Below, piece by piece: positions 1 through 40,000 of a stretch of 40,000 bases of DNA. This DNA is from Archaeoglobales archaeon (lineage in GTDB: Archaea; Halobacteriota; Archaeoglobi; Archaeoglobales; Archaeoglobaceae). Positions within the stretch are counted from its first letter, which is position 1; each line of letters starts with the position of its first letter. The stretch is from NCBI GenBank assembly GCA_030055595.1, contig JASFYH010000016.1:1-40000 (forward strand), read 5' to 3'. The notes beneath the pieces are model-generated. The model searched no databases, had not been told where the DNA came from, and was given only the letters and a program-made list of their open reading frames with translations. The translations under genes and the position numbers were made by a program.

Positions 1-1406
1 CCGCTGCGAAGATGGTAATCGAAGTCGCTAAGACTCAGGACAACGAAGTCGGCGACGGAACAACGACTGCGGTTGTTATCGCTGGTGAGTTGCTGAAGAA
101 GGCTGAAGAGCTTCTTGATCAGGAGATCCATTCCGCAGTGATCTCCAATGGTTACCGTCTGGCAGCTACCAAGGCTCTTGAGATTCTGAATGAAATTGCA
201 ATTCCGATCAGCAAGAAAGATACAGAAATGCTAAAAAAAGTTGCGAGCACTGCAATGACAGGTAAAGGTGCAGAAGTTGCCCTTGAAAAGCTTTCAGACA
301 TTGCGGTGAATGCTGTTGGGATGATCGTAGAAGAAGTGAATGGAAAATACAAGGCGGATACAGAGAACATAAAGATCGAGAAGAGGCAGGGAGGGAGTGT
401 CGAGGACACTGCTTTAATTGCGGGTATAGTTTTGGACAAAGAAGTTGTCCACCCAGGAATGCCCAAGACCGTTAAGAACGCAAAGATCTTATTGCTTGAT
501 TCTGCACTTGAAGTTAAGGAGACCGAGATCGATGCGAAGATCAGAATAACCGATCCTGAGAAACTGCAGAGATTCATTGAGCAAGAAGAAAAGATGCTAA
601 AGGACATGGTCGACAAGATCGCAAAGTCGGGAGCTAATGTTGTCTTCTGCCAGAAGGGTATTGACGATCTTGCTCAATACTACTTGGCTAAGGCGGGAAT
701 TCTTGCAGTGAGAAGGGTGAAGAAGAGCGACATAGAGAAGCTTGCAAAGGCTACTGGAGCCAAGATCTTAACCGATCTCAGAGAAGTCACCCCCGCGGAT
801 CTTGGTGAAGCTGAGCTTGTTGAGGAGAGAAAGGTTGGCGACGAGAAGATGGTATTCATTGAGGGTTGCAAGAATCCAAAGGCGGTAACGATCCTTGTCC
901 GTGGAGGCACTGAGCACGTCGTTGACGAGATTGCGAGGGGAATAGAGGATGCGATCAGGGTTGTTGGCTGTGCTATAGAAGATGGCAAAGTTGTAGCGGG
1001 TGCGGGAGCACCTGAGATGGAGCTAAGCTTGAGGCTAAAACAGTGGGCTCCAAGCGTTGGTGGCAGAGAGCAGTTGGCAATTGAAGCATTTGCAAGCGCC
1101 TTAGAAGTAATTCCGAGAACTTTGGCTGAGAACGCGGGAATTGATCCAATTGACGTCATTGTAAGCCTGAAGTCCGCACATGAAAAGGGACAGAAATATA
1201 CGGGAGTTGACGTCGATACGGGCAAAGTAGTTGACATGAAGGAAATAGGAGTCATTGAGCCACTGAGAGTTAAGACGCAGGCGATTCAGTCCGCCACAGA
1301 AGTTGCAGTGATGATCTTGAGAGTAGACGACGTGATCGCAGCGAAGGGACTTGAAAAGGAGAAGGAGAAAGAGAAAGGCGGAGCTCCTGAGATGCCTGAA
1401 TTTTAA
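1..1406 (+). CDS. Thermosome (group II chaperonin) subunit, 5'-truncated by window edge
   Basis: ATP-driven protein-folding chaperonin subunit of the cytosolic double ring. The reading frame is open from the first bases of the window, so the start lies upstream. The usual length is about 545 residues, so roughly 80 N-terminal residues are missing. The nucleotide-binding motif GDGTTTAVV sits at the beginning of the visible part. Apical-domain and equatorial segments follow, such as [12 protein letters not shown] and the region around [10 protein letters not shown]. The C-terminus is a charged tail ([10 protein letters not shown], then APEMPEF) instead of a long Gly-Gly-Met repeat. Which paralogue (alpha or beta) this is cannot be told. 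A T-rich stretch follows the stop, and the next gene has its own TATA box, so this gene probably ends a transcription unit. The family assignment is certain. Confidence 0.97.
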
Positions 1407-1416
1407 TTTTTTTCTT
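1407..1416 (+). terminator. Oligo-T terminator after thermosome gene
   Basis: A run of seven T residues directly follows the thermosome stop codon, without a stable hairpin. This is the usual form of archaeal intrinsic termination. It is a sequence-pattern call only. Confidence 0.4.
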
Positions 1417-1480
1417 AAATTTCGTTTTAGAGTTATATATTTCCGATAGCAATTTGTGGGGATTTCAAGTCCTAAATCGA

Positions 1481-1493
1481 TAAAATTAAATTA
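1481..1493 (+). promoter_or_regulatory. TATA box for siroheme synthase operon
   Basis: The A/T element taaaattaaatta is centred about 27 bases before the ATG at 1514. That spacing predicts a leaderless or nearly leaderless transcript. No good Shine-Dalgarno site precedes the ATG, which agrees with this. Confidence 0.45.
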
Positions 1494-1513
1494 CTCCGAA
1501 TAAAGTTCGGTTG

Positions 1514-2191
1514 ATGAGAATTGCACTCTTCATCGAATTCCAAGAAAAAAAAGTCGCTGTAATCGGTGGAGGTTATGTCGGCACTACAAGAGCGAAGAAG
1601 TTTTCTGAAATGGGTGCTAAGGTTACTGTATTTAGTTTAAATTTCTCTGAAGAGCTTTTGAAATTGGGTGCGGAAGGAAAAGTCATACTTGTGAAAAAAG
1701 AAGCTTCAGAGCTTGATGAGGAGCTTAAAGGCTTTGATCTCGTCGTAGTTGCAATAGGAGATAAAAATTTGAACAGCAAATTCAGAGAGCTCAGCAAAAA
1801 GTATCGTTTCTTGCTTAATTTGGCTAATGACGCTGAAGAAACTGAAGTCGTGGTTCCCTTCGAGGGCGGAAAGGATGGAATCAGATTTGCTGTAACGACT
1901 GAGGGCAAAAGCGGAGTCGTCGCAAGAAAAGTTCGAGAATTATTCCAGAAGGTTCTTGAAAACGATAAAACGCTTTTCGTGTATCTGAATGCGATGGAAC
2001 ATCTCAAGAAGTTTATGAAGCAGAATGAAATTCCTGTAAATGCGAGAATGAAGATCTACAGCATCGTTGGTTCAAGTTCTGAATTGATAAAGATCGCAGA
2101 AAGCGGAGATCTTGAAGAAGCTAAGAAATTCGTTGAGAGAATAGCGGAAGAGAAAGCTAAAGAGCTTGGGGGAGTTGAAGATGGATTTTGA
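1514..2191 (+). CDS. Precorrin-2 dehydrogenase / sirohydrochlorin ferrochelatase (siroheme synthase, Met8/CysG N-domain type)
   Basis: Oxidises precorrin-2 to sirohydrochlorin with NAD+ and may insert Fe2+ to give sirohaem. The Rossmann motif VAVIGGGYVGTTRA lies at about residues 14-27. The family segment FAVTTEGKSGVVARKVRELF corresponds to the usual 'stGGkSp.lAr.iRe' stretch. The acidic NLANDAE region matches the part of the family that carries the catalytic Asp. Length is about 225 residues, normal for the stand-alone enzyme without the methyltransferase domain. ATG 1514 is preferred over the adjacent TTG 1511 because of TATA spacing. The end overlaps the next gene, a siroheme decarboxylase, by 11 bases. 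The pair therefore makes sirohaem and feeds it into the alternative haem pathway. Confidence 0.92.
   Translation: MRIALFIEFQEKKVAVIGGGYVGTTRAKKFSEMGAKVTVFSLNFSEELLKLGAEGKVILVKKEASELDEELKGFDLVVVAIGDKNLNSKFRELSKKYRFLLNLANDAEETEVVVPFEGGKDGIRFAVTTEGKSGVVARKVRELFQKVLENDKTLFVYLNAMEHLKKFMKQNEIPVNARMKIYSIVGSSSELIKIAESGDLEEAKKFVERIAEEKAKELGGVEDGF
2168..2174 (+). promoter_or_regulatory. Shine-Dalgarno site that fixes the ahbAB start
   Basis: GGGGGAG ends six bases before ATG 2181, inside the end of the preceding gene. It decides for this ATG over the in-frame TTG at 2166. Confidence 0.7.
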
Positions 2192-3089
2192 GCTTCTGAT
2201 GGCTATTCAGTATGAACTACCACTTTCAACAACACCATTGGTCGATCTGGCTGAAAAAATTGGTAGAAGTTATGAAAGCATTGAGAAAGCACTTCGGGAA
2301 TATTTTTCGGCGGGCGTTTTAAAGAGATATGGTGCAAACTTGAACTACAGAGCTTTTCCAAATCACAAGCAGTCGTCTCTTGTAGGCTTTAAGGTTAAAG
2401 AGGCTTTTGCAAAAAAGATCAACGAGCTTGGCGATAGAGTTAAGCACAACTACCTGAGAGATGCGGAATTCAATGTTTGGTTCACACTTAAAGCAAGAAG
2501 CGTAGCGGAGATCGAAGAGATCGTCTCAAGACTTGCTCATGAGCTAAATGTCGAAGATTATGTAATACTTCCAACTAAAAGGGTTTACAAAATGGATGTT
2601 AAGTATGATCTTTACAGAGGTATCTCTTGGAGCTATGGAATTGAGCCCGAAAGAGTTGCCATGCTCAACGAACTTGGGCTGGGAGAAGAAATAAAAAAGC
2701 TTGAATCTCTGCCTATTGCTAAAAGACCTTTTTTAGAGATCGGGATGGGAGAAGAGGAAGCGGTCAGCTTGATCAATGAATTATTGAAAAAAGGTGTTGT
2801 TAGGGACTTCAGCGGGGTGCTAAGAGAATCAAAGATCGGTTTCAGGTTCAACGGAATGAACGTTATAAGCACCGATCATCCGGAGAGGCTTGCAAAAAGG
2901 CTTTTGGAGTTCCACCAGATTACGCACCTTATAGAAAGGATCCCAAGCGAAAAGTGGAATTATCCGGTTTATTTCATGGTTCACGCGGTCGAGAGAAAGG
3001 CGATAGAGGACTTTAAAGATGAAGTGGCTAAGCTTGAAGATGTCAAAGACATAAAAGTTGTCTATAGCAGAGCAAATCTTAAACCATGA
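2181..3089 (+). CDS. ahbAB: Siroheme decarboxylase, AhbA-AhbB-like fusion (Lrp/AsnC-fold)
   Basis: Predicted to decarboxylate sirohaem to 12,18-didecarboxysirohaem in the alternative (Ahb) haem pathway. Two Lrp/AsnC-like modules lie in one chain of 302 residues. Residues about 1-150 have a winged-helix start followed by the signature HNYLRDAEFNVWFTL. Residues about 165-302 have a second winged-helix-like part (EEAVSLINELLKKGVVRDFS) and the segment HLIERIPSEKWNYPVYFMVH. That segment resembles the AhbB/NirL substrate-pocket motif with His and Trp-Asn-Tyr-Pro. In many organisms the two subunits are separate proteins of about 150-170 residues. ATG 2181 has a strong Shine-Dalgarno site (GGGGGAG, 2168-2174), so a longer TTG start is rejected. 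A DNA-binding AsnC regulator is less likely given the siroheme synthase overlap. Confidence 0.85.
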   Translation: MDFELLMAIQYELPLSTTPLVDLAEKIGRSYESIEKALREYFSAGVLKRYGANLNYRAFPNHKQSSLVGFKVKEAFAKKINELGDRVKHNYLRDAEFNVWFTLKARSVAEIEEIVSRLAHELNVEDYVILPTKRVYKMDVKYDLYRGISWSYGIEPERVAMLNELGLGEEIKKLESLPIAKRPFLEIGMGEEEAVSLINELLKKGVVRDFSGVLRESKIGFRFNGMNVISTDHPERLAKRLLEFHQITHLIERIPSEKWNYPVYFMVHAVERKAIEDFKDEVAKLEDVKDIKVVYSRANLKP

Positions 3090-4036
3090 AGTGCTCTTAT
3101 TGTAGCAGAGATGCGGTTTACTACCAGAGATACGCTGGAAAGCACCTTTGCAGGAAGCACTTTACCGCATTCTTTGAAAAGAAGGTCAGAGCAACCATTA
3201 AGAAATACAGAATGATTGAAACAGGAGATAGGGTTGCAATCGCTTTAAGCGGTGGAAAAGATAGCGTTACTCTGACCAAGGTGCTAATGGAACTCTATGG
3301 AGACCGAAGAGATCTTGAATTTGTTGCAGTGACCATAGATGAGGGAATAGAGGGCTACAGAGAAAAGACTTTAAAAATTGCAAGAGAAGTGACAAGATCC
3401 GTTGGCATAGAGCATTATGTAGCAAGCTTCGAGAACAATTTCTCCGCAAAGCTCGACGAAATAGTAAAGGTTGGAGAAAAGCTTCCATGTTCCTATTGTG
3501 GCGTCTTTCGCAAATATCTGCTGAACAAATCCGCAAGGAATCTTTCAGCAAGCAAATTGGCAACCGCTCACAACCTTGATGATGAGTCGCAGACGATTTT
3601 GATGAACTTCATAAATGCGGACATCGATCGGCTTGCAAGACTGATACCGCAGAGAGACCAAGAGGGTCTGGTTAGACGGATAAAACCTTTTATGGAACTC
3701 TACGAAAAAGAGGTCGTAACGTATGGCTTTTTGAAGAATTATCCGATGAGCTTTGATGAGTGTCCATACAGCTACTTTCCAGTTAGAGCGGTCGTTAGAG
3801 ACTTTATATATGAATTTGAACAAAAATACCCGGGAAGAAAAATATCAATCCTTAGAAGCTTAGAAAAGCTCTCGAATGGCCTTAAAATAACAAATCCTCA
3901 GATCGAGCTATATAAATGCGAGATCTGTGGTGAACCAACATCCCAAAAGCTTTGTCAGGCTTGCAAGCTTGTGAACGAACTTAAAGTTAAGATCAACATA
4001 AGGCACAATGAAGATCTTTCGCTCACAAAAAGCTAA
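3086..4036 (+). CDS. ttuA: tRNA 2-thiouridine synthetase TtuA/NcsA-type (PP-loop ATPase)
   Basis: Adenylates a tRNA uridine (position 54 or 34 in this family) and replaces its oxygen with sulphur. Of its 316 residues, an N-terminal zinc finger uses C3, C6, C22 and H25. The PP-loop SGGKDS is at 55-60. Cysteines C135 and C138 (PCSYCG) and C226 (DECPYSY) match the three ligands of the [4Fe-4S] cluster in TtuA-type enzymes. A C-terminal zinc finger uses C278, C281, C290 and C293. All expected metal ligands and the ATP site are intact. The start overlaps the ahbAB stop as ATGA, so it is translated as part of the haem operon. The functional link is unclear, although both processes handle iron-containing cofactors. 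Whether the target is U54 or U34 cannot be decided from sequence. Confidence 0.9.
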   Translation: MKCSYCSRDAVYYQRYAGKHLCRKHFTAFFEKKVRATIKKYRMIETGDRVAIALSGGKDSVTLTKVLMELYGDRRDLEFVAVTIDEGIEGYREKTLKIAREVTRSVGIEHYVASFENNFSAKLDEIVKVGEKLPCSYCGVFRKYLLNKSARNLSASKLATAHNLDDESQTILMNFINADIDRLARLIPQRDQEGLVRRIKPFMELYEKEVVTYGFLKNYPMSFDECPYSYFPVRAVVRDFIYEFEQKYPGRKISILRSLEKLSNGLKITNPQIELYKCEICGEPTSQKLCQACKLVNELKVKINIRHNEDLSLTKS

Positions 4037-4049
4037 TCAGTTTTCCAAG

Positions 4050-4059
4050 AATTTTTAAT
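4050..4059 (+). promoter_or_regulatory. Possible TATA box for flavoprotein/HisA-like operon
   Basis: aatttttaat lies 25 bases before GTG 4080 and 19 before GTG 4074, in the short gap after ttuA. If real, it favours GTG 4080 as the start of the next gene. Confidence 0.35.
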
Positions 4060-4073
4060 CTGAGAACCTTAAT

Positions 4074-5192
4074 GTGGTCGTGGACGTTGTGGTTGCTGGC
4101 GTTGGCATCGCTGGAGCTTTTGCTCTTAGAAAAATCTCTAAAAATATCGATGTATTGGGAATTGATAAGAGAGAAAGGCTTGGATTTCCGGTTAAGTGCG
4201 GAGAAATTATTCCCACACGGAAGGAGATGGAGATTCTGCTTCCAAACTTATACGATTATTCCCTTTTCGATATTCCAAAAAGGTTTGAAAGCAATAGAAC
4301 AAAGAAGGTCTATTTCAACACTGGAAAAAAGGAATTCTGGATCGATTTTGAGTTCCATGTAGTTAGAAGAGACGAAATGATCCAGAAAACTGCTATGGAA
4401 TCTGGTCATAGACTGGAGCTAAAAACCGTCATCAGGGGTTTCAGAAACGGAAAGCTAATAACCAACAAAGGAGAACTTGAACCCAAGGTTTTGATTGCAA
4501 GCGATGGTGCAAATTCGAGAATTGCGAAGGATATGGGAATATGGAACTATGAGCTTTCTTCAGCTAAGCAGTTCGTAATGAAAAACGTTGAATGCGACGA
4601 GGACACGGTTTACATGTTTCTTGGGAAGGAAATCGCTCCCGGAGCATATGGGTGGATTATACCAAAGGGGAATGGAATCGCAAATGTTGGGGTTGGTTTT
4701 AGGAAGGAATTCTCGAATGAAAGCGTGCATAGGGTTATTGAAAGGTTCGTTAGAGAATATCCTCCCTCTTCATGCCTTTTAAAAAAGGCAGAGATCGTTA
4801 GCAAAGTTGGTGCGGTGGTTCCAATAGACAAGCCATTCAAAAAAGCTGTTTATGGCAATGTTATATTCGCTGGCGACTCTGCGAGCATGATCATAAGCCA
4901 TACAGGTGGTGGAATTCCGATCTCAATGATCGCTGGTGACTTAGCTGGAGAAGTTGTGAACGGGTATTTTGAGGGGACGCCTCTGGAAGAATACGATCTT
5001 ATGTGGAAAAGGTTTTTACACAAACCATTGGAAAATGCTTATAAAATTCGAAAGCTATGGGATTTGCTTGCAAAAAATAGAAGACTTATGAAGCTATTCG
5101 AGTTTGCAAGTTCAAGTGATCTGGATCAGATCCTTCGTTGTAGAATTCCACTAAAACTGAAAATTCTTTATCCACTAATAGGATTCCTATGA
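4074..5192 (+). CDS. Geranylgeranyl reductase family FAD-dependent oxidoreductase
   Basis: Flavoprotein of the family that saturates geranylgeranyl chains of archaeal lipids or isoprenoid quinones. The FAD-binding Rossmann motif VVVAGVGIAGAFALRK is at the N-terminus. The central motif SDGANSRIAKDMGI (about residue 143) and the late motif FAGDSASMIISHTGGGIP (about residue 263) are typical of the family. At 372 residues it is slightly shorter than characterised lipid reductases. Archaeoglobales carry several paralogues, so the substrate is not assignable. The start is GTG; 4080 (also GTG, two codons on) is possible because of TATA spacing. The end overlaps the HisA-like gene as ATGA, so the two are co-translated. 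Confidence 0.85.
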   Translation: MVVDVVVAGVGIAGAFALRKISKNIDVLGIDKRERLGFPVKCGEIIPTRKEMEILLPNLYDYSLFDIPKRFESNRTKKVYFNTGKKEFWIDFEFHVVRRDEMIQKTAMESGHRLELKTVIRGFRNGKLITNKGELEPKVLIASDGANSRIAKDMGIWNYELSSAKQFVMKNVECDEDTVYMFLGKEIAPGAYGWIIPKGNGIANVGVGFRKEFSNESVHRVIERFVREYPPSSCLLKKAEIVSKVGAVVPIDKPFKKAVYGNVIFAGDSASMIISHTGGGIPISMIAGDLAGEVVNGYFEGTPLEEYDLMWKRFLHKPLENAYKIRKLWDLLAKNRRLMKLFEFASSSDLDQILRCRIPLKLKILYPLIGFL

Positions 5193-5872
5193 GGCTTATC
5201 TTTGTGATGGACATAATGGATGGAATTGTGGTTCTTGCGGAGAGAGGTGAAAGAAGCAAGTATAGGGCGGTGGCTGAAAAAAGCCTTATAGTTGACACGA
5301 GCGAACCGATAGGAGTTTTAGAGAAAATAAAGCCAAGATTTTTATACACTGCAGACTTGGACAGGATCCTTGGAAAAGGTAACAATTTGCCCCTTCTTAA
5401 TTCGATCTCTTTCAGAGTTGAAGAGATGATTGCGGATTGTGGTTTTCGGAATGCTTATGAATTGAAAGATCTCCATTTCGTTCCAGTGCTTGGAACCGAG
5501 ACCTTTGACATTACAAAGCTCTCTGAAATCGATAGAAAGTGTTATGTGAGTTTAGATTTCCACGGAGAGCGTTTTCTTGACTCATCGCAGAGATTTGAGA
5601 AATTAGAAAATGCTTTGGAATTTTTAAACTCTTTCAGATTGCGGGGGGTTATCGTGTTAAATCTTAAAAGAGTCGGTTCTGGAACTCCAGATCTCGATCT
5701 TTTCTTAAAAGTTTTAAAACTCTCGGAGAATCCGGTTTATCTTGGGGGAGGAGTAGGAAAACTCGAAGATCTTGAAAATCTGAAGAATCTTGGTTGTTCT
5801 GGTGTTTTGGTCTCGAGTGCGGTTCATAAAAAGACCATACCGCTAAAAATAATTCGAAATGGCATTATATAA
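5189..5872 (+). CDS. HisA/HisF-related TIM-barrel protein of unknown substrate
   Basis: A 227-residue (beta/alpha)8-type protein distantly related to the histidine enzymes HisA and HisF. I recall a TIGRFAM family (hisAF_rel) restricted to methanogens and Archaeoglobus. The first strand VMDIMDGIVVLAERG matches the HisA start, including an Asp followed by DG.VV. The C-terminal phosphate-binding part YLGGGVGKLEDLENL, then GVLVSSAVHKK, matches the HisA/HisF phosphate grip. The middle of the barrel is poorly conserved, so the substrate probably differs from the histidine intermediate. It overlaps the upstream flavoprotein by ATGA and overlaps the convergent gene by 8 bases. No histidine gene is nearby, which argues against a role in histidine synthesis. 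Confidence 0.75.
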   Translation: MRLIFVMDIMDGIVVLAERGERSKYRAVAEKSLIVDTSEPIGVLEKIKPRFLYTADLDRILGKGNNLPLLNSISFRVEEMIADCGFRNAYELKDLHFVPVLGTETFDITKLSEIDRKCYVSLDFHGERFLDSSQRFEKLENALEFLNSFRLRGVIVLNLKRVGSGTPDLDLFLKVLKLSENPVYLGGGVGKLEDLENLKNLGCSGVLVSSAVHKKTIPLKIIRNGII

Positions 5873-6257
5873 AATCAATACATCTTATTTTATTCGCATT
5901 GATCTTGTCGATCCTCGATGATCCTTCCATTTCAAGTGTTTCAGCATCGATCTCTGCAATTCTGCAATTTTTTCCGATCCTTACAACCCTCGCAGTGATG
6001 CTTTCTCCGACACAACCATTCAAAATTCGAACTTCTTCCGCTTTAATCGACTTAAAAGTGGAAAATGCAGCTAAGAAAACTTTTTTGCAGGAGATATTTC
6101 CCAAGGAGCACCCTTTAGAAGTAATAACCTCCTTGGCAATTAGATCTGAGACTTCACAGCCTATTCCGACAACAATGCTACCTTCGAATTGAATGGGTCT
6201 TTTAAACTTTGAAAAGCTTTCCAGAAGCATTATTCCTCTTTTTTTGTCCACTTTCAT
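5865..6257 (-). CDS. Hypothetical protein, possible small beta-helix (bactofilin-like)
   Basis: I do not recognise this 130-residue protein with confidence. It is rich in Val, Ile, Gly and Cys, with a rough periodicity of short strands: SIVVGIGCEVSDLIAKEVI, KGCSLGNISCKKVFL, NGCVGESITARVVRIG, KNCRIAEIDAETLEMEG. This looks like the turns of a right-handed beta-helix such as the bactofilin/polymer-forming group. No signal peptide or membrane segment is present. Cysteine appears at equivalent places in successive turns (GCE, GCS, GCV, NCR). The ATG overlaps the stop of the upstream PUA gene as ATGA, making it the last gene of a three-gene operon. No function is assigned. Confidence 0.7.
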   Translation of the reverse strand: MKVDKKRGIMLLESFSKFKRPIQFEGSIVVGIGCEVSDLIAKEVITSKGCSLGNISCKKVFLAAFSTFKSIKAEEVRILNGCVGESITARVVRIGKNCRIAEIDAETLEMEGSSRIDKINANKIRCIDFI

Positions 6258-6712
6258 TCAGATCCCTGTCTTGTCTTCACTGCAACACCTTTTTTAAGCT
6301 CAAGCATTTCAGAAGCGGAGAGCAGAACTTTGCCAGTCGCAAGCAACTCATCCTTTTCATTAACCACAAGAACCTCGTCATTTGCTCTTATTCTCTCGTC
6401 AACCGCTACCACGTGTTTCGCAAAAACGCTTTTTCCTTCTGCAATGAACTTCGAGACCTCATCAAGCACGACAACCCTTAGCTTGGGAAAAGGAAAAGCA
6501 TTCTTTAGTCTCCTTGCCCCCTCGATGCTCAAAGTTAATAGCCCCGAGTCTGCTTTTAGAGTGGCAATTCTTTTGCCATTATCTAAAATTTGTCTAATTT
6601 TGCCATTTTTAGATAGAATAAATTTACACGTCTCTGGAAAAAGTGCTAAGCCCGCTCCCGTGCCAAACTGATAATCCGCGACAACTCTTACGATTCTGAG
6701 ATTATCTGCCAT
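6254..6712 (-). CDS. PUA-domain protein (archaeosine-transglycosylase C-terminal-like)
   Basis: A 152-residue RNA-binding protein. The C-terminal half from about residue 78 (LRVVVLDEVSKFIAEGKSVF, AKHVVAVDERIRANDEVLVV, ATGKVLLSASEML) is a PUA domain. PUA domains are found in archaeosine transglycosylase and pseudouridine synthases. The N-terminal half (VADYQFGTGAGLALFP) resembles the domain that precedes PUA in those proteins and in stand-alone archaeal PUA proteins. No catalytic domain is present, so it is probably an RNA-binding accessory or modification factor. It overlaps the upstream cis-prenyltransferase-like gene by 11 bases and the downstream gene by 4, a tight operon. Its RNA target is unknown. 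Confidence 0.8.
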   Translation of the reverse strand: MADNLRIVRVVADYQFGTGAGLALFPETCKFILSKNGKIRQILDNGKRIATLKADSGLLTLSIEGARRLKNAFPFPKLRVVVLDEVSKFIAEGKSVFAKHVVAVDERIRANDEVLVVNEKDELLATGKVLLSASEMLELKKGVAVKTRQGSE

Positions 6713-7250
6713 ATCTTCTCTCCCTCTTTTGGTAATCTCTTAAGATCCTTAGAAAATCGACGTATCTTATGGTATTCCAGTCTATGTCTGCAAAGTAGAG
6801 CTCGCTATAGATACTCTGCCAAAGCAAGAAATCAGGGACTTCTGAGCCCGCCTTTATGATCAGATCTGGCTGAGATCTGATTTTAAGCACAGACTCAAAA
6901 ACACTCTCGTTGAGATCTTCTATATTTAGCTCCTCATTCAGAACCTTATTTGCGATCTCCCTTATTGCGAAAACGATCTCCTCTCTTCCGAGACTTTTAA
7001 CAACGTTTATCGTTAGATCCCCCTCACCAATGCTGTAGGAATTCTCTCTACCAATGTAGTTCAATTTGACATTTTCAAGCTTTATTGAGAAGTCTTTAGT
7101 GCAGATCGTGATCTCTTGAATTTTAAATTTTCTGCACCACTCGAGAAACTCCTTGAAGTTCTCATTTACTTCGGAGCAAATGATCGTTAAATGTCTTGGC
7201 ACATTCTTTATTTTTCTTTCGAGTATGAACTGGTATAGCAACAGAAGCAC
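6702..7250 (-). CDS. cis-Prenyltransferase-family protein lacking catalytic motifs (NgBR/Nus1-like subunit)
   Basis: A 182-residue member of the undecaprenyl/dehydrodolichyl diphosphate synthase family, shorter than the usual 230-260. The N-terminal strand PRHLTIICSEVN (18-29) occupies the place of the canonical 'HVAIIMDGNGRWA', and the catalytic Asp and following motif are lost. The late region PDLIIKAGSE (128-137) and FLLWQSIYSELYF correspond to 'PDLLIRTGGE.R.SNFLLWQ..Y.ELYF', with the substrate-binding arginines replaced. The chain ends RERRYGR. This contains the R-x-G motif (R179, G181) that eukaryotic Nus1/NgBR contributes to the partner active site of heteromeric enzymes. A two-subunit enzyme is known in Methanosarcina. 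I infer a non-catalytic partner subunit; the catalytic subunit is not in this window. The start codon is GTG. Confidence 0.8.
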   Translation of the reverse strand: MLLLLYQFILERKIKNVPRHLTIICSEVNENFKEFLEWCRKFKIQEITICTKDFSIKLENVKLNYIGRENSYSIGEGDLTINVVKSLGREEIVFAIREIANKVLNEELNIEDLNESVFESVLKIRSQPDLIIKAGSEVPDFLLWQSIYSELYFADIDWNTIRYVDFLRILRDYQKRERRYGR

Positions 7251-7254
7251 GTCA

Positions 7255-7276
7255 AAATTTAAATGTCTAAATACTT
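7255..7276. promoter_or_regulatory. Divergent promoter between NgBR-like gene and DUF92 gene
   Basis: The 37-base gap holds aaatttaaat (7255-7264), 28 bases before the DUF92 ATG on the + strand. On the - strand, agtatttag (within 7267-7276) is about 22 bases before the GTG of the NgBR-like gene. Both transcripts would be leaderless, and the promoters nearly overlap. Confidence 0.4.
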
Positions 7277-7287
7277 AACTCTTTTCA

Positions 7288-8469
7288 ATGCTTCCCACTG
7301 CGATCACATCACTTATAGCACTCTTGGGGATCTCACCCAATTCGATCTCGGATCCAAGGATCATCTTTGCATTGATGTTCATTCTAACTATGATCTATAC
7401 TCAAAGAAGAAAAAACGAATACTCCCAATTCCTTGTGAGTGCCACGATCTTATCTGCCTTAGCTTGCTTTATTTCAAAGGATATTTTTTATGCCTCCATT
7501 TTTGTGGCATTTTTCCATGAGATTCGTAGGGGATTAATTTGGGATCTTCCTCTTTATACATGTGCGGGAGTGCTATTCTTCACAATTTACAGTTTGATCA
7601 ACAACTTACTAATTCCTGTTTCAAATATCATTTTTATAGCTCTCGCTGGTGGTTTATCTGCAGCACTGATGGAGAGTATAAAAACGGAAACAGATAAAAG
7701 AGTTTTAGTTTTAATCGCTTTGGCAACAACTTTTGCGATCTTTAGGATCTACATTCCGAATGCATCGATCGAAGCTTTGACCATAGCTTTTGCGATCTCC
7801 TTTTTATTGAGCTTAATGGCTCTAAAAGTTAATATAGCAGATGAAAGCGGTTTGATGAGTGCAACGCTTGTCGGAACAATAACAATTCTTTTCACGAGTT
7901 TGAAATTCTTTGCAATCCTTCTTTTCTTTTATCTCGTTGGATCTGCGATAACAAAGTATAAATATTCGTTAAAAGAGCTATTGGGTATAGCAGAGCCTTC
8001 AGGCGGTGCAAGAGGTTTTTCAAATGTTTTTGGTAATAGTCTGGCTCCTTTATTTTTTGCCCTAAATTATGGAACCACCGGTGAAGAAATATTTGCGTTT
8101 GCGTTTGTTGCTTCAGTTGCAACCGCTCTTGGTGATACTATGGCAAGTGAGATCGGAAAAACGGCAAATAATGTTTATCTAATTACCAACTTTAAAAAAG
8201 TAAAGCCCGGAACTAATGGTGGAATTTCGGTAATCGGAGAAATAAGTGCATTTTTAGGGTGCATTTTAGTCGCTTTCTTATCTCTTGTTCTTGGCATTTT
8301 AAATCTTGAATACTTTGCAATTGTCGTATTTTCAGCATTTCTTGCAATTCATCTCGACAGTTTTTTAGGCGCAACGCTTGAAATCAGAGGTTATCTGAAC
8401 AACTCTGCAGTGAACTTTCTTGCTACTCTTTTTGGCGGAGTCATCTGCGTCCTTTTCGCATGGTATTGA
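7288..8469 (+). CDS. DUF92 family integral membrane protein (VTE6/TMEM19-like, probable isoprenyl-phosphate kinase type)
   Basis: Polytopic membrane protein of 393 residues with about ten hydrophobic segments. The C-terminal half (from about residue 185) is the DUF92 domain, with the conserved stretches SGGARGFSNVFGN, ALGDTMASEIGK and GTNGGISVIGEI. The plant and cyanobacterial DUF92 enzyme VTE6 phosphorylates phytyl phosphate using a nucleotide, so an isoprenyl-phosphate kinase is a reasonable guess here. The N-terminal half adds extra membrane helices, as in other archaeal members. It is divergent from the cis-prenyltransferase-like subunit, which suggests polyprenyl-phosphate metabolism, but this is inference. 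It converges on the Lon-like gene and overlaps it by 29 bases. Confidence 0.85.
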   Translation: MLPTAITSLIALLGISPNSISDPRIIFALMFILTMIYTQRRKNEYSQFLVSATILSALACFISKDIFYASIFVAFFHEIRRGLIWDLPLYTCAGVLFFTIYSLINNLLIPVSNIIFIALAGGLSAALMESIKTETDKRVLVLIALATTFAIFRIYIPNASIEALTIAFAISFLLSLMALKVNIADESGLMSATLVGTITILFTSLKFFAILLFFYLVGSAITKYKYSLKELLGIAEPSGGARGFSNVFGNSLAPLFFALNYGTTGEEIFAFAFVASVATALGDTMASEIGKTANNVYLITNFKKVKPGTNGGISVIGEISAFLGCILVAFLSLVLGILNLEYFAIVVFSAFLAIHLDSFLGATLEIRGYLNNSAVNFLATLFGGVICVLFAWY

Positions 8470-10213
8470 AAAAGATCATTAAAGTAGCAATTAAAGCTAA
8501 TAGTGCTTCGAATCCCGGAGTTTTAAGGATCTCCTTTATCGCAGACTTTTCGGGAGTTGTTGCCACCTCAGGAAATTCAGCATGAGTAAGTTCCTTTTCT
8601 TCCACTGTTTCACCTATGATAGCTATGAATTTTGCAATTCTTTCAGAAAGAGAATAATACATGAGCTTTACGTAGTTGTTCTCTGCAGTTTCTGCAAACT
8701 CAAAATAAGCTGCAGGGAGAACAGGATAGCTAACTTCTTCTGCTTCTGATAGTGCTACTTTAGCGTTCTCTTTCTTTTCCTTTACTTTTGCAGAAATGTC
8801 CCCGTAGTTTGCTTCTATTGATAAGCTTCCTTCGGTTATGGCATCCAAGGCGACGAATACCGCTCCAGCATACTGTTCGTCGCTATAAAGTCTCTTTGCA
8901 GTCTCAAGCGATATGTAGGCATGATCTAACAGATCGGAATAAGCACCGAGTGAGGAGGCGTAAACGAGAACGGAATTAGCTTGGTTTATGTAAAATTCCG
9001 CCCTTCTTTTTATTTCCGAGCTATTAAGCTGATAGTCATCTTTGAGGCTCTGTAGAATGGAGAGCCACACTTTAGCACTATCGAGCCTCTCTCTGGCATA
9101 AGCCAAATTTTGAAGAGCTTCACTATAGCTTTTTGAATTAACCGCTGTTTCAAGAGACTTTTCAGATTCTGCAACTCTTTCTTGGGCTGCAGCGATGATC
9201 TGTATCGAGTTTATCCCGGTTGTCTCTCTTTTCAGGTATTGTCTGAGCTTTTGGATGTCCTCTTTAATTTTGTTGACTTCCTCTTCGAATTGCTGGGCTG
9301 AAATAAGAGTTTTCTTATACATTTCGAGTCTCATTAGCACTTTTGCATTGAAGAACTTGCTTGTGGCACTGTAATAGTTGCCTGCGTTGTAATCGCTCTC
9401 CGCCCTATTAATAAGATCTCTGGCATCAGAGGTTGTGTATTTATCAAGTTCTGAAAGGTTTTCCCTCATTTTATCCGCCAAGCTTTTTAAAATTTCCGAA
9501 TATTCTGAGATTTTGAAAGTTGGCTCTTTTCTCTTTATTTCAAATCCCGAAAAGTATTTTAGGGCATCATTGATCGTTTTAACTTCGTAAACGTTAACTC
9601 CAAGTTGTTTTCCGTATTCTACAAGATCTACCTCTTTATATGTCGTGCTGACGATATTTATCATTCCTACTCTTCTAACAACATTTTCCTGCACAAGAAC
9701 AACTTTTTGCCCATAGGGGACCAAAAAGATTTTTCCTCCTTCCTTTGCAACCGCTTCAAGCTTGTATTTCAGTCCACCAACTGGTCCGATGAAACCGTCC
9801 GGATAGATCATTCCGCTCATATAGATCTCTTCTTTCAGACTGAGATTTTTCAGCAGTGAAATTGTTGCAATTGTCATAACCGCTCCAGCGGAGGGACCGC
9901 CAACAATGGGAGCATCAGCCTCTATTACATAAAAGAAATCGTATTTCATGAAATCGATCCCGAGAAGGTCGCATGCGGTCAACGCAGAAAGCTGTGCACT
10001 GCCTTGCATGTCGATCTCTGTAAAAGGAGTTGTCGAAACGAACACTCTGCCATTTCCAGGACTTAAAGAAACTGTTATGTTTATTACAACCCCCTCTGGG
10101 CTCTCTCCACTTTTAACCGCTACCGCTTTTATCGTTTTTTGAACATCAAACGCCAATGTGGGGATTAAAAGGAAAGATAAGGCGGTTAAGAGAAGTATGG
10201 ATGTTAAACGCAT
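8441..10213 (-). CDS. Secreted or membrane-anchored Lon-like (S16) serine protease
   Basis: A 590-residue protein with an N-terminal signal peptide (MRLTSILLLTALSFLLIPTL, then AFD). A Lon proteolytic domain covers about 25-225 and a long helical region about 235-560. A C-terminal membrane helix (ALLALIATLMIFF) is followed by a positive tail, RKGRR. The Ser-Lys dyad is S108 in GGPSAGA and K151 in GGLKYKLEAV, 43 residues apart as in E. coli Lon. There is no AAA ATPase domain, so cleavage would be ATP-independent and outside the membrane. The helical part probably forms a coiled-coil or helical-repeat stalk. It stands alone on its strand and overlaps the convergent DUF92 gene by 29 bases. It differs from archaeal LonB, which has an ATPase with an internal membrane segment. 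Confidence 0.87.
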   Translation of the reverse strand: MRLTSILLLTALSFLLIPTLAFDVQKTIKAVAVKSGESPEGVVINITVSLSPGNGRVFVSTTPFTEIDMQGSAQLSALTACDLLGIDFMKYDFFYVIEADAPIVGGPSAGAVMTIATISLLKNLSLKEEIYMSGMIYPDGFIGPVGGLKYKLEAVAKEGGKIFLVPYGQKVVLVQENVVRRVGMINIVSTTYKEVDLVEYGKQLGVNVYEVKTINDALKYFSGFEIKRKEPTFKISEYSEILKSLADKMRENLSELDKYTTSDARDLINRAESDYNAGNYYSATSKFFNAKVLMRLEMYKKTLISAQQFEEEVNKIKEDIQKLRQYLKRETTGINSIQIIAAAQERVAESEKSLETAVNSKSYSEALQNLAYARERLDSAKVWLSILQSLKDDYQLNSSEIKRRAEFYINQANSVLVYASSLGAYSDLLDHAYISLETAKRLYSDEQYAGAVFVALDAITEGSLSIEANYGDISAKVKEKKENAKVALSEAEEVSYPVLPAAYFEFAETAENNYVKLMYYSLSERIAKFIAIIGETVEEKELTHAEFPEVATTPEKSAIKEILKTPGFEALLALIATLMIFFNTMRKGRR

Positions 10214-10231
10214 GGAGAGAGTTAATCAGAA

Positions 10232-10244
10232 AAAATATAAATTT
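10232..10244 (-). promoter_or_regulatory. TATA box for Lon-like protease
   Basis: Read on the - strand, aatttatattttt is centred about 25 bases before ATG 10213. No Shine-Dalgarno site is visible, so the transcript is probably leaderless. Confidence 0.45.
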
Positions 10245-10256
10245 TGTGGAGTTCTG

Positions 10257-10268
10257 ATCCCCGGGGAT
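10257..10268. promoter_or_regulatory. Perfect 12-base palindrome in divergent promoter region
   Basis: ATCCCCGGGGAT lies between the protease promoter and the tRNA-Lys/polymerase promoter in otherwise A/T-rich sequence. It is a candidate operator; no binding factor is known. Confidence 0.3.
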
Positions 10269-10313
10269 TTCAAATTTGCATGAATTTTCCAATTTTAAGT
10301 CCAGCACGAAAAA

Positions 10314-10322
10314 GATTTAAAT
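10314..10322 (+). promoter_or_regulatory. TATA box for tRNA-Lys and probably the polymerase operon
   Basis: gatttaaat is centred about 25 bases before the first tRNA base and is preceded by an A-rich BRE-like stretch. No other TATA-like element lies between the tRNA and rpoH, because that space is the GC-rich tRNA 3' half. Confidence 0.6.
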
Positions 10323-10342
10323 CCTCAGCATAATAAGTTCAA

Positions 10343-10416
10343 GGGCTCGTAGCTCAGCCAGGTAGAGCGACGGGCTTTTAACCCGTCGGTCGCGGGTTCA
10401 AATCCCGTCGAGCCCG
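10343..10416 (+). tRNA. tRNA-Lys (anticodon UUU)
   Basis: 74 bases fold as a full cloverleaf. The acceptor GGGCTCG pairs with CGAGCCC, with discriminator G. The D arm is GCTC..GAGC. The anticodon stem CGGGC/ACCCG region carries loop CTTTTAA with anticodon TTT, and the T arm is CGCGGGTTCAAATCCCG. The sequence after the discriminator is CATT, so CCA is not encoded. No intron is present. It ends 20 bases before the rpoH start. Confidence 0.96.
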
Positions 10417-10436
10417 CATTGGAATTTGGGGGTAGT

Positions 10437-10670
10437 ATGAAGGTGAGTTTACAGGATCACGTGCTCGTGCCGAAGCACGAAATTTTAAAGGAGAGCGAAG
10501 TTGAGGAATTGCTCAAACTACTGGGAGTAAGTAAAGAACAGTTGCCAAAGATCAAAGCTATGGATCCGATTGTTAAAGAAATTGGTGCTAAACCGGGAGA
10601 TATAGTGAAGATCACTCGAAAAAGCCATACAGCGGAGTTTAGTGTGTTTTATAGATTGGTGGTAGAGTAA
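10437..10670 (+). CDS. rpoH: DNA-directed RNA polymerase subunit H (Rpo5)
   Basis: Small archaeal polymerase subunit, equivalent to the C-terminal part of eukaryotic Rpb5. It sits in the lower jaw near incoming DNA. The 77 residues are the normal size. The family pattern is present: HVLVPKHEILKESEVEELL at the start and the C-terminal GAKPGDIVKITRKS, then SVFYRLVVE. ATG 10437 is chosen because GGGGGT (10428-10432) precedes it; an upstream TTG at 10419 would begin against the tRNA end and lacks such a site. It is the first protein gene of the polymerase operon. It appears to depend on the tRNA-Lys promoter, since no separate TATA box is visible. Confidence 0.96.
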   Translation: MKVSLQDHVLVPKHEILKESEVEELLKLLGVSKEQLPKIKAMDPIVKEIGAKPGDIVKITRKSHTAEFSVFYRLVVE

Positions 10671-10679
10671 GGTGATTGT

Positions 10680-12221
10680 ATGCTGAACACCCGTGCACTC
10701 GCAAGAGCTTATTTCACACCTACAAGACTTGTGAAACATCAAATAGATTCATTTAACCGATTTATTGACGAAGGACTTCAGAGAGTGATTGATGAGCAGA
10801 AGATCATAGAGCTTGAGGCAAAAGATACTTATATTGAATTGGGTAGAATTAGAGTAGGAAATCCAATTGTTAAGGAAGCGGAAGGCTTACAAGCACCATT
10901 ACTCCCAAGTCATGCCCGTCTTAGAAACTTGAATTATGCTGCTCCGATCTATCTTGAAGCGACAGTTTATGACAGTGGAAAACCTCTTGAAACTGAATAC
11001 GTGGAGATCGGGATGCTACCAGTGATGGTAAAATCAAAGATCTGCAACCTGAGTCCTGAAAGAATAGACGGAGTTCTGGAATTTGTCCTCAAAAAGAAAG
11101 TGGATTCTCTGGGCTATGAAGAAAAATTGTTTTTAGCGGGCGAGGATCCATTAGATCCGGGAGGATATTTCATAATAAATGGAACTGAGAGAGCAATTGT
11201 TACCTTGGAAGATCTTGCTCCCAACAAGGTTTTGCTTGAAAAAGAGGAGAGATATGGTGAGATGGTTGAAGTGGCAAAGTGCTTCAGCCAAAGAGCAGGA
11301 TATAGAGCTTTAATTGTCGTCGAAAGAGGCAAGAATAACGTCTTAGAAGTGACTTTTCCACAATTGCCCAAGCCTGTGAAGTTTGTAATTCTGATGAGAG
11401 CTCTGGGCGTTGAGAGCGATCAAGAGATCGTGGAAATGGTTAGCACGAATCCTGAGATCATGAAATATTTACTTCAGAATATCGAGGATAACGAAGTTTC
11501 CGAAGTTGAAACTCAGGAAGATGCGATAGAGTATTTGGGCAAAAGAGTAGCTCCGGGGCAGAGTAGGGAGTATAGAATGCAGAGGGCTGAGCAAGTTCTC
11601 GATCAGTATTTTCTACCACATCTGGGCATTGATAAGGAGGCAAGAAAAGCCAAAGCATTCTTCCTTGCAAGGATGGCTGAGCAGATTTTTGAACTCCATC
11701 TCGGGTTGAGGAGAGAGGACGATAAGGATCACTACGGGAACAAAAGATTAAGGCTCGCTGGCGATCTAATGGAAGAGATCTTTCGTGTTGCATTCTTGAG
11801 GCTTATAAAGGATGTTAAATACCAGCTCGACAGAGCAAAACAGCGTGGAAGAAGTATGAAGATGTCAACTGCAGTTCGCAGTGACGTGCTTACCGATCGG
11901 CTGATGCACCCAATGGCAACTGGAAATTGGGTTGGTGGTAGGACGGGAATCTCACAGTTGATCGATCGACATAACTTCATTTCGCTAATTTCTCACCTCC
12001 GTAGAGTGGTGTCTCCACTTTCGAGGTCTCAGCCTCATTTCGAGGCACGAGATCTTCATGCCACTCACTGGGGAAGAATTTGCCCGTCCGAAACACCAGA
12101 AGGTCCAAACTGCGGACTTGTGAAGAATTTTGCCCAATATGCTGAGGTTAGCGTTGGAATTGGCGAAGAAGAGGTAATGGGCATTCTAACGAAATTAGGA
12201 GTTGAAATGCTGAGGGGTTAA
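10680..12221 (+). CDS. rpoB2: DNA-directed RNA polymerase subunit B'' (Rpo2N)
   Basis: N-terminal half of the second-largest polymerase subunit, split from B' as in methanogens and Archaeoglobus. The 513 residues cover the protrusion, lobe and fork. Recognisable segments are [17 protein letters not shown] near the start, the central [20 protein letters not shown], and near the end [20 protein letters not shown] and [19 protein letters not shown] Shine-Dalgarno-like GGTGATT lies just before the ATG, nine bases after the rpoH stop. It ends two bases before the B' start, so the two halves are made from one message in fixed order. Confidence 0.98.
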
Positions 12222-12222
12222 G

Positions 12223-14034
12223 ATGAGAAAATGTAGAGTTTATGTTAACGGAGCTCTTGTTGGATTTTGTGAAGATGGTGAAAAGCTCGCAGAAGAGATA
12301 AGAGAAATGAGAAGGAAGGGTAAAATTTCAAATCAAGTTAACGTTGCTTTCTTCGCAGATTCAAATGAAATTAGAATAAATACAGATGCGGGAAGAGCAA
12401 GAAGACCTCTAATAGTGGTGAAAAACGGAAGACCTCTGGTCACAGACAAACACATCAAAAAACTTGAGAATGGCGAAATAAGCTTTGAAGACCTCGTAAG
12501 GCAGGGATTGATAGAGTATCTTGATTCAGAAGAGGAGGAAAATGCATTTGTAGCGGTCTATGAGAAGGATCTAACTCCAGAGCATACGCATTTAGAACTC
12601 GATCCAACTCTGATCATAGGGATCTGTATCGGTTGTATTCCTTACGCAGAACACAACGCCTCTCCAAGAAATACGATGGGAGCTGCGATGATAAAGCAGG
12701 GACTTGGGATTCCATACTCGAATGTTGACTGGAGAACAGATACTCGTGGACATCTCATTCAGTATCCACAGATTCCGATCGTCACTACGGACACACAGAT
12801 CAAGATGAAATACGATGATCGCCCTTCAGGACAAAATTTCATAGTAGCAGTTATAAGTTATGAGGGGTATAATATTGAAGATGCGGTAATTCTAAACAAG
12901 GGCAGTGTAGACAGAGGAATTGGAAGAAGTTTCTTCTTCAGGACTTATGAGACTGAAGAAATGAGATATCCTGGGGGGCAGGAAGATAAATTTGAGATCC
13001 CTGGAGCGGACATTTCGGGTTTTAGAGGCTCAGAAGATTATGCTCACCTTGATGAAGACGGACTAGTTCACCCTGAGACTGAAGTGAATCCAGACGATGT
13101 TCTGATTGGGAAAACTTCTCCTCCAAGATTTCTCGAAGAGCCGGAAGTTGGTATATCTCCCCAGAAGAGACGTGAAACTTCAATAACAATGAGGAGCAAC
13201 GAAAAAGGAGTTGTGGATGCGGTATTTCTCGTGCAGTCAGAAAGTGGCTCGAAACTGGCAAAGGTCAGAGTGAGAGATCTCAGAATTCCTGAGCTTGGAG
13301 ATAAGTTTGCTTCAAGGCATGGGCAGAAGGGTGTTGTAGGGCTCATTGTTCCTGAAGAGGACATGCCCTTTACCGAGTCTGGAATTATTCCGGATATGAT
13401 TTTGAATCCACACGCAATTCCGTCAAGAATGACCGTCGGACACGTCTTAGAAATGATCGGAGGTAAAGTAGGCTCTCTGGAAGCGAGAAGAGTTGATGGC
13501 ACTATTTTCTATGGAGAAAAAGAGAATGATCTAAGGGAGACCCTTAAGAAATATGGATTTGCTCATACTGGCAAAGAAGTTATGTATGATGGAATAAGTG
13601 GTAAGAGATTCCTTGCGGACATATTCGTCGGTGTGATCTACTACCAGAAGCTCTATCATATGGTTTCTGGAAAGATCCATGCAAGAAGCAGAGGTCCAGT
13701 GCAGATCCTTACAAGACAGCCTACTGAAGGAAGAGCGAGGAAAGGTGGTCTTAGATTTGGAGAAATGGAAAGAGATGTGTTGATTGGACACGGAGCAGCG
13801 CTACTTCTGAAAGATCGATTGCTCGACGAATCCGACAAAGTCGAAGTATGGGTTTGTGGAAATTGTGGACACGTAGCAATGTTCGATTACAGGAAGAATA
13901 CCGCTTACTGCAATGTGTGTGATGACGATACGAATATCTTCAAAGTAGAGATGAGTTATGCTTTCAAGCTACTTCTTGACGAATTGAAGGCAATGATGGT
14001 CTCTCCACGTCTTAAACTTGGAGATAAAGCTTGA
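12223..14034 (+). CDS. rpoB1: DNA-directed RNA polymerase subunit B' (Rpo2C)
   Basis: C-terminal half of the second-largest subunit, 603 residues. It contributes active-centre residues and the anchor to the largest subunit. Motifs seen include [48 protein letters not shown] and [21 protein letters not shown]-terminal zinc ribbon has CGNCG and, 20 residues later, CNVCD. The Shine-Dalgarno site GAGGGG overlaps the end of rpoB2 and sits a few bases before ATG 12223. Length and motif order are normal. Confidence 0.98.
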
Positions 14035-14043
14035 GGTGATTTT

Positions 14044-18061
<4,018 letters not shown>

Positions 18062-18066
18062 TCTAT

Positions 18067-18486
18067 ATGGAAATGAAGCTATCATCAGAGGGGATAAGGT
18101 ATCTAACTCTTTTTGAAAATTTAACTGGAGCAAGTGTGAAGGACTGCGTTGTTTACGACGATAAAGTGATCTTCATCGTTAAAAAGGGAGACATGGGGTT
18201 AGCTATTGGAAAGGGCGGAATCAACGTAGACAGAGCCCGTGAGCTGATTGGAAAAAGGATCGAGATCATCGAGCATTCAGAAGATCCTGCGGAGTTCATA
18301 TCAAATATATTCAAGCCTATTAAGGTTAGCGTAAAGGTTCTCGAAAAGGGGAATTCAAAGACCGCACAGATCACAGTCTCGCCAGATCTGAAAGGAATTG
18401 TCATTGGTAAAGGTGGCAAAAACATTAATAAAGCGAAAGAATTAGCTAAAAGGCATCACAACATTGAAGACATAGTGGTAAGGTGA
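18067..18486 (+). CDS. nusA: NusA-like transcription termination/antitermination factor (two KH domains)
   Basis: The archaeal short NusA has only the two KH RNA-binding domains and lacks the bacterial N-terminal and S1 parts. From ATG 18067 it has 139 residues, with GxxG loops IGKGGINV (about 47-54) and IGKGGKNI (about 103-110). The start [11 protein letters not shown] is typical. Three starts compete: GTG 18058 (GTGA overlap with L30e), ATG 18067 and ATG 18073. The region before them has gtgatct, a partial Shine-Dalgarno site for 18067. A longer ORF into L30e is rejected. It probably acts on the polymerase encoded just upstream, or in rRNA operons. Confidence 0.93.
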
Positions 18487-18490
18487 TGAT

Positions 18491-18919
18491 ATGGGCTATG
18501 GATTGTTCGCTGCAAGAAAGATCATCGAAGTGAAGAAGAAGTTCAGATGGAGCCAAAAGAAGTTCGTGAAGAGAGCTTTAGGTTTGGCAAAGAAAGCTGA
18601 TCCCCTTGAAGGAGCCCCAATGGCTCGTGGAATAGTTCTTGAGAAGATCGGCATCGAAGCAAGACAGCCGAACTCTGGAATTCGAAAAGCGGTTAGAGTT
18701 CAGCTCATAAAAAATGGTAGACAGATCACCGCATTCACCCCGGGCGATGGAGCAATAAACTACATAGATGAGCACGACGAAGTTATTGTTGAGAAGATCG
18801 GCGGTAGAATGGGTAGAAGCATGGGAGATATTCCGGGAGTAAGATACAAGGTTGTAAAGGTTAACGAAACGAGCCTCAAGGAGCTTGTAAGGGGAAGAAA
18901 AGAGAAGAAGATGAGGTGA
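18491..18919 (+). CDS. rps12: Ribosomal protein S12 (uS12)
   Basis: Small-subunit protein at the decoding centre. The 142 residues show the archaeal/eukaryotic form: [36 protein letters not shown], the decoding loop [20 protein letters not shown], and [19 protein letters not shown]. Archaeal length and a basic C-terminus (GRKEKKMR) are normal. It follows nusA by four bases and has a GGTGAT Shine-Dalgarno site at the nusA stop. Confidence 0.97.
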
Positions 18920-18922
18920 AGT

Positions 18923-19504
18923 ATGCCATACGGATTCAGCGAAGAAGATCTGCTTGTATTCGGGAAATACAGCGTTAAAGATGTTGAGATCAATGATCCC
19001 GCTTTGAAGAGCCATATCTGTTTAAATCCAACCTTCACAATGCACACTCACGGGAGGCATTCTGATCCATTTTCGAAAGAGAAGATCTTCATTGTTGAGA
19101 GGCTAATTAACAAGGTAATGAGAAAGGAAAGGAATACGGGGAAGAAGATCGGTGCTTACAACTTAGTCAGAGAGGCTTTTGAGATCATTGAGAGAAAGAC
19201 AAAGAAGAACCCAATTCAGGTGCTCGTTGATGCCATAGTAAATGCGGGTCCAAGAGAAGAAGTAGTGAGGATCAAATACGGTGGAATTGCGGTGCCAAAG
19301 GCGGTGGATACTTCAAGTTTGCGCAGAGTTGATGTTGCGCTGAGGAACATTGTCGAAGGGGCAAGAAGATCTGCTTTTAAATCAAAGAAGAGCATAGCTT
19401 ACTGTTTGGCTGATGAGATCATCGCTGCTGCAAACAACGACACGAAGAGCTTTGCGGTTTCAAAGAAAGAAGAAGTTGAAAGAGTTGCGAAGTCAGCAAG
19501 GTGA
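18923..19504 (+). CDS. rps7: Ribosomal protein S7 (uS7)
   Basis: Small-subunit head protein that nucleates assembly and contacts the E-site tRNA. The 193 residues include the archaeal N-terminal extension, then [59 protein letters not shown] and the family-typical end [17 protein letters not shown]. It starts three bases after the S12 stop with GAGGTGAAG before it, and ends four bases before EF-2. Confidence 0.97.
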
Positions 19505-19508
19505 TAAA

Positions 19509-21698
19509 ATGGCTACAAGAGCTAAAAAATTTGTTGAGAAGATCGAAGAGCTAATGTGGAAGCCAGAAAGGATCAGAAACATGGGAATAGCGGCGCACAT
19601 AGATCATGGAAAGACCACGCTCAGCGATAGCTTGCTTGCAGGAGCGGGAATAATAAGCGATGAACTTGCGGGACAGCAGTTGTATCTTGACTACGACGAA
19701 CAGGAAAAGGAAAGAGGAATCACAATTAATGCTGCGAACGTTTCAATGGTTCACGAATACAACGGTGAAGATTACCTTGTTAACCTAATAGACACTCCCG
19801 GGCACGTTGACTTTGGCGGAGAAGTTACAAGAGCAATGAGAGCGGTTGATGGAGTCATAATCGTCGTCGATGCGGTCGAAGGAGTAATGCCTCAGACCGA
19901 AACAGTTGTAAGACAGGCTTTAAAGGAAGGAGTTAAGCCCGTGCTTTTCGTAAACAAAGTTGACAGGCTGATCAAGGAACTCCAGCTTACGCCCCAGCAG
20001 ATGCAGGAGAGGCTTATAAAGGTAATAAATGACGTTAATAAGCTATTGAAATCTGCAAAGCCTGATAAATTCAATGAATGGAGAATCGAAGTCGCTAAAG
20101 GAAACGTTGCCTTTGGCTCCGCTTTGCAGAAGTGGGGAATAAGTGTAAAATCCCAGAAAGACACGGGAATTGGATTCAAAGAAGTTTATGAATATCTAAA
20201 GAGAGGAGAAGCTAAGGAGCTTCATAAAAAGACTCCGCTTCATACAGTCATACTCGATATGGTCGTTCGACATCTTCCGAATCCAATTGAAGCACAGAAG
20301 GAAAGAATAAAGATCATCTGGAAAGGGGACTTGAACAGCGAAGTTGGCAAAGCAATGGTGAACTGCGATCCAAAGGGACCAGTTGTTTTGATGATCACAA
20401 AGATCGTCGTTGACCCGCAGGCGGGAGAAGTTGCGGTTGGCAGACTTTTCAGCGGAACCATTAAGCCAGGAACTGAGCTTTTCATCGTTGACAGAAGGGC
20501 GAAGAACAGAGTTCAGACCACTGGTCTTTACATGGGTCCAAGACGTGTGGAAGTCGAGGAAATCCCTGCGGGAAATATTGTGGCTCTTGTAGGTCTAAAA
20601 GACGTGATCTCAGGATCTACATGCACAGAACTTGAGAAGATCGAGCCATTCGAATCAATAAAGCACTACAGCGAACCAGTCGTTACGATGGCAATTGAAG
20701 CGAAGAACCCCAGAGACTTGCCAAAGCTTGTTGAGGTTTTAAGAAAGATCGTAAAAGAAGATCCGACTTTGCAGGTCACTTTAAATGAAGAAACTGGTGA
20801 GCATTTGCTAAGCGGAATGGGAGAACTGCACTTGGAGGTTAAAGTTGAGAAGATCAGGAGGGAATACAATCTCGAAGTTATAACCTCGCCACCAATAGTT
20901 GTGTTCAGAGAAACAGTCTCTTCAACGTCGCCGTCAGTTGAAGGAAAGTCACCGAACAAGCACAACAGGTTCTACATCGTCGTGGAACCTTTGCCAGAAG
21001 AAGTCTCAAGGAAATTCAAAGAAGGAGAAGTGGACTTCAAGATGGACAAGAAAGAACGCAGAAAGAAGCTTGAAGAGGCGGGACTGACTGGTGAAGAGGC
21101 AGCAGGAGCAACGGAGTTCTTTGAAGGCAATCTTTTCTGCGACGTCACCAAGGGGATCCAATATCTGAATGAGACAATGGAACTGATCCTCGAAGGCTTC
21201 AGAGAGGCTATGAGAACAGGTCCGCTGGCAAGAGAGCCATGCATGGGTATAAAGGTTAAGCTTGTTGACTGCAAGCTTCACGAGGATGCGGTTCACAGAG
21301 GACCAGCGCAGGTAATTCCAGCGGTTAGATCAGCGATCTTTGCTGCGATCTTGCAAGCGGAAGCGACTTTGCTTGAGCCCTATCAAAAGGTTTACATAAT
21401 GGCTCCCCAGACAATGATGGGAAACGTTACAAGGGAGATTCAAGGAAGAAGAGGGCAAATTTTAGACATAAAGATCGAAGGAGATACCGCAACACTCATT
21501 GCAAAGGCTCCCGTTAAGGAAATGTTTGGCTTTGCTGGAAGCATCAGGAGTGCAACCTCAGGAAAAGCGATCTGGAGCACAGAGCATGCAGGCTTTGAAA
21601 AGGTGCCACCAAGCTTGCTTGAAGAGTTCGTAATGGAAGTCAGAAAAAGAAAAGGCTTGAAGCTTGAAATTCCGAAACCGGAGGAATTCCTCGCTTGA
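19509..21698 (+). CDS. fusA: Translation elongation factor 2 (EF-2)
   Basis: GTPase that drives translocation on the ribosome. The 729 residues are normal for archaea. GTP-binding motifs are AHIDHGKT (29-36), DTPGHVDF and NKVD. The diphthamide site is H596 in [13 protein letters not shown], so the protein should be modified by the Dph enzymes and sensitive to ADP-ribosylating toxins of that class. ATG 19509 with [17 protein letters not shown] is the family start; an in-frame upstream start would run through the end of S7 and is rejected. EF-1 alpha and S10, which follow EF-2 in many archaea, are absent here. Confidence 0.97.
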
Positions 21699-22207
21699 GG
21701 GAGCTTAGTGATAGGGAGCTTCGAGTTTTAAGAAAAGCCCTAAAATTTTTCAATTCTTTTGATTCTCTCAAAAATTTTAAGCTGGTCGCTGTTGACAGGG
21801 AGCTTTTTGCGGTCTCTCCTGAGCTTTACGATCTTTTGAAGCAAAAAAATCTTGAATGCATTGCTGGGGTAAAGGTTGGCGAAATCGGTAAAAGGCTAAG
21901 GCTAACTCTCGAAGGAGCTTTCTGGCTGATGAAGAATGAAAAGAAGAAAGTTTGGGTAAACGATCATGGCGAAACCTTGTTCTTATATGGCAGAGATATA
22001 TTTTCGGGTTCGATTGCTAAAGTGGGCGAGTTTGAGGAGAACGAAGTTGTTTTTGTATGCAACAAATACGGGGACATCTTGGGAATAGGAAGAAGCAGGT
22101 TTAAATCGTCCGAGTTCGTAAAATTACCAGCAGACAGAGTTGTAATCGAGAATTTGGTCGACAGGGGAGTTTATCTCAGGCATGATAAACTTTACTCATC
22201 CTTTTAG
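21695..22207 (+). CDS. Nip7-like PUA-domain protein (ribosome biogenesis type)
   Basis: A 170-residue protein resembling archaeal Nip7 homologues: an alpha/beta N-terminal domain and a C-terminal PUA domain (about 88-165, with [20 protein letters not shown], then [17 protein letters not shown]). Eukaryotic Nip7 works in 60S subunit biogenesis, and archaeal versions bind U-rich RNA. The start is TTG, overlapping the EF-2 stop as TTGA. GGAGG at 21680-21684 supports initiation there, and no ATG is close. Its coupling to EF-2 at the end of the translation operon fits a ribosome-related role. Confidence 0.8.
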
Positions 22208-22223
22208 CATAAAAATATAAAAA

Positions 22224-22502
22224 TCATAATTTCTTTATGAGTTCGTCCACTGGCACTGCGGGCATCGTCACCGTTCTTATCGTCCCCCTGCTTGCAAGCT
22301 CCAACATAGCCTTCATTACAGTCGCGTTATCGCTTGCTTCGACTATGTTGACGAAGTCGTATTCGCCAAAGACCGCGAACTGCTCCAAAACTTTTACTCC
22401 CATCTTCTCAAGCTCCTGATTTACTTCCTTTATTCTCTGGGGCTTCTCCTTCAGAGTCTTTGCTCCTTCGTCCGTCAGTCTTGAAAGCACTACGAACTTC
22501 AT
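22224..22502 (-). CDS. GYD-domain protein
   Basis: A 92-residue alpha/beta-barrel dimer-type protein of the GYD family, named for its conserved Gly-Tyr-Asp. Here the motif reads FGEYDFVNIVEA, where E-Y-D replaces G-Y-D. The opening MKFVVLSRLTDEGAKTL and the end IRTVTMPAVPVDELIKKL are typical. Function is unknown in the family. A Shine-Dalgarno site AGGTGA lies six bases before the ATG, and a TATA-like tttttatgct sits about 33 bases upstream, so it is probably monocistronic. Confidence 0.85.
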   Translation of the reverse strand: MKFVVLSRLTDEGAKTLKEKPQRIKEVNQELEKMGVKVLEQFAVFGEYDFVNIVEASDNATVMKAMLELASRGTIRTVTMPAVPVDELIKKL

Positions 22503-22589
22503 TTTCTCACCTGATTAAATGTTGAAAATTAGCATAAAAAACTTTTGGTATTTTATTCTTGACACTTAAATAATCGAAAAATTTGAGAC

Positions 22590-23249
22590 TTAACTCAGCA
22601 CTCTCAAATGCAAGAGCAAACCTTCGCCAAGTCTCTCCACTGAAACAATTTCTACTTTTAAGGGAGCTGAAAAAGAGCTACCGTCGCAGATCGTTGGTGA
22701 TTTGGCTCCCCCGATTATTATAGGGGCATAATAAATGAAGATCTCGTCAACAAAACCCTCTTTGAGCAGTGAAGAGATCAAAGTGCCACCACCTTCGACC
22801 ATTAACTTCCTGACCCCTTTATTGTAGAGATCTTCAAGCAATGCCTTTAGATCAACTTTTTCCTCGCCGAAAACAACGACTTCTGCTTTTTTCGATATTT
22901 TTTCCACTCTGCTCAGATCTGCAAGCTTTGAAACCGCAACTATAACCTTCCCATTAAAAACTTCTGCATCCTCAGGAATCCTGCATTTGCTGTCTACCAC
23001 AACTTTGATCGGATTCTCAGTCTTCCCCTCTAAAAGCCTCTTATCTCTCAATTCTTTGCTTTTAACGTTCAATTTTGGATTGTCCGCAAGTATTGTGCCA
23101 ATTCCCACCATTATGGCATCCGCTTCAGCACGAAGTTCATCAACTCTTTGCAAATCTTCTTTGCATGAAATTCTAAGCTGTTTTCTTGTTTCATCGCTGA
23201 TCTTTCCATCCAAACTTGAAGCAACGTTGACTAAAACATGAGGTTTCAT
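22590..23249 (-). CDS. arfC: 2,5-diamino-6-ribosylamino-4(3H)-pyrimidinone 5'-phosphate reductase
   Basis: NADPH-dependent reductase of the archaeal/fungal riboflavin route (RibD C-terminal domain, Rib7 type). It reduces the ribosyl side chain to ribityl. The product pathway also supplies the F420 chromophore. Of its 219 residues, VASSLDGKIS is at 8-17, VGIGTILADNPKLNVK in the middle, the cofactor motif MVEGGGTLISSLLKEGFVDE at about 154-173, and PIIIGGAKSPT follows. Length is normal. One base separates it from the upstream DUF555 gene, so the two form an operon. Confidence 0.93.
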   Translation of the reverse strand: MKPHVLVNVASSLDGKISDETRKQLRISCKEDLQRVDELRAEADAIMVGIGTILADNPKLNVKSKELRDKRLLEGKTENPIKVVVDSKCRIPEDAEVFNGKVIVAVSKLADLSRVEKISKKAEVVVFGEEKVDLKALLEDLYNKGVRKLMVEGGGTLISSLLKEGFVDEIFIYYAPIIIGGAKSPTICDGSSFSAPLKVEIVSVERLGEGLLLHLRVLS

Positions 23250-23250
23250 A

Positions 23251-23592
23251 CTACTCGATCTTTACTACTTCCAGAACTTCTAACGGAACATTCGGCATTC
23301 TCTTTCCAATTTCAGCTCTTGCAATTTTTATTGCATGCTCCTCGCTTTCCGCATTGAAAACCTTCATCTCAAAGACCAGCCCAACTAAAGCGGTCTTCGA
23401 GATCAGCAAAGCGGATTTAAAAGTCTCACCACATTTTGGACACTCTATTCCACCTACATCAACTCGAACAAAGCTTAGATCAGGATTCAACTTTTTTCCC
23501 GCTTCAGCAATGGCTATGTTGATCGCATCTTCAACGCTTTTAGCCTTCTTTACGATCCAACCCGCCTGAAGCACGACATTGTAGTCTGGCAT
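23251..23592 (-). CDS. DUF555 (UPF0212) family protein
   Basis: A 113-residue archaeal conserved protein of unknown function. The family start MPDYNVVLQAGWIVKKAKSV and the repeated helix motifs AINIAIAEAGKKLNP and AIKIARAEIGKRMPNVP give an internal two-fold look. A CPKC pair (GIECPKCGETF) could bind zinc. It has its own TATA box (23616-23627) and is one base upstream of arfC. This suggests a connection with flavin or deazaflavin synthesis, but that is only context. Confidence 0.85.
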   Translation of the reverse strand: MPDYNVVLQAGWIVKKAKSVEDAINIAIAEAGKKLNPDLSFVRVDVGGIECPKCGETFKSALLISKTALVGLVFEMKVFNAESEEHAIKIARAEIGKRMPNVPLEVLEVVKIE

Positions 23593-23615
23593 CTCAAAGG
23601 CACTCTTTGAAGGGG

Positions 23616-23627
23616 AATATAATTTTT
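23616..23627 (-). promoter_or_regulatory. TATA box for DUF555-arfC operon
   Basis: On the - strand, aaaaaattatat is centred about 28 bases before ATG 23592, in the 45-base gap after the DedA gene. Confidence 0.45.
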
Positions 23628-23637
23628 TGCTATTTTT

Positions 23638-24228
23638 TTATCTGTTCTCAAAAAAATCCTCAAAAAATCTTTTCCAGTTGAATTTTAGCACGAAGATTGT
23701 AAATAAGACGGTTGCGACAAGGAATATTGCAAAACTGAATTCAAAGTTGTCTGTGTAGCTCTCGATGATTTCCATGCCGACTTTTCCTGCAAGCATAACA
23801 TAGCTTGTGACGACTATTTTTCCGCAGAGAACCGCTATGAAGTAGTGGAGCAATCTAAACTGCGCCATGCCGAGGGGAATGTATAGAACGTCATCTGGTA
23901 GCGGGGATGCTGCAAATAAGAAGATTGCAAAAATTCCCCACCTTCTAAGAAGTCTTTGGAAGAATAATAAGTTTTCTTTGGTTTTCTCTGGAAGTGTATG
24001 ACCTATACCACGCCCGAGGAAGTAAATTACAACTTTTCCAAGTGAAGCTCCAAGCGCGGAAAGAACCGCTACAGCGAGCAATTCCCAGAAATTCAGAAAT
24101 GGGGTTATAAGGATGAGAAAGTTCAAATATGGCACACCTACAAATGGGATTGAGTTTGAAATAAGAGATAGCAGGAATACTCCAATAAAACGATACTCTA
24201 TGAGGGTCTCTGCGATCGTTTCTATCAT
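23638..24228 (-). CDS. DedA/VTT-domain membrane protein
   Basis: A 196-residue integral membrane protein of the DedA/SNARE-associated (VTT) family. Several bacterial members flip undecaprenyl phosphate or phospholipids. The hallmark segment FAASPLPDDVLYIPLGMAQF is at about 105-124, followed by a re-entrant/TM part. The early segment GVPYLNFLILITPFLNFWEL, with small-residue helices such as LSALGASLGKVVIYFLGRGIG, fits the fold. Four or more hydrophobic helices are visible. The ATG abuts the argS stop codon with no gap. A carrier-lipid scramblase is possible but not shown. Confidence 0.85.
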   Translation of the reverse strand: MIETIAETLIEYRFIGVFLLSLISNSIPFVGVPYLNFLILITPFLNFWELLAVAVLSALGASLGKVVIYFLGRGIGHTLPEKTKENLLFFQRLLRRWGIFAIFLFAASPLPDDVLYIPLGMAQFRLLHYFIAVLCGKIVVTSYVMLAGKVGMEIIESYTDNFEFSFAIFLVATVLFTIFVLKFNWKRFFEDFFENR

Positions 24229-25860
24229 TCACATCTTCTCGATCACTGGAATGCCCATTAGTTCAAGCCCAATCTTGAGGACTTTGCTAACAGCAGATAC
24301 TATTGCTATTCTGTTCCTTCTAAGCTCGTCTTCCGCTTTAAGCACTGGGTAATCTCTGTAAAATTCGTTGAATTTTGAGGCGAGGCTGAGCATATACTCG
24401 GCGAAGAGATTCGGTCGGACTTCATTCACAACTCTGTAAACGTAAAAAGGCATCTTAGAAAGCAAAATCACAAGCTCTCTTTCAGGTTTTTCGCAAAGTT
24501 CTGACGAGAACTCTGGTTCTTCGTCGCTTTTTCTGAGTATACTGCAAGCCCTTGAATACGTATACTGGATGTAGCTTGCAGTTTGACGCTCAAAGTCCAA
24601 AGCCTTGCTCATGTCGAAAATCATGGGCTTTTCGGGAGCAACCTTTAGAAAGTCAAATCTTATAGCTCCAATTGCCACCGCCTCAGCTATTCTCTCGATC
24701 TCTTCTGCTGAGAATTCCCTGTTAGTTATGATCTTCTTTGCCTCCTCTTTGACTTTATCTATCAGCTCGTCCGCAGAAATGAATTTACCCCTTCTCGTGC
24801 TCATTCTCCCTTCGGGCAGAGAGACGAATTCAAAGAAAACGATCTCGGGTCTCTTAATCCCAAGGATCTCCAAGAGCTTTAAAAGCTGTGCTCCATAAAG
24901 CTTGTGATCCGCCCCCCAGACGTTGATCATCCTATCAAAATTTTCACTCTTCCAGAGATGATATGCCAGATCTCTTGTGACGTAAAGAGATGTGCCGTTC
25001 TCTCTTCTTATGACAACTTCTTTATCAAAGCCTTCAAGTTCTATGATCCAAGCCTTTTCTTTTTTTATCAAATTCTTCGAATCAAGGAGTTTTAGGATCT
25101 TTTCCACATAGCCACTTCTAATGAAATCGCTCTCCCATACAAATTCGTCGTGTTCAACGTTCAGCTTTTTCATGGTTTCTTTTATACCATCCATTGCCTT
25201 ATCTATGGCACTTCTAAATTTTTTCGCAGTCTCTTCATCCAATTTTTCGTATTTCAGCATCAATTCTTCAACTTTCTTTTCAAGTTCTGGCTCGCTCTCG
25301 AGCAATTTATTTGCGGAAATGTAAGCATCCGCAATCGCATGATCTGGTTTTTTATCGGGCAAACCAAATTTCTCAACACCAAGAACTGTTATAGCCATCT
25401 GCCTACCCATGTCGTTTATGTAGTAATGGGTTCTCACGTTGAAACCCGCTTTTATGAAGATCCTCGTCAGGGTGTCACCAATGATCGAATTGCGAATGTG
25501 CCCTATGTGCAACGGTCCGTCAGGATTTGCAGATGTGTGTTCGATCAGAACATTACCGCTCAATCCTAAAGCTCCGTAGTTGTTATCGCTCAGGATCACA
25601 TCGATCGTGTCTTCCAGAAACTCGTAGTTGGCAAAAAGATTTATGTAACCGCCAACACTCTCGATCTTTCCAATGTAGCCTATCGGTGTAATTTTGTCTA
25701 CGATTTCATTTGCAACTTCCTTAGAGTTCAAATTCTTTTCCTTAGCTATTTTGAATGCTATGGTAGTTGCAAGATCCGCATATTCGCTCTCTTTTATAAA
25801 TTTCTCATCTCCATATTCTCCCAAGCTTTTTATGGCATCCTTAATGAGATTGAGGAACAT
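24229..25860 (-). CDS. argS: Arginyl-tRNA synthetase
   Basis: Class I synthetase that charges tRNA-Arg. Its 543 residues include the N-terminal Add1-type domain, the HIGH motif at 118-121 within PDGPLHIGHIRNSIIGDTL, and the KMSKS-equivalent loop GRMSTRRGKFISADEL, in which Met-Ser-Thr-Arg-Arg replaces KMSKS. The C-terminal DALR anticodon domain contains QTASYIQYTYSRACSILRKS and ends ELMGIPVIEKM. Length is normal. Its own TATA box (25879-25890) lies 25 bases before the ATG. Confidence 0.97.
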   Translation of the reverse strand: MFLNLIKDAIKSLGEYGDEKFIKESEYADLATTIAFKIAKEKNLNSKEVANEIVDKITPIGYIGKIESVGGYINLFANYEFLEDTIDVILSDNNYGALGLSGNVLIEHTSANPDGPLHIGHIRNSIIGDTLTRIFIKAGFNVRTHYYINDMGRQMAITVLGVEKFGLPDKKPDHAIADAYISANKLLESEPELEKKVEELMLKYEKLDEETAKKFRSAIDKAMDGIKETMKKLNVEHDEFVWESDFIRSGYVEKILKLLDSKNLIKKEKAWIIELEGFDKEVVIRRENGTSLYVTRDLAYHLWKSENFDRMINVWGADHKLYGAQLLKLLEILGIKRPEIVFFEFVSLPEGRMSTRRGKFISADELIDKVKEEAKKIITNREFSAEEIERIAEAVAIGAIRFDFLKVAPEKPMIFDMSKALDFERQTASYIQYTYSRACSILRKSDEEPEFSSELCEKPERELVILLSKMPFYVYRVVNEVRPNLFAEYMLSLASKFNEFYRDYPVLKAEDELRRNRIAIVSAVSKVLKIGLELMGIPVIEKM

Positions 25861-25878
25861 GCATAGAGTTCTGGTTAT

Positions 25879-25890
25879 GATTTAAATATT
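25879..25890 (-). promoter_or_regulatory. TATA box for argS
   Basis: On the - strand, aatatttaaatc is centred about 25 bases before ATG 25860, which predicts a leaderless argS-dedA transcript. Confidence 0.5.
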
Positions 25891-25912
25891 TCACCAAGTT
25901 TTCCCTTCGAGC

Positions 25913-26875
25913 TTATTCTACGGATTTTTCAAGAACATAGATCCTCCTCGTAAGGGAACCGTGAACTCTGTGATTGATCTTGAAAACGATCCTAAGGGGG
26001 AGCACCTTTAGATCCAAATTTGTCACCAGCACCGCTCTGGAACCATTTTTCAGGACTCTGCAGATCTCTTGGAAACTCTTTGAGTATAATTCCTCTCTCG
26101 TTCCGCTGCGTGTTGCTTTGAAATATGGGTAGTCTGTAACGATCCCATCAAAAGCTCGATCTTTGAAAGGCATCTCTCTTACATCGCCTTGGAGAACTTC
26201 ACCTCTGAGACAAAAAAATTCGAGATTTTTTCTACATCCTTCGACAATGTCTCTATAGAAATCCATACCGCAAAAATTCAGCCCCATTAGTCCAGCTTCA
26301 ATCAAAAATGAGCCAGTTCCACACATCGGATCCAAAATTAATCCTTTTTTCAGTGAAACCAAATTGACAATCGCCCTTGAAAGCTTTGGCAGTATTACGA
26401 TCGGCATGAAAAAAGGTCTCTTATTTGGCATTCTTTCACGAAACTGCTTTTTGTTTTGCTTAAACCTCAGCAAACCGATATGGCATGCTTTTGGTGTGAA
26501 ATAAACCCTTAATAGGTTATCAGGACTTTTTAAATCGATTTTGTATCCTTTTTTCCATAAAATTGCTCCAAGCTTTTTCTCAAGTTCTGGATCCGATTTT
26601 ATACCGATTCCACTCACCCGAACGCAACAAGAACCTTCTAAGTATAAATTCTCAAATTGATCTCGAAGCTCATTAAAAGAACATGAAGCAACCGATTCGC
26701 AGAGCTCATGAGTCATTGCGAGACGTTCAAAAAATTTTTCTCCTTTGTAGTCAAGCAAAAGTATGCGTTCGTCCAGTTCATAGTGCAATATTTTACCAAA
26801 GGCTTTTGCAAGGCTCAAAACTTCAGCTTTTGCCAATTCGAGATTCTCACCAGAAAGTAAGAAGAGAGATCTCAT
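25913..26875 (-). CDS. THUMP-domain tRNA (guanine-N2) methyltransferase, Trm-G10-like, with variant catalytic motif
   Basis: Related to archaeal Trm-G10, which methylates N2 of G10 in tRNA using SAM. In 320 residues, the N-terminal ferredoxin-like and THUMP region spans about 1-140. The SAM-binding motif LDPMCGTGSFLIEAGLMG is at 181-198, an acidic motif GMDFYRDI at 203-210, and GDVREMPF precedes motif IV. Motif IV is DYPY (248-251) rather than the usual D/N-P-P-Y. The segment after it (FKATRSGTREELYSKSF) resembles the family. The start overlaps the srp19 stop by ATGA. Substrate assignment rests on domain order; the motif change makes catalysis less certain. Confidence 0.82.
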   Translation of the reverse strand: MRSLFLLSGENLELAKAEVLSLAKAFGKILHYELDERILLLDYKGEKFFERLAMTHELCESVASCSFNELRDQFENLYLEGSCCVRVSGIGIKSDPELEKKLGAILWKKGYKIDLKSPDNLLRVYFTPKACHIGLLRFKQNKKQFRERMPNKRPFFMPIVILPKLSRAIVNLVSLKKGLILDPMCGTGSFLIEAGLMGLNFCGMDFYRDIVEGCRKNLEFFCLRGEVLQGDVREMPFKDRAFDGIVTDYPYFKATRSGTREELYSKSFQEICRVLKNGSRAVLVTNLDLKVLPLRIVFKINHRVHGSLTRRIYVLEKSVE

Positions 26876-27156
26876 TTCTTTTTCCTTTTCTCTCTGATCT
26901 CGAGAATTTTGTTCGCTATATTTAACATGAGCTCCTTTTTCTTAGTATCTCCTTCGATTACAACTCTTCCACCTTCTTCCCACCAGCTCCTTGGATACTT
27001 CTTGTTCTCAACCTGAAAATTCAGCCCAAGTTCTTTGCAAGCCTGTGCCAATTCCTGCAATCTGACATTTGGAACCGCAAATCGCTTTGGTATCTTTCTT
27101 CCTTCAGCTATCGTCTTCTTGGCATCCAAGTTTGCCACCCAAATCACGTGCTTCAT
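26872..27156 (-). CDS. srp19: Signal recognition particle 19 kDa protein
   Basis: Binds helices 6 and 8 of archaeal 7S RNA and allows SRP54 binding for membrane targeting. The 94 residues carry the family pattern: VIWVANLDAKKTIAEGRKIP, KRFAVPNVRLQELAQACKEL, and the sequence KKYPRSWWEEGGRVVIE. The C-terminus is lysine-rich. Two bases separate it from the upstream CBS-ParB gene, and it overlaps the methyltransferase gene, so it lies inside the purQ-led operon. Confidence 0.95.
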   Translation of the reverse strand: MKHVIWVANLDAKKTIAEGRKIPKRFAVPNVRLQELAQACKELGLNFQVENKKYPRSWWEEGGRVVIEGDTKKKELMLNIANKILEIREKRKKK

Positions 27157-27158
27157 GG

Positions 27159-27953
27159 CTATCCCATATTCCTAAAGGTTATCTCAACAAGAGGATGTGG
27201 AACGTCTTCGATTATTTCCACATCCTTAAGAGAGTTCAAACCCTTCTTCTTAGCCATTTTTTCAATCCCAAGCTCAAAATCCCCATTTACCTCAATTATA
27301 TAGGCATCAAGTTTCTCTATTCCAAGTCTTAAGGCTGCAATCGCTCTGTGATGTCCGTCCACGAGAAAGAAGCGGGAATCTTTTTTTATGACAATTACTG
27401 GTTCAGCAAGTCCACGTCTAATCTCGTGAATTCTCCCTTTCAGCTCGTCTGCATAAACCTTACTCTGCGTTGGAATAAGCTTCGAAACCTCAACTTTGCC
27501 CACATGAACTTCTGTTTTAACACCGTGAACTTTTTCAATCGTTGTTCTTAATTTCTCAACCTTCGAAGGATCCGCTCTCTCAATCTGGCTCCTGATCACG
27601 TCCGCATTTGAGATTATACCAACAAGTCTATCGGAGTCGTCAACAACTGGGAGCTTTGAATGTCCCGTGCGGAACATGATTCTCGCAGCATCACGCAGAT
27701 CCATGAATTCTCTTGCTACATAAAGCTGTTTTGACATCACGTCTCCGATCTTCAAATCTGGTCTTAGCCCCACAATGTCAACTGCAGACACATAGCCTAT
27801 TACTTTAATATTAGAATCAACAACTGGGAAACTATCATGTCCCGTCTTTTTTATAAGCTCGATCGCATCCGCGACTGTGTTATCTGGCTTTAAGGTATAA
27901 ACGCTCCTCGTCATGTAATCCGCGACCTTTAATTTCATCGACTCAGTATTCAT
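27159..27953 (-). CDS. CBS-pair protein fused to a ParB/Srx-fold (SerK-like) domain
   Basis: Two CBS motifs (about 10-65 and 72-125) form an adenine-nucleotide-sensing module. A ParB/sulfiredoxin-fold domain follows at about 150-255, with the nucleotide-site signature DGHHR at 199-203. In Thermococcus, a protein of this fold once annotated ParB was shown to be an ADP-dependent free-serine kinase (SerK). The 264-residue protein is therefore as likely to be a small-molecule kinase controlled by nucleotide binding as a nuclease or partition protein. No parA-type partner or DNA-binding helix-turn-helix is present. The ATG overlaps the purQ stop as ATGA. Function is inferred, not proven. Confidence 0.8.
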   Translation of the reverse strand: MNTESMKLKVADYMTRSVYTLKPDNTVADAIELIKKTGHDSFPVVDSNIKVIGYVSAVDIVGLRPDLKIGDVMSKQLYVAREFMDLRDAARIMFRTGHSKLPVVDDSDRLVGIISNADVIRSQIERADPSKVEKLRTTIEKVHGVKTEVHVGKVEVSKLIPTQSKVYADELKGRIHEIRRGLAEPVIVIKKDSRFFLVDGHHRAIAALRLGIEKLDAYIIEVNGDFELGIEKMAKKKGLNSLKDVEIIEDVPHPLVEITFRNMG

Positions 27954-28756
27954 AGCTTCTCAAGGTAATCAATGACACTCTTGAATATATAGTATCCGTC
28001 TCCGAATTCTCCAGTTCTTTGATCGAAGAAAACTCTTTCTGGATGTGGCATAAGCCCAAAGACAGTCTGACTTACATTTGAAATTCCGGCAATATTGTAA
28101 AAACTTCCATTTGGATTCCAAGGATATCCCACATAATTTCCCCTCTCGTCAACGTATCTAAAGACGATCTGCTCGTTTTCGAGCATAAGGTCCAAAAAAT
28201 CCAATTCTTTTTCTTTCGGAAAAACGACCTTTCCTTCAGCATGAGCTACAGGAAGTCTCGAGATCTTCTTCTCAATTCTTTTCGTAAAAATACACTTTGA
28301 ACTCTCCTTCTTTAGCAAGGTCATTCTACATTCAAATTTTCCTGAATCATTAATAGCCAAAGCCATCTCTGGTTTATCTGCAATCGGTTTGTCTTCGTCG
28401 AATCCAGGCAAGGCTCCGAGTTCTGCAAGAATCTGAAAGCCATTACAGATCCCGAGAATAGGATAACCCAATTTAATGAACTCTTCAAGGTCTTTTTTTA
28501 ATACGCTCTTAATTCTCGCAGAAAAGATCGCTCCCGCACGAACGTAGTCACCAGCGGAGAAACCTCCCGGGAGAACTATGCAGTGGTAGTCAAAAATACT
28601 CCTCTGGTCTTCATACCTTATCATGTCGCTATAAAACTGCTTCAAATGAACAAGTTCAGCCTGAACACCAAAACTCCTAAAGGCATTTGCAGTCTCCTCT
28701 TCGCAGTTAGTCCCCTCGATTCTGAGAACCGCAACCTTGATCTCGCTCAGATCCAT
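27950..28756 (-). CDS. purQ: Phosphoribosylformylglycinamidine synthase subunit PurQ (glutaminase)
   Basis: Class I glutamine amidotransferase that supplies ammonia to PurL in the fourth step of purine synthesis. The catalytic triad is C104 (GICNGFQ) with H238 and E240 (MPHPER). The N-terminal LRIEGTNCEEETANAF and the oxyanion region PGGFSAGDYVRAGA are typical. The 268 residues are longer than the roughly 225 of the small PurQ type. PurS and PurL are not in the window. It is the first gene of a - strand operon with the CBS-ParB protein, srp19 and the methyltransferase. Confidence 0.95.
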   Translation of the reverse strand: MDLSEIKVAVLRIEGTNCEEETANAFRSFGVQAELVHLKQFYSDMIRYEDQRSIFDYHCIVLPGGFSAGDYVRAGAIFSARIKSVLKKDLEEFIKLGYPILGICNGFQILAELGALPGFDEDKPIADKPEMALAINDSGKFECRMTLLKKESSKCIFTKRIEKKISRLPVAHAEGKVVFPKEKELDFLDLMLENEQIVFRYVDERGNYVGYPWNPNGSFYNIAGISNVSQTVFGLMPHPERVFFDQRTGEFGDGYYIFKSVIDYLEKL

Positions 28757-28794
28757 AAGAACTTTGACTTGTTTGGGGTTATTAGCATTGCGTC

Positions 28795-28845
28795 CGCATT
28801 AGTTCTTAAATCCTAAAAACTTTTAAGTTGAACGCATTCGTTCTT
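28795..28845 (+). repeat. Imperfect 13-base direct repeat flanking the glyS promoter
   Basis: CGCATTAGTTCTT (28795-28807) and CGCATTCGTTCTT (28833-28845) differ at one base. They lie on either side of the glyS TATA box, the second ending two bases before the start codon. They could be a paired operator in the purQ/glyS divergent region. Confidence 0.4.
28819..28827 (+). promoter_or_regulatory. TATA box for glyS-cofD operon
   Basis: acttttaag is centred 25 bases before ATG 28848. No Shine-Dalgarno site is present, which agrees with a leaderless message. Confidence 0.45.
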
Positions 28846-28847
28846 GC

Positions 28848-30542
28848 ATGAGCGATCTAATGGAGATGCTTATTCGAAGGGGTTTCCTCTGGCAATCTTT
28901 CGAGATCTATGGTGGAATGGCGGGTTTTATAGATTACGCTCCTTTAGGAAACAATTTAAGGAGAAAAATCGAGAATATCTGGCGTGAGTTCTTTGTAATT
29001 GGCGAGAGAGTTGCGGAGATCGACACTCCGCTGATTGGTGTTGAAGAAGTTTTCATCGCCTCGGGACACGCAACATCTTTTGTTGACACCGCTATAGAAT
29101 GCCAAAAGTGCGGTAGAGTTTATAGAGCGGATCACTATGTCAAAGAGAAGCTGAATCTCGAAGTTGATGCGTCAATAGATGCTATAAAAGAAGTAATGGA
29201 AGTTTATGAGCTGAAGTGTGAATGCGGTGGAAATTTTGGAGAGCCTTTTCCCATGAACCTGATGTTCTCCACTAAGATCGGAGCGGGAAAGGGTAAGCTT
29301 GGATACCTTCGTCCCGAAACCGCTCAGGGTATATTTGTGGCATTCAGGAGGCTTTCAAATTACTTCAGAGACAAGCTCCCATTCGGAGTTGCCCAAATAG
29401 GCAGAGCGTTTAGAAACGAAATCAGCCCAAGACAGGGTGTTATAAGGCTTAGGGAGTTTAATCAGGCAGAATTAGAGTTTTTTGTTCACCCCGCTGAGAA
29501 AAAGCATCCTAAATTCGTAGAACTTGAAAAAGACACGCTAACTCTCGTGGACAAGTTTGACAAAACGCACAGAATAACTCTAAAAGAGGCTGTGGAGAAG
29601 GGTATAATAGCAAATGAAGTTTTGGCATACTTCATAGGGAAGACAAGACGCTTTTTGCTTTCAATTGGCATAAATGACGATAAACTCCGCTTTAGACAGC
29701 ACAAAGACGATGAAAAGGCTCACTACGCAACGGATTGCTGGGATGCAGAAGCTTTGATGAGCTATGGCTGGATTGAAATCGTTGGAATTGCGGACAGGAC
29801 GAACTACGACTTGTCGAGACACGCAAATTTCAGCAAAGTGGACATGAGTGTGTTTATTCCATACTCTGCGCCAGTAGTTGTGAAGAAGAAAAAAGCAATT
29901 CCGAAGATGAGTGCCCTTGGACCCGTTTTCAAAGCAAAGGCGAAGAAGATTGCTGAAGCTCTTGAAAAGGTTGAAGTAAATTCAGACGAGATCGAAGTTG
30001 AAGTGGATGGAGAAAAGATAAAGCTCGGAAAAGAATTTTACACGATTCAGGAGGTCGAGGAGGAGGTCAGTGGAGAGAGAATAGTGCCACACGTAATTGA
30101 ACCATCTTTTGGACTTGACAGGATAACCTACACTGTTTTGGAGCATTCATTTGACAAGGACATCGTGGAAGGAGAAGAAAGAAAAGTTCTCAGGCTAAAG
30201 AGAAAAGTTGCTCCGATCGAAGTTGCGGTTCTGCCCTTACTGTCAAGAGAGCCTTTCACAATTAAGGCACTCGAGATTGTGGATTTACTGCGTAAGAGTG
30301 GTTTTTACACTGACTACGACGATTCTGGAAGCATTGGCAGGCGTTATAGGCGATTTGATGAAATTGGGACACCATTCTGCATCACAGTCGATCATCAGAC
30401 CTTTGAAGATGAGACTGTGACGATTAGGGACAGAGACACCACAAAGCAGGTCAGGGTTAAGATTTCAGAACTTGAAAGAGTTCTAAAGGATTTAATCCGC
30501 AGTGATAGGAGTATTGAGGAATTTGGAGAGATCTTCAGATGA
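28848..30542 (+). CDS. glyS: Glycyl-tRNA synthetase (class II, archaeal/eukaryotic type)
   Basis: Charges tRNA-Gly as a homodimer. In 564 residues, motif 1 is in the N-terminal catalytic part ([20 protein letters not shown]), motif 2 is [20 protein letters not shown], and motif 3 is in [17 protein letters not shown] CxxC pair with a later CxC-type pair ([14 protein letters not shown]) in the insertion could bind zinc. The C-terminal anticodon domain includes [20 protein letters not shown]. Length is normal. It overlaps cofD by ATGA. Confidence 0.97.
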
Positions 30543-31432
30543 TCGTTTTATCTGGTGGCACTGGAACGCCTAAGTTGCTCATGGGTCTAAAGGATTTAGC
30601 AGATTTTAGCGTTGTGGTTAACACAGCAGAAGACGTCTGGATTTCGGGCAATAAGATTTGTCCAGACATAGATTCAGTTGTTTACGCTCTTGCGGAAATC
30701 ATTGACGACGAAAAGTGGTGGGGGATTAAGGGAGATAGCTTTAGAACTCATGAAAAGCTGAAGGAACTCGGATATGATGAAATGATGGCAGTTGGAGACC
30801 TCGACAGGGCAACGCACATTTTAAGGAGCGAGTTGCTGAGAAAAGGCAAAAATCTTGTTGAAGCCACGAAATTCGTTGCAGAGGTTTATGGAGTCAAGCA
30901 CGGCATTTATCCAATGTGCAATGAAGAAGTCGCAACGACCATAGTTACGCCCGAAGGAGAAATGCACTTTCAGGAATTCTGGGTTAAAAGAAAAGGAGTC
31001 CCAGACGTTGTTGACTTATATTTTAAGGGGATTGAAAAAGCCCGAATACCACAAGAAGTTTTAGAAGTGCTTAAGAGGGATGACGAAGTGCTTATAGGTC
31101 CAAGCAACCCAATAACAAGCATAACGCCGATTTTGAGTGTAGAGGGTTTCAGAAAAAGGCTTTCGGGGAAAAAGGTAATTGCTATCTCTCCAATTGTTGG
31201 TAATAACCCAGTAAGCGGTCCTGCGGGAAAGTTCATGAAGGCAAAGGGCTTTGAAGTCTCGCCAAGGGGAGTTTTCGAAGTTTATAGGGATTTTCTTTCG
31301 GCACTTGTTGTGGATGAAGCGGACTCCAAACTTGCATCTGGAAATACGTTTGCAACAAAAACGATCATGAAAAGCAAAGAAGATGCGGTAAGATTATCGG
31401 AGTTCGTTTTGAAACTTTTTGATAAGCTATGA
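30539..31432 (+). CDS. cofD: 2-Phospho-L-lactate transferase (coenzyme F420 biosynthesis)
   Basis: Transfers the phospholactyl-type group to the deazaflavin Fo to make F420-0. The 297 residues begin with the nucleotide-binding [17 protein letters not shown]. They contain [20 protein letters not shown], the metal-binding segment [18 protein letters not shown], and [14 protein letters not shown] with [13 protein letters not shown]. All are typical of CofD. The overlaps with glyS and the radical SAM gene (both ATGA) place it in the middle of one operon. F420 is a main electron carrier in Archaeoglobales. Confidence 0.96.
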
Positions 31433-32247
31433 AAGATTTTATAAAAAAATTAAAATATCCACTTCATTGTGAGCATTGCGAAGGCATAAGCGAGGTTGAA
31501 GATCCAAGGCACCATCCCAGCTATGAGATCACGAATGAATGCAATCTGGATTGCATTTTCTGCTATTCAAGAATTGCCAAGGCTAAGGGTTTGCCAAAAT
31601 CGGGATACTACGGGGACTTGAAGCCAAAAGCCATAACGATTTCGCAGTTTGGTGAGCCATTGCTTGCGGGAGAGGGAGAAGTTCTTAGAATCGTAAAGGC
31701 CCTACGGGAGATGTTTGGAGAGATAAGACTCGATCTTCAGACTAACGGAGTTCTTTTAACACCCAAAATCTGCGAAGAATTTGAGATCGTGATGATCAGC
31801 CTCGACGCTGGAAGCAGAGAAAGCTACTACAAGATAACTAAACGGGACTTTTTCGAGAGGGTTGTTGAAAACGTAAAAATGAGTTCTGGGATAACTCATA
31901 CTACCATCAGAACAGTTTTTATGCCCGGAATAAACGATAGAGAATTGAAAAAGATTGCAGAAATTGCAAGCGTTGCGGATGAGCTATTTCTGCAACCTGT
32001 TTCGATTTATAAAGAGAATAAGGAGTTAATCGAAAAAATAGATCTCGAGAGAGCAGAAAGCATTGGAGAATTTTTAAGGGTTAGCATGGAACTTTCTGAG
32101 ATCGCTGAGTTGCGAATTCCTGGATGTTTTTTGCTAAATCTCAATAGAACTCTGAAAAATTACAGCATTGAAGAGATCATGTTGTTCACCAGAAATGCAT
32201 TTGCAGAATTTCCTGAAATAAGCAGAGAGTGGCGTTTCAGGATTTAG
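31429..32247 (+). CDS. Radical SAM enzyme of unknown substrate
   Basis: A 272-residue radical SAM protein. The cluster-binding motif is C38, C42, C45 (CNLDCIFCY), in the CxxxCxxC form with aromatic end residue. The barrel markers are [12 protein letters not shown] (GGEP-type position), [10 protein letters not shown] and VMISLDAG. An extra CxxC pair, C14 and C17 (HCEHCEG), lies before the core. Only a short region follows the barrel, so there is no room for a full SPASM domain. The start overlaps the cofD stop as ATGA, which suggests a role linked to F420 or another cofactor. It is not CofG or CofH by motif pattern, and I do not assign a reaction. Confidence 0.85.
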
Positions 32248-32260
32248 CAAGATCAAGAAA

Positions 32261-32270
32261 AATTATTAAA
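32261..32270 (+). promoter_or_regulatory. Possible TATA box for AMA ATPase gene
   Basis: aattattaaa lies in the 33-base gap after the radical SAM gene. Its spacing suits ATG 32293 (about 28 bases) better than ATG 32281. Confidence 0.35.
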
Positions 32271-32292
32271 GCGTTAGTAGATGTTAAGGCAA

Positions 32293-33348
32293 ATGAGTGA
32301 AAGAGAAGTCGAGCTGAAATACGTAATCCTTCGCCCCCTTGGATATCCGTTAAAGGCAAGTTACGTGGAGTATCCGAAGGTGGACAATCCAAGAGTCTTT
32401 AATGTTTACGCCAAGGATCAGTGGAGGGGCGAATTGGTCTATAAAGGAAAGCTCATATTTGACATGAAGATGTTCCCAGATTTTGCCTTTGAGGTTATAG
32501 ATGCGGTCCCTTCGTCGGGATACATCTCTGATTCGACTAAGATCATTGTGGAGTCTGAAACCAGCATAATAGAAACTGAGATCGTTAAGAATATCAGATT
32601 TTCTGATGTTGTAGGGCAGGAAGAGGCTAAAAGAAAGGCAAAGGTAATTCTCGAGTATTTGAAGAATCCAAAGAAATTTGGTAGGTGGGCTCCAAAAAAT
32701 GTCCTTTTCTACGGACCTCCGGGAACTGGAAAGACTATGCTTGCGAAAGCTCTGGCTAATGAGGCTAATACTCCTTTTATTTCAGTTAAGTCTACGAAGC
32801 TCATCGGGGAGCATGTTGGCGATGGAGCGAGGAAGATCCACGAGCTATACGATAAAGCAAGAGACCTGATGCCATGTATAGTATTTCTCGACGAGTTTGA
32901 TGCTATAGCTCTCGATAGAAGCTACCAAGAATTGCGTGGTGACGTCTCCGAGATCGTGAATGCTCTGCTAACTGAGCTGGACGGTATGCAGAGTAACGAA
33001 GGAATTTGCACAATTGCAGCAACGAATAGAATAGAGTTGCTGGATTACTCGATCAGGAGCAGGTTTGAAGAGGAGATCGAGTTCAAGCTTCCGAGCTTTG
33101 AAGACAGGGTTCAGATCCTTAGGAATAACGTCAAAGAACTTCCAGTAGAGGTTAATGCAAGTCTCGAAACGATTGCAGAGTTTTCAGAGGGGCTAAGCGG
33201 AAGAGATCTTGTTGAAAAAATTATTAAAGCCTCACTTCACAAAGTGATTGCGGAAGGAAAAGACGTTATAGAGACCTCTGATCTACTGAACGCAATAGAA
33301 AAGCTAAAAATCTCCTCAAAACAACCTCCAAAACATATGTTCATTTAA
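32293..33348 (+). CDS. AAA ATPase of the AMA group
   Basis: A single-AAA-domain unfoldase-type ATPase of the kind described as AMA (Archaeoglobus and methanogenic archaea). Numbering from the longer start at 32281 (355 residues), an N-terminal beta-domain spans about 10-105. Walker A GPPGTGKT is at 145-152, Walker B VFLDEFD ends at D204-E205-F206-D207, sensor 1 is AATNR, and the arginine finger is in SRFEEEIEF. AMA proteins form hexamers, and in Methanosarcina AMA opens the proteasome through a C-terminal HbYX motif. This protein ends HMFI, so Phe stands in for Tyr. ATG 32293 is preferred because the TATA-like element at 32261-32270 is 28 bases away; 32281 is the alternative. Confidence 0.88.
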   Translation: MSEREVELKYVILRPLGYPLKASYVEYPKVDNPRVFNVYAKDQWRGELVYKGKLIFDMKMFPDFAFEVIDAVPSSGYISDSTKIIVESETSIIETEIVKNIRFSDVVGQEEAKRKAKVILEYLKNPKKFGRWAPKNVLFYGPPGTGKTMLAKALANEANTPFISVKSTKLIGEHVGDGARKIHELYDKARDLMPCIVFLDEFDAIALDRSYQELRGDVSEIVNALLTELDGMQSNEGICTIAATNRIELLDYSIRSRFEEEIEFKLPSFEDRVQILRNNVKELPVEVNASLETIAEFSEGLSGRDLVEKIIKASLHKVIAEGKDVIETSDLLNAIEKLKISSKQPPKHMFI

Positions 33349-34004
33349 ACCCTTCTACCTCTTACTCTGTCAATATCAAACTTTGCTTTCTCGCTTATAT
33401 GCATCACCGCCAAAGTTCCCGCCATAACTGGATCGCTGATCACGAGATCGCTTACTTCTGGCACGCTTCCGAACATGCTCAGCGATATGACTCTAATTCC
33501 CTTTTTCCGCAGTTCTTTTACCTCCTCGGTGATCTTTCCACCCATGAGACCGCCAGCAAGAACAAGAACTTCCGCTCTGTGAAGCCTTGAAACCGCCTTT
33601 ACCGCTTCAGCGATCTCTTCTTCGCCAACAATTGGCATTGTATCAACGCTAATTCTTTCACCACGAAGATTATGCCGATCCGCTTCGCTTATCGCTCCTA
33701 TTGCCACCTGCGAAACAAGAGCTCCACCGCCAAGAATGATCACCCTCTTGCCATATACTTGCTCAAATGGCTTCTCTTCTTCAAGCTCGACTATGTATTC
33801 GAGCCCCCTGATCTTTTCAAGCATTTTTTCAAAGTTTCCGCCTTCGATCTCGAAGTAGATCAAAGCCTTTCCCGTGTGCTCTCCAAAACGCAAAGGAAAG
33901 CTCTGTGCATACTGGACATTTCCGCCCTCCTCTGCAATGATCTTAGTTAGATCTCTTAAGACTCCGATCTTGTTCTCTGCAACAATTCTTAGCCCGCGCA
34001 ACAT
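33345..34004 (-). CDS. ACT domain / DUF5612 regulatory protein
   Basis: A 219-residue protein with an N-terminal ACT amino-acid-binding domain (about 1-75; LRIVAENKIGVLRDLTKIIA has the classic strand-helix with Gly-x-Leu). A C-terminal domain known from archaeal ACT proteins follows (DUF5612, about 85-215; VIILGGGALVSQVAIGAIS, VLVLAGGLMGGKITEEV). The second part looks like a nucleotide- or metabolite-binding alpha/beta fold with glycine-rich turns. It probably senses an amino acid, but the output is unknown. It overlaps the upstream RAM gene by one base (TGATG) and the convergent AMA gene by four. Confidence 0.85.
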   Translation of the reverse strand: MLRGLRIVAENKIGVLRDLTKIIAEEGGNVQYAQSFPLRFGEHTGKALIYFEIEGGNFEKMLEKIRGLEYIVELEEEKPFEQVYGKRVIILGGGALVSQVAIGAISEADRHNLRGERISVDTMPIVGEEEIAEAVKAVSRLHRAEVLVLAGGLMGGKITEEVKELRKKGIRVISLSMFGSVPEVSDLVISDPVMAGTLAVMHISEKAKFDIDRVRGRRV

Positions 34005-34237
34005 CAGAACTTTGCCCCCGTAAGAGTTTTTGTCTCCAGAACTCCTTCAATAGCCCTTATCTTGTTAACGACTATATCGCTAAGCTCTTCAAAATCCTTA
34101 ACTACGATCTTCGCAATGAGATCGTATTCTCCGAAGAGCGGATATAGCTCCTCTACTTCCTTTATGCTCGCAATCCTGTCGTAGACTTTTCTCTCTTTTC
34201 CCGGAGCGATCTTTATTAGCACAAATCCAAGAGCCAT
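34004..34237 (-). CDS. Stand-alone RAM (Lrp/AsnC ligand-binding) domain protein
   Basis: A 77-residue protein that is only the ligand-binding half of Lrp/AsnC regulators, without a helix-turn-helix. The fold pattern beta-alpha-beta-beta-alpha-beta is visible in ALGFVLIKIAPGKERKVYDR, with the turn motif PLFGEYDLIAKIVVKDFEEL (Gly-x-Tyr-Asp) and the end GVLETKTLTGAKF. Such proteins form dimers or decamers and bind amino acids. It is the first gene of an operon with an ACT-domain protein, so both may sense related amino acids. Confidence 0.9.
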   Translation of the reverse strand: MALGFVLIKIAPGKERKVYDRIASIKEVEELYPLFGEYDLIAKIVVKDFEELSDIVVNKIRAIEGVLETKTLTGAKF

Positions 34238-34255
34238 GAATTCAATTAAGTTTTG

Positions 34256-34269
34256 AAGATTTAAATCTT
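34256..34269 (-). promoter_or_regulatory. TATA box embedded in a perfect 14-base palindrome, RAM-ACT operon
   Basis: AAGATTTAAATCTT is its own reverse complement and is centred 25 bases before ATG 34237, exactly where the TATA box should be. A dimeric regulator binding here would block TBP, but this is inference. Confidence 0.45.
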
Positions 34270-34315
34270 ATCTTCCTTTAAGACTTTAACCTTCTTATAG
34301 AAGCTCGAAGCAAAA

Positions 34316-34329
34316 ATAAAATATTTTTA
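34316..34329 (+). promoter_or_regulatory. TATA box for PAS histidine kinase gene
   Basis: aataaaatattttt is centred about 28 bases before ATG 34351; the message would be leaderless. Confidence 0.45.
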
Positions 34330-34350
34330 CTTCCTCATTGAAATAAATAT

Positions 34351-35322
34351 ATGGACTTCAAAAAGATCCTTGAAGAGTTACCCGCAGGAGTCGCGATTCT
34401 TGATGAGAGGCTAAGAATAGTTTTAGTAAACAAAAGGATCGTTGAAAAATCAGGAGTTACTACTGAATTCAACCCCTTGGACACAGTCCATCCGGAGGAG
34501 AGAAAAACCGCTGAGGAGATCTTTCGAAAAATTATTGAAGGAAAATTAGCAGAAGTTCCATATCCTCTTCTTTTCAGGGTTATTAGAAAGGAGGGCTATC
34601 AGTGGAACGAGATTAGATGGAAGGTAGTCAAAGATCAGGGCAGGGTTTACTACGTTTTAGTCTTTACAGACGTTACCGAAAGGGTTTTAATGCAAAGGAG
34701 ATTGGAAAACCTTCTTGATTATGTTAGGCTTTTGAACAGCATCTTGAGGCACGACATATCAAACATTTTGACCGCTGTTTATTCTTATGCGGAAATGTTG
34801 GAAGAGGAGCTTAATCAAAAATTTGTGGAAAAATTGAAAGCTTCGGTTTTAAAAGGCATAGATCTCATTAAAAAGATTCGAGAGCTCGAGAATTCAACAA
34901 ATGAGAAAGTGGAACTTTACAGCTTGAGAAAAGTCTTAGAAGAAACTGCAAGGGGACATGAAGTCGAGCTTTGCGTGTCTGGTGATGCATATGTTTATGT
35001 CAATGAAGGGATCTACAGCATTTTCGAGAACCTCATCCGAAACTCTGTTACTCATGGAAAAGCTAAAAAGATCGAAGTCGAAATAAAAACTTCCGATAGG
35101 ATCTATTTGAGTTTTGAGGACGATGGAGTGGGAATTCCGGAAAACCTTAGGGATAGGATCTTTGAGAAAGGCTTTTCCATTTCTGGTAGCACTGGTTTGG
35201 GGCTGTTCATAGTCAAAAAGCTAATTGAGAGTTATGGTGGAGAGATCAAGCTTGAAGATTCAAAAAAGGGTGCTAAGTTTCTTCTTTCTTTCCCTTTCCT
35301 GGAGCATCCTCGAGTCTTGTAA
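34351..35322 (+). CDS. Cytosolic PAS-domain sensor histidine kinase
   Basis: A 323-residue soluble kinase. An N-terminal PAS/PAC domain (about 4-118) includes LPAGVAILDERLRIVLVN, and VYYVLVFTDVTERV is its PAC end. The dimerisation helix carries phospho-acceptor H134 in ILRHDISNIL. The ATPase domain has N-box ENLIRNSVTHG (N227, N231), G1 DDGVGI (257-262) and G2 STGLGLFIVKK (280-290). It has no transmembrane segment, so it senses an internal signal. No response regulator is adjacent, as is common in archaea. The last 50 bases overlap the convergent kinase gene. Confidence 0.93.
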   Translation: MDFKKILEELPAGVAILDERLRIVLVNKRIVEKSGVTTEFNPLDTVHPEERKTAEEIFRKIIEGKLAEVPYPLLFRVIRKEGYQWNEIRWKVVKDQGRVYYVLVFTDVTERVLMQRRLENLLDYVRLLNSILRHDISNILTAVYSYAEMLEEELNQKFVEKLKASVLKGIDLIKKIRELENSTNEKVELYSLRKVLEETARGHEVELCVSGDAYVYVNEGIYSIFENLIRNSVTHGKAKKIEVEIKTSDRIYLSFEDDGVGIPENLRDRIFEKGFSISGSTGLGLFIVKKLIESYGGEIKLEDSKKGAKFLLSFPFLEHPRVL

Positions 35323-36823
35323 ATCGATGATCGGGATCGGGAAAATATAGGATCAGAGTATTTTTCCCCTCAAACTCTAATTTCCCTTCATACTTCTCCA
35401 TTAGCTTCTTGACGATAAATAGTCCCATTCCAGAACCTTTTTCGTTGTATTCTCTTTTGAAAAGGTTTTCTTTTGCCTTCTCTGAAAATCCTGTCCCATT
35501 ATCCCAGAATTTAACAACGATCTGATCTCCTTTTTTGATCTCCGCATAGATCTTATTTGCCTTTCCATGCTTTATTGCGTTGTCGATCAGATTTCCGAAG
35601 ATCGTATAGATCCCTTCATCCGCAAGCACTTTTGCGTCTCCGCTGATCTCCACTTCGATCGGAAAAGCTTTTTTAACCTCTTCAATCACTTTTCGTATCT
35701 CAAATTCCCCCAACTCTGCTTTTTCGAGCTGTTTTACCACTTTTATTATATTTATTCCACGATCAACGTATTTTTCAACCCTCTCGAGCAATTTAAGATC
35801 TTTTTCAGTCTTGTATAACTCTAAATAACCCCTAACAGACGTAAATACATTCATTAAATCATGTCGGAGCACTTTTAATAGAAATCTAAGCTCTTCTTCC
35901 GCTTTTGAAATTCTTTCAAGCATATCATTGATCCCCTTTCCGCTTTCGATCTCCTTTGGGCCTTTTAGAGTAATTCTATCAGAGGATGAGGCTTCTCTTG
36001 TAAATTCTTCAAGTTTCAAGAGCTTTGAGATTAAACCTTTTTCGACAAAAAGCACAGAGAGCACGAAGATGAAAAATACCACGAATAAGAATCCACCGAG
36101 CAATAACAGGAAATTGGTGTAAAGGATCTCAGTTATCGGATTCCGCATTTCCAAGCTGAAGGGTATTTCTTTACCAAAAACGTCTTCAACATATAAAGAC
36201 CTGACAATTAAATCGCTTTTTGTTAGGTTTTCTGCTTTAGCATTGATCTTTATTTTAGAGAGCATCAGGATCTTCTCAAACTCTGCGATCTCGTCATTTA
36301 AGATCCTGCCCATCAGCAAGAAACCATTAGCTTCTCCGCTACCATCGCTTTTTAGTATTGGGCTCGAAGTTAAAACAAAGACGTCTCCATTTTGATAAAG
36401 ATATCCATCCTTGCCCATTAGTTCTTTTGTGGAGAAAACTTCAGGAGGCTCTTTTTCGTTCCAATTCCGATCGTAAAACTTTACATAAACAACTTTACCC
36501 TCTCGATCGAAAAAGACCATCAAGTTGATCTTTGCATTAACGAAAGTATCCTTTAGCAAGTTTGAAGTGATGTAGTTTTCATTAAATTCCCTAACGAATT
36601 CGTAAGTGTCATCCCAAATTGCCCAATCCATGCAAAATCTCTTTAGATTTAGTAGTTCTCTCTCTAAAAGTTTCTTAAATGCGAATTCTTTTTGTAAAGC
36701 GATCTCTTCTATTATCTTGTTTGCAGAATCCCCTTCGAAAATGAGCGTAAGATAGGTGAGTGAGAGAAATAAAGTGAGTGCTATGATCGTTCCGGTGATT
36801 AGGATCCTTTCTCTTATTTTCAC
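35273..36823 (-). CDS. Membrane sensor histidine kinase with CHASE4-type extracellular domain
   Basis: A 516-residue kinase. TM1 is at about 8-28, and an extracytoplasmic CHASE4-like domain spans about 32-235, with its signature CMDWAIWDDTYEFV. TM2 is at about 240-261, followed by a HAMP-like linker 263-316. Phospho-acceptor H321 lies in VLRHDLMNVFTSVRGYLELY. The ATPase has an N-box like FGNLIDNAIKHGKA, G1 DNGTGF and G2 GSGMGLFIVKKLMEKY. The kinase core is clearly similar to the convergent PAS kinase, so the two are probable paralogues with different sensors. The start is GTG, with a TATA box 26 bases upstream. No response regulator is adjacent. The C-terminal tail (DAPGKGKKEET) overlaps the other kinase gene. 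Confidence 0.93.
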   Translation of the reverse strand: MKIRERILITGTIIALTLFLSLTYLTLIFEGDSANKIIEEIALQKEFAFKKLLERELLNLKRFCMDWAIWDDTYEFVREFNENYITSNLLKDTFVNAKINLMVFFDREGKVVYVKFYDRNWNEKEPPEVFSTKELMGKDGYLYQNGDVFVLTSSPILKSDGSGEANGFLLMGRILNDEIAEFEKILMLSKIKINAKAENLTKSDLIVRSLYVEDVFGKEIPFSLEMRNPITEILYTNFLLLLGGFLFVVFFIFVLSVLFVEKGLISKLLKLEEFTREASSSDRITLKGPKEIESGKGINDMLERISKAEEELRFLLKVLRHDLMNVFTSVRGYLELYKTEKDLKLLERVEKYVDRGINIIKVVKQLEKAELGEFEIRKVIEEVKKAFPIEVEISGDAKVLADEGIYTIFGNLIDNAIKHGKANKIYAEIKKGDQIVVKFWDNGTGFSEKAKENLFKREYNEKGSGMGLFIVKKLMEKYEGKLEFEGKNTLILYFPDPDHRFTRLEDAPGKGKKEET

Positions 36824-36843
36824 GTAGAGAGAGTAAAAAGACC

Positions 36844-36853
36844 GTTTAAAAAC
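36844..36853 (-). promoter_or_regulatory. TATA box for CHASE4 kinase gene
   Basis: On the - strand, gtttttaaac is centred 26 bases before GTG 36823. Upstream of it are the repeats listed separately. Confidence 0.5.
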
Positions 36854-36857
36854 TTTT

Positions 36858-36887
36858 TATTACATAGAGCGTATTACATTTCTGTAA
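36858..36887. promoter_or_regulatory. Candidate operator: direct repeat plus palindrome upstream of CHASE4 kinase
   Basis: TATTACAT occurs at 36858-36865 and 36872-36879, 14 bases apart. The second copy is part of the palindrome TTACATTTCTGTAA (36874-36887). The cluster lies directly upstream of the TATA box, a usual place for archaeal activators or repressors. No gene starts on the + strand here; the remaining gap up to 36973 is A/T-rich with no feature I can support. Confidence 0.35.
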
Positions 36888-36973
36888 GCTCGAAAAGAAG
36901 TTAAAGAAAAAATTATTCAGAACAATAGATAATGCAAAATTAGCTCAAATTCTTAAAGTCAACTTTAGTGATC

Positions 36974-37738
36974 TCACCCAAACTCACGTCCCTCAAGGCT
37001 CGGCTCGTGCCCGGGTAATACTCTGTCTTTTTTAACCAAACTTAGAGCTTTAAAACAGCTCTCAAACCAGTCGCTTAAGTCAACATGAAATCCAGGCGGA
37101 TGGAAGGGAATGTTTAGGTCTGGCATGAGCTTAATCCCTTCTGGATCCCTAAATTCTCGAACCCTTTTCGGAAACAGATTTATATAGGAGTAGAATTGGT
37201 CTCCCGCGATTAAATAATCACCGCCATTTGTTTTAACAAGAAGACCCTGAGATCCCTTTGTATGCCCCGGGAGTGACACGAGATCTATCCCCTCACAGAT
37301 CTTTCTGTCCCCTCTTACCAAGCACAAGTCAAGATCTTCAAGCGGGAGATAGAATTCTGGAAGGTAAATGCCCCTGTAATGAGGAGGGGGATCCATGGCG
37401 GATCTCCATTCCTCTCGTTGAATGAAGATCCTTGCATTCTCAAAAAGCGTGGCATATGCGACATGATCGAAGTGCAAATGTGTAAGAATTAGTGTCTCGA
37501 CCTCTTCAGGCTTGACATTAGCACCTGAAAGCGCGTCTCTAAGTTTCAGCTCTCCAAGATCTTTTGAATTTTTCTCACTCTCTTTAATACCCGCATCAAC
37601 TAAGATCTTCTTCTCGCCATCGCTTATCAGCCAGACATAAACAGGTCCGGAGACAATATAACGCATATCTGCAAGCATTGCAACGATTCCAAGAGGGACT
37701 TTTACTTCCGCCTGTTTTAATGGCTTTATTTTGAACAT
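36974..37738 (-). CDS. Metallo-beta-lactamase-fold hydrolase (lactonase-like)
   Basis: A metal-dependent hydrolase of about 254 residues. The metal site HLHFDH is in ILTHLHFDHVAY. A later His is in SLPGHTKGSQGLLV, an Asp in YLIAGDQFY and a final His in RVLPGHEPSL. The set matches the binuclear site of N-acyl-homoserine-lactonase and related enzymes. Substrate is unknown; a lactone or thioester is plausible. ATG 37738 is preferred because a TATA-like element (37757-37766) lies 23 bases upstream; the longer start at ATG 37768 would overlap that element. It diverges from the ArsA gene. Confidence 0.88.
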   Translation of the reverse strand: MFKIKPLKQAEVKVPLGIVAMLADMRYIVSGPVYVWLISDGEKKILVDAGIKESEKNSKDLGELKLRDALSGANVKPEEVETLILTHLHFDHVAYATLFENARIFIQREEWRSAMDPPPHYRGIYLPEFYLPLEDLDLCLVRGDRKICEGIDLVSLPGHTKGSQGLLVKTNGGDYLIAGDQFYSYINLFPKRVREFRDPEGIKLMPDLNIPFHPPGFHVDLSDWFESCFKALSLVKKDRVLPGHEPSLEGREFG

Positions 37739-37756
37739 GATCTGCGTTGTGATCAA

Positions 37757-37766
37757 ACTAAATAAC
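37757..37766 (-). promoter_or_regulatory. TATA-like element for MBL hydrolase gene
   Basis: On the - strand, gttatttagt is 23 bases before ATG 37738 and overlaps the alternative upstream ATG, which favours the shorter protein. Confidence 0.35.
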
Positions 37767-37787
37767 ATTTACTCAAAAAGCTGAAGG

Positions 37788-37797
37788 TTTTTTAATA
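37788..37797 (+). promoter_or_regulatory. TATA box for ArsA/Get3-like operon
   Basis: ttttttaata is centred 23 bases before ATG 37816. It directly abuts GTG 37798, so that longer start is unlikely to be transcribed fully. Confidence 0.4.
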
Positions 37798-37815
37798 GTG
37801 GTGAGATCTGGAATT

Positions 37816-39000
37816 ATGCAAAGAGTTTTATTTGTAACGGGAAAAGGAGGAGTTGGAAAATCCACCTTATCGAGTGCAACAGCTTTTAAAACTTCTAAAC
37901 TTGGTTATGATACTCTTTTGATCTCAACCGATCCCGCACACACCTTGAGTGATCTTTTCGGAATCAGGATCAACGCAGAGGAGACAAGAATAGCTGAAAA
38001 TTTAGAGGCAGTGCAAGTTGATGTGGTTCATGAAGTCACGAAGCATTATGCTGAGATCATGGAATTTATAACAGAGGTTCTAAAGGCGAGGCAAATCGAC
38101 GAAATCGTTGCTTATGAGATCGCAAACTTTCCCGGGATCACAGGAGCTGCAGCTTTGCTCAAACTTCTCAGATATCTCGAAGAGGGGACACACGATGTAT
38201 ACGTTCTTGACATGGTCCCTTCTGGAGATGCACTTAGGATCCTTTATTTACCATTCATTTTCAGTAGGTTCAGTCGAAAATTTATGAAGCTTTTTGCCCC
38301 ATTCATAGATTTTGGGAGACCGCTTGCTTCGATTACAAATATACCATTACCTTCAAGGGAAGTTATAGAAACCGAAGTAAAGCTTTTGGACATGCTGGAG
38401 AGGATCCATGCCCTCATAACCGATCCCAAGGTCACAAGTTTGAGGATCGTTATGAATCCGGACGCATTTAGCATAGAAAATGCCAAAAGAACGCTTGTTC
38501 AAGCTTCGATCTATGGTCTCAATACTGATCTGGTTTTTATAAACAAGATCTATCCAGAAGAACTTTCCAATGGATACCTTGGTGATTGGTTAAAGGCACA
38601 AAAGGAGTATTTGGCAAGATGTGAGCTTGAATTCAGTCCAATTCCAATAAAAAAGGTTAGACTGTTTAGCAAGGAGGTTAGGGGACTCGAGGCTATAGAG
38701 AGTTTGACCAATGAAGTCTTTGGAGAGGAGGATCCCGCTAAGGTTTATCACGAGAGTAGACCAATTGAGATCTTAAATTATTCAAAGGGGTTCGAGATCG
38801 TAGTGAGAATTCCGAATGTGAAAAAAGAGGATCTTGAAGTAGAGAGATTTGGTGATGAGTTATTGGTCCATTTAACAACTGAGATCGGCAGATCTGCGAT
38901 CATTTTGCCTTTGCCAGCAATAGCCTACAAGTATTCAATGAAGAGGGCAAAGATTATTAATGGTGAATTGCATATTTATTTCGGTGAGGTGGATGAGTGA
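37816..39000 (+). CDS. ArsA/Get3-family ATPase with C-terminal Hsp20-like domain
   Basis: A 394-residue SIMIBI-class ATPase of the ArsA/Get3 type. Get3 delivers tail-anchored membrane proteins, whereas ArsA drives arsenite export. The P-loop VTGKGGVGKSTLS is at 7-19, switch I STDPAHTLSDLFG at about 41-53, and the A-loop-like FINKIYPEEL later. The Get3 CxxC zinc pair and ArsA metal-site cysteines are absent. From about residue 320 a small beta-sandwich follows (KGFEIVVRIPNVKKEDLEVE, ELLVHLTTEIGRSAIILPLP), the ArsA_HSP20-type domain. ATG 37816 with GGTGAGATC upstream is chosen over GTG 37798. No ars genes are adjacent, so a chaperone role is preferred. Confidence 0.9.
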   Translation: MQRVLFVTGKGGVGKSTLSSATAFKTSKLGYDTLLISTDPAHTLSDLFGIRINAEETRIAENLEAVQVDVVHEVTKHYAEIMEFITEVLKARQIDEIVAYEIANFPGITGAAALLKLLRYLEEGTHDVYVLDMVPSGDALRILYLPFIFSRFSRKFMKLFAPFIDFGRPLASITNIPLPSREVIETEVKLLDMLERIHALITDPKVTSLRIVMNPDAFSIENAKRTLVQASIYGLNTDLVFINKIYPEELSNGYLGDWLKAQKEYLARCELEFSPIPIKKVRLFSKEVRGLEAIESLTNEVFGEEDPAKVYHESRPIEILNYSKGFEIVVRIPNVKKEDLEVERFGDELLVHLTTEIGRSAIILPLPAIAYKYSMKRAKIINGELHIYFGEVDE

Positions 39001-39178
39001 ACTTATAAGACTCCTTATGAGAACTTTGCCAAAGGAATATGAGGAACCAATGCAACATGTTTTAAAGGCAAAGATCGAGTATTTGAAGGCTCTAAACTCG
39101 CTCATCGAGCTCATTATAAAAGATCTGGAAAAAATGGTTGAAGAAGAGCCAAAAAGAGAGAAATTGAAAGTAGAATAG
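38993..39178 (+). CDS. Small helical protein coupled to ArsA/Get3-like ATPase
   Basis: I do not recognise this 61-residue protein. It begins MSELIRLLMRTLPKEYEEPM, continues with a long amphipathic helix (AKIEYLKALNSLIELIIKDL) and ends with a charged tail (EEEPKREKLKVE). No membrane segment or metal motif is visible. ATG 38993 lies inside the end of the ATPase gene (8-base overlap) and is preceded by a strong Shine-Dalgarno site (GGTGAGGTGG). Translation is therefore tightly coupled, which suggests a subunit or cofactor of the ATPase. The last gene of the operon; T-rich DNA follows. Confidence 0.75.
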   Translation: MSELIRLLMRTLPKEYEEPMQHVLKAKIEYLKALNSLIELIIKDLEKMVEEEPKREKLKVE

Positions 39179-39187
39179 CTCTCTCTG

Positions 39188-39210
39188 TTTTTATTAAAGC
39201 CTTTTTTCTT
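39188..39210 (+). terminator. Oligo-T terminator after ArsA operon
   Basis: Two T-runs (39188-39192 and 39202-39207) follow the stop at 39178. This is the archaeal intrinsic terminator style. Confidence 0.4.
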
Positions 39211-39376
39211 CAACTTCGTGCTCAGCCCCAAACCCTTCTGGATTGGTATTTCGAGTTTTTGTAAAGCCTCCTTTTGCCTCTCAGTGTAGTCATTTTATTT
39301 TGGAAAAATTTAGAGGGCTAAAAAGCCAAAATTTTTAAAGAATGTTTGTATACTGCTACGTTTAAAATCAAAGTTT

Positions 39377-39511
39377 TCAAATCTCAAAAAATCTATTCCT
39401 TGCTTGTTTGCTGAGAAAATTTCTAAAGTCCTTAGAGTTTTTTCTCTCCTTTTCGGGCTCAAGCGGTTTAGAAACTCCAAACTCGTAAATTGCTTCGATT
39501 ATTTTTGGCAT
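39377..39511 (-). CDS. Short AF2212/DUF104-like antitoxin, probably truncated or frameshifted
   Basis: A 44-residue ORF begins MPKIIEAIYEFGVSKPLE. This closely matches the start of AF2212-type (DUF104/UPF0165) antitoxins, where the consensus is MPKIIEAIYENGVFKPL. Family members are about 60-75 residues and continue with a beta strand around 'LKEGEKV'. Here the sequence turns into EPEKERKNSKDFRNFLSKQA and stops early. A different frame after the match reads ARKGEKKL before a stop, slightly closer to the family, so a frameshift is possible. A TATA-like tatttttaaa lies about 20 bases upstream of the ATG. The PIN gene lies upstream on the same strand, opposite to the usual antitoxin-then-toxin order. 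Confidence 0.5.
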   Translation of the reverse strand: MPKIIEAIYEFGVSKPLEPEKERKNSKDFRNFLSKQARNRFFEI

Positions 39512-39627
39512 AGATTTAGTCAGCTTTAAAAATAGAAATAGATTTCGATTGAAATTTTCTGCTTTCCGTTTAGCAAGTCTAAAAGAAAACTACTTAGGAA
39601 CGATAAGAATTTGGCGTTCGCTACTTT

Positions 39628-39644
39628 GCAATCCTTCAGATTGC
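39628..39644. repeat. Small inverted repeat downstream of PIN gene
   Basis: gcaatc ccttcag-type loop gattgc: six-base arms at 39628-39633 and 39639-39644 with a five-base loop. It could be a transcript end structure; weak evidence. Confidence 0.3.
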
Positions 39645-39674
39645 TCATTTCTTAGCGCGGATTAGCTCTCGATT

Positions 39675-40000
39675 TTATAAGCTTTTAAACCCGGAAATTC
39701 TCTCAATCGCTTTATCGAATTCATCAATTAGATAATAAGCTTCAATTCCATACTTTTTAGCATTTTCAGCCATGATTCTGTCGTTCGTGATGAGAATTGA
39801 GTTTGTTAGCTTTGCTGTTGCGATGAAGTAAGCGTCGATTGCTCTACAGCCAGTATTCAGCGCTATTTGATAAGCGATTTCATCGGGATTGTCGATAAGC
39901 ACCACCTTGGACATTATTTCCTCGATAAAGTTTGAAACATCGCTTTTATCGAATCTCCTTGCCAAAGCGCCTGTGAGCTCAACTCTGAACACCCTTGGTT
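39675..40000 (-). CDS. PIN-domain ribonuclease (VapC-type toxin), N-terminus beyond window
   Basis: The frame is open to the window edge, so the gene starts outside. The visible 108 residues are the middle and end of a PIN domain. A conserved Glu lies in FRVELTGALARRF, an Asp in GCRAIDAYFIATAKL and another in SILITNDRIMAENAKKYGIE. Together with the N-terminal Asp that must lie outside the window, these form the acidic Mg2+ site of VapC-type RNases. The C-terminus YYLIDEFDKAIERISGFKSL is intact. A GTG at 39992 is an internal codon, not the real start. The cognate antitoxin may lie upstream, outside the window. Confidence 0.85.
   Translation of the reverse strand, partial: PRVFRVELTGALARRFDKSDVSNFIEEIMSKVVLIDNPDEIAYQIALNTGCRAIDAYFIATAKLTNSILITNDRIMAENAKKYGIEAYYLIDEFDKAIERISGFKSL

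Follow-up and report, generated by a model that had tools for sequence, protein, structure and literature searches.

Why does the gene for a Get3/ArsA-type ATPase end inside a second, very short gene, and what might the product of that gene contribute to a protein that already carries a small heat-shock domain of its own? The question is raised by the last part of the window, i.e. the whole stretch of 40,000 nucleotides analysed here, from an Archaeoglobales genome assembled into 32 contigs (1.55 Mb). The ATPase gene (37816..39000, forward strand, 394 aa) runs from an ATG at 37816 to a stop codon at 38998-39000, with an in-frame GTG at 37798 as a possible longer start. Its product matches the Pfam family ArsA_ATPase over residues 3-300 (E 1.8e-74, 251.2 bits against a cut-off of 24.3) and NCBIfam TIGR00345 (209.6 bits, cut-off 135). 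A C-terminal match to ArsA_HSP20 over residues 324-389 (E 6.3e-9, 35.7 bits against a cut-off of 22.5) places an alpha-crystallin domain at 38785..38982 of the same strand. The translation includes the P-loop TGKGGVGKST, a deviant Walker A motif (37837..37866) most of whose residues are invariant among the 12 rows of alignment A2, followed by STDPAHTLSD (37924..37953), which we take to be switch I and whose residues D39, P40, A41, H42 and D46 are invariant in A2, and by LDMVPSG (38206..38226), presumably switch II, which is replaced by LDCAPTG in the distant Archaeoglobi rows of this alignment. The chain ends five residues past the ArsA_HSP20 match and has no IxI tail. It contains a single cysteine and no CxxC, so that neither the zinc pair of Get3 nor a set of metal-binding cysteines of the ArsA type is possible. 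An earlier description of the locus from its letters alone (the sequence-only reading) had claimed the Hsp20-like C-terminal domain and the lack of both cysteine sets, and all of this holds. An AlphaFold2 model of the ATPase from a two-sequence input reached a mean pLDDT of 37, with values of 46-74 for the alpha-crystallin blocks, and this low-confidence model predicts strands up to residue 390 and returned 8egk, 3igf and 8elf as top Foldseek matches. A search of the source genome at E 1e-3 listed only three other matches to the ATPase, each of 55-66 residues and located near the P-loop.

Among known systems, Get3d (NosGet3d, 8EGK/3IGF; AtGet3d, 8ELF) shares with the window protein a Get3/ArsA ATPase, a C-terminal alpha-crystallin domain and the absence of CxxC. 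The fusion of such an ATPase to an Hsp20-like domain is already known (PF17886; Get3d). Get3d comes from photosynthetic bacteria and plants and, in the available parts of the sources, has no known partner, whereas the ATPase of the window has a coupled microprotein. In addition, the window protein scores 93.1 bits against the NCBIfam equivalog for Get3d (NosAFP), below the cut-off of 325, and in pairwise scores it matches the archaeal Get3 3zq6 (E 3.8e-41) better than the Nostoc Get3d 3igf (E 6.6e-11). Compared with Get3d, it presents the sequence NKIYPE, which was read by eye and appears A-loop-like. According to the accessible text of PMC10248533, the alpha-crystallin domain of Get3d occupies the Get4 site and its role is called unclear, the protein lacks CxxC, a motif also missing from some Get3 proteins, it is able to bind a tail-anchored protein, and Get3d would need new partners if it acts in targeting. 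In PDB sequence searches, the ATPase domain matches archaeal Get3 proteins best (Methanothermobacter thermautotrophicus 3ZQ6, Methanocaldococcus jannaschii 3UG6/3UG7), but the matches span residues 5-308 only and leave the alpha-crystallin domain outside. In the literature consulted, these proteins have no microprotein partner. Canonical Get3/TRC40 is defined by the CxxC zinc pair and the absence of an added C-terminal domain, and the window ATPase differs in both respects. ArsA, the arsenical pump ATPase, belongs to the same superfamily and combines two ATPase halves with metal-site cysteines, while the window protein is a single half with one cysteine. A role in arsenic handling was rejected on account of this single cysteine and because a Pfam scan of seven neighbouring genes in the window showed no ars genes. 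Other ArsA homologues have been linked to gas-vesicle clusters with hsp20 genes (PMC2963123, as far as its available text goes).

The sequence-only reading had the ATPase gene ending within a small helical gene, and the coordinates agree with this: the small ORF (38993..39178, forward strand) extends from an ATG at 38993 to a stop codon at 39176-39178, encodes 61 aa and shares 8 nt with the 3' end of the ATPase gene (38993..39000). A Shine-Dalgarno-like GGTGA is located at 38983..38987, 5 nt before the ATG of the small gene; the site had been recognised correctly, and its description as strong is somewhat generous because the match consists of five bases. AlphaFold2 predicts helices at residues 3-11 and 14-60 with a mean pLDDT of 88, dropping to 69 and then 54 over the last blocks, and the model thus shows the microprotein as a single long helix whose end is less certain. 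In Pfam and NCBIfam, the small family has scattered sub-threshold matches only and none at cut-off, so that the label of an unrecognised gene stands. PDB sequence searches with the family gave nothing below E 0.1, and a plasmid search with the small protein gave no match. An ORF that overlaps the end of its neighbour and has no family match at cut-off could be spurious, or serve purely for translational coupling. Against this, three relatives with ATPase identities of 72-86% retain the same small ORF at 68-84% identity, dN/dS of the small gene is 0.049 relative to the closest relative (the sole pair with an estimable dS) and third-position bias is present in 6/6 pairs among four close relatives. 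This codon evidence rules out a spurious ORF and, together with the standalone copies and the co-occurrence with the ATPase described below, leaves practically no probability for either version of this reading. Judged by its codons, the small ORF is a real gene under purifying selection that belongs to a conserved family.

Co-occurrence with the ATPase was surveyed in 392 genomes of the phylum, with 59 genomes representing the class of the window organism. At E 1e-40, the ATPase is found in 34/59 genomes of this class, and many distant ATPase orthologs (33-40% identity) have a comparable ORF at the same place. Profile A1, built for the microprotein, detects the family in 48/392 genomes; its matches outside the class are in G170, G251 and G321, and in 3/3 the gene lies behind the same kind of ATPase. 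A second microprotein profile, A5, finds 67/392 genomes, and the ATPase profile A2 has matches in 61/392, of which G085 and G150 were left out of the ATPase set since their matches stop before the alpha-crystallin domain. When these tables, which rest on profiles partly built from the same 392 genomes, are combined, the alpha-crystallin ATPase is present in 59 genomes and the small gene in 58 of these 59, while 12 genomes have the small gene only and 321 have neither (Fisher p 5e-56, uncorrected for relatedness). The lone ATPase genome without a small gene is G203, in which a contig end cuts inside the ATPase gene.

The association extends to gene order. By coordinates, the small gene is placed directly downstream of the ATPase gene in 51/59 genomes, i.e. 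28/35 within the class and 23/24 outside it. Of the eight non-adjacent cases, four have the small gene elsewhere in the genome and one is the truncated G203. In G034 and G056 the pair is not found together and the contigs end 154 and 303 bases after the ATPase, and in G024 the small gene adjoins the ATPase on a second contig piece. The expectation voiced before any genome comparison, that relatives would carry a small gene in the same place, is borne out by these counts. The pair is also present outside the class, in the lineages f7 and f32. In f7, 19/20 regions (a tally of 18/20, one of these cut by a contig end, to which L149 was added) encode a microprotein version of ~96-127 aa, counted from the first start and with one protein cut at 90 by a contig end. 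This version carries an extra N-terminal segment that is hydrophobic or amphipathic. In the remaining region, L154, the contig ends inside the ATPase. Two f7 archaeal loci (L147, L152) have tandem alpha-crystallin ATPase genes, with the microprotein seen after the second only. Neighbours examined besides the small gene vary by genome and give no functional lead. A physical partnership of the microprotein and the ATPase is considered likely.

The notable feature of the small protein is its C-terminus, which was missed by the sequence-only reading. The protein ends in KREKLKVE (39152..39175, forward strand), a tail with an IxI/V-type motif that recurs in its orthologs. The tail set comprised the 72 distinct small proteins minus seven tail-less paralogs and the contig-cut L151, leaving 64 complete orthologs. 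As the tail is short and its bearers are all homologous, the counts that follow are not independent. In 63/64 orthologs the protein ends in [I/V/L]-x-[I/V] plus one residue, with one ending V-x-A. Aligned from the C-terminus, position -5 is K/R in 63/64, position -4 is I/V/L in 64/64, position -2 is V/I in 63/64 and A once, and position -1 is mostly E (50/64). A loose pattern ([IVL]x[IVA] plus one polar residue) matches 64/64 orthologs versus 7/425 neighbouring ORFs, and a strict tail pattern matches 52/64 versus 0/425; this background consists of greedy, non-overlapping ORFs of at least 120 aa, taken from 60 loci plus the window rather than from gene annotation. Across the tailed lineages the tail persists, whereas the linker preceding it varies in length and sequence. 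In alignment A1, the four invariant residues (H, E, L, A) are all in the helix and none in the tail.

Free Hsp20 proteins of these archaea end in the same kind of tail. In nine genomes, five of which are genomes of genus g2 without the fused ATPase, 17/17 free Hsp20 (PF00011) proteins match a strict form of the pattern, all with K at position -6, and the two from the window genome end GGKKIKVE and EKKIIPLD. No such tail is found on the ATPases: 0/58 distinct fused ATPases carry it, their chains stop 0-13 residues past the last matched position, and in the alignment the ATPase chain stops where the Hsp20 proteins start their tail. ATPase positions 340 and 342, alternate hydrophobics that presumably belong to strand beta4, are kept as in Hsp20, in 97% and 100% of the 58 proteins. 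The end of the ATPase at the start of the Hsp20 tail and the retention of the beta4 hydrophobics suggest a split small heat-shock module, with the groove on the ATPase and the tail on the microprotein.

In small heat shock proteins such as MjHSP16.5 and its kin, the alpha-crystallin fold and the IxI tail are on one chain, whereas here they are divided between two proteins and the tail-bearing one lacks the alpha-crystallin fold. The IXI tail of MjHSP16.5 docks in the beta4/beta8 groove (PMC3638399, available part), and its sequence is KKGINIE, with the two preceding lysines mattering in docking simulations (PMC12193508, available part). The title of PDB entry 3vqm describes a C-terminal deletion variant of an archaeal small heat shock protein with a C-terminal peptide. 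Binding in trans is described for BAG3, which engages HSP27 through IPV motifs of the same motif class (PMC8047445, available part). Like BAG3-type co-chaperones, the microprotein is not a small heat shock protein and has an IxI/V-type motif ([IVL]x[IVL] in 63/64) with no alpha-crystallin domain, i.e. no Pfam domain at cut-off. BAG3 is eukaryotic, the binding of the microprotein is predicted, and no sequence relation between the two is claimed.

The microprotein is also encoded without the ATPase. The 12 genomes with the small gene only are reduced to nine after setting aside G174 (a fragment of an ATPase at the edge of a contig), G146 (masked beside the small gene, close to a contig end) and G016 (a tail-less paralog only). 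These nine genomes, one 54% and one 89% complete, keep a tailed small gene with no such ATPase found, and include seven of genus g2 as well as G046 and G053 from the window's own genus. A search for ATPase homologues down to E 1e-3 covered 14 genomes, of which 13 lack the ATPase or both genes, and listed no fused ATPase; it returned short P-loop matches, a few Hsp20-like ones and one match of the canonical type (G003). In G051, the ATPase is followed by the small gene, an acetyltransferase-like gene and a carbamoyltransferase-like gene (the last two read by eye), and g2, where the acetyltransferase was assigned by Pfam, shows the same order without the ATPase. Because G051 has this order plus the ATPase, the g2 layout looks as if the ATPase had been lost and the small gene kept. 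G046 and G053, in which the small gene lies beside a lactamase-fold gene as in the window (by eye), look like the same pattern of loss. Since nine ATPase-less genomes keep a tailed microprotein, the ATPase is probably not its sole partner, and the microprotein has at least one further use. The sequence-only reading had proposed a subunit of the ATPase; the coupling in 58/59 genomes fits this, and the nine genomes show that the protein is not solely such a subunit. Free Hsp20 is the obvious candidate partner for the tailed standalone copies.

These standalone copies bear on how the tail is used. According to one alternative, the microprotein mainly partners free Hsp20, its tail plugging or capping the grooves of small heat shock proteins and tuning their oligomers; its place behind the ATPase gene would give shared expression, and contact between the two would be at most indirect. 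The likeness of the tail to those of free Hsp20 and the retention of the tailed gene in ATPase-less genomes, including five examined from g2 with two free Hsp20 genes each, speak for such a role. It would not account for the presence of the small gene in all ATPase genomes but the one with a truncated contig, nor for the adjacency of the two genes within and outside the class. Moreover, all genomes of g8 (7/7) lack both the ATPase and the small gene and yet have two PF17886 matches per genome, so that the small gene cannot be predicted from the presence of a free Hsp20 by itself, and we regard this alternative as rather unlikely.

The microprotein could instead be a helical regulator or membrane adaptor that binds the ATPase via its helices, the I-x-I motif being, for instance, a signal for degradation or for a membrane surface. 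The confinement of the invariant A1 residues to the helix, the hydrophobic or amphipathic N-terminal segment of the f7 versions and the retention of the helix in a tail-less paralog are compatible with this view. The tail, however, is maintained across the tailed lineages despite the variable linker and resembles that of Hsp20, which makes binding through the helices alone distinctly improbable. The docking of the tail in the groove of the ATPase's own alpha-crystallin domain is slightly favoured on balance, with the packing of this domain on the ATPase dimer in Get3d (available part of PMC10248533) weighing against it.

The best frame for the locus is a chaperone or membrane-targeting machine with a further subunit, and the encoding of one such machine by the two genes is given a little better than even chances. 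In the split module proposed here, the first protein would be an ATPase of the Get3 type, presumed by analogy to be a dimer, with an alpha-crystallin fold that lacks a docking tail, and the second a small, helical protein ending in one. The tail (L-K-V-E after basic residues) would most likely insert into the groove at the beta4/beta8 edge of the ATPase's alpha-crystallin domain. The helical part would thereby become an ATPase subunit and might act as a lid, a client adaptor or a regulator of opening and closing. In yeast, Get3 is regulated by Get4/5, and a regulatory role of the microprotein would be analogous. Being of the same kind as the Hsp20 tails of these genomes, the tail may also bind free Hsp20 and thus link an ATP-driven carrier to a passive holdase. 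ATPase regulation and complex formation would be the expected activities, and the clients, assumed from the homology to Get3, would be hydrophobic or membrane proteins. A fuller, speculative version, which we hold to be doubtful, is a module run by ATP, in which motion of the Get3 dimer exposes and hides the groove, the tail docks there or on Hsp20, and clients pass between the holdase and the membrane-targeting carrier.

The new part of this arrangement is the coupled, tailed microprotein, which is undescribed within the literature searched: the titles and abstract openings listed contained no described archaeal partner. A coupled protein with a docking tail of the small heat-shock type offers a specific handle on the role and partners of this domain in Get3, and may represent a prokaryotic counterpart of IxI-using co-chaperones such as BAG3. 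Alpha-crystallin-bearing Get3 itself extends beyond the phototrophs in which it was first described, to 59/392 genomes of the phylum and one Fusobacterium record. The latter provided the one bacterial full-length match to the ATPase among the matches listed. Fusobacterium vincentii SB055 (NZ_CP084075.1, recorded as a 2.1-Mb plasmid; L183 3495-5848) carries two tandem genes for alpha-crystallin-bearing Get3-like ATPases, and the 260 bases preceding the next gene contain no ORF of at least 45 aa on that strand.

Additional forms of the microprotein were observed. In five f7 loci (L172-L176), the microprotein domain occurs a second time, ending in K-V-K-V-E or T-V-K-V-E, behind a cysteine-rich domain that Pfam identifies as DUF2769 in L172 and that looks similar by eye in the remaining four. 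The tail-less paralog is present in L069, L072, L074, L076, L077, L079 and L083; in L076 the next gene encodes a HEAT-repeat protein (Pfam), in L069, L072, L074 and L079 it is similar by eye, and L077 has a different neighbour. Elsewhere in the window, a PAS/histidine-kinase gene and a CHASE4 histidine-kinase gene occupy opposite strands at 34351-36823 with overlapping 3' ends, and a PIN-domain gene on the reverse strand (39675-39998) runs off the window end.
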